This document shows positions 1 through 64,000 of a stretch of DNA of 64,000 nucleotides, in pieces. Both the position numbers and the translations under genes were made by a program. The notes below the pieces were generated by a model, which did no database searches, was not told the DNA's origin, and saw nothing but the letters and a program-made list of their open reading frames with translations. The DNA lies in NCBI RefSeq assembly GCF_012489685.1, contig NC_080043.1, positions 50,421,127 through 50,485,126 on the forward strand. The letters are read 5' to 3'. Each line of letters opens with the position of its first letter. Positions within the stretch are counted from its first letter, which is position 1. The DNA comes from Lotus japonicus (lineage: Eukaryota; Streptophyta; Magnoliopsida; Fabales; Fabaceae).

Positions 1-650
1 AGATGGCTAGAACAATGCTTCAAGAAACTGACATGGCAAAGCACTTCTGGGCTGAGGCAGTAAACACAACATGTTACATTCAGAACAAGATCTCTATCAG
101 ACCAATTCTGAATAAGACTCCTCATGAATTGTGGAAGAAAGTAAAACCCAACATTTCTTACTCTTATCCTTTTGGTTGTGTTTGTTATGCTCTGAATACT
201 AAGGATATATTGCATAAGTTTGATTCTAAATCTTCTAAATGTCTATTACTTGGTTACTCTGAACGTTCTAAAGGCTTTAGAATTTATAATACTGATGCTA
301 AAACTATTGAAGAATCTATTCATGTTAGATTTGATGATAAGCTTGACTCTGATCAGTCAAAGCTAGTTGAAAAGTTTGCAGATATGAGTATAAATGTTTC
401 TGATAAAGGCAAAGCTCCAGAGGAAGCTGAGCCAGAGGAAGACTCTCCAGAGGAAGTTGGTCCCTCTGATTCACAGCCTCAGAGGAAGAGCAGAATTGTT
501 GCCTCTCACCCAAAGGAGTTGATTCTGGGAAACAAAGATGAACCAGTCAGAACCATATCAGCATTCAGACCCTCTGAAGAGACTCTCCTTAGTCTGAAGG
601 GATTGGTATCCTTAATTGAACCAAAATCAATTGATGAAGCTCTTCAAGAC
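1..650 (+). pseudogene. copia1 pol, part 1: end of Ty1/copia integrase and linker to RT
   Basis: Open in frame from base 3 to 650 (216 codons), truncated at the window edge and split at 650 by element A. The protein matches the C-terminal half of the Ty1/copia integrase seen again in copia2 at 61660-62306: the conserved region after the catalytic Glu ([24 protein letters not shown]), then the [12 protein letters not shown] block and an acidic Glu/Pro linker before RT. Reading resumes in the same frame at 14074 (AAA GAC TGG), so the insertion fell exactly between codons. With the RT in part 2 it resembles the Sirevirus (SIRE) lineage; that placement rests on family knowledge, not an alignment. 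Confidence 0.9.
646..650. repeat. Target-site duplication of element A (AAGAC)
   Basis: AAGAC at 646-650 is repeated perfectly at 14069-14073, flanking the TG...CA ends of element A. Removing A plus one copy restores the copia pol frame. Confidence 0.97.
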
Positions 651-1168
651 TGATGAGGATCGGTCCAGCCCAGACAAAGACCCTTTGCAGGAAATAGGAG
701 GTCCAATGACAAGGTCCAAGACCAAAAGAATGAAGCAAGCTTTGCAAGGACTGATTTTGGAGCTCAAGGGAAAAGAAGATCAGAATAAATTAGAAGCAAC
801 TCCAAAGTGGGTCAATTTCCTTGAACACAAGAATGATGATGACTTGGACCCAACTTGAAGGCATAATTTCCAAGAACCCAATCTGCATGTTCAAGATGCA
901 CTCATGGACATTAATATTTAGTAAATAAGTCCATTTTAGTTATTTTCTTGAATTTTCGTATTTAATATAGGGGTGAATTTTCTGATGACATTTTGTATTC
1001 CCCCTAGTTGGTTTTTAATGTCTTTTATGAGCCTTTGACTCATCTTTAGGAACAGTGGGTTTTTACTCAAGTTTCCAATGCTAGTGGAGCTATAAATCTC
1101 TAGTGGAGTCTATTAAATGTTAGTGGGAGCATTATTACTTATTGGAAAGAGTAGCATCCCACTTAGCC

Positions 1169-1176
1169 TATAAATA
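1169..1176 (+). promoter_or_regulatory. TATA box of element A LTR
   Basis: TATAAATA in the context CCTATAAATAGGGA, about two thirds into the LTR, as expected for the U3/R boundary. The same site is at 13803-13810 in the 3' LTR, and the same motif lies in the F LTR near 40291. Confidence 0.8.
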
Positions 1177-1278
1177 GGGACTCAATGTATGGAACAAAGC
1201 AGTTTTTGAATCTGAATGATATTGAGTTTTCTCATATTGTGAGAGCTTCCCATTTGTTCTTGGGTTAAGAACTAAACT

Positions 1279-1381
1279 TGATAACTTTGGTTCTACCGGC
1301 AGGTCGCGGTTAGGGTCAAGTTCCCTTTTTATCTTTGATAACTTTGGTTCTACCGGCAGGTCGCGGTTAGGGTCAAGTTCC
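1279..1381 (+). repeat. Two direct copies of a 46-bp unit in the A LTR leader
   Basis: The unit beginning TGATAACTTTGGTTCTACC and ending GGTCAAGTTCC occurs twice (about 1279-1324 and 1336-1381). It lies downstream of the TATA box, so it should be in the transcribed R/U5 leader. Both copies are also in the 3' LTR (from 13913) and, slightly diverged, in F (from about 40399). Confidence 0.85.
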
Positions 1382-1436
1382 TATCTTTTGTCCCCGGTTT
1401 TCAAGACGATCCTTTGTGTTCCCAAATCATATCATT

Positions 1437-1448
1437 TGGTATCAGAGC
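1437..1448 (+). other. Primer-binding site of element A (tRNA-iMet type)
   Basis: TGGTATCAGAGC, two bases after the LTR end: the standard plant match to the 3' end of initiator tRNA-Met. Confidence 0.92.
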
Positions 1449-2148
1449 TTAGGCTCTTGAAAACCAGGTTTCTTTTCTCCATTTTGTTTTTATTTTTCTT
1501 TTTTTTTTGTTGTTCTCATCCTATATAAAAAAAAAAAACAGCCTACTCATATTATCCTTTCCCTTGTCTTCTCATCATCTTTTTTTTGAAGTTTTCGTGT
1601 GTTCCTTCATTCTTTTTGTCTTTTGTGATTTGCATTCTGCTGGAAAAAAAAAAGTGCAAAAAAAAAAAGAAAAGAAAAGAAGTGTTCAGGTCCAAAAGCA
1701 CAAAAAAAAAGAAAAAAAGAAAGAAGTATTACAAAAAAAAAAGGAAAAAAAAAAAAAAGAGTTGTGACCTGAAGAATTTAAGTGTGTTTCTTTCCAGCAA
1801 TCAAAAAAAAAAAAAAAAAAAACCTCAGCCATTGTTCTCGTTTTCTATTTCTCTTAAAAAAAAATTAGTGTGTCCTTCCTAATCTCTCATTTCCTTAAAT
1901 CGCTGAAGTTATCATCTTCATACTCTAGCTGTTCCTTGTTGTGTAGAACCATCCTAAAGTTCTTAATTTAAGAGCTCATAAGGTGAAGCTGAGTGGTAAA
2001 AGGCAAGAGTTGTGAGATCATTAGAGGAAAAAAATAAAAAGCGAAAGATTGAGAGAAACACGAGTGATTGAAATATTTTGAGTGTAAACACGTGAGATTG
2101 TGTGAGTGAGAATTTTATTACTAACTGTGTTTTTGGCAGCACATAATC
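1449..2148 (+). other. Untranslated leader of element A, homopolymer-rich
   Basis: 700 bp between PBS and gag ATG. It is T-rich then strongly A-rich, with many A runs of 8 or more (about 1525-1870). Short open frames here are low-complexity Lys runs and are not called as genes. F carries a related leader with different run lengths. Confidence 0.7.
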
Positions 2149-3805
2149 ATGAGTGGAGACGAAGAAGGAGCATTTGATCTCAAGCTGTTTGTGAAAGCTG
2201 TTACAGAACAATTCACAGCCTTAAATAGAAGGTTTGATGATTTAGCATCAAGGTCTAGGTCCCCTCCTAGGCGAAACAATGAAGAGGAAGAAGAGGAGGA
2301 GTATTCAGATGGAAGATCTCATGAAAGAAGAAGAAGTGACAATAACTTGAATAGTATCAAAATGACCATCCCTACATTTCAAGGAAAGAATGATCCTGAA
2401 CTGTACTTGGAGTGGGAGAGAAAGGTGGAGCATGTGTTTGATTGCCATCACTATTCAGAGGAGAAAAAGGTAAAATTGGCAGTTGTTGAATTTTCTGATT
2501 ATGCTAGTATTTGGTGGGATCAATTTGTGATAAACAGGCGCAGAAATGGAGAGAGACCCATTCGCTCATGGGAAGAAATGAAGGCTGTCATGAGAAGAAG
2601 ATTTGTCCCCAGCCATTACCATAGAGACTTGCACCGAAAATTGCAAAGTCTGACCCAAGGTTCTATGAGTGTGGAGGATTATTACAAGGAGATGGAGATA
2701 GCTATGATGAGAGCCAATATAGAAGAAGACCGTGAAGCCACTATGGCAAGGTTTATTGGAGGTTTAAAGAAGGAGATTGCTGATGTGGTGGAATTACAAT
2801 ATTATGTGGAGATGGAGGATTTGTTGCACAAAGCAGTTCAGGTGGAAACGCAATTGAAGTCCAAAACCTCCTCCAAATTCTCATCATCCTCAAGCACTTC
2901 TTGGAAGTCAAATTGGAAGAATAATAAAGCCATTTCCCATCCTAAAGAAAATGTGAAGGCCAAGTCTACTATGGCATCCTCTAAAGGTAAATCTGAAACT
3001 AATTCTTCTTCACGATCACGTGATATAAAATGTTTCAGATGCCAAGGAATTGGGCATATTGCTTCTGAGTGTCCAAACAAAAGAGCAATGATTTTGCTGG
3101 ATAATGGAGACATAGAGAGTGTGAGCTCAAGTGATGATGAAATGCCTCTGTTAGAAGATTGTAGTGATGTTGAAGTGGCTGAACCCGTGCATGGAAATTT
3201 GCTTGTTACTAGGCGTGCTCTTAGCATACAGCCTAAGGAAGATGAAGATGCGGAGCAACGTGATAAAATTTTCCATACTAGGTGCCTCATTAATGAAAAG
3301 GTATGTAGCATGGTTATTGACAGTGGAAGTTGTACTAATGTTGCTAGCACCTTGATGGTCGAGAAACTGAACTTGCCAACCAAAAAGCATCCTAATCCAT
3401 ATAGACTTCAGTGGCTCAATGATTGTGGAGACATAAGGGTGACTAAGCAGGTTTTGGTATCATTTTCCATTGGAAAATACAAAGATGAGGTTCTTTGTGA
3501 TGTTGTGCCTATGCATGTGGGCCACTTGCTTCTTGGGCGGCCATGGCAATCTGATAGAAATGTTGATCATAATGGGTACAAAAATACCTATACCTTTACC
3601 ATGAACAATCGCACCATTGTGTTGACACCTCTCAAACCTGCTGAAGCATATGCTGATCAAATTAGAATCGCAAAAGAGTGTAAGTTGAGAGAAGAAAAAG
3701 TGAGCATTCAAGAAAAAGAGAGAAAAAGTAAGAAAAATGAAAATGAGAAAAAGAAAGAAAAAGAAAAAAATGAGTGCAGTGAAGAGAAAAATAAGAGAGT
3801 AAGTG
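2149..3805 (+). pseudogene. Element A gag and protease (5' half of gag-pol)
   Basis: ATG at 2149 opens 552 codons before B interrupts the frame. Order: acidic/Arg-Ser N-terminus; retrotransposon gag core (about residues 65-230, with [12 protein letters not shown] and YASIWWDQF); CCHC zinc knuckle [14 protein letters not shown] starting at about residue 295; aspartic protease with the normal DSG triad (VIDSGS, Asp about 391); then a Lys/Glu-rich linker. The insertion lies within a codon, and reading resumes in frame at 10632, so gag and pol were one uninterrupted ORF. Gag would form the capsid and the protease would cut the polyprotein. Apart from B no break is seen here. Confidence 0.9.
3801..3805. 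repeat. Target-site duplication of element B (AAGTG)
   Basis: AAGTG at 3801-3805 is repeated perfectly at 10627-10631. Confidence 0.97.
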
Positions 3806-4723
3806 TGATGAGGACAAGGACAAGGACAAGGGTCATGGAGCACTAAAAGGACTTGGAGGACCAATGACTAGGGCAAGGGCTAAAAGGGCCAAGGAAGCAC
3901 TTCAACAGATGATAGCATTAGCTCTTGAGGAAGGAACCCATGTGCGAGAACTTGAGCCCAAATTGGTGAATTTCCTCATGAGCTATGAAGAGGAAGTCGT
4001 CCAAGATCAGCCCAATTAATTGGAGCTGAGTTCGAATTTTATTTCTAGTTTTTTTTTTTCAATCCAATAAGTCCCTAATACACCAAGGATGCATTAGCAA
4101 TTAATGGACCTGAAGTGGAGGCATGTGGGGCGTGAATAAGAAGGCTTTAAGGGAGGAATATTCCAAGTTTGCATCAGCTCTTGATAGCTGAAGTAAAACT
4201 CCAAGAATCTCTTTCAATTGAAGTTAATTTCCTGTTTTTGTTTAATGTAATGAGAGAAAGTTTAGGGGCTGTTACAAGCTGAGCTTGACCAGCTCATTAG
4301 GAGTTTTTATTTGAATTTTCAGTTCAGAATTGGATGTTAAAACTCCATAATTAGTCATTAATTGGAGTTAAGACCATGACTCACCTTTGTAATTCAAAAC
4401 AAAGCCAAACTCTTTTAAAAGGGAGGGACGGCCAAGCATGGAGAACATGAATGAATAAGATTATTTTTTTTTCTGAGTTAGTTCAGTTTGTTGAGAGTGA
4501 TTCTCATATCCCTTGAGTGATTCAGGACCTTGACTTATCAAAGGTTTGCCACCACCTTTGTTTGACGTCTGCACTTCCATATCCATAAAGTTCCATTCCA
4601 ATTCTGTCCATCTTTTCCTTGCACGAAATTCTTCTTTGTTTTTCCCTTCCAACTCTGATTTCTCAAGTCCTAAAATCATCCTAGACGATCCATCAAGCCC
4701 TTGCATCAACTTGGGGCATATCA
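3806..4723 (+). repeat. Element B 5' LTR
   Basis: 918 bp, TGATGAGGACA to GGGCATATCA. The first ~214 bp equal the 3' end of the B coding frame. A weak TATA-like TTTTAAAA lies near 4412-4420. The rest is AT-rich U3/R/U5. Confidence 0.95.
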
Positions 4724-4725
4724 TT

Positions 4726-4738
4726 TGGTAATCAGAGC
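4726..4738 (+). other. Element B primer-binding site with an extra A
   Basis: TGGTAATCAGAGC: the usual TGGTATCAGAGC with one additional A after the fifth base. The same 13-mer is at 43115-43127 (G) and, reversed, at 57152-57164 (H2), so it is a family trait and not a local error. Confidence 0.85.
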
Positions 4739-5330
4739 TCCGGTTCTAGGATTTTGGTTTCTTTTCTTATCTGGAATTCTGGTTAGCAACTCTTTGTCAT
4801 TTCTTGTTACCTTGATTTTAGTTTTTGTTTCTTTTGGCTGAACCATTGCAAAAGTTAAGCCTTGTTAATTGTTCAGAATCAAAAACAAATTACAAAACGA
4901 AAATTCAAAAAAAAAAAAACGAAAATTCAAAAAAAAAAATGGCTGAATGGTTCTTGTTTAATTAGCCAAATTCAATTGTTCAAGGTAATTTTGTTGCTAG
5001 CATTCCAATTTATTTTCTTCTTTCTGTTTGTTCTTGAATTCTTCTTTAGTCTCTAAATATTTGGAGTCCTTTCCATTTCTGTGGTGATTTGTCTTGTCTT
5101 CTTTTGTTTCATATTCTAAAGTCTATTCTAATCTGTGTGACTCTACACAAATTTGGTGGCATAATTCTTTGTGTGTCTTAACTTTGATTTACTCAAGAGA
5201 TTGTGAGAATTTTTGAGTGGAAAAAGGCAAGAGTGCACATCATAGAAAAGCCAATTTGAGGGAAACACGAGAGAAGTGAGGTAAACACTAACATTTGTTT
5301 GTTCTACTTGAATCTTTTCATTTGTCAAAG
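4739..5330 (+). other. Untranslated leader of element B
   Basis: About 590 bp between PBS and gag ATG. It contains two A-rich AAAATTCAAAA blocks (about 4898-4940) and T-rich stretches. No convincing gene is seen. Confidence 0.65.
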
Positions 5331-8300
5331 ATGTCAGGAGAAGAGGAGGAGCAACCAACAGTGCGACTCTCGACCATCGAAATGCGGGCTCTTACACAAC
5401 ATCTGGAAAACTTAATGAGGAGGCAAACTGAAGAGATCCACGAAAGGCTGGATCAAATGGAGAACCGGAACAATAGTGACAGTGAAGGCGGGAGGCCACG
5501 ACGAATTCATGAAAATCCTAGACCTGCTCGGATTGAAGGAGTCAAATTCCAAATTCCTCCTTTTAAGGGAAAGAGTGATCCAGAGGCGTACTTGGAGTGG
5601 GAACTCAAAATAGAGCATGTCTTTGCTTGCAACAACTATGAGGAGGACCAAAAGGTGAAACTTGCAGCTGCTCACTTTTCAGACTATGCTCTTGTTTGGT
5701 GGAATAAGTTTGCAAAAGAGAGATTGAGAAATGAGGAGCCAGCGGTGGAAACATGGGCTGAAATGAAACGAATCATGAGGAAAAGATATGTCCCTTCAAG
5801 CCATGCTAGGGATGTAAAATTTAAACTTCAAAAACTTACCCAAGGCAGCAAGAGTGTTGAGGAGTATTACAAAGAACTTGAGGTGCTTATGTTGCAAGCC
5901 AATCTTGAGGAGGATGAAGAGGTAACCATGATTCGATTTATTAATGGTTTATCTAATGATGTTAGAGATATTGTAGAACTTCAGGAATATGTAGACATGG
6001 AAGAATTGCTGCACAAGGCCACTAAAGTTGAGCAACAACTCAAAAGGAAAGGGCTTGCAAGGAAGAGTTCTACCAATTCCAATTCATCTTGGAGAGACAG
6101 AATGAAGAATGAAGGGCCGAGCACCCTTAGCAAACCAGCCACCAAACCACAAGCTTCAGCTTCTTCAAAACCTCTTGAACAACCATCCAAAAAGAGCAAA
6201 GAGGTCAAGTGCTTCAAATGCCAAGGTATGGGACATTATGCTTATGAATGTGCCTCCAAAAAGACCATGATTCTTAAGGATGATGGAGACTACACCAGTG
6301 AGTCCGAAGGAGAACAAAGTGAAGAAGAAGAGGAGGCAGCCATGAATGGTGAACTGTTGATGATCCGAAGAATGCTTGGTAGCCAACAAAAGCCAAAGAA
6401 AGAAAGCCAAAGAGAGAATATCTTTCACACAAGATGTTCTGTCAATGGGCAGATTTGCTTGATGATTGTTGATGGCGGGAGCTGTACTAATGTGGCTAGT
6501 GAAAGAATGGTGGAGAAGCTGAACCTGGTCACAAAACCACATCCTTGGCCATACAAACTTCAATGGCTCAGCCACTATGGAGAAATACAAGTAAGTAAGC
6601 AAGTTGAAGTTGACTTTTCCATTGGCAAATACAGGGATAAGGTTCTTTGTGATGTTGTTCCCATGGAGGCTAGTCACATACTGCTGGGAAGACCATGGCA
6701 ATATGACACCAACTCTGATCATAATGGCAGCACCAACAAGATCTCATTCCAACATCATGGCCAGAAAATTACGCTCAAACCTTTGAGCCCTAGGGAGGTG
6801 CGTGAGGATCAAAAGAAAATGAGAGAAAAGATTGAACAAGAGAGAAAAGAAAAGAGTGAGACACTTGAGAGGAAGCAAAAAGAAAAGAGTGAAACACTTG
6901 AGAGAGAGCAAAAAGAAAAGAGTGAAATACTTGAGAGAAAAGAAATTTGTTTGATCAAAAAGAGAGAGGTGAAAAGGATGATAGCTTCAAAACAGATCCT
7001 ATACTTGATGTTTTGCAAAAATCAGATTTTGAACACTAACACTTTTGAAAATTTTGAGCTGCCTTCTAGTGTTAAATCTCTTTTGCAGGATTATGAGGAT
7101 GTGTTTCCAACAAGTGTTCCAAGTGGTCTACCACCACTGAGAGGAATTGAGCATCAAATTGATCTCATTCCGGGAGCTTCTTTGCCTAATAGGCCAGCAT
7201 ATAGAAGCAACCCACAAGAAACCACTGAAATTCAAAGACAAGTGGAAGAACTCTTGAACAAAGGGTGGGTAAGAAATAGCATGAGTCCTTGTGCTGTACC
7301 GGTGATTTTGGTACCAAAGAAAGATGGGACTTGGAGAATGTGCTCTGATTGTAGAGCCTTGAATAACATCACCATTAAGTATAGGCACCCTATTCCTAGA
7401 CTTGATGATTTGCTTGATGAATTGCATGGAGCATGTTATTTTTCTAAAATTGATTTGAAAAGTGGTTACAATCAGATAAGGATAAAAGAAGGGGATGAAT
7501 GGAAAACTGCTTTCAAATCTAAATATGGTTTGTATGAATGGTTGGTTATGCCTTTTGGTTTAACTAATGCACCTAGTACTTTTATGAGACTAATGAACCA
7601 TGTTTTGAGGGAATTCATTGGGAAATTTGTGGGGTTGTACTTTGATGATATTTTGGTCTATAGCACTACTCTTGAGCTGCATGTTGAGCACTTAAGATCC
7701 GTCTTGAGTATGCTTAGAAAGGAACAATTGTTTGCCAATCTTGAGAAATGCACTTTTTGCACTGACCATGTTGTGTTTCTTGGTTTTGTTGTGAGTTCGA
7801 AAGGAGTGCAGGTTGATGAGGAAAAGATCAAAGCCATTCAAGAGTGGCCCACTCCTAAATCCGTGGGTGATGTAAGAAGTTTTCATGGCTTGGCCAGTTT
7901 CTACAGGAGGTTTGTAAAGGACTTTAGTACCTTGGCAGCACCCCTAAATGAAGTGGTGAAAAAGAATGGGGGTTTTCATTGGGGAAAGAATCAAGAAGAG
8001 GCCTTTGCTGCCCTAAAGCATAAGCTTACCCATGCACCTATACTTGCTTTACCTAACTTTGCTAAATCTTTTGAACTTGAATGTGATGCTTCAAATGTAG
8101 GTATTGGTGTTGTGTTGCTTCAAGAAGGCCACCCAATTGCTTATTTTAGTGAAAAGTTAAGCGGAGCTGCCCTTAACTATTCTACTTATGATAAGGAATT
8201 GTATGCTTTGGTGAGAGCTTTGAAGACTTGGCAGCATTATCTTTTGCCCAAGGAATTCGTGATTCATAGTGATCATGAGTCGCTGAAATACTTGAAGGGG

Positions 8301-9923
8301 CAAGGTAAGTTGAACAAAAGGCATGCCAAATGGGTTGAATTTTTGGAACAATTTCCCTATGTCATAAAACACAAAAAGGGGAAAAGTAACATTGTGGCTG
8401 ATGCTTTATCCAGGAGACACGTGTTGCTTTCCATGTTAGAGACTAAATTGCTAGGACTTGAACATGTGAAAGAAATGTATGAAAAAGATGATAACTTTGC
8501 TGAAATTTTTGTGGCTTGTGAGAAAGTTTCTCAAAATGGATTTTATAGGCACAATGGATTTTTATTTAAGGAAAACAGGTTGTGTGTGCCTAAAAGTTCC
8601 ATTAGAGAACTGCTTGTTAAAGAATCCCATGCTGGGGGATTAATGGGTCATTTTGGAGTCCAAAAGACTCTAGAAACTTTACAGGAACATTTCTATTGGC
8701 CCAAAATGAAACATGATGTGATCAAGTTTTGTGAACATTGCATTGTTTGCAAGAAGGCTAAGTCTAAGGTGATGCCACATGGTTTGTATACTTCTTTGCC
8801 AATCCCTGAATACCCTTGGGTTGACTTGTCTATGGACTTTGTTTTAGGCCTCCCTAGAACAAAGAATGGTAAGGATTCCATTTTTGTGGTTGTTGATAGG
8901 TTTTCAAAAATGGCTCACTTTATTCCTTGCAGGAAAGCTGATGATGCTTGTCACGTTGCTGATTTGTTCTTTAAAGAAGTTGTAAGACTTCATGGGATGC
9001 CTAGAAGCATAGTTAGTGATAGGGACACCAAGTTCCTAAGTCACTTCTGGAGGACTTTATGGGGGAAGTTAGGCACTAAACTTTTGTTCTCTACCACTTG
9101 CCACCCACAAACTGATGGGCAAACTGAGGTGGTTAATAGGACCCTAGGCACCTTGCTTAGGACTGTCCTTAAGGACAATTTAAAGGCTTGGGAGGCGTGT
9201 TTGCCTCATGTTGAATTTGCTTACAATAGGGCTGTCCATAGCACTACCAATTGCTCTCCATTTGAAGTAGTGTATGGATTTAACCCTTTGACTCCTCTTG
9301 ATTTGTTGCCTATGCCTAACATTTCTGTTTTCAAGCACAAGGAAGGACAGGGCAAAGCTGAATATGTCAAGAAGATGCATGAGCGTGTGAAGGCTCAAAT
9401 TGAGAGAAAGAATGAGAGTTATGCTAGGCAAGCTAACAAGGGAAGAAAGGAGGTGGTGTTCCAACCCGGAGATTGGGTTTGGGTGCACATGAGGAAGGAA
9501 AGGTTTCCAGAACAAAGGAAATCCAAACTCCAACCTAGAGGGGATGGACCTTTTCAAGTGCTTGAGAGAATCAATAACAATGCCTACAAAATAGAGCTTC
9601 CAGGTGAGTATAACATCGGCTCAACCTTTAATGTCTCTGATTTATCTCTCTTCGATGCAGATGGAGGAGAATTTGATTTGAGGTCAAATCCTTTTCAAGA
9701 GGGAGGGAATGATGAGGACAAGGACAAGGACAAGGGTCATGGAGCACTAAAAGGACTTGGAGGACCAATGACTAGGGCAAGGGCTAAAAGGGCCAAGGAA
9801 GCACTTCAACAGATGATAGCATTAGCTCTTGAGGAAGGAACCCATGTGCGAGAACTTGAGCCCAAATTGGTGAATTTCCTCATGAGCTATGAAGAGGAAG
9901 TCGTCCAAGATCAGCCCAATTAA
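5331..9923 (+). CDS. Element B gag-pol polyprotein, intact
   Basis: ATG chosen at 5331 (MSGEEEEQ), the position shared by G, H1 and H2; an in-frame ATG 12 codons earlier is in the leader. 1530 residues. Order: gag core; zinc knuckle [14 protein letters not shown] from about 294; protease region with DGG at about 381 where DSG/DTG is usual; RT with LYFDD (Tyr about 770); RNase H (ECDAS, Asp about 919); integrase HHCC zinc finger, then D1169, D1230 and E1266 with the classic 35-residue D-E spacing; then [13 protein letters not shown] and GDGPFQVL (GPY/F-type) and a basic MTRARAKR tail. The last ~71 codons lie inside the 3' LTR. No stop or frameshift. The residues before YFDD read VGL; H1 and A have VVV. 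Confidence 0.95.
9697..9709 (+). other. Polypurine tract of element B
   Basis: AAGAGGGAGGGAA directly abuts the 3' LTR and is also coding (QEGGN). This is the expected plus-strand priming site. Confidence 0.8.
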
Positions 9924-10626
9924 TTGGAGCTGAGTTCGAATTTTATTTCTAGTTTTTTTTTTCAATCCAATAAGTCCCTAATACACCAAGGATGCATTAG
10001 CAATTAATGGACCTGAAGTGGAGGCATGTGGGGCGTGAATAAGAAGGCTTTAAGGGAGGAATATTCCAAGTTTGCATCAGCTCTTGATAGCTGAAGTAAA
10101 ACTCCAAGAATCTCTTTCAATTGAAGTTAATTTCCTGTTTTTGTTTAATGTAATGAGAGAAAGTTTAGGGGCTGTTACAAGCTGAGCTTGACCAGCTCAT
10201 TAGGAGTTTTTATTTGAATTTTCAGTTCAGAATTGGATGTTAAAACTCCATAATTAGTCATTAATTGGAGTTAAGACCATGACTCACCTTTGTAATTCAA
10301 AACAAAGCCAAACTCTTTTAAAAGGGAGGGACGGCCAAGCATGGAGAACATGAATGAATAAGATTATTTTTTTTTCTGAGTTAGTTCAGTTTGTTGAGAG
10401 TGATTCTCATATCCCTTGAGTGATTCAGGACCTTGACTTATCAAAGGTTTGCCACCACCTTTGTGTGACGTCTGCACTTCCATATCCATAAAGTTCCATT
10501 CCAATTCTGTCCATCTTTTCCTTGCACGAAATTCTTCTTTGTTTTTCCCTTCCAACTCTGATTTCTCAAGTCCTAAAATCATCCTAGACGATCCATCAAG
10601 CCCTTGCATCAACTTGGGGCATATCA
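9710..10626 (+). repeat. Element B 3' LTR
   Basis: 917 bp, TGATGAGGACA to CATATCA, followed by the AAGTG duplication. It holds the polyprotein stop at 9921-9923. Confidence 0.95.
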
Positions 10627-10631
10627 AAGTG

Positions 10632-13492
10632 CATTTGCCAAGAAAAGAGATGTTGAGAGTGCATTGTTAGCAAGGGAGAACTTGCTTGTACTCATGTACA
10701 AAGATGTTTATTTCACTAACAATCTCAACTCTTCTTTGCCTAGTGCTGTTAATTCATTGTTGCAGGAGTTTGCTGAAATTTTTCCAGAAGATGTACCACA
10801 AGGATTGCCTCCTTTAAGAGGTATTGAGCATCAAATTGACTTTATTCCTGGTTCCTCACTTCCAAACAGGCCAGCTTATAGGACGAGTCCCGAGGAAGCA
10901 AAGGAAATTCAAAAGCAAGTGGATGAGTTGTTGCAAAAGGGCTTTGTGAGGGAGAGCCTCAGTCCTTGTTCTGTTCCCGTGATCTTAGTTCCGAAGAAAG
11001 ATGGAACATGGCGCATGTGTGTTGATTGCCGAGCCATAAACAAAATCACTGTAAAGTATAGATATCCTATCCCTAGATTAGATGATATGCTTGATGAATT
11101 GCATGGTTCTTGTGTGTTTTCTAAAATTGATTTGAAAAGTGGATACCATCAAATTCGCATGAAGGAAGGTGATGAATGGAAAACTGCTTTTAAAACCAAA
11201 TATGGTTTATATGAGTGGTTAGTGATGCCATTTGGCTTAACTAATGCACCCAGCACATTCATGAGATTAATGAACCATGTTTTGCGTTCTTTCATTGGGA
11301 AATTTGTTGTAGTCTACTTTGATGACATTTTAATTTACAGCAAATCCCTAGATGAACATGTTGAACATTTACATGCTGTGTTTGGTGTTTTAAAAGAGAA
11401 CAAGTTGTATGCCAACCTTCAAAAGTGTTCTTTTGGCATGGAATCTGTTGTATTTTTGGGTTTTGTTGTAAGTTCTAAAGGAGTTTCTGTTGATGAAGAG
11501 AAGGTCAAGGCAATTAGAGAATGGCCTACACCTAAGAATGCTAATGAGGTAAGAAGTTTTCATGGTTTAGCAAGTTTTTATCGAAGGTTTGTGAGGAACT
11601 TTAGTTCCATTGCTGCACCTTTGAATGAACTTGTTAAAAAGAATGTGACTTTCAAGTGGGATGATGTGCATGAATATGCTTTTAATTCTTTGAAAGATAA
11701 GCTGACCAATGCACCTTTGCTTTGTTTGCCTAATTTTGATAAAGCTTTTGAAATTGAATGTGATGCTTCTGGTGTTGGAATAGGTGCTGTTTTGATGCAG
11801 GATTCCAAACCGATTGCATATTTTAGTGAGAAGCTTAGTGGAGCAGCGTTGAATTATCCCACATATGACAAGGAGCTTTATGCATTGGTAAGAACTTTGC
11901 AAAATTGGCAGCATTATTTGTGGCCAAGAGAGTTTGTCATCCATTCTGACCATCAAAGCTTGAAGTTCCTAAGTTCTCAAGGAAAGCTTCAAAAAAGACA
12001 TGCCAAGTGGTTGGAGTTCATTGAGATGTTTCCTTACGTGATCAAGTACAAGAATGGTAAGGAAAACATTGTGGCTGATGCCTTGTCTAGAAGGTATGCA
12101 TTGCTTACTTCATTGCAAACAAAACTACTTGGGTTTGAGCATATCAAGGACTTGTATGCCAATGACTTTGATTTTGGACAGGTATGGGATTCTTGTTCTA
12201 AGCATGCTTTTGGGGACTATTATAAACATGAAGGTTTCTTGTTTAGGAAAGATAAATTGTGTGTTCCTGTTTGTTCTTTGCGTGAAATGCTTGTTAGGGA
12301 AACTCATGGTGGTGGATTAATGGGACATTTTGGGGTTCAAAAGACTTTAGAAATTTTGAAAGAGCATTTTTTTTGGCCTAAAATGAAACATGATGTGCAA
12401 TCTGTTTGTGAAAAATGCATAACATGTTTTCCTAAATCACAGGGTGGGAAGGACAGCATATTTGTGGTTGTTGATAGGTTTAGCAAAATGGCACATTTCA
12501 TTGCATGCTCCAAAACAAATGATGCCACACATATTGCTGATTTGTTCTTTAAAGAGGTTGTGCGTTTGCATGGATTACCAAGAACAATAGTAAGTGACAG
12601 AGATGTGAAATTCTTAAGTCACTTTTGGAGAACTTTATGGAGTAAGTTAGGAACTAAGCTTCTGTTTTCTACAACTGCACATCCACAAACGGATGGGCAA
12701 ACTGAGGTTGTGAATAGAACACTTACTACCTTGCTGCGTGCAATCATTCAAAAGAATTTAAAACAGTGGGAAAAATGTTTGCCACATGTTGAGTTTGCAT
12801 ATAATAGAGCTGTGCATTCTACTACTTCTTACTCTCCGTTTGAAGTTGTGTATGGCTTTAACCCTTTGACTCCATTGGATATCTTACCTTTACCTACTAA
12901 TGAATTTGCTAATTTTGATGGAAACAAAAAGGCAGATTTTGTTAGGGAGTTGCATGCCAAGGTTAGAGCAAACATTGAGAAAAGGAATGAGCAGTATGCA
13001 AAGCAAGCTAATAAGGGGCGTATTCGCATTACTTTTGAACCCGGAGATTGGGTTTGGGTTCATATGCGGAAAGAAAGATTTCCAACTCAAAGAAAATCCA
13101 AATTGCACCCAAGGGGAGATGGACCTTTCCAAGTATTAGAAAAGATCAATGACAACGCCTACAAGCTGGATTTGCCAAATGAATATGGAACTATAAGTTC
13201 TACTTTTAATGTGGCTGATCTATCTTTGTTTGATGTAGGTGATGGGTTTGATTCGAGGACGAATCCTTTCGAAGAGGGAGGGAATGATGAGGATCGGTCC
13301 AGCCCAGACAAAGACCCTTTGCAGGAAATAGGAGGTCCAATGACAAGGTCCAAGACCAAAAGAATGAAGCAAGCTTTGCAAGGACTGATTTTGGAGCTCA
13401 AGGGAAAAGAAGATCAGAATAAATTAGAAGCAACTCCAAAGTGGGTCAATTTCCTTGAACACAAGAATGATGATGACTTGGACCCAACTTGA
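10632..13492 (+). pseudogene. Element A pol: RT, RNase H, integrase with a catalytic deletion
   Basis: Continues the A gag frame ([14 protein letters not shown]) to a stop at 13490-13492, inside the 3' LTR. RT has VVYFDD at about 11318-11333; RNase H has ECDAS at about 11758. The integrase zinc finger reads H...H...CEKCITC, but the segment between it and [12 protein letters not shown] is missing: B has about 37 extra residues there, including the SMDF block with the first catalytic Asp. The second Asp (SDRD) and the Glu (QTEVVNR) remain. The deletion is in frame and no stop is created. The tail matches PMTRSKTKR with an acidic end. The integrase should be inactive, although LTR identity implies recent insertion: either mobilised in trans or deleted afterwards. 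Confidence 0.9.
13271..13284 (+). other. Polypurine tract of element A
   Basis: GAAGAGGGAGGGAA immediately before the 3' LTR, inside the coding frame; nearly the same as the B tract. Confidence 0.8.
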
Positions 13493-14068
13493 AGGCATAA
13501 TTTCCAAGAACCCAATCTGCATGTTCAAGATGCACTCATGGACATTAATATTTAGTAAATAAGTCCATTTTAGTTATTTTCTTGAATTTTCGTATTTAAT
13601 ATAGGGGTGAATTTTCTGATGACATTTTGTATTCCCCCTAGTTGGTTTTTAATGTCTTTTATGAGCCTTTGACTCATCTTTAGGAACAGTGGGTTTTTAC
13701 TCAAGTTTCCAATGCTAGTGGAGCTATAAATCTCTAGTGGAGTCTATTAAATGTTAGTGGGAGCATTATTACTTATTGGAAAGAGTAGCATCCCACTTAG
13801 CCTATAAATAGGGACTCAATGTATGGAACAAAGCAGTTTTTGAATCTGAATGATATTGAGTTTTCTCATATTGTGAGAGCTTCCCATTTGTTCTTGGGTT
13901 AAGAACTAAACTTGATAACTTTGGTTCTACCGGCAGGTCGCGGTTAGGGTCAAGTTCCCTTTTTATCTTTGATAACTTTGGTTCTACCGGCAGGTCGCGG
14001 TTAGGGTCAAGTTCCTATCTTTTGTCCCCGGTTTTCAAGACGATCCTTTGTGTTCCCAAATCATATCA
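13285..14068 (+). repeat. Element A 3' LTR
   Basis: 784 bp, the same as the 5' LTR by eye. It carries the last ~69 codons of the polyprotein, the TATA box at 13803-13810 and the 46-bp direct repeat (from about 13913). Confidence 0.95.
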
Positions 14069-14073
14069 AAGAC

Positions 14074-15138
14074 AAAGACTGGATTCTGGCAATGGAAGAA
14101 GAATTGAATCAATTCTCCAAGAATGATGTTTGGAACCTTGTTAAGAAACCTCAAGGCGCTCACATCATTGGAACCAAATGGGTTTTCAGAAACAAGCTGA
14201 ATGAAAAAGGAGATGTAGTCAGAAAAAAAGCAAGGCTAGTTGCTCAAGGCTACATTCAGCAAGAAGGAATAGATTATACTGAAACATTTGCCCCAGTAGC
14301 AAGATTGGAAGCTATCAGACTGTTGATCTCATTCTCAGTGAATCACAACATAATTCTTCATCAGATGGATGTTAAGAGTGCCTTCCTGAATGGATACATC
14401 TCAGAGGAAGTGTATGTGCACAACCCTCCTGGTTTTGAAGATGAGAAGAACCCTGGCCATGTTTTCAAATTGAAGAAATCTCTCTATGGTCTGAAGCAAG
14501 CTCCCAGAGCATGGTATGAGAGACTAAGATCATTCCTTCTGGAAAATGAGTTTGTAAGGGGTAAAGTAGATACAACTCTCTTTTGCAAAACTTACAAAGA
14601 TGATATCTTAATTGTGCAAATTTATGTTGATGATATTATATTTGGATCTGCTAATCCATTTCTTTGCAAGGAATTTTCTGAGATGATGCAGGCTGAATTT
14701 GAAATGAGTATGATGAGAGAACTCAAGTACTTTCTGGGAATACAAGTTGATCAAAAACCAGAAGCTACTTATATCCACCAGAGCAAGTACACAAAGGAAC
14801 TTCTGAAGAAGTTCAGTATGACAGAATTAACAATTGCTAAGACTCCTATGCATCCTACATGCATTCTAGAGGATTATCAAATCCTTGAGAGCAACATCCC
14901 AATTTATTGTGATAATACTGCTGCAATCTCACTCAGTAAGAATCCAATCTTACACTCAAGGGTAAAACACATTGAGGTAAAGTATCACTTTATTAGAGAT
15001 TATGTTCAGAAGGGCATACTTCTTCTGAAGTTTGTTGATACTGACCATCAATGGGCAGATATCTTTACAAAGCCCTTAGTAGAGGATAGATTTAATTTTA
15101 TACTGAAAAATCTGAATATGGACTTTTGTCCAGTATGA
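14074..15138 (+). pseudogene. copia1 pol, part 2: RT and an internally deleted RNase H
   Basis: Continues part 1 in frame ([14 protein letters not shown]). The RT is complete: [38 protein letters not shown] and the catalytic YVDDIIFG at about 14622-14645. After TPMHPTCILE near 14870 it jumps straight to DYQILESN. copia2 continues there with GMIGSLLYLTASRPD, YCDADYAGD and LSTTEAEYISAAIC, so at least 0.4 kb including most of the RNase H catalytic core is missing, without loss of frame. The C-terminal NPILHSRVKHIE and VDTDHQWADIFTKPL blocks remain and the frame stops at 15136-15138. Catalytically dead for RNase H. Confidence 0.92.
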
Positions 15139-15561
15139 AGATGGATCAGAACCTCTGACTATGATGCTTCCTCATCAGAAGATGTCTAGTTCAGAAGGTA
15201 ATTTAGTCAGAAGCTGAGTACCCATTGGTGCTTACTCTGAGACAAGACAGTAAACGTGTGTCAGTTCATTCTGATGCCTCGTTCCTTGTACCCTTCGGAT
15301 AATCTGTTGTAATGAGTGTAGATGTGCTTATTCTGCACCGTGTGTTTTGTGTATTAACTGTTCATAATGATGTCTTTAATTTTCAACTGTTGATTTTACT
15401 TTTGTTTTACAATCAACAACGGTTACTTTCTAAAACCACTACGCACACACGTTCTCCATCACTTGTGTTATTTGCTTATCTCTCCTGTTTGCAAAAACCC
15501 TTATCTCCAATTCTCTCTCTCTCGTTCATCCCTCTTCTACCCAAACCTCCAACCTTCAACA
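15139..15561 (+). other. copia1 spacer between pol and the env-position ORF
   Basis: 423 bp with no gene. The last ~130 bp are pyrimidine-rich (CTCTCTCTCTCTCG at about 15514-15527, then CAACCTTCAACAATGG). That looks like a plant 5' leader or a splice-acceptor tract in front of the next ORF. Confidence 0.55.
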
Positions 15562-15597
15562 ATGGTGAGATCTGAAAGAGCTGATTTCGGTGAAAGG
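15562..15597 (+). pseudogene. copia1 env-position ORF, first 12 codons
   Basis: ATG at 15562 in the context AACAATGGTG after a pyrimidine-rich leader, giving MVRSERADFGER. Element C interrupts here. Removing C and one AAAGG copy joins this in frame to 19439 (TCT GAT TTC), so this is the true N-terminus of the ORF that continues there. Confidence 0.7.
15593..15597. repeat. Target-site duplication of element C (AAAGG)
   Basis: AAAGG at 15593-15597 is repeated perfectly at 19434-19438. Confidence 0.95.
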
Positions 15598-16583
15598 TGT
15601 AAGACCCTAACCTTGCTTATGTATTGCTTAAGTGATTTATCGAATAAAAGTGAAATTCCTAGTGAAGTTTGATTTAATTGCTAAACTGTCTGTGACCTTG
15701 TGTGAATTTTTGAGAGGTCTTAAAGACCTAATCTTAAAAACATTCCTTCATGAGAGTTGTAGCTCTCTGAGTTAGCTAAATTCTCTCGTTGGTTTCAGGT
15801 CATTCCGACCTCTGTAGCCCGAGATAGCCTTGTTTTCTTGACGGAAGGTCAGGCTGTATTGTACTAGCAATTTTGTTAGACGAAAGTTCTTAAGTCCGAA
15901 TTTATTTCTTTAAAAATCAAGAGAAGGAGTTTGCCTTGATTTATTTGAGCCTCTTAATCAATAGTTAGGAGAGTATTTAGTTGGATTTGGGCCAAGTTAT
16001 GAAGGGAGAAGAGAAAAGGAAAACCTAGCCCATGATGCATGCTAGTCGAATTCCATGAGGAAGGAAGGAAGGAAGACTTGTTTGACTTGGTTGTGCTGAA
16101 TTGGTTGACTAATTAGCATGAGTTTAGAGAAAATAATTGGGGTTTAAGGCTCATGATCAAAGGCTGATCAGTTTTGAGACAAGGATTAATAGGAAATTAA
16201 GTGCCATTAATGCCTTGTTCCCATTCAAAAATTGTGAATTGTGTATGCCCTTGCTTGTGCATGTTTTGGCCGTGTATTGAGGGGCAAAAGGGGGATCTTT
16301 GCTTCAGTTTTGAGAGACCTAATAAGGCTGATTGGAAACCTAACCACACACTCTTGTTTTGCCCACACAATTCAGAAGTGAAAAAGAAAGAAAAGAAGAG
16401 AGAAAGGGTGAGAAAGAGTGGCGGCTAGAGAGGAAGAAAGGAGAAGAGCAAAGAGTGAAAGCAAGTGTGATCAAGAGGGAGAGGAGGAGACCAGACCAGG
16501 GTTGAAGGTGCAGCAGAGAGTATCCCTTTCCATTCATCTTTTCCAGAACCAAACCTTCATCCTTCTCAAACCCAACATCCAAG

Positions 16584-18598
16584 GTAACCAGCCCGCTAGT
16601 ACAGATATGGCAGAAAGAAATAATAGAAAAAGAGCTCCACTATAAAGATCTCCATTAGTACGTAAACCAATAGTATACCACCACTGATAAACACCAGAAT
16701 AGGCTATATTTTTGGATTTTTCAAAACTCCATGGACATGCAGAAGAGAAATGCTATTCCCATTCGGACCAAGACATAACTTTACTTGTTCAAATAACAAT
16801 TAAGGTAAAGCAGAGTCAGGAACAACGAATCCCTTTATGATAAACAGATTCATTTTGCAAGTTCGTTATTACGGGTAGTTTCCTACAAAGGATCGGACTA
16901 ATGACGTATACAATACTTGAATTCTCGATATAGATGCTACATAATTGGTTCTTATCCTTCAGAGGTAAGGGGTGGATCTAGTGGGTAGAGTCTAGGTTGT
17001 ATATGATGATGGATTCCTTAGTTAGCATGTCTATAATCTGATCTTAGTTTGGTGTATGATGTATGTTGGGATGAGGGTAGAATGCATGTTTAAGAGTTTG
17101 AAATTTGCAGCCTCAAATTTGATACAAGTTGATACCATGCTACTTGCCATAGTTGCCAATTTGGACTAGTTTTGCCATGTTGATGTTTAGAACGATTTCT
17201 GTACTGAATTTGCATGCTTAGGGCTGAGAATGATGATTCTTAGGTTGATGTTTTGCTTCTGTTGAATGGCCTAGAGGATGGCCAACAAATTTTTCAAGAA
17301 AGGGAGCAAAACCCTAGAGCCATGGAGCTCTCGGCCATGCCCAATTTGTGGGTTTTTGGTGGATTTTCCTTGGCTCTTTGGAGCCAATGTTTGCTGCTGA
17401 TTGCTACTGAAAATTTTATAAATTTGTGATGCTTAAATGATGCCATGATTCAGTATGTTGCTGTTTAGAGAATAACCCAAAAACCTATGCATGAAATCAA
17501 TGAAATTATGCCAAATTTGACTAGGTTTTCATATGATTATATCATGAAATTGGAACATGATCAGTTCTGGAATTTTTACCATATTTGTGAAGCTTGTGTG
17601 ATGCCATGATCAGTAGGTTAATGTTAGCCAAATGACCCTAGGTTTTATGTATGAAAACCATGATTTTATGCTAGATTTGTCTAGATTATCACATGATTTT
17701 AACAAGTAATTTGTAACATGATCTTTGCTGGATTTTTGGAGAGTATATGCTTATGTTTGTTGGCTGGACATTGACTTGTGAATTTGAGATGGAAGGAAGG
17801 AAGTGTTTTAGAAAACCTTGGACCCTTTGGGGTTCGGCTAAGCCACTTTTGTGGCTGTTGGCAAGTTTTCTTCTTTCCGACTCATGCACAAGTTTATGTG
17901 ATAGCTTGATTGGTGGAGTTGCCATGATCTAAGTATTGATATGCATGAGAACATGTCTAAGTGCCTTGGTATGACTTATATGTTTCCTATCTTGATTATT
18001 GCCAAAAGGTCGCTCATCTAGCTGTAATTCCTTTTGGTGCTGTGATTTTTACTATCATTTAAGTTGTATAAGTTTTGTGAAAATGTTAAGACTCTAGGTT
18101 GACTCAATAGAGCCTTTAACAAAGAGAAATGAGAACTTAATCGCTTGCAAGTAAAATGTGAATAATTGGACATAGGTCTAGTGAAGACTATGGGTCATGA
18201 GAACGATGGTATCGTTAGAGACAAACGGTTACTTGCACGCGAGGGTGTTTTGTGAGTTGTACGGTGTGTCCCCACGTGATTGGTTGACTGCGGTCACCTT
18301 GTGATTCTGTGGACGGACGGTGTGTCCCCCCACATGAATGAGGGTTGTACGGTGTGTCCCCTCCGAGAATTGTTCATCTGCGGATGATCGTGATTATGGC
18401 CATTGGTGATGAGGTGGTTGTGTGAATGGTGAGGTCGCTAGCCTAACTGAACTTAGGTGACTGACTGAGATATAATATAAAGTTTACGCTTCTTATACCT
18501 TGTTACTTATGAGTATTACCTGGATATGTGAATGTTATATGAGAACATGAGATCTGACCCTGTTGTTTGTTTATGTGTTATTCTGGGGGGGGGGGCAG
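16584..18598 (+). other. Predicted LTR-internal intron of element C
   Basis: Donor AAG|GTAACC at 16581-16589 and acceptor GGGGCAG| at 18592-18598, directly before the ATG of the C LTR ORF. Called because D has the same arrangement. No transcript evidence. Confidence 0.4.
18261..18361 (+). repeat. Three spaced copies of ACGGTGTGTCCCC in LTR C
   Basis: Copies at 18261-18273, 18317-18329 and 18349-18361. The first runs into a G-box CACGTG (18273-18278). D has the corresponding block GGTTAGGTCTCCACGTGA. Confidence 0.75.
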
Positions 18599-19102
18599 AT
18601 GATGAAGACCAAGAGTACAGTGGTCTCGTGGACGATAGACTTACCTGACCAGCATAAGGACAACGCCTGGCAGTCCGACTCTGCCAAGGCACGTCGCATC
18701 TACGTCGGCAGCGCTACGATCACGGGACGTGACCGGCATGGGAACGTCGTCGAGACTCAGAGCATGGAGTGGGGCAAGGTCAAGATGCCCTTTGTACCTT
18801 GTCGCTTCTTACATCCAGGAGACGAGGGTTCGTGCTCGAACTCTCCACAGAGGATTGCAGGAGGGGAGGTTTCTTCACGGGTGCTCGGGGCACCAGATTG
18901 GTGGGCACGCCTTGGCGACTTTCCAGCTCCGCCTCTCGAGTCCCTTCCAGTTCCTGCTGAGCCTATGGATGTCTTTGCTCCACGGTATGTTGCAGCAGCT
19001 GATGCACCTAGGGATGTCGAGACGGAGGGGCGTGGAGATGCACCGGAGGTCAGGGCTCCTTTGAAGAAGCGCCAGAGACAGTGCGGTTGGCTCGACGAGT
19101 GA
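18599..19102 (+). CDS. LTR-encoded protein of element C (signature W-x2-D-x7-Y-x-G-x6-R-D)
   Basis: 167 codons plus stop, starting MMKTKST right after a G run and CAG. No known family recognised. It shares with the D LTR ORF two Trp 13 residues apart (W11, W24) and D27, Y35, G37, R44, D45 and G48, all at identical spacing; RRIYVG and GRDRHGNVVE align with RRVYVG and GRDIHGRVVE. The C-terminus ends in a basic patch (KKRQRQ) and CGWLDE, matching KKRQCGW in D. No signal peptide or membrane segment. Base composition is GC-richer than the surrounding AT-rich LTR, as coding sequence would be. It is the only intact copy of the three here. Function unknown. Confidence 0.65.
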   Translation: MMKTKSTVVSWTIDLPDQHKDNAWQSDSAKARRIYVGSATITGRDRHGNVVETQSMEWGKVKMPFVPCRFLHPGDEGSCSNSPQRIAGGEVSSRVLGAPDWWARLGDFPAPPLESLPVPAEPMDVFAPRYVAAADAPRDVETEGRGDAPEVRAPLKKRQRQCGWLDE

Positions 19103-19438
19103 CTGATATTACCATGCTGGGGGTTGAGTGTTCGTGGTGTTGATCTATCTTTATCAATTTTGTTTTTCCGGTTTTTGATGTATCGTTGACATAAGGCTTT
19201 AGCCCAAGGATTCATTTATGTATTTGATTATGGTTCCTTTTATTTACGAGTTATTTTATTCAGTAATTCATGTCTTATTTATTCCGCAGATTTATATCGT
19301 AAAGTTTTCAAGAGTTTCGTAATAATTGAACTTTTGTCACTAAGTCAAGATTAATAATTGAACGACGAAAATTCTTTACCAAAATGGTGATGTTTGGTTT
19401 ACTGTGTGACACTCGAGAAATCGGGGCGTTACAAAAGG

Positions 19439-21527
19439 TCTGATTTCGCCGATGGAAGAGTGTTTTCAAGAATGGTTGTGGGTCTTCCAACAGGGCAAGT
19501 AGGTCCTGTTCTGCGTCCTAGATCGACAGAGGGTGCTCAAGCACAAATCCAAGACGCTGAGGATGTTGTTCCTTTGTCCCAAAAAAGCTGTGCAGTTACA
19601 TGCGTCTTCCCTCCAGAAGAACTTTAAGTTCTTGCTGAATGGCGTTTCGATCTAGACAACATTGCTACTAATGGGGTCGATCTTCGTCCTGAAGTACAGG
19701 CTCAAGGCTGGGAAGGATACTTCAACAGATTACATGGTCCAATCTATGATAAATTGGTGAAGGAATTCTGGAAACATGTTGATTGCAACGAGTTTCAGGT
19801 TGTGTCTTTTGTTCTGGGAAAACGGATCATCATCTCAGAGAAGTCTTTTGCAAGACTTCTGGGTGCAGGTACAAGTCGTGGCTACAGATTTCAGTTGCAA
19901 GAGTCAAAAGTCAGAACAAGTACCAAGGAGAAGGTCAACAAGGCCTTATACTCTACATGGAGACCTAGCAAAACTGATTGCAAGACTGGCACAAGATCCT
20001 CCTGAACTGCATGAATCAAAGACCAAAGGGAAGCTCTCCAGATTACAGCAATTTCACTCAGAAGGTGATGCTTTTCTTCATCAAGGAGCACACCAAAGTC
20101 TGTCTGCCTTACTTTCTCTTCTCCTATCTGAAGGAGTGCATCAAAAAGTCAAGGTCTACTGCTTCACCAAAGTCTGCCATCAAGTACATACCTTTTGGCA
20201 GATTACTGTCTGACTTCTTCATTGAGAGCAAACTGATATCTGCTCTAACCAAAGCTGGATGCACAGAAGACCTAACAAAAATTGTTGGAGATGTCTTCAC
20301 TTCTACATCTTTGAAGAGAATGGGATTGGTTGAAATAAAAGTTGATGTTAACCCTGCTACTGCAAAGTCAAGAGGAAGAAGAATCCCTCTGAAGGACTAT
20401 CCTCTCTGGTCAAAGGCTGATGATCCAGAGGCTATCAGGATTTATCTTGATGATCTGAAGCAACAAGGCTTTGTGATTGACGTGGATGAATTCTTCAGAA
20501 ATCTTCAAGATCCTCCAGACTTTGAGTCTCCAAGGAAAAAGAAGACCAAGAGAAAGCAAGTGGATGAACCACCACCTCAGAAGATGGCAAAGAAGGTCAG
20601 AATTGTAACGCAAGTCATTCATCTAGAACCTGCAATCTCTACCAGAGTCACCAGATCTGCAGTCCGAGCTTCAAGTAAGTTCATTGCTCTTTCTGATGAT
20701 GATGATTTAAATCTGCTTGATGCAATTCCTGTTGTTTCCAACCCTGAACCCACACAAATTGATCAACCCACTTCACACAACTCCCCACCTAGGGCTTCAT
20801 TCTTTCAACCCTCCATTGAGGAAGAACCCCTCTGGAAAATGCTTCAAACCCCTAAGTCCACTACACCAACCTCACCCATAATCCTTCCATACACTCCACA
20901 AACCTCTGAACCACATGCTTTTGAGACACAAGCTCTAGAGATACCAACTGATGAAAAGTCTAACTCTGAGCCTCAACCCTCTGATCACTCAAATCAGGAA
21001 CCCTCTGATAGAGAGATTCTCTCTCCTGCTCCCTCAGTCTCTTTTCCTACAGATGTTCCATTCTCCTCTCCTTCCAATAAATCTGAAACTTCTCGCCAAT
21101 TCTTTCAACTCGCCAGAGAAAGAGTTTCAGAACTTCCTGAACATTTCTTAACTGTTCCTAGTCCAAACCGCTACTCTGGACCAAGGCCAGAACCTCTGGA
21201 AGCTCCTAATTTTCCAATCCATGCAGTCCCTTTGTCTTCAGTAGCACCACCCCGTCCTCTTTCTCCTCCACCTCAAAATGAATACTCTGTCTCTCACCAA
21301 TCTCCAAATCCTGAGACTGAAGTTTCTCATCCAAACCTTGAGACCAATAACTCTGAACCCCAAACTGTGCAAATTAGTTCTCCTCATGGTGTTTCTGAAG
21401 CTACAAGTAGCAATCATCCCTCTTCATCTGAAACCCATGTTTCCATTGTTCCCTATACCCAACTCAGACCAAACACCCTGCTGGATTGCATCAACTTATT
21501 TAATCATGAAGCATCTTTAAGGGTGCG
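19439..21527 (+). pseudogene. copia1 env-position ORF, main part (putative plant-transposon domain)
   Basis: Continues from 15562-15597. A stop (TAA at 19625-19627) and at least one frameshift near 19940-19980 break it; from about 19978 the frame is open to element D. The conserved-looking part is WHKILLNCMNQRPKGSSPDY, MLFFIKEHTKVCLPYFLFSYLKECI and SAIKYIPFGRLLSDFF, which resembles the 'putative plant transposon protein' proteins found in plant retroelements. Then come a Lys/Arg patch (RKKKTKRKQ, possible nuclear signal), the hydrophobic-acidic FIALSDDDD, and about 250 residues rich in Pro/Ser. No clear signal peptide or transmembrane helix, so 'envelope' describes position only. Confidence 0.75.
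21523..21527. repeat. Target-site duplication of element D (GTGCG / GTTCG)
   Basis: GTGCG at 21523-21527 against GTTCG at 31960-31964, one mismatch. Removing D restores the copia1 ORF frame (…SLRVR|NVQGR…). Confidence 0.85.
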
Positions 21528-22277
21528 TGTAAGGCCCTAGACCTTATTTTTGTAATTCTTTGATGATGGATTGAATAAAATGAGATTTTGGTTGAGTTTG
21601 AGTTTTGACAGATTTTAGCTGTCATCTTGTGTGAATTTTTAGAGGGACTTTACGACCTCATTTTGGAAAACTTTATTCATGAGAGTTGTAGCCCTTTAAG
21701 TTAAGAAAATTCTTCAAGTGAAATCAGGTCATTCCGACCTTTGTAGCTCGAGATACTCGCGTTATAGTGACGGTGGTTCTGGCTGTACAGTACCAGCGAA
21801 TTAATTGAGTTGTTTTTCTTTTAATTCCGATTTAGCATGTGTTTTTACGTAAATGGGCCTAGGTTTTTAATTGATTTCAGAGCTGATTAAGAGCTGATTA
21901 ACGGGTCAAGGTTGATTAGGCTTGGGCTTAAGTGAAGAGAAGAAAATCAAACCCTAGCCCACTAGGGTGTGTGGCCGCCGGTTTTGCATGGGAAAATTGG
22001 GGGGAAAACCCTATTTTTCATCACCATTCAGAATTAGAAACCCCATACAACTTTCACGTGAGAACACAAAGAGAAAAGAGAGAGAAGTCGAGAGAGACAA
22101 GGAGGAGGCCGCCGCTCCAAGCTGCCATCACCGCCGCTCGAAGCTTGCGCATAGGAGGGAGAGTTCGCGAGAGAGAGTGAGACCGCGAGGAGGAGGAGGA
22201 GGAAGAGAGGGTCTTGGACAGCAGCTTTTGATTCTTTCTTCATCACCCTACTTCTGATTTCATCACTCTTAATCAAG

Positions 22278-23575
22278 GTAAGGGCTGGTCCTAGGACTTG
22301 GGTAGTTTGTTAGGGACTTGTTGCTATGTTTGGTTGTGAAAAATCTTGATTTTTGAGGGTTTGCATGAGGGTTTGGGTTGAAGGTTTGCTTGCTGTACTT
22401 TTATGATATGAGACCTATGTGATTTGGTGTTGATTGCTAGAACATAGCTTAAAGCCTTGGGCTGAAAGGGTTTATAACTTAAACTAGAGGTGGAAGTTTC
22501 GCTGCCAGTCTCCTATACTTGACAGCGGACTTCAGAGCCCATTTTCACCTATTTCTGGTCGTCAAAGGAAAAAGTGATTAACATGAAAGTTGTCAATTTT
22601 CGAAATAGCTTTCCAGACATATAAAAATCATAATTTTTGGTTTAGAAATGTGGTCTAGAGGTCGTTTCTAGTAACTGTTACACCTGCTGTTCTTCCTGTT
22701 CCGGACAGTAAGCTTTAAGACCTAATATCACCTAATTCTGGGAATCAAATGAACAAGTGTTTAACTAGATAGTTGTAGATATTTAAAATAGCTTTCCAGA
22801 AAGATGCATTTTGTGGCTCTGTTTTTGTGAAAGTTGTTTCTGCTGTCAATATGTTGAGTTGCGAAAATGTTTGAAGTTTTGTTTAGGAACATGTGTTTAG
22901 AAACATGTGTTTAGGAGATGCTGTGAGTTATATGCTGTTAAGCTTGATCTCATGAGCCTTGGGACTTGCCTTGTGGTGCTGTTGTGACATAATATGCATG
23001 ATTTTGTGTATATGGTTTTTCTTAAATGACTTCACACTATTTAATTGGTTATTTGTACAAAAAGGGTCGCTCACCTAGCTGTAATTCCCTTTTGTGCACT
23101 GTGAATGTTGTGTTGATATTTTTAGTTGTGTGGAGATTAAAAGACTCTAGGATGACTTGACTTAGAGCCTCAATATAAGAGAAAGAGAATTAACTCGCTT
23201 GCAAGTGAACCTTAAATTAAACGGACATAGGTCAGGTAGACTATGGTCCATGAGAATGATGGGCTTGCACGCGAGGGTGATTTGGTGGATGGACCGGTTA
23301 GGTCTCCACGTGATAACCATGATTCAGTCATGGGATAGGGATTGACTGTGTGGGTCCCCTTGTGATTGTTCATCTGCGGATGATCGAGATTGGCCAAGGT
23401 GTTTTGGTGGGTTGTGCGAAGTGAGGAATCCATTAGCCTAACTGACTAACCAATGATGAAATCCTATAAGAGACAATAATCCTTATAAATGTTGATTATT
23501 TATTATGATTATATGCTTTTGCTGTTTGACCTGACCCTGCTTGTTTGTTACTTGTTTTATTTGGGGGGGGGGTAG
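22278..23575 (+). other. Predicted LTR-internal intron (D 5' LTR)
   Basis: GTAAGG donor after AATCAAG; acceptor GGGGTAG immediately before ATG at 23576. The same donor and acceptor bases persist in the diverged 3' LTR (29955 and 31048), and the donor GTAAGGGCTGG also persists in fragment L (minus, 58810-58820). Prediction only. Confidence 0.45.
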
Positions 23576-24114
23576 ATGGTGACCACCACGAAAGTGGAAG
23601 CTATCGTGATCTGGGAGATGGTGTTGCGTGAGCCTGAGGATGACCGGCTCTAGGAGACCGACGGTTCCGGAGAGTCTACGCCGGCGATGCGGAGCTCATA
23701 GGAAGGGACATACATGGGAGAGTCGTAGAGAGGAAGACCCTTGGAGATGGGGCAGTCATGTTTCCTCTCCCTCCTGCTAGATTTGATCAGACTATCGTGG
23801 AGGAGCCGCTCGAGTCCTGGGAGGACGAGGAGGAAGAAGATCCTTCGGAAGACACTACAGCTAAGTCACCGTTGATAGAGGAGAAGAATACAGTGGAGTC
23901 TTCACCACCGGAGCCAAAGGAAGCTAGCCCAGTTGATGACTATGGAGATATGCCCGCATTGGAGCCTGTTCCAGATGTGAGTGAAGAACGTCCGCCTAAG
24001 AAGAGGCAGTGTGGATGGTTCTCGGGATCTGAGGGGGAACCAGCTTATCCATGGAAGAGTCGAGTTACCGAGACTTCAGAGGTCATCTACATTTCTAGCG
24101 ATGATGAGGAGTAG
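23576..24114 (+). pseudogene. LTR-encoded ORF in D 5' LTR, broken
   Basis: ATG at 23576 right after the acceptor-like TAG. It reads MVTTTKVEAIVIWEMV, then an in-frame TAG (DDRL|stop), and a 7-bp gap relative to the 3' LTR copy destroys the signature region. From 23758 the frame is open to the stop at 24112-24114: an acidic stretch (WEDEEEEDPSEDT), KKRQCGWFSG, and a terminal SEVIYISSDDEE. That last run has the shape of a SUMO-interaction motif. Homologous to 18599-19102 and 31049-31595. Confidence 0.65.
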
Positions 24115-24480
24115 AGTCGAGATTTTCACATGTGGGAGCGTCCTATGAGAGCTACATCGGATTTTACATTTTTTTTCTCTATTATTGGAACCTTATTTAT
24201 TTCCATTTGGAGATCATTTATGTATTTTGGTATAGGGCTTCGCCCTCGGATTCAGAGTTATGTTTTTGGATTATTTTCCTCGTTTTAATTAAAGGTTATT
24301 TTAAGTTAGAAATGCAAGATTTATTTATTCCGCAAATTTGTTCGTAAAGTTTCAAGAGTTTCACAATAATTGAGTTTTTGTCAATAATTGAAGATTAATT
24401 AAATGAACGGCGAAAATTCTTTTTGAAAATACACGTGATTGGTTACTGTGTGACACTCGGGAAATCGGGGCGTTACATTG

Positions 24481-24495
24481 TGGTATCAGAGTTCC
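24481..24495 (+). other. Element D primer-binding site
   Basis: TGGTATCAGAGTTCC three bases after the LTR end; tRNA-iMet type with mismatches at its 3' part. Confidence 0.8.
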
Positions 24496-24757
24496 GGTTG
24501 AGAAACCAGAGCACTAAGGGTTTTGGGCTTACGAGTTTCCGACCTCGTTGTGTTTTGTTTTGATAAAGGTGATTTCGAAGCTTCGCGGTGAGATTTGGGT
24601 AGACTTGTGTGCTAAGATGTTTGCTTGGCTGTGATTGTCTGAATAGTATCATTGCCGTGATACTTGAGATAGATTATTTATTGTATACTTAGATATTTCT
24701 TTTAATTGAGGGCACTGACATTGGGTTGTGGTTCTATTTCTAAGCAGGATTTTCATC

Positions 24758-26305
24758 ATGCCTCCGAGACAGGACCTAACCAATGCTCAGCTTGCTCAAG
24801 CAATGGCACAGCTGGCTCAGGTGATGACCCAGCAGGCTGCCACTGCTGCTGCCCAAGCCGCAGCACAACTTTAGTGGGAAGCTGAAGAGAACACCAGGAG
24901 GGCTGAAGAGGATGCCAGAAGGGCACAGAGGGCTGAGAGGGAGCTGGCACAGGACCAGATCCGTATGAGGACTGACTTCAACCGCCATGGACCACCCAAG
25001 TTCTAAGGTGAAGTTGAACCCGAGAAAGCTGATCTGTGGATTCAGGAGATGGAGAAAATCTTTGAGGCTCTCCACACACCTGATGCTGAGAAGGTGGACT
25101 TGGCGACCTTCATGCTGAAGGGCGACGCTGAGTACTGGTGGAGGAGTGCCAGACAGTTGATGACTGCTAACCATGTGCCCATCCCTTGGGAGTCTTTCAA
25201 AAGGGCTTTCATGGAGAAGTACTTCCCAAAGACTGCCAGGGAAGACATGGAGAATCAATTCCTCAACCTGAGACAGGGGTTGATGACTGCAGGGGAATAT
25301 ACTGCAAGACTGGAGACCCTGTCCAAACACTGTCGCTTTTTCCAAGTGCAAGTGGATGAGGCATACTTATGCAACCGATTCATGAGGGGCTTGAGGAATG
25401 ACATTGAGGAGTCCGTGAGGCCATTAGGAATCAGAGTTTTCCAACAGTTGGTAGAGAAAGCCCGTGAGGTGGAGTCAATGAAGAATCGCCAGAGGGGCAA
25501 GTCTGACGGCGGAGGTCCGATCTGTTCTAGACAGAGACAGACTGGAAGATTTGAGGGACAGATACAAGCTGGTAGGTTTGACAGGGGAAAGGCACCGATG
25601 AGGAAGCCTTACCAACGTCCTGCTGATAAGGTACCGTTTGCTGGAAGGGGTGCAACCCCTGCTTCTGAACATGATGTCGTCTGCTTCAAGTACAACCAGA
25701 ATGGACACTATGCGAATAAGTGTGGGAAGGAGATTATATGCTGGAAGTGCCATAAACCAGGGCACATTGAGAGGGACTGCTCTAATGCTGCAAAGGCCGA
25801 GCCAGTGTTGAATACCGCTCGAGGAAGGCGACCTACTGCTCCAGGTCGTGTGTTCGCAATGTCTGGCGAACAGGCTGCTGTGACTGACGATCTCATTCAG
25901 GGTACATGTGTTATCGCTGAAACTTCATTAATGGTCTCATTTGATTCGGGTGCTACGCACTCATTCATTGCTGAGGAGTGTGTGAAGAAGTTAGGGTTGC
26001 TAACGGCTGATTTACCCTTCGATTTGGTGGTTACTACCCCTGCCGCCGATCGATTAGTTACGCGCATGACATGCTTGCAATGTCCGTTGATCTACGAGGA
26101 TCGGAAGTTCCTTGCGAACCTCGTCTGTCTAGGGCTTAAAGAGCTCGATGTGATTCTGGGAATGGACTGGTTGGCACAGTATCACGTTCTTTTGGATTGT
26201 GCTAATAAGGCCGTAGTCTTCCCGGATACTGGCGTTACGGATTACTTGAATTCGTACAACTTGGGAAAGGGTTCAACCAGCATTCGTGAACTCTATCGTA
26301 GCTGA
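24758..26305 (+). pseudogene. Element D gag and protease, broken
   Basis: Start MPPRQDLTNAQLAQ at 24758. In-frame stops at 24872-24874 (TAG) and 25004-25006 (TAA), then open to 26305. The gag core has DAEYWWRSARQ and YFPKTAREDMENQFLNLRQG. Two zinc knuckles follow: the first, CFKYNQNGHYANKC, has lost its second Cys; the second, CWKCHKPGHIERDC, is intact. Protease motif SFDSGATHSFI is intact, followed by VILGMDWL. A +1 shift near 26286-26305 separates it from RT. Role: capsid and proteolysis in a Tekay-type polyprotein, not functional as it stands. Confidence 0.88.
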
Positions 26306-27944
26306 GGCGAAGAACGACGGCGATGTGCGCAACATTCTGGTGGTGCAGGAATTTGTGGATGTGTTTCCAGAGGATGTGCATGGAATACCGCCAGTAAGGG
26401 AGACGGAGTTCTCTATTGATATTCTGCCCGGTACGGGACCAATATTAATGGCGCCTTACCGGATGGCACCAGCAGAGTTGACGGAATTAGCAAAGCAGTT
26501 GGATGATCTCTCTTCCAAGGGATTTATCCGACCAAGTGTGTCACCTTGGGGTGCACCAGTGCTGTTGGTGAAGAAGAAGGATGGAAGGTCCAGACTATGT
26601 GTGGACTACCGACAACTCAACAAAGTGACCGTGAAGAATCGTTATCCGATGCCTCGGATAGATGACTTGATGGATCAACTTCGGGGAGCTGTTGTTTTCT
26701 TGAAGATTGATCAGAAGTCAGGATATCACCAGATCCGTGTCAAGGAGGCTGATATCCAGAAGACCGCATTCAGAACTCGATACGGGCATTATGAGTATCT
26801 CGTGATGCCGTTTGGAGTTACAAATGCACCCGCAGTGTGTATGGACTACATGAACAGAGTGTTCAGGCCATTCCTGGACAAGTTCGTGGTGGTGTTCATT
26901 GAGGATATTTTGATTTACTCAAAGAGTAAAGAGGAACACGAAGAGCATTTGCGTCAAGTGCTAGGAGTACTGTGGGAGAAGGAGCTATATGCTAACGGCT
27001 CGAAGTGTGAGTTCTGGATGGAAGAAGTTAAGTTCCTGGGTCACGTCATATCAAGTCAGGGTGTGGCTATTGACCCCAGCAAGATTGAATCGATCATGTC
27101 ATGGGAACAACCTAAGACAGCAAGCGACATCAGAAGTTTTGTTGGACTTGCTGGCTACTACAGACGCTTCGTGAAGGATTATGCAAAGTTGACGTCACCG
27201 TGGACTCAGTTGACAAAGAAGAATCAACCTTTTGCATGGACGGATAAATGTGAAGAGAGTTTTCAGGAAATGAAGAAGAGACTGACTACCGCACCAATAC
27301 TAGCCTTACCCAAGGAAGGAGAACCGTACGATGTTTACTGTGATGCTTCACATAATGGGTTGGGCTGTGTAATGATGCAAGAGAAGAAAGTGATTGCTTA
27401 TGCTTCGCGACAGTTGAAGATTCATGAGAAGAACTATCCTACACATGATTTGGAGTTGGCTGCTATAGTATATGGTCTCAAGATTTGGAGGCATTACCTG
27501 TATGGCAGTACGTTCACGATCTACAGTGATCACAAGAGTCTGAAGTACTTGTTTGATCAGAAGGATCTGAATATGAGGCAGCGAAGGTGGATGGAATTCC
27601 TTCAGGACTACGAGTTTGCTCTACAGTATCATCCGGGAAAAACTAATGTTGTAGCTGACGCTCTTAGTCGAAAGGCTATACATGTGTCCTCGTTGATGCT
27701 CAAGGAGTTAGAACTGCTGGAGGAATTCCGAGATCTGAGCTTGGATGTCAAGCTCGCACCAGGGGAGCTGAGATTCGGAATGGTGACGGTGTCGAGTGGA
27801 CTCTTGGACGAGATTAAGTCGAGACAAGAGACCGACGAAGGACTGATTGAGTGGCACAAACTTGTTACTCAAGGGAAGGCACCGGAATTCACTATCGAAA
27901 ACGATGGTCTTTTGCGTTGCAAGGGGGCCACAAGAGCAAGTTGA
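26286..27944 (+). pseudogene. Element D reverse transcriptase and RNase H
   Basis: One open frame from [17 protein letters not shown] (RT start) through [43 protein letters not shown] and [13 protein letters not shown]. The catalytic box reads FIEDILIY instead of F-I/V-DDILIY: the first Asp is Glu, which should cripple polymerisation. RNase H follows with [41 protein letters not shown] and ADALSRK. The frame ends at 27942-27944, where a deletion between LLRCKG and the integrase [10 protein letters not shown] shifts the frame. Confidence 0.9.
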
Positions 27945-28620
27945 GTATTCATCCGGGAATGAACAAAATGTATCAAGATTTGAAACTTCATTTCTGGTGG
28001 CCTGGAATGAAGAAACAAGTAGCTGAGTACGTGTCGACATGTCAGAAGGCGAAGGTGGAACATTAGAAGCCAGCAGGAAAATTACAGTCGTTGGATGTTC
28101 CGCAGTGGAAGTGGGACAGCGTCTCGATGGATTTCGTGACGGCTTTACCACTAACACGAAGGAGATTTGATGCAATTTGGGTAGTGGTTGATCGTTTGAC
28201 GAAGACTGCTCACTTCGTGCCGATCAATCTTACCTACAAAGTGGAGAAGTTAGCAGAGATTTATATCGTTGAGATTGTACGTCTACATGGTGTACCGTCT
28301 AGCATTGTGTCGGACAGAGATCCGAGGTTTACCTCACGTTTCTGGGGAGCTTTGCAGCAAGCTATGGGGACCAAGTTGAGATTGAGTTTCGCTTATCATC
28401 CACAGACGGATGGGAAAACCGAAAGGACTATTCAATCCTTGGAGGATTTGCTAAGAGCTTGTGTGCTAGACCATAAAGGAAGATGGGATGAGTTGTTGCC
28501 GCTGATTGAGTTCACCTACAACAACAGTTTTCATGCAAGCATCGGGATGACACCTTATGAAGCTTTGTATGGTCGGAGGTGTCGTACCCCCTTGTGTTGG
28601 CTTAAGACGGGGAGAGCTTA
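27945..28620 (+). pseudogene. Element D integrase core
   Basis: [18 protein letters not shown] and FWWPGMKKQVAEYVSTCQKAKVEH form the HHCC finger, but its CxxC now reads VSTC. A TAG stop lies at 28064-28066. The core is recognisable: SMDFVTALP (first Asp), [13 protein letters not shown] (second Asp), [18 protein letters not shown] (Glu), then [22 protein letters not shown]. The frame ends at 28619-28621. Confidence 0.88.
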
Positions 28621-29168
28621 GTTATTGGACCGGAGTTGGTTCAGCAAACCATGGAATAAGTAAAGCGAATCCAAGAAAAGATGAGGATTTCGCAGAGTCG
28701 ACAGAAGAGTTATGCTGACAACAGGAGAAAAGAGCTGGAATTTCAAGCTGGAGATCATGTCTTCTTTTGGGTTACCCCGATGACTGGTGTCGGAAAGGCG
28801 ATCAAATTCAAGAAGCTTACTCCAAAATTCATTGGACCATACCAAATAACGGAATGAGTTGGGCCAGTGGCATATAGGATTGTGTTGCCGCCTTTCCTAT
28901 CCAATATCCATGAAGTACTTCATGTGTCGCAGTTGCGGAAGTACATGGCTGATGATTCTCATGTTCTTGAACCTGATGATATTCAGTTAAAGGATGATCT
29001 AACGATGGTGATGCCACCCATCAAGATCTTCAACAGGAGCACGAAGCGTTTGAAAACAAGGAGGTGTCTTTGGTGAAGGTGAATTGGAATCAAGTGACGG
29101 GCGACGTGACCTGGGAATTAGAGGGTAAAATGCGGGAGTCACATCCCGATTTGTTTGTAAACCCTTAA
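28621..29168 (+). pseudogene. Element D integrase C-terminus with chromodomain
   Basis: Split by stops and shifts near 28660, 28855 and 29060. Visible parts: AGDHVFFWVTPMTGVGKAIKFKKLTPKFIGPYQI (GPY/F-type; read here in two short blocks), FLSNIHEVLHVSQLRKY, then a chromodomain VKVNWNQVTGDVTWELEGK (about 29079-29135) and RESHPDLF before a TAA at 29166-29168. In Tekay chromoviruses this domain helps direct integration to heterochromatin. Confidence 0.8.
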
Positions 29169-29190
29169 GTTTCGAGGGCGAAACTGTCTT

Positions 29191-29200
29191 AAGGGGGGTG
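29191..29200 (+). other. Polypurine tract of element D
   Basis: AAGGGGGGTG four bases before the 3' LTR start. Confidence 0.75.
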
Positions 29201-29204
29201 GTAT

Positions 29205-31959
29205 TGTAAGGCCCTAGACCTTATTTTTGTAATGCTTTGATGATGGATTGAATAAAATGAGATTTTGGTTAAGTTTGAGTTTTGACAGATTTTAGCTGTC
29301 ATCTTGTGTGAATTTTTAGAGGGAGTTAACGACCTCATTTGGGAAAACTTCCTTCACGAGAGTTGTAGCCCTTTAAGATAAGAAAATTCTAGAAGTGGAA
29401 TCAGATCATTCCGACCTTTGTAGCTTGCGATATTCGCGTTATAGTGACGGTGGTTCTGGCTGTACAGTACCAGCGAATTAATTGAGCTGTTTTTCTTTTA
29501 ATTCCGATTTAGCATGTGTTTTTACGTAAATGGGCCTAGGTTTTTAATTGATTTCAGACCTGATTAAGAGCTGATTAATGGGTCAAGGTTGATTAGGCTT
29601 GTGCTTAAGTGAAGAGAAGAAAATCAAACCCTAGCCCACTAGGGTGTGTGGCCGCCGGTTTTGCATGGGAAAATTGGGGGGAAAACCCTATTTTTCATCA
29701 CCATTCAGAATTAGAAACCCCATACAACTTTCACGTGAGAACACAAAGAGAAAAGAGAGAGAAGTCGAGAGAGACAAGGAGGAGGCCGCCGCTACTAGCC
29801 GCCATCACCGCCGCTCGAAGCTTGCGCATAGGAGGGAGAGTTCGCGAGAGAGAGTGAGACCGCGAGGAGGAGGAGGAGGAAGAGAGGGTCTTGGACAGCA
29901 GCTTTTGATTCTTTCTTCATCACCCTACTTCTGATTTCATCACTCTTAATCAAGGTAAGGGCTGGTCCTAGGACTTGGGTAGTTTGTTAGGGACTTGTTG
30001 CTATGTTTGGTTGTGAAAAATCTTGATTTTTTAGGGTTTGCTTGAGGGTTTGGGTTGAAGGTTTGCTTGCTGTACTTTTATGATATGAGACCTATGTGAT
30101 TTGATGTTTTTTGCTGGAACATAGCTTAAAGCCTTGGGCTGAAAGGGTTTATAACTTAAACTAGAGGTGGAAGTTTCGCTGCCAGTCTCCAGAAAGGTAT
30201 CATACGTGATTTTTGGTTGAAAGATGCATTCTGTGGCTCTGTTTTTGTGAAAGTTGTTTCTGCTGTCAATATGTTGAGTTGCGAAAATGTTTGAAGTTTT
30301 GTTTAGGAACATGTGTTTAGGAGATGCTATGAGTTATATGCTGTTAAGCTTGATCTCATGAGCCTTGGTACTTGCCTTGTGGTGCTGTTGTGACATCATA
30401 AGCATGATTTTGTGTATATGGCTTTTCTTAAATGACTTCACACTATTTAATTGGTTATTTGTACAAAAAGAGTCGCTCACCTAGCTGTACTTCCCTTTTG
30501 TGCACTGTGAATGTTGTGTTGATATTTTTAGTTGTGTGAGGAGATTAAAAGACTCTAGGATGACTTGACTTAGAACCTCAATATAAGAGAAAGAGAATTA
30601 ACTCGCTTGCAAGTGAACCTTAAATTAAATGGACAAAAGTCAGGTAGACTATGGTCCATGAGAACGATGGGCTTGCACACGAGGGTGATTTAGTGGATGG
30701 ACCGGTTAGGTCTCCACGTGATAACCATGATTCAATCATGGGATAGGGATTGACTGTGTGGGTCTCCCTGAGTGATTTGTGGATGGACCGGGTAGGTCTC
30801 CACGTGACTTGGGTTGACTGTGTGGGTCCCCTTGTGATTTTTCATCTGCGGATGATCGAGATTGGCCAAGGTGTTTTGGTGGGTTGTGCGAAGTGAGGAA
30901 TCCGTTAGCCTAACTGACTAACCAATGATGAAATCCTATAAGAGACAATAATCCTTATAAATGTTGATTATTTATTATGATTATATGCTTTTGTTGTTTG
31001 ACCTGACCCTGCTTGTTTGTTACTTGTTTTATTTGGGGGGGGGGGTAGATGGTGACCACCACGACAGTGGAAGCTATCGTGATCTGGGAGATGGTGCTGA
31101 GTGAGCCTGAGGATGACCGGCTCTGGGAGACCGACGGTTCCGGGGTCCGGAGAGTCTACGTCGGCGATGCAGAGCTCATAGGAAGGGACATACATGGGAG
31201 AGTCGTAGAGAGGAATACCCTTGGAGATTGGGGCAGTCATGTTACCTCACCCTCCTGCTAGATTTGATCAGACTACCGTGGAGGAGCCGCTCGAGTCCTG
31301 GGAGGACGAGGAGGAAGAAGATCCTTCGGAAGACACTACAGCTGAGTCATCGTTGATAGAGGAGAAGAATACAGTGGAGTCTTCACCACCGGAGGCAAAG
31401 GAAGCTAGACCAGTTGATGACTATGGAGATATGCCCGCATTGGAGCCTGTTCCAGATGCGAGTGAAGAACGTCCGCCTAAGGAGAGGCAGTGTGGATGGC
31501 TCTCGGGATCTGAGGGGGAACCAGCTTATCCATGGAAGAGTCGAGTTCCCGAGACTTCAGAGGTCATCTACATTTCTAGCGATGATGAGGAGTAGAGTCG
31601 AGATTTTCACATGTGGGAGTGTCCTATGAGAGCTACATCGGATTTTACTTTTATTTTTCTCTATTATTGGAAACTTATTTATTTCCGTTTGGAGATCAAT
31701 TATGTATTTTTGTATAGGGCTTCGCCCTCGGATTCGGAGTTATGTTTTGGGATTATTTTCCTCGTTTTAATTAAAGGTTATTTTTAATCAGAAATGCAAG
31801 ATTTATTTATTCCGCAAATTCATTCGTAAAGTTTCAAGAGTTTTGCAATAATTGAGTTTTTGTCATTAGTTGAAGATTAATTAAATGAACTGCGAAAATT
31901 CTTTGTGAAAATACACGTGATTGGTTACTGTGTGACACTCGAGAAATCAGGGCGTTATA
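29205..31959 (+). repeat. Element D 3' LTR
   Basis: 2755 bp, TGTAAGGCCC to GGGCGTTATA (terminal CA mutated to TA). Against the 5' LTR it lacks about 0.3 kb after 30189 and has gained a tandem copy of the GGATGGACCGG..TAGGTCTCCACGTGA block (about 30696-30820), giving two G-boxes (30715-30720, 30801-30806). Confidence 0.92.
31049..31595 (+). pseudogene. LTR-encoded ORF in D 3' LTR (one frameshift)
   Basis: ATG at 31049 directly after the G run and TAG. The signature is intact here: W13, W26, D29, Y37, G39, R46, D47, G50, with RRVYVG and GRDIHGRVVE. One extra T near 31226 (GGAGATTGGGG against GGAGATGGGG in the 5' LTR) shifts the frame; the continuation from 31221 is open to 31593-31595 with the acidic region, ERQCGWLSG and the terminal SEVIYISSDDEE. 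The 5' copy is damaged elsewhere, so the parental element probably had one full-length ORF of about 180 codons. Function unknown. Confidence 0.65.
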
Positions 31960-31964
31960 GTTCG

Positions 31965-32511
31965 CAATGTGCAAGGTCGCACTGACCTCAGTGAGAAACC
32001 AAACTTGGTTGCTAAAGACTGGGATCGTCTTTGCACTTGGATGCTTGACCAAGCGGCAGTGATGCTGGGTTTCCTAACTGCTGAAAGGGATCAAAGAGTT
32101 GAAGCTGCCAGTCAGCGTTTCAGAAGAAGAGCAGCTCTGAATGAACAAATATTGAGAAATCAACTTCATGCTATTATTGAAGAAGCTAGAAAGAAGAAAG
32201 AAAAAGAAGAAGAAGCTGCAAGGCTTGAAGCAGAACAACGTTAAGCTGCAAGGTTGCAAGCTCCGGAACAAGCAGCTAAATTACAAGCTGAAGCTGAGGC
32301 ACTTAGAAATCAGGCACTTGGAATTATTCCATTTACTGATGTTGCCTCCACATCTGCTCAAGTTCCTCACTCTGATCAAGCTGTTCCGTCTGCTCAACCT
32401 CAGTCAGATTCAAGACTTGATCTAATTGAACAAAGACTTGATTCTCATGAAGCTCTTCTTCAAAGTCTTAAAGAGATGTGCACAGAACTTCTGAAGAAGA
32501 CTTGTCTTTAG
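31965..32511 (+). pseudogene. copia1 env-position ORF, C-terminal coiled-coil part
   Basis: Directly continues the frame broken at 21527. NVQGRTDLSEKPNLVAKDWDRLCTW is followed by a long charged helix (ERDQRVEAASQRFRRR, IIEEARKKKEKEEEAARLEAEQR), very likely coiled coil. A TAA at 32242-32244 interrupts it; the same frame then runs to a TAG at 32509-32511 (LIEQRLDSHEALLQSLKEMC). With the earlier parts the ORF would be about 890 codons long. Function unknown; the coiled coil suggests oligomerisation. Confidence 0.75.
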
Positions 32512-32810
32512 GAACTCTCTTTGATTCTGTTTCTCTACTATGTTACTATGTTTTCGTATTTAACTATTTTTCTTTTATCAGTTTATCATTTTTTTCCTTC
32601 ATATGTGCTTTCATAATTCCTTGTTCATCATTACTTATTTTTACTCATACACATTAATCAACAAACAAGTTTTTTTATTAATAAGATAATTCATACAATG
32701 CATTGATACATTTAAAAAGGAGGTTTTTTCCTCAATACTCTACATTGCCTTCGCATCGCTGCTTTCTCAAGCTCCAGACGATGCTGCCTATGTTATAAGT
32801 GGACCAAGCT
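32512..32810. other. Convergent spacer of copia1, with a minus-strand AATAAA
   Basis: AT-rich spacer between the sense ORF stop (32511) and the antisense ORF stop (32811). On the minus strand it carries AATAAA at 32674-32679, a good poly(A) signal for the antisense gene about 130 bp past its stop. Confidence 0.55.
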
Positions 32811-32876
32811 CTAGCGCAACTCCTGCCTCTCAGGACCCTCCGCCACAGTCTCCAGAACCACCTCTGTTGCTCTGAT
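32811..32876 (-). pseudogene. copia1 antisense mini-gene, 3' part
   Basis: Minus strand. Removing element E and one TSD copy lets the reading frame from 39396-39172 continue here for 21 codons (IRATEVVLETVAEGPERQEL and a final R) to a TAG at 32811-32813. An alternative frame through the junction gives a Trp/Arg-rich peptide and would need an extra base, so it is not preferred. Confidence 0.6.
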
Positions 32877-32881
32877 CTCCT
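32877..32881. repeat. Target-site duplication of element E (CTCCT / CTTCT)
   Basis: CTCCT at 32877-32881 against CTTCT at 39172-39176, one mismatch. Confidence 0.8.
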
Positions 32882-33598
32882 TGTAACATCCCACCAACCA
32901 GGTAACGACCTCATAGGAGATACGAAACCCTAGAAAGTCGGAATAGGCAAATACGCACTAACAATCTAACTATACTATATAATATATATATATAATATGT
33001 GCGTGTGTGTATGCATGTATGTGTGAATATTTTACTATATTGCTTGTTTGCACGTAAACCGAGACGTCGGTCAATCGACTTTAAATCGACCCGGCAATAA
33101 AAGTATCAAAGACATGGTCACAATAACCTCAAAAAGAGGATGAACTTGAGATAGAGGTAGGATAGGCTAAATAGATGATCTGATCACATTTCTTGACAAT
33201 GATAAATGCATTGTCTCAGAGTGATTCAAACCCAAACCAAGCTAAAAGAGTGATACTTTAACCACTCTAAGGAGATGATATTGAACCTTGAGAGGGGAAA
33301 TACACCCTAATTTAGCACTAACAAAGTTAAACCAGTATAATATTGCATCAGTTTTGTCCCGACATGGAAAGTAATAAAGAAATTGACCAGTCGGAACCCT
33401 AGGATTTGTGTGCCGCTGACTCAAGCATGCAATCAGCCATGACACCCTTCCTTCATCACCTTTGATGGCTTCTAAAGCTTTCCAAACTCCTCCCACGCAA
33501 CCATAAGCCCTAGGTTAATCACCATGCATGAAAACCTATTGGTGGTGCAACCTTGAAAATGCTTAAGCTTGGATTAGCCATTTAATCACTTTTCAGCC

Positions 33599-33606
33599 TA
33601 TATAAG
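33599..33606 (+). promoter_or_regulatory. TATA box of LTR E
   Basis: TATATAAG in CAGCCTATATAAGGAG, followed by a C/A-rich leader typical of plant transcript starts. Confidence 0.6.
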
Positions 33607-34977
33607 GAGTACCATTCGACTCCACACGACCACAGCATCACACTAAGCCCCTTGAAACCCTCAGAGAGTGCCCAGAGAGCTTGACAGAAGAGAAAAACCG
33701 AGGGGAAGTTCAGAAACTTCTTCTCTTCGAATCTCTCAAACCAGAGAGAGTTAGACCCTGATTCTTGTCCCATTGTGTTCCTGGAGAGGAGAGGAAGAGG
33801 ATTGACTATTCGTGGTCAAGTTTTGGTCGAGAAACGAAGCTTTCACCATCTCCGGCAAAGCTCCAGCGACCCCTCAACCTGTAACGCGCCTTTTCTCTCA
33901 TCACCGAGCACTTCAGCCACACCCACGAGAACCATTCAACTCCCAGGACCTGTAGATCAAGTTCCAGTACCCGGAGTATCACGGCGGTGACAATCTAGGA
34001 TCCTCCGATCATCTTCTCAGGCGAGTTCTGCAACTTCCGGCGAGGTAGCTTCTGAAACACGCCAATTTTAGCTTGTTTTCGATCCAAATTGATCCCCTGA
34101 GCATGTTAGGACATAGATAGGAAGCTTTAGACTAGTTTAGAGCCATGAATCGTTAGGAATCAATGAGAACCGATCCAAGGTCTTTGGAGCTCGAAGAAGC
34201 CATCGGGTTGAGCTTCTGAGAGTGAATTGTCCTGCAAACTAGATTAGTTTATGCTTCTGAAACGTCATAGGAGCTTTTAGGATAGTTAATTGTAGTGTTA
34301 GAGCCCTGAAGAGGAAAGCCCCAATTTCACCTTGTAGGCAGCCCCTGAAATCGTGAATTGGCACTGTTAGAGTGTCCAGAAGTTGAAATTGATGATTCCA
34401 TTGAACTCAGAAGGTAGAAAACTATAGGAATAGACTATTAGATGTTAACATTAGGCTTAGTTTATAGATTTCTTAGTTTGCAAGTAGACTTTGAATTAAG
34501 TGCTTAAAATAAGTGGTTCTGAACCTGAGAACAATAAAATGAGCTTAATAGAACCTGAAACCAGTAGGATAATAACCAGGTAAAGACTTAGGAATTGTAA
34601 CTTAGTCATAGAATTAATTTACATAATATGGCTTAAGTAATTAGAAATAATTAAGTAGAAATATTTTAGCTTAAGTTAGATTATTAGATTAATGACTTAG
34701 AAATAATGAAATCAGATTATGAGGATGTATAGGACATGAGGACAGAAATGGTAACATGGAAAGAATTATAGGAATTAGCTATTAGAAAATGAAATTAGTT
34801 TGCATAATATAACTAGATGATTAAGTTGTTGTTTTTAAATTAGTAAATAACCTAAGTGTATGATTTAGTGACTTAAAACTAATTAGGTCAGATTAATGGA
34901 CATGCAAAATATAGGTTACACCCTAGTTAGTTGAGATCAAGGCTAAGTTAGAATGACGCTAGTTTGATAGCAAAAAG

Positions 34978-34979
<2 letters not shown>

Positions 34980-35033
<54 letters not shown>
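34980..35033 (+). repeat. (TAA)n microsatellite in LTR E
   Basis: About 17-18 perfect ATA/TAA units. Probably polymorphic between individuals. Confidence 0.97.
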
Positions 35034-36276
35034 GTAACGAACGATTTAATGCCTCGATTAGCTTATCTTGACCCAAGCATAATCAATGGTGTAGAGGGAG
35101 CTATCTCAGACACACACGATCCTCTATTGGTAAAGGTTAAAGGTAAGGGGGGTTATACAAGACCTTGTCTTGGTACACAACTCATAAGTTGAACGTTATT
35201 ACGGTAGAAAGCATATTATTACTTGCTTATATGTTATTGGATGCATGATTGGATGTTGTGCTTGAAGAGTGAATGTTGGATGAATTATTGTGCTGAATTG
35301 CTGTGACTGTGATCCATGATTGAAGTGATGCACAGTAGAAAGGGATGATAGTACACTATGGGATATAGTGGTACTTAGGATTATAAGTGACATGGTATTA
35401 GGATTGTTCCTGATACGCTAAGCATCTGAGGTAGTGGGAAGAGGGAAAAGATAATCCCCGATTTAATGTGTTATTGATACTTGCTTTTGAAAATTAAACC
35501 ACCTATAACACCTTAGGATTACCCGTAGGATAGGTAGAGCAATAAAATGAATAATGATAGTAATATAGGCAAGGCAAGTGAGCCCTTTTCTCTAAGCAAT
35601 TAAAAGTACATAACCATTAACGGCGGATTAGAACTCCCGCTTGCATTCCTAGAACTACTTGATCTTATCAAAGATCCCACCTCTATAATTACTATGGTGT
35701 ACTTACTTTAAGTAAGGCAGCAGATGCTTGTTTCTAATTTATTAGAAACTTAATGGAAGTATAAGGGGGAGATGATTGATATTTGAAAATACACTTAAGG
35801 AGCAATAAGGAGTAGGAAAGTACTGACACTACCACTAAGAGAGTGGGAATACAGAGACGCCAAAGGTGGTCATGTTCAGAGATGAATTGACCCAGGATTT
35901 ACACGGCAGTACACCTCTCATGTCTGTCTCGGCAGGACCCCTGAGGTCGGGATTGGCATGATGTTTAAGGCAAAGAGTTGCGTTGTGTACTTCTGTCTGT
36001 GAGCTACTGAGCGATCATTGTCTGGTAAAGAGTGGACTGTAAGGAGTGTCCATGTTCTCGAGACGACTTTCCGAAGATAACGAAGCAATAGCTTCGGGCC
36101 CTTAAATTATACTCATCACATGATAAATAAAATAATAAAAAGGTTGGCGATGAACTCACCATTTCCTACGAAATAGTGAGAGAAGTCAATTCAAAGGACG
36201 GAGGAATAAGGTTGGCGATGAACTCACCATTTCCTACTTGCACTTATTTTTATAAAAGCAGATAACGGGTGTGACA

Positions 36277-36600
36277 ATGAGCTTCCCTCCAGTCCTCGCG
36301 ATCCACGCTGATTTCCCGTCCCGTGCTGGCTGGCATGTTGACCCAGTTACCGGATACTGCTTTTATCAGGGACTCACAATTTTGTGGTGCAGGGATCCAG
36401 GAGCAGGACACATCGGTTTCCTAGTGACACTCCCGATGGTGTTCTCATTCTTCCTGCCGACCCACGCTGAGCACGTTGGTCCGCGGAGTCCAGGTAGTCC
36501 ACAGGTGCCATATTCACAGGCAGGCGAGCCTATGGAGACCGGAGAGCCTATCCCAGCAGTACCAGTCACCGTGGTGAGCCCACCGAGATCCCCATATTAG
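36277..36600 (+). pseudogene. LTR-encoded ORF of element E (5' LTR copy, truncated by a stop)
   Basis: ATG at 36277, 15 bases after an acceptor-like CTTATTTTTATAAAAGCAG. 107 codons plus TAG at 36598-36600. It contains W19, D22, Y30, G32, R39 and D40: the same W-x2-D-x7-Y-x-G-x6-R-D spacing as the C and D LTR ORFs although the overall sequence is very different. Further stops follow here, but in the truncated 3' LTR the position of the TAG reads CAG and the frame stays open to 38772. The stop is therefore a mutation of this copy. Function unknown. Confidence 0.55.
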
Positions 36601-37244
36601 AGAGTTCCGTAGACCCAGGAGTCTATGGGATCTCCTCCACCCCGGAGGAACTAGTCTTGCTTTCGGGTCACAGCCTGCAAGCGAGTGAGATCCCCTAGAT
36701 TCTCCCGAGATGCCAGGATTTACCGTCGCAGATTTCGGAGAGGCGAGGCGTCCGAAGTCAGGGAGTCAGAGCAGTGTCCGACAGCAGAGCCAGGGTCAGT
36801 GCCAGCAGCCAGCGGGGGAGTCAGTGAGGAGGATCCGAAGGAGGAAGATCCGAGGGGATGAAGCCATATGGTCCGAGTTTCTGATGATGATGATTTATGT
36901 TTTTGTTTCTGTATTCTGATTACCTGTACCAGACTATGTGTTTGAGGGCACTGTGTCCTCTTTACCTGTACCAGACTTATGCGGTGGATCCGTCCACCAA
37001 CTATGCATGCTATGTATGATTTGTGTGGTTTATATCGTTATTCCCGTAGTCCTAAGTTAGGAGTTTGAAATACCTAGGGATGTTAAGGGAAACGCTCGAG
37101 TACTCTTTACTCTTGCGATCCCGACCTAATGAGGAAACCCTTAGTAGAAAAAAAAAAGGGTTCACTATTTCACGTAGCGTGCTCACTCCTGAGTGATGGA
37201 GTTAGGGAGAACTCGTCACTTGAGGAAGGGGACGCCACACGGAT

Positions 37245-37256
37245 TGGTATCAGAGC
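37245..37256 (+). other. Element E primer-binding site
   Basis: TGGTATCAGAGC, five bases after the LTR end; perfect tRNA-iMet match. Confidence 0.9.
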
Positions 37257-37353
37257 AGTGATTCGTCGGCCTAGGGTTAGAAGCCTACTAGGGAGTCTAG
37301 GATAGGTAGTTGAGGTCATAAGAAACTAATCACTCTGTTAATTTCAGGAAAGG

Positions 37354-38471
37354 ATGACGGCAGCAATGGCAAGAGCTATTGAACAACTTACCGCTTTCTT
37401 GACCGAGCAAGCGGAAAGAGCTGGGAATGGAGCTGGACACCAACCAGCGGAAGAGGACGTCTACCACGGTTTGGACAAGTTTCTGAAGCGAGATCCGCCA
37501 AAGTTTGAAGGGGGTTACAATCTCGACGGAGCGTATGAGTGGATCCGAGAATGACATAGGATTTATGAGACGTTAGTATGTGCAGACCCGCGTAAGGTTG
37601 CTTTTGCTAGTTATTTACTTTCAGGAGAAGCTAGGACATGGTGGACTGGAGTAAGAGGAAGGATAACTCTAGCGGAAGGAGCGATAACCTGGGAGATCTT
37701 TAGGAATGCATTTCTGGAAAAGTACTTCCCGGCGGACGGAAAGGGGAGGAAAGAGATGGAATTCTTGGAGTTAAAGCAAGGTATGATGTCAGTAGGAGAG
37801 TATGCAGCTAAGTTTGAAGAACTGTGTCGGTTCCACCCGCATTATAGTGCAGCAGCTGATGAGACCTCAAAGTGTGTCAAGTTTGAATATGGACTGAGGC
37901 CAGACATCAGGACTGTTGTGGGACATGACCAGATTCGGAACTTTGCTACTCTGGTAGAGAAGTGTAGGATTTTTGATGAAAACGAGAAGTCTAGGAAGGA
38001 GTACTTGAGGGGCCAAGGTGTTAACAAGGCCCCGAAGAAGAAGGAAGAGAGGAGGAAGCCATACTTTAAGCCACCCGAGCAAGTGAGGAACCAGTTCGGA
38101 AATCGAACAGGAGGATTTAGATTCCACAACAGGACAAGTGGGTTCAATCCTAACAATCCATTATGCGTGAGACGCCGAAAGAATGGACATCGTGCTCCGG
38201 ACTGTAGAGCCGTGTTAGGGGAACAGGCTAGTACACAGGCCAGCGGAAATGGGAATCGAAACCCTACCGCTACAACAGGCAAGGGAAGTAGTAGAGGAGC
38301 ACCGGCACCGAGAGATAACCGGAAGTTTGGACAACCCGCGAATAAGGGGAAAGTGTTTGCGATGACACTGGAGGAGGCAGTTGAAGCGCCAGAACTTATC
38401 CAAGGTACGTGTTATGTTGATAGTTTTCCTTTAAGTATTTTATATGATTCGGGTGCAACGCATTCGTTTAT
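37354..38471 (+). pseudogene. Element E gag and start of protease
   Basis: ATG at 37354 (MTAAMARAIEQLTAFL). Gag core: PPKFEGGYNLDGAYEWIRE, a TGA stop at 37552-37554, then ARTWWTGVRG, FLEKYFPADGKGRKEMEFLEL and YGLRPDIRTVV in the same frame. The zinc knuckle reads CVRRRKNGHRAPDC, with the second Cys replaced by Arg. The protease begins LYDSGATHSFI and is cut off immediately by the deletion junction at about 38471. The frame happens to run on into the LTR ORF, so the apparent fusion protein is a by-product of the deletion. Confidence 0.85.
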
Positions 38472-38772
38472 ACCAGTCACCGTGGTGAGCCCACCGGGAT
38501 CCCCATATCAGAGAGTTCCGCAGACCCAGGAGTCTATGGGATCTCCTCCACCCCGGAGGAACTTGTCTTGCTTTCGGGTCACAGCCCGCAAGCGAGTGAG
38601 ATCCCCTAGATTCTCCCGAGATGCCAGGATTTACCGTCGCAGATTTCGGAGAGGCGAGGCGTCCGGAGTTAGGGAGTTAGAGCAGGGTCCGACAGTAGAG
38701 CCAGGGTCAGTGCCAGCAGCCAGCGGGGGAGTCAGTGAGGAAGATCCGGAGGAGGAAGATCTGTGGGGATGA
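38472..38772 (+). pseudogene. C-terminal part of the E LTR ORF, open reading
   Basis: The same frame as 36277-36600 but with CAG in place of the TAG, giving about 60 more residues than the 5' copy: an Arg-rich run (ARIYRRRFRRGEA) and an acidic end (SEEDPEEEDLWG), stop at 38770-38772. Arg patch and acidic end parallel the C and D proteins. Confidence 0.5.
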
Positions 38773-39171
38773 AGCCATATGGTCCGAGTTTCTGATGATT
38801 ATGATAATGATGATTTATGTTTCTGTTTCTGTATTCTGATTACCTGTACTAGACTATGTGTTTGAGGGCACTGTGTCCTCTTTATGTGTTGTCTTCTTAC
38901 CTGCAGACTTATGCGGTGGATCCGTCCACCAACTATGCAGGCCATGTATGATTTGTGTGGTTTATATCATTATTCACGTAGTCTTAAGTTAGGAGGTCGA
39001 AATGCCTGGGGATGTTAAGGGAAACGCTCGAGTACTCTTTACTCTTGCGATCCCGACCTAATGAGGAAACCCTAAGTAGGAAAAAAAAAGGGTTCACTAT
39101 TTCATGTAGCGTGCTCCCTCCTGAGTGATGGAGTTAGGGAGAACTCGTCACTTGAGGAAGGGGACGCCACA
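38472..39171 (+). repeat. Element E truncated 3' LTR
   Basis: Starts at CCAGTCACCGTGGTGAGCCC, corresponding to 36566 in the 5' LTR, and runs to ACGCCACA. The first ~3.7 kb of this LTR is gone with pol. A few substitutions and a short insertion distinguish it from the 5' copy. Confidence 0.88.
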
Positions 39172-39396
39172 CTTCTCATAAAGGTCCAGCTCCTTCTGGA
39201 AGAATACTTGCATTTCCTCCACGAATCTGGGGAAGCCTCTGAGGATGTTGTCCATTTCTGGACTCAGGCTCATGCCTAGTAGCTGGTTTGTCAGACTATA
39301 GACACTCGGCTCCTCTGGATGGCGCACATTGATAAAGAGATCTTCATCAAAGGCCTTCTTCCTCAATTGCTCGATGCATGCTATGAAGGATGTCAT
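39172..39396 (-). pseudogene. copia1 antisense mini-gene, 5' part
   Basis: Minus strand, ATG at 39394-39396, 75 codons (MTSFIACIEQLRKKAFDED…, VEEMQVFFQKELDLYEK) up to the E insertion, then 21 more at 32876-32811: 96 residues in total. The product is acidic and helical with no recognised domain, signal peptide or membrane span. A TATA box lies about 55 bp upstream (39451-39458) and an AATAAA lies after the stop (32674-32679). Without E the unit would span about 0.56 kb between the env-position ORF and the 3' purine tracts. Antisense ORFs are known from some plant retroelements (Tat lineage); I do not know of this one. Confidence 0.6.
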
Positions 39397-39450
39397 TGCA
39401 ATTTGAGTTCAAGTGAAAACGAGATGTGAAGACTTCTATGCTTTAACCGC

Positions 39451-39458
39451 TATTTATA
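39451..39458 (-). promoter_or_regulatory. TATA box of the antisense mini-gene
   Basis: On the minus strand GAGCTTATAAATAGCGG, a full TATAAATA. A start about 30 bp on would give a leader of about 30 nt before the ATG at 39396. Confidence 0.6.
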
Positions 39459-39654
39459 AGCTCAGTTCAGTCTACAGAAGTTAATGCTGAAGCAGTTTCT
39501 CGAGGATTGTTTATTGGTACAAATGTTTACCTTAACTCCTTGGCCGGTGGTAAACGTTTCACTCATTCATTTAATCTTCTGCATATACATTAATTAAAAA
39601 CGTTTTCTTTAATTTTTTTTCTTTTCTCCATCTTTTTAAACTTAGACCTTCTCT

Positions 39655-39729
39655 AAGGGGGAGTACCTTGTACTTCAAGCTAAGTTTTTCACACCCCATG
39701 CTTTTTTCTTATGACAAAAAGGGGGAGTA
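39655..39729 (+). other. Two GGGGGAGTA purine tracts of copia1
   Basis: AAGGGGGAGTA at 39655-39665 and AAAAAGGGGGAGTA at 39716-39729. Sireviruses are known for repeated polypurine tracts before the 3' LTR, so the copia1 3' LTR probably begins soon after. I cannot fix its first base. 39730-39799 would be the LTR start or spacer. Confidence 0.6.
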
Positions 39730-39799
39730 TACAACCAGTTTTTGATGTGTAAGCTGTGTTAGTGTGATTTCTTGTTCTTTTGGAGAATTTAAGAGTTCC

Positions 39800-40556
39800 T
39801 GATAGAGATCGGACCAGCCCATTCATAGACTCTTTTCCAAGGAATAGGATGTCCAATTACAAGGTCCAAGCCTAAAGGAATGAATCAAGCTTTGCAAGGA
39901 TTTTTCCTTCAAATTAAGAATGATGGTTTGGACCCAACATGAAGGCAGATTTGTCAAGAGCCCAATCTCCATGTTAAAGATGCATTCATGAGCTGAAATT
40001 ATACAAATTAGAGACTAATAATTATTGGACCTTCATAACTACAAAATAAGTCCAATATTTTTATTCTCTTTTGAATTTTCGTATTTAATTTAGGGGTGAA
40101 TTTTCTGATGACATTTTGTATTCCCCCTAGTTGGTTTTTAATGTCTTTTATGAGCCTTTGACTCATCTTTAGGAATAGTGGGTTTTTACTCAAGTTTCCA
40201 ATGCTAGTGGAGCTATAAATCTCTAGTGGAGTCTATTAAATGTAAGTGGGAGCATTATTACTTATTGGAAAGAGTAGCATCCCACTTAGCCTATAAATAG
40301 GGACTCAATGTATGGAACAAATCAGTTTTTGAATCTGAATGATATTGAGTTTTCTCATATTGTGAGAGCTTCCCATTTGTTCTTGGGTTAAGAACTAAAC
40401 TTGATAACTTTGGTTCTACCGGCAGGTTGCGGTTAGGGTCAAGTTCCCCTTTTATCTTTTATAACTTTGGTTCTACCGGCAGGTCGCGGTTAGGGTCAAG
40501 TTCCTATCTTTTGTCCCCGGTTTTCAAGACGATCCTTTGTTTCCCAAATCATATCA
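39800..40556 (+). repeat. Element F 5' LTR
   Basis: 757 bp, TGATAGAGATCGG to CATATCA. From about 40080 it is very close to the A LTR (same TATA box CTATAAATAGG, same 46-bp direct repeat). The first ~250 bp, which in A encode the polyprotein tail, are shortened and no longer an open tail. Confidence 0.88.
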
Positions 40557-40558
40557 TT

Positions 40559-40570
40559 TGGTATCAGAGC
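40559..40570 (+). other. Element F primer-binding site
   Basis: TGGTATCAGAGC two bases after the LTR, the same as in A. Confidence 0.9.
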
Positions 40571-41225
40571 CAGGTTCTTGAAAACCAGGTTTCTTTTCTC
40601 CATTTTGTTTTTATTTTTCGTTTTTTTTTTGTTGTTCTCATTCTATATAAAAAAAAACAGCCTACTCATATTATCCTTTCCCTTGTCTTCTCATCATCTT
40701 TTTTGAAGTTTTCGTGTGTTCCTTCATTTTTTTTGTCTTTTGTGATTTGCATTCTGCTGGAAAAAAAAAGTGAAAAAAAAAAAAGAAGTGTTCAGGTCCA
40801 AAAGCACAAAAAAAAAGTATTACAAAAAAAAAGAAAAAAAAAGAGTTGTGACCTGAAGAATTTAAGTGTGTTTCTTTCCAGCAATCAAAAAAAAAAAAAA
40901 AAACCTCAGCCATTGTTCTCGTTTTCTATTTATCTTAAAAAAAAATTAGTGTGTCCTTCCTAATCTCTCATTTTCCTTAAATCACTGAAGTTATCATCTT
41001 CATACTCTAGCTGTTCCTTGTTGTGTAGAACCATCCTAAAGTTCTTAATTTAAGAGCTCATAAGGTGAAGCTGAGTGGTAAAAGGCAAGAGTTGTGAGAT
41101 CATTAGAGAAAAAAAAAAAGCCAAATATTGAGCGAAACACGAGTGATTAAAATGTTTTGAGCGTAAACACGTGAGATTGTGTGAGTGAGGATTTTATTAC
41201 TTACTATTTCTTGCAGCACTTAATC
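40571..41225 (+). other. Untranslated leader of element F
   Basis: 655 bp, closely matching the A leader but with shorter A runs (about 40645-40945). No gene is supported. Confidence 0.65.
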
Positions 41226-42199
41226 ATGAGTAGAGGAGGAAAAGAAGAACTTGATCTCAAATTTTTGGCAAAAGTTTTTCAAGAACAATTTGATGCCTTG
41301 AATAGGAGATTGGATGATTTAACACATTCATCAAGGTCTGGGATCCCTCCTAGGCGAAACAATAAAGAAGAGGAGTCTTCATATGGAAGATATTCTGGGA
41401 GGCATGAAGGGGAAAGAGGGAGAGAGCATGAGGGAGAAATAAGGAAGGATAGAAATGAGAAATTGGAAAAGAGAGAAAGTGAAAAGAAAGAAGAGTTGAG
41501 AGAAAAAGAAATGAGAAATGAAAAGAAAGAAGAGTTGAGAGAAAAAGAAATGAGAAGTGAAAAGAAAGAAGAATTGATAGAAAAAGAAGTTGATAGTGAA
41601 AAGAATGAGGAATTGAGAAAAAAAGAAAAGGATTGTGAAAAAAATAGCAGTGATGGTCAAGTGTTTTCTTGTCAAGAAATAACCATGATTTCCAATGATT
41701 ATAATAACTTTTCTTTGTCTAGTGGTGTTGAACATATTCTGCAGGATCAAGATCCATGTGATTTTACATCACCATTAAGAACTAGGAAACAGATTGGTCT
41801 AATCCCAAGTGCACCATTAGTTGTGAAGCCAACAATTTTGAGCAATCCTCAAGAGACCGAGCAGGGAGTAGTTACTTTGTTTGATTCAAGTGTTGTGGTT
41901 GTTCCTAATGGTTTACATGAAAATTTGATACACATGAAGAATTCTTCTGATTTACATGTTAATGTGCATACGTTGACTAATTCATTTTCACATGATGATT
42001 TGCATAACAAGGATGTTCTGAACATGCATAAATCTTCACCTGATTTTGATTGTAACTCTACTTGGAATAATTCTAAACAAGCTGAATGTGCCATGGGTAG
42101 AGAACTTGAGACTAATGGTTCCAATTGTGATTTCATGCTCAAATACAAGTTGTACTATCTTGATCAATATGGCTTCTTGAAAGGTGTTTGGCATGTTGA
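41226..42199 (+). CDS. Element F ORF: gag-like N-terminus plus charged repeats, no RT
   Basis: ATG at 41226, open until G cuts it at 42199 (about 324 codons). Residues 1-45 resemble the A gag N-terminus (LDLKFLAKVFQEQFDALNRRLDDL, read in short blocks, and PPRRNN). The gag core, zinc knuckle and protease are missing. Instead there is a repeated KKEELREKEMR unit (about residues 80-130), then a region faintly like the A protease-RT linker (VEHILQDQDP, KQIGLIPSAPL, SNPQETEQ against [28 protein letters not shown]), then unfamiliar sequence. Staying open this long in an element without enzymes suggests the ORF is kept for some role. Unknown function. Confidence 0.6.
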
Positions 42200-43112
42200 T
42201 GATGAGGACAAGGACAAGGACAAGGGTCATGGAGCGCTAAAAGGACTTGGAGGACCAATGACTAGGGCAAGGGCTAAAAGGGCCAAGGAAGCACTTCAAC
42301 AGATGATAGCATTAGCTCTTGAGGAAGGAACCCATGTGCGAGAACTTGAGCCCAAATTGGTGAATTTCCTCATGAACTATGAAGAGGAAGTCGTCCAAGA
42401 TCAGCCCAATTAATTGGAGCTGAGTTCGAATTTTATTTCTAGTTTTTTTTTCAATCCAATAAGTCCCTAATACACCAAGGATGCATTAGCAATTAATGGA
42501 CCTGAAGTGGAGGCATGTGGGGCGTGAATAAGAAGGCTTTAAGGGAGGAATATTCCAAGTTTGCATCAGCTCTTGATGGCTGAAGTAAAACTCCAAGAAT
42601 CTCTTTCAATTGAAGTTAATTTCCTGTTTTTGTTTAATGTAATGAGAGAAAGTTTAGGGGCTGTTACAAGCTGAGCTTGACCAGCTCATTAGGAGATTTT
42701 ATTTGAATTTTCAGTTCAGAATTGGATGTTAAAACTCCATAATTAGTCATTAATTGGAGTTAAGACCATGACTCACCTTTGTAATTCAAAACAAAGCCAA
42801 ACTCTTTTAAAAGGGAGGGACGGCCAAGCATGGAGATCATGAATGAATAAGATTATTTTTTCTGAGTTAGTTCAGTTTGTTGAGAGTGATTCTCATATCC
42901 CTTGAGTGATTCAAGACCTTGACTTATCAAAGGTTTGCCACCACCTTTGTGTGACGTCTGCACTTCCATATCCATAAAGTTCCATTCCAATTCTGTCCAT
43001 CTTTTCCTTGCACGAAATTCTTCTTTGTTTTCCCCTTCCAACTCAGATTTCTCAAGTCCTAAAATCATCCTAGACGATCCATCAAGCCCGTGCATCAACT
43101 TGGGGCATATCA
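42200..43112 (+). repeat. Element G 5' LTR
   Basis: 913 bp, TGATGAGGACA to CATATCA, same type as the B LTR with a few substitutions and shorter T runs. Confidence 0.93.
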
Positions 43113-43114
43113 TT

Positions 43115-43127
43115 TGGTAATCAGAGC
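43115..43127 (+). other. Element G primer-binding site
   Basis: TGGTAATCAGAGC, again with the extra A. The leader 43128-43720 matches that of B. Confidence 0.85.
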
Positions 43128-43720
43128 TCCGGTTCTAGGATTTTGGTTTCTTTTCTTATCTGGAATTCTGGTTAGCAACTCTTTGTCATTTCTTGTTACC
43201 TTGATTTTAGTTTTTGTTTCTTTTGGCTGAACCATTGCAAAAGTTAAGCCTTGTTAATTGTTCAGAATCAAAAACAAATTACAAAACGAAAATTCAAAAA
43301 AAAAAAAACGAAAATTCAAAAAAAAAAAATGGCTGAATGGTTCTTGTTTAATTAGCCAAATTCAATTGTTCAAGGTAATTTTGTTGCTAGCATTCCAATT
43401 TATTTTCTTCTTTCTGTTTGTTCTTGAATTCTTCTTTAGTCTCTAAATATTTGGAGTCCTTTCCATTTCTGTGGTGATTTGTCTTGTCTTCTTTTGTTTC
43501 ATATTCTAAAGTCTATTCTAATCTGTGTGACTCTACACAAATTTGGTGGCATAATTCTTTGTGTGTCTTAACTTTGATTTACTCAAGAGATTGTGAGAAT
43601 TTTTGAGTGGAAAAAGGCAAGAGTGCACATCATAGAAAAGCCAATTTGAGGGAAACACGAGAGAAGTGAGGTAAACACTAACATTTGTTTGTTCTACTTG
43701 AATCTTTTCATTTGTCAAAG

Positions 43721-46005
43721 ATGTCAGGAGAAGAGGAGGAGCAACCAGCAGTGCGACTCTCGACCATCGAAATGCGGGCTCTTACACAACATCTGGAAAA
43801 CTTAATGAGGAGGCAAACTGAAGAGATCCACGAAAGGCTGGATCAAATGGAGAACCGGAACAATAGTGACAGTGAAGGCGGGAGGCCACGACGAATTCAT
43901 GAAAATCCTAGACCTGCTCGGATTGAAGGAGTCAAATTCCAAATTCCTCCTTTTAAGGGAAAGAGTGATCCAGAGGCATACTTGGAGTGGGAACTCAAAA
44001 TAGAGCATGTCTTTGCTTGCAACAACTATGAGGAGGACCAAAAGGTGAAACTTGCAGCTGCTCACTTTTCAGACTATGCTCTTGTTTGGTGGAATAAGTT
44101 TGCAAAAGAGAGATTGAGAAATGAGGAGCCAGCGGTGGAAACATGGGCTGAAATGAAACGAATCATGAGGAAAAGATATGTCCCTTCAAGCCATGCTAGG
44201 GATGTAAAATTTAAACTTCAAAAACTTACCCAAGGCAGCAAGAGTGTTGAGGAGTATTACAAAGAACTTGAGGTGCTTATGTTGCAAGCCAATCTTGAGG
44301 AGGATGAAGAGGTAACCATGATTCGATTTATTAATGGTTTATCTAATGATGTTAGAGATATTGTAGAACTTCAGGAATATGTAGACATGGAAGAATTGCT
44401 GCACAAGGCCACTAAAGTTGAGCAACAACTCAAAAGGAAAGGGCTTGCAAGGAAGAGTTCTACCAATTCCAATTCATCTTGGAGAGACAGAATGAAGAAT
44501 GAAGGGCCGAGCACCCTTAGCAAACCAGCCACCAAACCACAAGCTTCAGCTTCTTCAAAACCTCTTGAACAACCATCCAAAAAGAGCAAAGAGGTCAAGT
44601 GCTTCAAATGCCAAGGTATGGGACATTATGCTTATGAATGTGCCTCCAAAAAGACCATGATTCTTAAGGATGATGAAGACTACACCAGTGAGTCCGAAGG
44701 AGAACAAAGTGAAGAAGAAGAGGAGGCAGCCATGAATGGTGAACTGTTGATGATCCGGAGAATGCTTGGTAGCCAACAAAAGCCAAAGAAAGAAAGCCAA
44801 AGAGAGAATATCTTTCACACAAGATGTTCTGTCAATGGGCAGACTTGCTTGATGATTGTTGATGGCGGGAGCTGTACTAATGTGGCTAGTGAAAGAATGG
44901 TGGAGAAGCTGAACCTGGTCACAAAACCACATCCTTGGCCATACAAACTTCAATGGCTCAGCCACTATGGAGAAATACAAGTAAGTAAGCAAGTTGAAGT
45001 TGACTTTTCCATTGGCAAATACAGGGATAAGGTTCTTTGTGATGTTGTTCCCATGGAGGCTAGTCACATACTGCTGGGAAGACCATGGCAATATGACACC
45101 AACTCTGATCATAATGGCAGCACCAACAAGATCTCATTCCAACATCATGGCCAGAAAATTACGCTCAAACCTTTGAGCCCTAGGGAGGTGCGTGAGGATC
45201 AAAAGAAAATGAGAGAAAAGATTGAACAAGAGAGAAAAGAAAAGAGTGAGACACTTGAAAGAAAGCAAAAAGAAAAGAGTGAAACACTTGAGAGAGAGCA
45301 AAAAGAAAAGAGTGAAATACTTGAGAGAAAAGAAATTTGTTTGATCAAAAAGAGAGAGGTGAAAAGGATGATAGCTTCAAAACAGATCCTATACTTGATG
45401 TTTTGCAAAAATCAGATTTTGAACACTAACACTTTTGAAAATTTTGAGCTGCCTTCTAGTGTTAAATCTCTTTTGCAGGATTATGAGGATGTGTTTCCAA
45501 CAAGTGTTCCAAGTGGTCTACCACCACTGAGAGGAATTGAGCATCAAATTGATCTCATTCCGGGAGCTTCTTTGCCTAATAGGCCAGCATATAGAAGCAA
45601 CCCACAAGAAACCACTGAAATTCAAAGACAAGTGGAAGAACTCTTGAACAAAGGGTGGGTAAGAAATAGCATGAGTCCTTGTGCTGTAGCGGTGATTTTG
45701 GTACCAAAGAAAGATGGGACTTGGAGAATGTGCTCTGATTGTAGAGCCTTGAATAACATCACCATTAAGTATAGGCACCCTATTCCTAGACTTGATGATT
45801 TGCTTCATGAATTGCATGGAGCATGTTATTTTTCAAAAATTGATTTGAAAAGTGGTTACAATCAAATAAGGATTAAAGAAGGGGATGAATGGAAAACTGC
45901 TTTCAAAACTAAATATGGTTTGTATGAATGGTTGGTTATGCCTTTTGGTTTAACTAATGCACCTAGTACTTTTATGAGACTAATGAACCATGTTTTGAGG
46001 GAATT
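43721..46005 (+). pseudogene. Element G gag-PR-RT, truncated by H1
   Basis: ATG at 43721 ([11 protein letters not shown]). 761 codons almost identical to B through gag, zinc knuckle ([14 protein letters not shown]), the DGG protease box and RT up to [11 protein letters not shown]1 then interrupts before YFDD; the frame reads 26 meaningless codons into the H1 LTR to 46084. Differences from B in conserved RT positions include [12 protein letters not shown] (Pro to Ala) and DDLLHELHG (Asp to His), so RT may have been weakened before the interruption. Confidence 0.92.
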
Positions 46006-47030
46006 TGATACGCCCCAAGTTGATGCAAGGGCTGCAATGGATCGTCTAGGATTGATCTTGGATGATGAGAACTCTGAAATGTGAGAAAGAAGAAGAAGAA
46101 TTTCGTGATGGAAGGGAAATGGACAGAAAAGAGGGGAAGTTTTAGTGAAATGGAAGATGAAGACTTCACACAAAGGTGGTGACAAACCCTTGATAAGCCT
46201 AATTCTTGAATCACTCAAGAACTATGAGAATCACTCTCACAAATCTGAATCACTCAGAAAAGAAAATACTAATTCATTCATAATCTGTCTATTACATTGA
46301 AGGAGTGGTCCTTATAAAGAAGAAGGAAATTCAGCCTAGTTACAAAAAAATGATGAGGTGTAATTTCTCTAGAAGAATCCTAGGCTAGGAGTTACAAATT
46401 AAAAGAGGAAGATAGTGATATGCTTCAGCCCTGAACGTGTTTTTAGTGGCTGATTGCTTCATGTAACTCCCTTTCTTGATTGTTATTCTGACCAGGGAAT
46501 ATAGCATTCAATGCTCTTTATGAACTTAATTTCCCTTTCTTTGTAACTCCATTCTTGGCTTTGAAAGCTCTTCAATCCTTTGACTTTGCTGATGTAACTC
46601 CTCCATTCAGAACTTATTGAAATTCAAACACATTCAAAGAGTTTTAAGAAAGGAATGGATCCCTCCCTTTAAGCCCTTCATGCGCCACATGCAAACACAC
46701 ACCACTTGAAGTGGATTAAACACACTAAAATAAAATTCAGCAACATAATGCATTTGGATCCAACTTATTCAATTGGTCCTTTGCATTTTTATTGAAATAA
46801 AATAAAACAGAACATCACATGGCAGCCCCTATGCGTGGGCTGGCTCTTCTTCTTGGGCCTGAATGATCATCATGATTTTTGGTTCCATCTCTTCTACCAC
46901 TTTGTCTTCAAGAATGGTTGCCACTACTTGCTGAAGAGTCTCTTTGGCCTTTTTAGCTCTAGCCCTTGTCATTGGTCCTCCAAGTCCTTTTAGGGCTCCA
47001 TGACCCTTGTCCTTGTCCTTGTCCTCATCA
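46006..47030 (-). repeat. Element H1 3' LTR (second LTR type)
   Basis: 1025 bp; on the minus strand TGATGAGGACA to GGGCGTATCA. The first ~90 bp match the B LTR closely; the rest is homologous but clearly diverged. The PPT (TTCCCTCCCTCTTG on +) is at 47031-47044. Confidence 0.9.
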
Positions 47031-50000
47031 TTCCCTCCCTCTTGAAAAGGATTTGACCTCAAATCAAATTCTCCGCCATCTGCATCAAAGAGAGATAAAT
47101 CAGAGACATTAAAGGTTGAGCTGATGTTATACTCACCTGGAAGCGCTATTTTGTAGGCATTGTTATTGATTCTCTCAAGCACTTGAAAAGGTCCATCCCC
47201 TCTAGGTTGGAGTTTGGATTTCCTTTGTTCTGGAAACCTTTCCTTCCTCATGTGCACCCAAACCCAATCTCCGGGTTGGAACACCACCTCCTTTCTTCCC
47301 TTGTTAGCTTGCCTAGCATAACTCTCATTCTTTCTCTCAATTTGAGCCTTCACACGCTCATGCATCTTCTTGACATATTCAGCTTTGCCCTGTCCTTCCT
47401 TGTGCTTGAAAACAGAAATGTTAGGCATAGGCAACAAATCAAGAGGAGTCAAAGGGTTAAATCCATACACTACTTCAAATGGAGAGAAATTGGTAGTGCT
47501 ATGGACAGCCCTATTGTAAGCAAATTCAACATGAGGCAAACACGCCTCCCAAGCCTTTAAATTGGCCTTAAGGACAGTCCTAAGCAAGGTGCCTAGGGTC
47601 CTATTAACCACCTCAGTTTGCCCATCAGTTTGTGGGTGGCAAGTGGTAGAGAACAAAAGTTTGGTGCCTAACTTCCCCCATAAAGTCCTCCAGAAGTGAC
47701 TTAGGAACTTGGTGTCCCTATCACTAACTATGCTTCTAGGCATCCCATGAAGTCTTACAACTTCTTTAAAGAACAAATCAGCAACGTGACAAGCATCATC
47801 AGCTTTCCTGCAAGGAATAAAGTGAGCCATTTTTGAAAACCTATCAACAACCACAAAAATGGAATCCTTACCATTCTTTGTTCTAGGGAGGCCTAAAACA
47901 AAGTCCATAGACAAGTCAACCCAAGGGTATTCAGGGATTGGCAAAGAAGTATACAAACCATGTGGCATCACCTTAGACTTAGCCTTCTTGCAAACAATGC
48001 AATGTTCACAAAACTTGATCACATCATGTTTCATTTTGGGCCAATAGAAATGTTCCTGTAAAGTTTCTAGAGTCTTTTGGACTCCAAAATGACCCATTAG
48101 TCCCCCAGCATGGGATTCTTTAACAAGCAGTTCTCTAATGGAACTTTTAGGCACACACAACCTGTTTTCCTTAAATAAAAATCCATTGTGCCTATAAAAT
48201 CCATTTTGAGAAACTTTCTCACAAGCCACAAAAATTTCAGCAAAGTTATCATCTTTTTCATACATTTCTTTCACATGTTCAAGTCCTAGCAATTTAGTCT
48301 CTAACATGGAAAGCAACACGTGTCTCCTGGATAAAGCATCAGCCACAATGTTACTTTTCCCCTTTTTGTGTTTTATGACATAGGGAAATTGTTCCAAAAA
48401 TTCAACCCATTTGGCATGCCTTTTGTTCAACTTACCTTGCCCCTTCAAGTATTTCAGCGACTCATGATCACTATGAATCACGAATTCCTTGGGCAAAAGA
48501 TAATGCTGCCAGGTCTTCAAAGCTCTCACCAAAGCATACAATTCCTTATCATAAGTAGAATAGTTAAGGGCAGCTCCGCTTAACTTTTCACTAAAATAAG
48601 CAATTGGGTGGCCTTCTTGAAGCAACACAGCTCCAATACCTACATTTGAAGCATCACATTCAAGTTCAAAAGATTTAGCAAAGTTAGGTAAAGCAAGTAT
48701 AGGTGCATGGGTAAGCTTATGCTTTAGGGCAGCAAAGGCCTCTTCTTGATTCTTTCCCCAATGAAAACCCACATTCTTTTTCACCACTTCATTTAGGGGT
48801 GCTGCCAAGGTACTAAAGTCCTTTACAAACCTCCTGTAGAAACTGGCCAAGCCATGAAAACTTCTTACATCACCCACGGATTTAGGAGTGGGCCACTCTT
48901 GAATGGCTTTGATCTTTTCCTCATCAACCTGCACTCCTTTCGAACTCACAACAAAACCAAGAAACACAACATGGTCAGTGCAAAAAGTGCATTTCTCAAG
49001 ATTGGCAAACAATTGTTCCTTTCTAAGCATACTCAAGACGGATCTTAAGTGCTCAACATGCAGCTCAAGAGTAGTGCTATAGACCAAAATATCATCAAAG
49101 TACACAACCACAAATTTCCCAATGAATTCCCTCAAAACATGGTTCATTAGTCTCATAAAAGTACTAGGTGCATTAGTTAAACCAAAAGGCATAACCAACC
49201 ATTCATACAAACCATATTTAGTTTTGAAAGCAGTTTTCCATTCATCCCCTTCTTTAATCCTTATCTGATTGTAACCACTTTTCAAATCAATTTTAGAAAA
49301 ATAACATGCTCCATGCAATTCATCAAGCAAATCATCAAGTCTAGGAATAGGGTGCCTATACTTAATGGTGATGTTATTCAAGGCTCTACAATCAGAGCAC
49401 ATTCTCCAAGTCCCATCTTTCTTTGGTACCAAAATCACCGGTACAGCACAAGGACTCATGCTATTTCTTACCCACCCTTTGTTCAAGAGTTCTTCCACTT
49501 GTCTTTGAATTTCAGTGGTTTCTTGTGGGTTGCTTCTATATGCTGGCCTATTAGGCAAAGAAGCTCCCGGAATGAGATCAATTTGATGCTCAATTCCTCT
49601 CAGTGGTGGTAGACCACTTGGAACACTTGTCGGAAACACATCCTCATAATCCTGCAAAAGAGATTTAACACTAGAAGGCAGCTCAAAATTTTCAAAAGTG
49701 TTAGTGTTCAAAATCTGATTTTTGCAAAACATCAAGTATAGGATCTGTTTTGAAGCTATCATCCTTTTCACCTCTCTCTTTTTGATCAAACAAATTTCTT
49801 TTCTCTCAAGTATTTCACTCTTTTCTTTTTGCTCTCTCTCAAGTGTTTCACTCTTTTCTTTTTGCTTTCTCTCAAGTGTCTCACTCTTTTCTTTTCTCTC
49901 TTGTTCAATCTTTTCTCTCATTTTCTTTTGATCCTCACGCACCTCCCTAGGGCTCAAAGGTTTGAGCGTAATTTTCTGGCCATGATGTTGGAATGAGATC

Positions 50001-51407
50001 TTGTTGGTGCTTCCATTATGATCAGAGTTGGTGTCATATTGCCATGGTCTTCCCAGCAGTATGTGACTAGCCTCCATGGGAACAACATCACAAAGAACCT
50101 TATCCCTGTATTTGCCAATGGAAAAGTCAACTTCAACTTGCTTACTTACTTGTATTTCTCCATAGTGGCTGAGCCATTGAAGTTTGTATGGCCAAGGATG
50201 TGGTTTTGTGACCAGGTTCAGCTTCTACACCATTCTTTCACTAGCCACATTAGTACAGCTTCCGCCATCAACAATCATCAAGCAAATCTGCCCATTGACA
50301 GAACATCTTGTGTGAAAGATATTCTCTCTTTGGCTTTCTTTCTTTGGCTTTTGTTGGCTACCAAGCATTCTTCGGATCATCAACAGTTCACCATTCATGG
50401 CTGCCTCCTCTTCTTCTTCACTTTGTTCTCCTTCGGACTCACTGGTGTAGTCTCCATCATCCTTAAGAATCATGGTCTTTTGGAGGCACATTCATAAGCA
50501 TAATGTCCCATACCTTGGCATTTGAAGCACTTGACCTCTTGCTCTTTTTGGATGGTTGTTCAAGAGGTTTTGAAGAAGCTGAAGCTTGTGGTTTGGTGGC
50601 TGGTTTGCTAAGGGTGCTCGGCCCTTCATTCTTCATTCTGTCTCTCCAAGATGAATTGGAATTGGTAGAACTCTTCCTTGCAAGCCCTTTCCTTTTGAGT
50701 TGTTGCTCAACTTTAGTGGCCTTGTGCAGCAATTCTTCCATGTCTACATATTCCTGAAGTTCTACAATATCTCTAACATCATTAGATAAACCATTAATAA
50801 ATCGAATCATGGTTACCTCTTCATCCTCCTCAAGATTGGCTTGCAACATAAGCACCTCAAGTTCTTTGTAATACTCCTCAACACTCTTGCTGCCTTGGGT
50901 AAGTTTTTGAAGTTTAAATTTTACATCCCTAGCATGGCTGAAGGGACATATCTTTTCCTCATGATTCGTTTCATTTCAGCCCATGTTTCCACCGCTGGCT
51001 CCTCATTTCTCAATCTCTCTTTTGCAAACTTATTCCACCCAAACAAGAGCATAGTCTGAAAAGTGAGCAGCTGCAAGTTTCACCTTTTGGTCCTCCTCAT
51101 AGTTGTTGCAAGCAAAGACATGCTCTATTTTGAGTTCCCACTCCAAGTATGCCTCTGGATCACTCTTTCCCTTAAAAGGAGAATTTGGAATTTGACTCCT
51201 TCAATCCGAGCAGGTCTAGGATTTTCATGAATTCGTCGTGGCCTCCCGCCTTCACTGTCACTATTGTTCCGGTTCTCCATTTGATCCAGCCTTTCGTGGA
51301 TCTCTTCAGTTTGCCTCCTCATTAAGTTTTTCCAGATGTTGTGTAAGAGCCCGCATTTCGATGGTCGAGAGCCGCACTGCTGGTTGCTCCTCCTCTTCTC
51401 CTGACAT
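46829..51407 (-). pseudogene. Element H1 gag-pol polyprotein
   Basis: Minus strand from ATG 51405-51407 to the stop at 46829-46831. From about 50224 down it is one open frame covering the end of PR, RT (VVVYFDD), RNase H, integrase (H-H-C-C, D, D, E all present) and the tail [18 protein letters not shown] with an end different from B (EEEPAHA). Upstream, a TAG replaces GAG at 50225-50227, and 1-base indels occur near 50480, 50537 and in 51180-51340, increasing towards the gap. Some of these may be sequence errors and not real mutations. Protease box is DGG, as in B. Confidence 0.88.
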
Positions 51408-51416
51408 CTTTGACAA

Positions 51417-51516
51417 NNNNNNNNNNNNNNNNNNNNNNNNNNNNNNNNNNNNNNNNNNNNNNNNNNNNNNNNNNNNNNNNNNNNNNNNNNNNNNNNNNNN
51501 NNNNNNNNNNNNNNNN
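51417..51516. other. Assembly gap of exactly 100 N
   Basis: 100 N is the usual placeholder for a gap of unknown size. The sequence left of it is H1 gag start, right of it the middle of an H-type 3' LTR. Confidence 0.98.
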
Positions 51517-52246
51517 TTACATTGAAGGAGTGGTCCTTATAAAGAAGAAGGAAATTCAGCCTAGTTACAAAAAAATGATGAGGTGTAATTTCTCTAGAAG
51601 AATCCTAGGCTAGGAGTTAGAGGAAGATAGTGATATGCTTCAGCCCTGAACGTGTTTTTAGTGGCTGATTGCTTCATGTAACTCCCTTCTTGATTGTTAT
51701 TCTGACCAGGGAATATAGCATTCAATGCTCTTTATGAACTTAATTTCCCTTTCTTTGTAACTCCATTCTTGGCTTTGAAAGCTCTTCAATCCTTTGACTT
51801 TGCTGATGTAACTCCTCCATTCAGAACTTATTGAAATTCAAACACATTCAAAGAGTTTTAAGAAAGGAATGGATCCCTCCCCTTTAAGCCCTTCATGCGC
51901 CACATGCAAACACACACCACTTGAAGTGGATTAAACACACTAAAATAAAATTCAGCAACATAATGCATTTGGATCCAACTTATTCAATTGGTCCTTTGCA
52001 TTTTTATTGAAATAAAATAAAACAGAACATCACATGGCAGCCCCTATGCGTGGGCTGGCTCTTCTTCTTGGGCCTGAATGATCATCATGATTTTTTGGTT
52101 CCATCTCTTCTACCACTTTGTCTTCAAGAATGGTTGCCACTACTTGCTGAAGAGTCTCTTTGGCCTTTTTAGCTCTAGCCCTTGTCATTGGTCCTCCAAG
52201 TCCTTTTAGGGCTCCATGACCCTTGTCCTTGTCCTTGTCCTCATCA
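51517..52246 (-). repeat. Element H2 3' LTR fragment
   Basis: 730 bp corresponding to about 46294-47030 of H1; the outer end is lost in the gap. Confidence 0.88.
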
Positions 52247-55200
52247 TTCCCTCCCTCTTGAAAAGGATTTGACCTCAAATCAAATTCTCCGCCATCTGCA
52301 TCAAAGAGAGATAAATCAAGACATTAAAGGTTGAGCTGATGTTATACTCACCTGGAAGCTATTTTGTAGGCATTGTTATTGATTCTCTCAAGCACTTGAA
52401 AAGGTCCATCCCTCTAGGTTGGAGTTTGGATTTCCTTTGTTCTGGAAACCTTTCCTTCCTCATGTGCACCCAAACCCAATCTCCGGGTTGGAACACCACC
52501 TCCTTTCTTCCCTTGTTAGCTTGCCTAGCATAACTCTCATTCTTTCTCTCAATTTGAGCCTTCACACGCTCATGCATCTTCTTGACATATTCAGCTTTGC
52601 CCTGTCCTTCCTTGTGCTTGAAAACAGAAATGTTAGGCATAGGCAACAAATCAAGAGAGTCAAAGGGTTAAATCCATACACTACTTCAAATGGAGAGCAA
52701 TTGGTAGTGCTATGGACAGCCCTATTGTAAGCAAATTCAACATGAGGCAAACACGCCTCCCAAGCCTTTAAATTGGCCTTAAGGACAGTCCTAAGCAAGG
52801 TGCCTAGGGTCCTATTAACCACCTCAGTTTGCCCATCAGTTTGTGGTGGCAAGTGGTAGAGAACAAAAGTTTGGTGCCTAACTTCCCCCATAAAGTCCTC
52901 CAGAAGTGACTTAGGAACTTGGTGTCCCTATCACTAACTATGCTTCTAGGCATCCCATGAAGTCTTACAACTTCTTTAAAGAACAAATCAGCAACGTGAC
53001 AAGCATCATCAGCTTTCCTGCAAGGAATAAAGTGAGCCATTTTTGAAAACCTATCAACAACACAAAAAATGGAATCCTTACCATTCTTTGTTCTAGGAGG
53101 CCTAAAACAAAGTCCATAGACAAGTCAACCCAAGGGTATTCAGGGATTGGCAAAGAAGTATACAAACCATGTGGCATCACCTTAGACTTAGCCTTCTTGC
53201 AAACAATGCAATGTTCACAAAACTTGATCACATCATGTTTCATTTTGGGCCAATAGAAATGTTCCTGTAAAGTTTCTAGAGTCTTTTGGACTCCAAAAAT
53301 GACCCATTAGTCCCCCAGCATGGGATTCTTTAACAAGCAGTTCTCTAATGGAACTTTTAGGCACACACAACCTGTTTTCCTTAAATAAAAATCCATTGTG
53401 CCTATAAAATCCATTTTGAGAAACTTTCTCACAAGCCACAAAAATTTCAGCAAAGTTATCATCTTTTTCATACATTTCTTTCACATGTTCAAGTCCTAGC
53501 AATTTAGTCTCTAACATGGAAAGCAACACGTGTCTCCTGGATAAAGCATCAGCCACAATGTTACTTTTCCCCTTTTTGTGTTTTATGACATAGGGAAATT
53601 GTTCCAAAAATTCAACCCATTTGGCATGCCTTTTGTTCAACTTACCTTGCCCCTTCAAGTATTTCAGCGACTCATGATCACTATGAATCACGAATTCCTT
53701 GGGCAAAAGATAATGCTGCCAGGTCTTCAAAGCTCTCACCAAAGCATACAATTCCTTATCATAAGTAGAATAGTTAAGGGCAGCTCCGCTTAACTTTTCA
53801 CTAAAATAAGCAATTGGGTGGCCTTCTTGAAGCAACACAGCTCCAATACCTACATTGAAGCATCACATTCAAGTTCAAAAGATTTAGCAAAGTTAGGTAA
53901 AGCAAGTATAGGTGCATGGGTAAGCTTATGCTTTAGGGCAGCAAAGGCCTCTCTTGATTCTTTCCCCAATGAAAACCCACATTCTTTTTCACTTCATTTA
54001 GGGGTGCTGCCAGGTACTAAAGTCCTTACAAACCTCCTGTAGAAACTGGCCAAGCCATGAAAACTTCTTACATCACCCACGGATTTAGGAGAGGGCCACT
54101 CTTGAATGGCTTTGATCTTTTCCTCATCAACCTGCACTCCTTTCGAACTCACAACAAAACCAAGAAACAACATGGTCAGTGCAAAAAGTGCATTTCTCAA
54201 GATTGGCAAACAATTGTTCCTTTCTAAGCATACTCAAGACGGATCTTAAGTGCTCAACATGCAGCTCAAGAGTAGTGCTATAGACCAAAATATCATCAAA
54301 GTACACAACCACAAATTTCCCAATGAATTCCCTCAAAACATGGTTCATTAGTCTCATAAAAGTACTAGGTGCATTAGTTAAACCAAAAGGCATAACCAAC
54401 CATTCATACAAACCATATTTAGTTTTGAAAGCAGTTTTCCATTCATCCCTTCTTTAATCCTTATCTGATTGTAACCACTTTTCAAATCAATTTTAGAAAA
54501 AATAACATGCTCCATGCAATTCATCAAGCAAATCATCAAGTCTAGGAATAGGGTGCCTATACTTAATGGTGATGTTATTCAAGGCTCTACAATCAGAGCA
54601 CATTCTCCAAGTCCCATCTTTCTTTGGTACCAAAATCACCGGTACAGCACAAGGACTCATGCTATTTCTTACCCACCCTTTGTTCAAGAGTTTTTCCACT
54701 TGTCTTTGAATTTCAGTGGTTTCTTGTGGGTTGCTTCTATATGCTGGCCTATTAGGCAAGAAGCTCCCGGAATGAGATCAATTTGATGCTCAATTCCTCT
54801 CAGTGGTGGTAGACCACTTGGAACACTTGTTGGAAACACATCCTCATAATCCTGCAAAAGAGATTTAACACTAGAAGGCAGCTCAAAATTTTCAAAAGTG
54901 TTAGTGTTCAAAATCTGATTTTTGCAAAACATCAAGTATAGGATCTGTTTTGAAGCTATCATCCTTTTCACTCTCTCTTTTTGATCAAACAAATTTCTTT
55001 TCTCTCAAGTATTTCACTCTTTTCTTTTTGCTCTCTCTCAAGTGTTTCACTCTTTTCTTTTTGCTTTCTCTCAAGTGTCTCACTCTTTTCTTTTCTCTCT
55101 TGTTCAATTTTCTCTCATTTTCTTTTGATCCTCACGCACCTCCCTAGGGCTCAAAGGTTTGAGCGTAATTTTCTGGCCATGATGTTGGAATGAGATCTTG

Positions 55201-56560
55201 TTGGTGCTTCCATTATGATCAGAGTTGGTGTCATATTGCCATGGTCTTCCCAGCAGTATGTGACTAGCCTCCATGGGAACAACATCACAAAGAACCTTAT
55301 CCCTGTATTGCCAATGGAAAAGTCAACTTCAGTGCTTTTACTTGTATTTCTCCATAGTGGTGAGCCATTGAAGTTGTATGGCCAAGGATGTGGTTTGTGA
55401 CCAGTTCAGCTTCTCCACCATTCTTTCACTAGCACATTAGTACAGCTTCCGCCATCAACAATCATCAAGCAAATCTGCCCATTGACAGAACATCTTGTGT
55501 GAAAATATTCTCTCTTTGGCTTTCTTTCTTTGGCTTTTGTTGGCTACAAGCATTCTTCGGATCATCAACAGTTCACCATTCATGGCTGCTCCTCTTTTCT
55601 CACTTTGTTCTCCTTCGACTCACTGGTAGTTCCATCATCCTTAAGAATCATGTCTTTTTGGAGGCACATTCATAAGCATAATGTCCCATACCTTGCATTT
55701 GAAGCACTTGACCTCTTTGCTCTTTTGGATGGTTGTTCAAGAGGTTTGAAGAAGCTGAAGCTTGTGGTTGTGGTGGTTTGTAAGGTGCTCGCCCTTATTC
55801 TTCATTCTGTTCTCAAGAGAATTGGAATTGGGTAGAACTCTCCTTGCAAGCCTTTCCTTTTGATTGTTGCTCAACTTTAGTGCCTTGTGCAGCAATTCTT
55901 CCATGTCTACATATTCCTGAAGTTTCTACAATATCTCTAAATCATTAGAAGACCATTAATAAATCGAATCATGGTTACCTCTTCATCCTCCTCAAGATTG
56001 GCTTGCAACATAAGCACCTCAAGTTCTTTGTAATACTCCTCAACACTCTTGCTGCCTTGGGTAAGTTTTGAAGTTTAAATTTTACATCCCTAGCATGGCT
56101 GAAGGACATATCTTTTCCTCATGATTCTTTCATTTCAGCCATGTTTCCACCGCTGGCTCCTCATTTCTCAATCTCTCTTTTGCAAACTTATTCCACCAAA
56201 CAAGAGCATAGTCTGAAAAGTGAGCAGCTGCAGTTTCACCTTTTGGTCCTCCTCATAGTTGTTGCAAGCAAAGACATGCTCTATTTTGAGTTCCCACTCC
56301 AAGTATGCCTCTGGATCACTCTTTCCCTTAAAAGGAGGAATTTGGAATTTGACTCCTTCAATCCGAGCAGGTCTAGGTTTTCATGAATTCGTCGTGGCCT
56401 CCCGCCTTCACTGTCACTATTGTTCCGGTTCTCCATTGATCCAGCCTTTCGTGGATCTCTTCAGTTTGCCTCCTCATTAAGTTTCCAGATGTTGTGTAAG
56501 AGCCCGCATTTCGATGGTCGAGAGTCGCACTGCTGGTTGCTCCTCCTCTTCTCCTGACAT
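52044..56560 (-). pseudogene. Element H2 gag-pol, many single-base indels
   Basis: ATG at 56558-56560 and stop CTA at 52044-52046 (both on the minus strand). All domains of B can be followed (gag, CCHC, DGG, VVVYFDD, RNase H, HHCC, D, D, E) but the frame changes repeatedly, at about 52313, 52357, 52411, 52656, 52844, 53062, 53096, 53298, 53854, 53951, 54012, 54170 and 54450, and very densely at 55130-55940. Most changes shorten a run or a doublet by one base, which looks more like consensus error than natural decay. Confidence 0.85.
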
Positions 56561-57151
56561 CTTTGACAAATGAAAAGATTCAAGTAGAACAAACAAATGT
56601 TATGTTTACCTCACTTCTCTCGTGTTTCCCTCAAATTGGCTTTTCTATGATGTGCACTCTTGCCTTTTTCCACTCAAAAATTCTCACAATCTCTTGAGTA
56701 AATCAAAGTTAAGACACACAAAGAATTATGCCACCAAATTTGTGTAGAGTCACACAGATTAGAATAGACTTTAGAATATGAAACAAAAGAAGACAAGACA
56801 AATCACCACAGAAATGGAAAGGACTCCAAATATTTAGAGACTAAAGAAGAATTCAAGAACAAACAGAAAGAAGAAAATAAATTGGAATGCTAGCAAAAAA
56901 ATTACCTTGAACAATTGAATTTGGCTAATTAAACAAGAACCATTCAGCCATTTTTTTTTTGAATTTTTCGTTTTTTTTTTTTTTGAATTTTCGTTTTGTA
57001 ATTTGTTTTTGATTCTGAACAATTAACAAGGCTAACTTTTGCAATGGTTCAGCCAAAAGAAACAAAAACTAAAATCAAGGTAACAAGAAATGACAAAGAG
57101 TTGCTAACCAGAATTCCAGATAAGAAAAGAAACCAAAATCCTAGAACCGGA
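56561..57151 (-). other. Element H2 untranslated leader
   Basis: Reverse complement of the B leader (4739-5330), including the A-rich AAAATTC blocks (seen as T runs at 56949-56990). No gene. Confidence 0.75.
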
Positions 57152-57164
57152 GCTCTGATTACCA
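57152..57164 (-). other. Element H2 primer-binding site
   Basis: GCTCTGATTACCA on +, that is TGGTAATCAGAGC on the minus strand, with the family's extra A. Confidence 0.85.
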
Positions 57165-57166
57165 AA

Positions 57167-58175
57167 TGATACGCCCCAAGTTGATGCAAGGGCTGCAATG
57201 GATCGTCTAGGATTGATCTTGGATGATGAGAACTCTGAAATGTGAGAAAGAAGAAGAAGAATTTCGTGATGGAAGGGAAATGGACAGAAAAGAGGGGAAG
57301 TTTTAGTGAAATGGAAGATGAAGACTTCACACAAAGGTGGTGACAAACCCTTGATAAGCCTAATTCTTGAATCACTCAAGAACTATGAGAATCACTCTCA
57401 CAAATCTGAATCACTCAGAAAAGAAAATACTAATTCATTCATAATCTGTCTATTACATTGAAGGAGTGGTCCTTATAAAGAAGAAGGAAATTCAGCCTAG
57501 TTACAAAAAAATGATGAGGTGTAATTTCTCTAGAAGAATCCTAGGCTAGGAGTTAGAGGAAGATAGTGATATGCTTCAGCCCTGAACGTGTTTTAGTGGC
57601 TGATTGCTTCATGTAACTCCCTTTCTTGATTGTTATTCTGACCAGGAATATAGCATTCAATGCTCTTTATGAACTTAATTTCCCTTTCTTTGTAACTCCA
57701 TTCTTGCTTTGAAAGCTCTTCAATCCTTTGACTTTGCTGATGTAACTCCTCCATTCAGAACTTATTGAAATTCAAACACATTCAAAGAGTTTTAAGAAAG
57801 GAATGGATCCCTCCCTTTAAGCCCTTCATGCGCCACATGCAAACACACACCACTTGAAGTGGATTAAACACACTAAAATAAAATTCAGCAACATAATGCA
57901 TTTGGATCCAACTTATTCAATTGGTCCTTTGCATTTTATTGAAATAAAATAAAACAGAACATCACATGGCAGCCCCTATGCGTGGGCTGGCTCTTCTTCT
58001 TGGGCCTGAATGATCATCATGATTTTTGGTTCCATCTCTTCTACCACTTTGTCTTCAAGAATGGTTGCCACTACTTGCTGAAGAGTCTCTTTGCCTTTTT
58101 AGCTCTAGCCCTTGTCATTGGTCCTCCAAGTCCTTTTAGGCTCCATGACCCTTGTCCTTGTCCTTGTCCTCATCA
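57167..58175 (-). repeat. Element H2 5' LTR
   Basis: 1009 bp, same type as the H1 LTR; slightly shorter through small deletions such as GTTTTAGTGG and TTGCTTTGAAAG. Confidence 0.9.
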
Positions 58176-59560
58176 GATATCATCATATAAAAATCTCACA
58201 AAGGTCCCTAATCACATGTTACTAACATTTCCAACAATTTCTCAATTTAGTGTTTTTGGACAACAGGTGCAGCATGTACTAAAACTGGTCTACAGACCGC
58301 AATACTTAGCCACAAAATTCACATGATACATGACTGGAAAGATAATTCGAAAATCTACAACTTTCATTTTAATCACTTTTTCATTTGATGACCATAAACA
58401 GTAAAAGGGGCTCTGAAGTCCGCTGTCCAGTACAGGAAACTGGCAGCGAAACTCCCATGGCTCTATGGTTTTCAAAAATAATTTTCGTTCCTTCCCCTTT
58501 GATCATGGCAATCTTGGTACAGCCCCAACAACCCAAATATCCACTCAAAATTTCAGAACCAAACATTTAGCAAGGATCATGTTATAACAAGTGCAAAATA
58601 GCACAAAACTTAACAAATACCATGGCAACTCGCATAAATCATAGATTCAGATCATAAACAACGTTTGAGGATCATATTCATGGCTTTTCAAGAGAAAAAT
58701 TCCAGCAAGCCAGCATGTACAGGAAATCATGCAAAAACAGTCCAAAACTCAAGTTGTTTCTCATGGCAATTCATGGCATATTCCCTAAAGAACCTACCCA
58801 TTCCTAGAACCAGCCCTTACCTTTGTCCTTAGGCTTGAAGAAAAGATGAAATTGAAGAGCAAGGTTCTGGTTTCTCTCCTCTTCTCCCACGCGTAACCCT
58901 TCCTCTCTCCCTCTCCCTCGCGAACTCCTCCTCTCTCTTGCGCGAACACGTCGACGGTGGTAGGGCTTGGGACGGTGACGGCTAGGTGCAAGGGGAAGGT
59001 TTCTCTCACTCTTTCTCCTCTGTTTTTACGTGTTTCAGAAGTGCACAAGGTTTCGTTCTTCAGAATAGTGTGAAAAAAACCCTTTCCCTCCCAAAACCCT
59101 ACATAGCCCGCGTCCCCTCTCTCCCTCTCTTGGGCTAGGGTTTGTTTTCTTCCAAGCTCGACCCAAGTCAAAACCCTTGACCCAATCACTTAAGAACTTA
59201 CTCAGGCCTGAAACCAATCAAAACCCTCAGCCCTTTTTAGTAATATCACGATCACACTCGGAATTGAAAGGAAACAAATCAATTAAATTCGCTGGTACTG
59301 TACAGCCAGAACCATCGTCACTAAACCGAGGATATCTCGAGCTACAGAGGTCGGAATGACCTGATTCCACTTCGAGAATTTTCTAGACTTAAAGGGCTAC
59401 AACTCTCAGGAAGGAAGTTTTCCCAAATGAAGTCGTTAAGACCCTCTAACAATTCGCACAAGTTGACAGTTCTAATCTGCCAGTTATCAAACATTAGCTA
59501 AAACTTCAATTTTATTCAAACTTCCATAAAATTGTTCCAAATTGAACTTAGGGCCTTACA
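58176..59560 (-). mobile_element. Fragment L: start of a Tekay-type LTR related to D, cut by H2
   Basis: Minus strand, begins TGTAAGGCCC at 59560. It shows the D/C blocks: GAGAGTTGTAGCCC, AGGTCATTCCGACCT (59348-59362), GGTTCTGGCTGTACAGTACCAGCGAA, a GC-rich leader (about 58860-58990) and donor-like AAAG|GTAAGGGCTGG (58810-58824). It continues past the donor into the predicted intron and is cut at 58176, before the ORF would start. Confidence 0.82.
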
Positions 59561-61143
59561 AGTTGCCCTAACCTCGAGCTGATCCAGTCTCGTGATCAAA
59601 GGTTACTTCACTCAACTGCTCTAAAACTTCCAAAGTTCCTTCAAACAAATGCTCTGAATATTCCAAAGTTCCGTCAACTGAACCTCGGAGAAACACAAAG
59701 TAGAATCCAAACAAAATCGATTAGTTCGATCACAATACAACACATTAACGATAGACAAAGCATTAAAGCTTCAGAATACATCAATCGGATGCGAAAAGAC
59801 AAGTTTTCGAAAACGAAAACTCCCCCCCCCCCCATTGCTCCGGCTCTTTTTCTTCGATCAAATCTGTTTACAAGGTAGTTTTAGGGTAAAACTAAGGCAA
59901 AGAAACTGTCGGAACACTTTTCGGACAATCGGATCAAAATACGGCCGTTCAGGGGCGTTTTGGTCCAAAATAAAAGCTCAAAACCTCAAAGTTATCAGTT
60001 CGGAAAAAAAAATTGACTGCAATGATCCTAACGACATCCGTGACAACAAATCCTAAAGGCACGAAGTCAGATTACGGCTTTTCGACAATAAAGTTTCGAA
60101 TGTGCGCAAAAAGGGTTTTGAAACAGTTTTTCAGATCTTGGACAGCTCGATCACAATCGGCGATTACTGACAGAGGTTTTAGACTATTGGGAACGTAGGG
60201 AAGATAACCCAAGCAAGAAATCAGAGAAAACGGACAGTTTTACAAAAAGCTCAAAACTGTGAGCACAGAAACGCAGTAGAAACAGTAATCAGAGGTAAGA
60301 ATCAAGCTAGTTACCTCGATACCTTGAAGTAGGGACGAACTGCGCGAAGATCGGTCGAGTTTCGGCGAAAATATCCTCTCCCTCTCTTCTCCCTAACTCA
60401 TGGCCCTCTTTGGTGAAAAATGAAGATATTTTTGCTTTTTCGCCTATCTATAGGCAGGTGAAATTGCCGGAAAATGAAAATTTCGCGATTCCGATTTTTG
60501 CAGCACGTTCACCGAAGAATTCTAAGAGAGATTCTGGCGTCAGAATTCCAGAACTCAGAACAAATATCTATGATTTGGGAAAAACGATATCTAAAATCCC
60601 TAAAGCGGTGTAAGTTAATCTGTCCCGAAAAACTACTTTTTGCTGTGATGCTCAAACGACAAAACTTCCTTCTGAAGAAAGATTGGAAACGTCGAAACAA
60701 ATCTGGCTTCGCGGACGGAATCTTCGTTAGAAGTCCCGAATAGAAAAAGTCTTCATCCATCGCTCGAATCTAGGGTTTCGAAGCAAAGAAATTAGCGTCG
60801 TCGGACATCCGAAAAGTGCAACCTATCATGCGTACAGTCCAGAGTTCCGAAATGAAACGCTGGTCGAAGGAAAAATAAAGAGAATCTTTAAATTTTCCAA
60901 GGATTCGAAATATCGCCTAAACATTGCTTTAAAAGCGAAATTAGCCTATTCTGGACACGCTCGCCATAAGGCAGATGTGCAGACGACTCTTACTAACTCC
61001 GAAAGCAACTACGCAACATTCCTCAAGCAATTCCTGAACTTTCTTCTTCATTAATCTTTCTCAAACATCATACTCCTGTCACGCTTACACTGATTCTACG
61101 CGTGAGTCGGAAATTAACTTGTTTTGTAAATTCAGGTCTTACA
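59561..61143 (-). mobile_element. Fragment J: start of another long LTR, cut by L
   Basis: Minus strand, begins TGTAAGACCTG at 61143 next to the copia2 coding sequence. It has a leader-like zone and a donor-like GAG|GTAACTAG (60307-60317), and a C run (59822-59834) seen as G run on the minus strand. No ORF could be supported in it. Its other end is removed by L. The family was not recognised. Confidence 0.6.
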
Positions 61144-63502
61144 GACGGTTAGGGCATGCCAGCATGAGAAAGATTTCTCAGATGAGTAAGCTTGACCTTG
61201 TCAGGGGCTTACCCACTCTGAAGTTCTCTTCAGATGCTCTTTGTGAAGCATGTCAGAAAGGCAAATTTACAAAAGTCCCTTTCAAGGCAAAGAATGTTGT
61301 TTCCACCTCAAGGTCGTTGGAACTTCTGCATATCGACCTTTTTGGACCAGTGAAAACTGAGTCTATAGGTGGCAAGAGATATGGGATGGTCAGTGTTGAC
61401 GACTATAGCCGCTGGACATGGCTAAAATTTCTATCCCGCAAGGATGAGTCTCATTCTGTGTTCTCTACCTTTATTGCCCAAGTGCAAAACGAGAAGGCTT
61501 GCAGAATTATGCGTGTCAGAAGTGATCATGGTGGAGAGTTTGAGAATGACAAGTTTGAGAGTTTGTTTGATTCCTATGGAATTGCACATGATTTCTCTTG
61601 TCCTAGAACTCCTCAACAGAATGGTGTTGTTGAGAGGAAGAATAGAACTCTTCAAGAGATGGCTAGAACAATGCTTCAAGAAACTGACATGGCAAAGCAC
61701 TTCTGGGCTGAGGCAGTAAACACAGCATGTTACATTCAGAACAGGATCTCTATCAGACCAATTCTGAATAAGACTCCTCATGAATTGTGGAAGAAAGTAA
61801 AACCCAACATTTCTTACTCTTATCCTTTTGGTTGTGTTTGTTATGCTCTGAATACTAAGGATATATTGCATAAGTTTGATTCTAAATCTTCTAAATGTCT
61901 ATTACTTGGTTACTCTGAACGTTCTAAAGGCTTTAGAATTTATAATACTGATGCTAAAACTATTGAAGAATATATTCATGTTAGATTTGATGATAAGCTT
62001 GACTCTAATCAGTCAAAGCTAGTTGAAAAGTTTGCAGATATGAGTATAAATGTTTCTGATAAAGGCAAAGCTCCAGAGGAAGCTGAGCCAGAGGAAGACT
62101 CTCCAGAAGAAGTTGGTCCCTCTGATTCACACCCTCAGAGGAAGAGCAGAATTGTTGCCTCTAACCCTAAGGAGTTGATTATGGGAAACAAAGATGAACC
62201 AGTCAGAACCAGATCAGCATTCAGACCCTCTGAAGAGACCTTACTTAGTTTGAAGGGATTGGTATCCTTAATTGAACCAAAATCAATTGATGAAGCTCTT
62301 CAAGACAAAGACTGGATTCTGGCAATGGAAGAAGAATTGAATCAATTCTCCAAGAATAATGTTTGGAACCTTGTCAAGAAGCCTCAAGGTGCTCACATCA
62401 TTGGAACCAAATGGGTTTTCAGAAACAAGTTGAATGAAAAAGGAGACATAGTCAGAAACAAGGCAAGGCTAGTTGCTCAAGGCTACAGTCAGTATGAAGG
62501 AATAGATTATACTGAAACATTTGCTCCAGTAGCAAGATTGGAAGCTATGAAACTGCTGATCTCATTCTCATTGAATCACAACATAATTCTTCATCAGATG
62601 GATGTTAAGAGTGCCTTCCTGAATGGATACATCTCAGAGGAAGTGTATGTGCACCAACCTCCTGGATTTGAAGATGAGAAGAACCTTGACCATGTTTTCA
62701 AATTGAAGAAATCTCTCTATGGTCTGAAGCAAGCTCCCAGAGCATGGTAAGAGAGACTTAGCTCATTCCTTCTGAAAAATGAGTTTTTAAGGGGTAAAGT
62801 AGATACAACTACTCTCTTTTGCAAAACTTACAAAGATGATATCTTAATTGTGCAAATTTATGTTGATGATATTATATTTGGATCTGCTAATCCATCTCTT
62901 TGCAAAGAATTTTCTGAGATGATGCAGGCTGAATTTGAAATGAGTATGATGGGAGAACCCAAGTACTTTCTGGGAATACAAGTTGATCATAAACCAGAAG
63001 CTACTTACATTCATCAGTGCAAGTACACAAAGGAACTTCTGAAAAAGTTCAATATGACAGAATCAATAATTGCTAAGACTCATATGCATCCTACATGCAT
63101 TCTGGAAAAAGAAGATGTCAGTGGAAAAGTATGTCAGAAGCTCTATCGTGGAATGATAGGTTCACTTCTATACTTAACTGCATCTAGGCCAGATATTCTA
63201 TTTAGTGTACATTTATGTGCTCGATTCCAATCAGATCCTAGAGAAACTCACTTAACTGCTGTTAAGAGAATTCTCAGATATCTGAAAGGTACCACTAACC
63301 TTGGCTTGATGTATAAGAAAACATCAGAGTATAAGCTTTCAGGTTACTGTGATGCTGATTATGCTGGAGATAGAACTGAAAGAAAGTGTACTTCTGGAAA
63401 TTGTCAATTTCTGGGAAGTAATTTAGTCTCATGGGCAAGCAAGAGGCAATCTACTATTGCACTATCCACTACAGAGGCAGAATATATCTCAGCAGCTATT
63501 TG
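61144..63502 (+). pseudogene. copia2 pol fragment: integrase, RT, RNase H (Ty1/copia, Sirevirus-like)
   Basis: Starts inside the integrase zinc-finger block ([23 protein letters not shown]), cut on the left by J. The integrase core shows [17 protein letters not shown] and GVVERKNRT (the D, D, E residues). RT includes [34 protein letters not shown], then TAA at 62748-62750 where copia1 has TAT. The same frame goes on through YVDDIIFG, GMIGSLLYLTASRPD, YCDADYAGD and TEAEYISAAIC, where K interrupts at 63502. One nonsense codon is the only break. Very close to copia1 over their shared part, and it supplies the RNase H segment copia1 lacks. Confidence 0.93.
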
Positions 63503-63964
63503 TGTAACACCCCGATTTCCGGGTGGCACTTTAGTAACCAAAAATAACTCTACGCGGAAAACAGGTAATTTTTTTTCGTTTGATTCCTTTTAAATAAAGC
63601 GATAGAAAATAAAGACATAACCCAACACTAACTAACCAATATACAAATATATACACATGTACAGCCTCAGCTGCACTCTCCCGTCACGCGCACTCGCAGT
63701 GACTCCAAAGTAGTGTGCCCGCAGGCAAATATATACAGAACCAGAACTGTAAGTAAAAGTATCAAATATACAGTCATCCAAGAGAAAGTCGGCACCCAAA
63801 AATGGCCTGAACAAAAGACCCCTATACTCCGACAGACTCTCTGTGATCCTCCTCAAAAGAACCACACAAAAAGCCACACATCGGGAACCTACCCTGTCCC
63901 AAAAAGTAAGACGATCAGAGCTCCACACAAAAAAAATGACGGTAGCCTAACCTACCCTCCCTGT
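63503..63964 (-). mobile_element. Fragment K: 3' end of a Tekay-type LTR
   Basis: TGTAACACCCCGATTTCCGG on + is the reverse of an LTR end of the kind GGAAATCGGGGTGTTACA, comparable to the C and D ends (GAAATCGGGGCGTTACA). So K lies in minus orientation. Only the last ~460 bp are present before another insertion. No supported ORF. Confidence 0.7.
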
Positions 63965-64000
63965 TGATACGCCCCAAGTTGATGCAAGGGCTGCAATGGA
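63965..64000 (-). mobile_element. First 36 bp of another H-type LTR at the window edge
   Basis: TGATACGCCCCAAGTTGATG and the following bases equal the outer end of the H1 and H2 LTRs (46006 and 57167). A further minus-strand B-family element therefore starts here, inside K. Confidence 0.88.

What the first reader, a model, noticed from the sequence alone, without database searches (positions are those of the whole stretch)
18599..19102. A protein family encoded inside the LTRs of three different retrotransposon families
The C LTR (18599-19102), D LTRs (23576-24114, 31049-31595) and E LTR (36277-36600 with 38472-38772) each hold an ORF. Overall similarity is low, but all three have W-x2-D-x7-Y-x-G-x6-R-D with exactly the same spacing: C W24-D27-Y35-G37-R44-D45; D W26-D29-Y37-G39-R46-D47; E W19-D22-Y30-G32-R39-D40. 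C and D also share a Trp 13 residues earlier and KKRQ-CGW near the end; all end basic then acidic. Each sits late in its LTR. A coding gene in both LTRs would lie in the 5' leader and the 3' end of the genomic RNA. I know of no described plant LTR protein with this signature.
Basis: partly seen in the sequence, partly recalled or inferred. Interest (0 to 1): 0.9.

Follow-up and report, generated by a model that had tools for sequence, protein, structure and literature searches.

The report
Protein genes hidden inside retrotransposon LTRs
In the legume Lotus japonicus, large families of jumping genes carry a protein gene, preserved by natural selection, inside their repeated ends (LTRs), so even an isolated end left behind in the genome may still be a small gene; what the protein does is unknown.

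Summary
The window lies in a plant genome that I identify as Lotus japonicus. The LTR ORFs are real. The C ORF (18599-19102) is intact in a solo LTR flanked by a 5-bp duplication. Genome searches listed 150-151 matches for each of the C, D and E ORFs (capped lists; C and D may overlap).

Diverged copies (dS above 0.2) show protein-level purifying selection: dN/dS 0.21-0.44 in the true frame, 0.83-1.55 in the other sense frames; the most recent pairs give 0.58-1.28. One element has the same intact ORF in both LTRs and matching target-site duplications.

C and D are one homologous family with no recognised domain. E is a separate protein: the motif said to unite E with C and D is at chance level. 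So two LTR-encoded families, not one. Both D copies and the E copy in this window are broken.

I infer one donor spliced to either the LTR ORF or gag, untested with RNA. Function (probably nuclear regulation) is inferred. I found no such gene described in plant LTRs, in open-access papers only.

The parts
15598..19433 (+). C family: solo LTR (TGTAAG...GTTACA), TSD AAAGG/AAAGG
   Evidence: sequence
18599..19102 (+). C LTR ORF, 167 aa, intact in this copy; cag (acceptor-like) directly before the ATG
   Evidence: dN/dS of the family
16965..16976 (+). C splice-donor-like block GTAAGGGGTGGA; in 5 relatives preceded by CCAAG or CTAAG. In this copy an insertion with GTAA at both ends lies just upstream
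   Evidence: relatives
21528..24477 (+). D element 5' LTR
   Evidence: PBS tggtatcagag follows
22278..22288 (+). D 5' LTR splice-donor-like block, AAG|GTAAGGGCTGG (putative leader exon before it)
   Evidence: relatives
23576..24114 (+). D 5' LTR ORF region, interrupted in this copy; tag directly before the ATG
   Evidence: relatives open for 181 aa
24748..24760 (+). start of putative gag exon: acceptor-like TTCTATTTCTAAGCAG just before, gag ATG at 24758
   Evidence: same in L012 and L028, missing in L011; similar in L144
29205..31959 (+). D element 3' LTR (TSD GTGCG/GTTCG, one mismatch)
31049..31595 (+). D 3' LTR ORF region, interrupted in this copy (70-aa opening, then 118-aa opening from 31239)
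32882..37239 (+). E element 5' LTR (TSD CTCCT/CTTCT, one mismatch); PBS tggtatcagagc follows
33606..33612 (+). E TATA-like box (tatataa); TATA-like in 4 of 5 aligned relatives, the fifth reads ctaaaa
34045..34050 (+). E putative splice-donor position (GTAGCT here, a weak site; GTGAGT or GTAAGT at the matching place in 4 relatives)
36277..36600 (+). E LTR ORF, 107 aa before a stop in this copy; several relatives open for 193-201 aa
   Evidence: dN/dS of the family
37354..37356 (+). E gag ATG, shortly after acceptor-like TTAATTTCAG|GAAAGG
38472..39171 (+). E 3' LTR fragment (second half of the LTR ORF and the LTR end), left by a deletion running from gag-protease into the LTR
58162..59560 (-). 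truncated LTR of a D-related family (inner end approximate) with the same donor-like block, cut off before the ORF position

Best explanation
The C/D LTRs carry an accessory gene of the retrotransposon: LTR promoter, non-coding leader exon, intron of about 0.7-1.5 kb, and an ORF exon whose ATG directly follows an AG. The E family carries a different protein in the same slot (putative intron about 2.2 kb). Shown: the ORFs are coding and selected, they lie in the LTRs, and donor-like and acceptor-like sequences recur across copies. Inferred: transcripts from the LTR promoter splice one leader donor either to the AG before the LTR ORF (accessory mRNA) or to the acceptor before gag (gag-pol mRNA, which skips the LTR ORF and the PBS), while unspliced RNA is the genome. 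Also inferred: the protein is a small nuclear regulator (beta-rich N-terminal part, acidic linker, basic cluster, in some subfamilies a SUMO-interacting-like tail) acting on the element's own LTR chromatin or transcription. Being in the LTR puts the gene in both LTRs and leaves it in solo LTRs.
For: Coding: dN/dS falls as dS rises, from 0.58 to 0.32 (C, 25 copies), 1.28 to 0.25 (D, 9), 0.81 to 0.34 (short D, 9) and 0.95 to 0.21-0.24 (E, 17 distinct copies). Wrong sense frames give 0.83-1.55 and 0.99-1.53. Two LTRs: L144/L145, TSD CCAAG twice, LTRs 99.0% identical over 2917 columns, identical intact 134-aa ORF in both; 8 same-strand pairs of hits 7.48-7.71 kb apart in the table. Splicing: block AAG|GTAAGGG.TGG (up to 2 mismatches) upstream of the ORF in 22 of 30 loci (7 of 8 C, 13 of 20 D, both ends of L144/L145) and in 5 of 8 further C upstream regions; AG directly before the ATG in 72 of 74 C/D ORFs; GTGAGT or GTAAGT at the matching place in 4 E relatives; acceptor-like sites before gag in D and E of the window and in L144. 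Nuclear: basic cluster after residue 80 in 71 of 74 C/D ORFs; [VIL][VIL]x[VI][SP][SG][DEG] in the last 40 residues of 21 of 74, in 11 of 33 sequence clusters. Five related proteins are annotated in L. japonicus.
Against: No RNA was seen: splicing, start site and poly(A) site are read from sequence. No genomic copy with the leader exon joined to the ORF was found (none; one match, L109, whose sequence before the ORF still aligns to LTR intron), though a spliced accessory RNA need not be reverse-transcribed. The G-run before the acceptor AG is unusual. The donor-like block was not found in 8 of 30 loci and 3 of 8 C regions, in part because too little upstream sequence is held; the E window copy has a weak GTAGCT there. 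In E an AG stands directly before the ATG in only 12 of 38 distinct ORFs (within 12 bases in 37, which chance often gives). Of the C/D loci holding a PBS and gag start, L011 lacks the gag acceptor. The antisense -1 frame also has a low ratio (0.39-0.51), though above the true frame each time. 22 of 33 clusters lack the SIM-like tail. Structure models are poor (mean pLDDT 46.7 and 55.6), so the nuclear-regulator step is a guess from composition.
Confidence: 0.5

Rival explanations
1. The LTR ORFs are selected retrotransposon genes, but the product acts in the cytoplasm on the replication cycle (RNA chaperone, packaging or particle factor), not as a nuclear regulator.
For: Basic patches could bind RNA; selection and both-LTR location fit any accessory function. 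No domain assigns a compartment.
Against: Acidic and SIM-like C-termini in several subfamilies and compact basic clusters suggest a nuclear protein; this is composition only.
Confidence: 0.25
2. A self-limiting factor: protein made from solo LTRs and old copies dampens new transposition as copy number rises (dosage control, as recalled for the yeast Ty1 truncated Gag).
For: The gene survives in a solo LTR (C in the window), so dosage could rise with copy number.
Against: A purely inhibitory protein is hard to keep under purifying selection across many lineages; this is an argument, not a test.
Confidence: 0.1
3. The ORF is only translated from the 5' leader of genomic RNA as an upstream ORF that controls gag translation; the splice-like sites are not used.
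For: In the 5' LTR the ORF lies upstream of gag; no spliced RNA or spliced copy was seen.
Against: Selection is on the amino-acid sequence of a 130-200 aa protein, and donor-like and acceptor-like sites recur.
Confidence: 0.1
4. The ORFs are recent captures of a host gene, or chance ORFs.
For: No known homologue explains them.
Against: Protein searches returned no named homologue other than L. japonicus proteins (candidate lists were limited to word-sharing proteins), there are many diverged subfamilies, and dN/dS is far below 1 in the true frame.
Confidence: 0.03

Closest known systems
Additional/extra ORFs (aORF, eORF) of plant LTR retrotransposons, incl. the sunflower and grass Tekay 5' aORF
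   Same: Extra element-borne protein of unknown function, upstream of gag, with predicted nuclear location in the Tekay cases, diverging fast between species (PMC11728184, passages; PMC7264820, parts 1-2 of 3; PMC6317226, passages).
   Different: The review places such ORFs in the internal region. Here the ORF lies inside both LTRs, has leader-exon and intron signals, is 130-200 aa, and is found in a solo LTR. The large survey counted only ORFs of at least 250 codons (PMC6317226), so it would miss these. The sunflower 5' aORF is about 400 aa and at the 5' end of the element; the passages seen do not say whether it lies in the LTR, so an LTR location there is not excluded.
MMTV superantigen (Sag) and other retroviral genes lying in or overlapping the LTR
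   Same: An accessory protein encoded within an LTR (recalled; only search listings seen).
   Different: Animal retrovirus and an unrelated protein (recalled); here plant Ty3/gypsy elements. No similarity test was made.
Chromovirus pol ORFs that run into the 3' LTR (Beta vulgaris Bingo elements)
   Same: Protein-coding sequence inside a plant LTR (PMC3605345, passage).
   Different: There the tail of gag-pol extends into the LTR; here a separate gene lies wholly inside it.
VANC anti-silencing proteins of Arabidopsis VANDAL transposons
   Same: A model for an element-borne nuclear protein acting on its own family (recalled; only a search listing seen).
   Different: DNA transposons (recalled); no similarity was tested; the comparison is of possible function only.

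Membership tests
Protein-coding gene (as against chance ORF) | dN/dS well below 1 in the proposed frame and lowest there of the six frames | tested here: met
   the antisense -1 frame is also below 1 (0.39-0.51)
LTR-resident gene | Same intact ORF in both LTRs of one element with TSD | tested here: met
   L144/L145, (one element read at both ends)
Single C/D/E protein family | Similarity between C/D and E profiles above shuffled controls | tested here: not met
C/D protein family | C and D share a conserved domain | tested here: met
   10 invariant columns in 18 sequences; tblastn and genome searches cross-match members
Known Pfam / PHROG / PDB family | Credible match to a library model | tested here: not met
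   Only weak matches: PP_kinase_C 0.013 (2 of 18 members), Forkhead_N 0.26 (1 of 16), PDB 0.85 and 0.055; PHROGs none, C/D only. NCBIfam not searched.
Ty3/gypsy LTR retrotransposon (D element) | gag, protease, RT, RNase H, integrase; LTRs; PBS; TSD | tested here: met
   Retrotrans_gag, RVP_2, RVT_1, RT_RNaseH; rve only 19.1 bits, below its cut-off 32.6; TSD with one mismatch
Chromovirus, Tekay/Del clade | Chromodomain after integrase; RT in Tekay clade | tested here: inconclusive
   No Pfam chromodomain match in the window piece or the pol end of L145 (SH3_Tf2-1 matched). RT phylogeny not run.
Plant LTR-retrotransposon additional ORF | Extra ORF besides gag-pol conserved in most copies of a family | tested here: inconclusive
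   Many open copies, but lists are capped at about 150 and ranked by similarity, so the share of all copies that keep the ORF was not measured
Spliced leader / alternative acceptors | Transcripts joining leader exon to the LTR ORF and to gag | not testable with these tools
   Only sequence signals available

The most novel reading that the evidence does not exclude
Plant Ty3/gypsy LTRs can be complete, selected, intron-containing genes: one leader donor in the LTR is spliced either to an LTR-encoded regulatory protein or to gag, every solo LTR remains an expression unit for that protein, and two unrelated proteins have come to occupy the same slot in different families of one genome.
Probability: 0.45. 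Interest if true: 0.88.

Novelty: new variant of a known kind. Interest (0 to 1): 0.72.

Why it matters
LTRs of plant elements are normally treated as regulatory, non-coding DNA, and solo LTRs as inert scars (general knowledge). If many of them are small genes under selection at the element level, long LTRs get a partial explanation, solo LTRs may act in trans, and annotation that searches only between the LTRs, or only for ORFs of 250 codons or more, misses a class of transposon proteins. It also gives a concrete test of how plant Ty3/gypsy elements separate genomic RNA from gag mRNA.

Tried and rejected
One family across C, D and E: rejected. Known domain: no credible match. Fold search with the low-confidence C/D model: best E 0.09, no match at 0.001; WRKY chains appear at E 0.3-0.9 with rmsd 10-13 and were set aside as noise. 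Relatives in IMG/VR: none confirmed. Named relatives outside Lotus: none in three protein searches, whose candidates are limited to proteins sharing words with the query; one unnamed hit, P0005, on contigs of at most 909 bases. Genomic copies of a spliced junction: none. Paper searches.

Rows dropped or double: L081 (no ORF found near its match) and L084 (a 21-base slip of mine) were left out. Minus-strand loci were read in the wrong orientation and re-oriented from then on. L062-L064 were left out of the C dN/dS set as chimeras. Only copies with long open frames entered dN/dS (25 C, 9 D, 9 short D, 19 E), so decayed copies are under-represented. Two E copies had been fetched twice (L033=L089, L034=L090); searches count them twice, and repeats the table with 17 distinct copies (ratios 0.95, 0.46, 0.48, 0.34, 0.21, 0.24). 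The E counts (40 ORFs) also hold these two; one search gives 38. The 74 C/D ORFs exclude ORFs under 100 aa and L014, L021 and L085 (start not at the usual ATG), and count L144 and L145, two LTRs of one element, separately.

Full report
What was checked. The window's genome is held as G000 (553.7 Mb, 65 contigs; window = C3:50421127-50485126). Protein searches returned 'uncharacterized' proteins of Lotus japonicus on contigs of nearly the same lengths (P0001-P0004; P0006), so I take the host to be L. japonicus.

Anatomy in the window. C is a solo LTR, 15598-19433, with AAAGG on both sides; its ORF at 18599-19102 is open for 167 codons. D is a Ty3/gypsy element: LTRs 21528-24477 and 29205-31959, TSD GTGCG/GTTCG, PBS tggtatcagag, gag, protease, RT and RNase H, with a sub-threshold integrase match. 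Its two LTR ORFs are both interrupted, leaving one 70-aa and two 118-aa ATG openings. E has a 5' LTR at 32882-37239 and a 3' LTR fragment ending at 39171, TSD CTCCT/CTTCT. Its ORF stops at 107 aa in this copy, and a deletion joins gag-protease to the second half of the LTR ORF. A truncated further LTR, related to D, lies on the minus strand at about 58162-59560 and is cut off before the ORF position. The C and D LTRs share blocks at 73-78% identity; the E LTR matched neither C nor D at E 1e-3.

The ORFs are abundant. Genome searches listed 151 (C), 150 (D) and 150 (E) matches, the number scored being capped at 150, out of 1096, 960 and 305 first-look candidates; the C and D lists may overlap. 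Among the 30 best-scoring rows, 25 have no internal stop (a ranking that favours intact copies; the share over all copies was not measured). N-terminal probes of diverged members reached further subfamilies. In the table eight same-strand pairs lie 7.48-7.71 kb apart, as two LTRs of one element would. One such pair was read at both ends (L144/L145): TSD CCAAG twice, LTRs 99.0% identical over 2917 columns, the same intact 134-aa ORF in both, PBS and gag following the first.

They are coding. I computed Nei-Gojobori dN/dS on codon alignments of copies with long open frames (repeated with two double-fetched E copies removed). The ratio falls with divergence: C (25 copies) 0.58 to 0.32, D (9) 1.28 to 0.25, short D (9) 0.81 to 0.34, E (17 distinct) 0.95 to 0.21-0.24. 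This is the pattern expected of element genes, with free drift after insertion and selection along the lineage. Shifting the frame removes it: +1 and +2 give 0.83-1.55. In one search two antisense frames give 1.09-1.47 and the third 0.39-0.51; the true frame (0.24-0.38 there) is the lowest in each of the four groups. Choosing open copies biases against stops but not toward silent changes. The constraint is not simply N-terminal: the first 75 alignment columns against the rest give 0.18 and 0.52 in C and 0.22 and 0.28 in E, but 0.42 and 0.18 in D and 0.48 and 0.31 in short D.

One family or two. C and D align with 10 invariant columns in 18 sequences (M1, W11, L15, D21, Y35, G37, G59, P64, R69, R160). 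The part shared by all subfamilies is the first ~75 residues. E aligns with itself (16 sequences) but not with C/D. hhalign gave probability 1% on an unrelated stretch. With 77 and 36 sequences and N-termini only, 102 of 200 column shuffles did as well. The shared spacing is therefore no evidence of kinship; with so few diverse sequences (effective number about 2.2-2.6) a very remote kinship is not excluded either. The low-confidence models place beta strands at similar offsets, which cannot carry weight. Three C-type copies (L062-L064) combine an N-terminal part only 41-42% identical to C with a C-terminal part 89-91% identical to C, so recombination within the ORF occurs.

Splice signals, not in the original finding. 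In C/D LTRs the block AAG|GTAAGGG.TGG stands 0.7-1.5 kb before the ORF. Allowing two mismatches it was found in 22 of 30 loci: 7 of 8 C, 13 of 20 D, and both ends of L144/L145; and in 5 of 8 further C upstream regions. Some of the misses hold too little upstream sequence. For eight representatives the 12 positions around the junction are 96% identical, against 41-54% in the flanks; the representatives were picked by an exact match to ten bases there, so that contrast is largely built in. AG immediately precedes the ATG in 72 of 74 C/D ORFs. In E, five relatives could be aligned to the window (three of eight fetched regions did not align; L111 ends before the donor): a TATA-like box in four of the five, and GTGAGT or GTAAGT in four, where the window has GTAGCT. 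An AG stands directly before the E ATG in 12 of 38 distinct ORFs and within 12 bases in 37, the latter being weak evidence. Before gag stands a second acceptor-like site: TTCTATTTCTAAGCAG in D, TTAATTTCAG in E, TTCTATTTCAAGCAG in L144; also in L012 and L028, but not in L011. AATAAT or ATTAAA signals occur between the ORF and the LTR end in C and D, and poly(A)-like signals in L144; none of the three forms was found in E. The simplest reading is one leader donor with two alternative acceptors, which would also let gag-pol mRNA skip the LTR ORF and the PBS. I have no RNA data. A search for genomic copies of the spliced junction found none and one false match.

The protein. No credible Pfam or PDB relative, no PHROG match for C/D, no credible fold match, no confirmed relative in viral contigs, and no named relative outside Lotus; P0005 comes from short unnamed contigs. 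Basic clusters occur after residue 80 in 71 of 74 C/D ORFs. A sequence such as VIYISSDDEE, LVEISSDDED, VIEVSSGDED or VLEISGDEED lies in the last 40 residues of 21 of 74 ORFs, 11 of 33 clusters. From memory this resembles a SUMO-interacting motif with an acidic/serine extension. I infer a nuclear regulatory protein and put that step at somewhat under one half.

Literature. [quoted passage not shown] Sunflower Tekay elements have a conserved 5' aORF of about 400 aa, predicted nuclear and without sequence similarity to grass 5' aORFs (PMC11728184, passages); the passages do not place it relative to the LTR. Beet Bingo chromoviruses extend the ORF into the LTR (PMC3605345, passage). A survey of Del LTRs reports a highly conserved CpG island near the 3' end of some monocot LTRs (PMC4029996, passages); whether that is coding is an untested lead. 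Phrase searches for ORFs or introns inside LTRs gave no plant case that I could see in their listings. The library holds open-access papers only.

Verdict. The ORFs are real, selected, LTR-resident genes; the claim of one family is half right; the gene organisation is more interesting than the motif. I score interest at 0.72: surprising for transposon specialists and directly testable with long-read RNA, but with function and taxonomic spread unknown.

Noticed in passing
window 37756-38772: Deletion in the E element fuses gag-protease in frame with the second half of the LTR ORF, giving a 338-aa chimeric open frame.
   Followed up: partly
window 16588-16964: About 380 bp inserted in the C LTR with GTAA on both sides, at the splice-donor-like block that is uninterrupted in relatives such as L006.
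   Followed up: partly
L062, L063, L064: LTR ORFs that join a diverged N-terminal part (41-42% to C) to a C-terminal part 89-91% identical to C: recombination between LTR subfamilies inside the ORF.
   Followed up: yes
G000 C1:6677120, C1:13879722, C3:85013908, C4:63926424 and others: Many hits of a 146-aa-frame subfamily and of a 134-aa-frame subfamily share identical scores, suggesting recent bursts.
   Followed up: no
window 18757-19215 minus strand: A 152-aa antisense open frame overlaps the C ORF; one antisense frame has a low dN/dS (0.39-0.51), which shared degenerate positions may explain; not examined further.
   Followed up: partly
P0005: A relative of the short-D proteins on contigs of at most 909 bases from an unnamed source; it may come from another species.
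   Followed up: no
[quoted passage not shown] it could be worth testing for coding.
   Followed up: no
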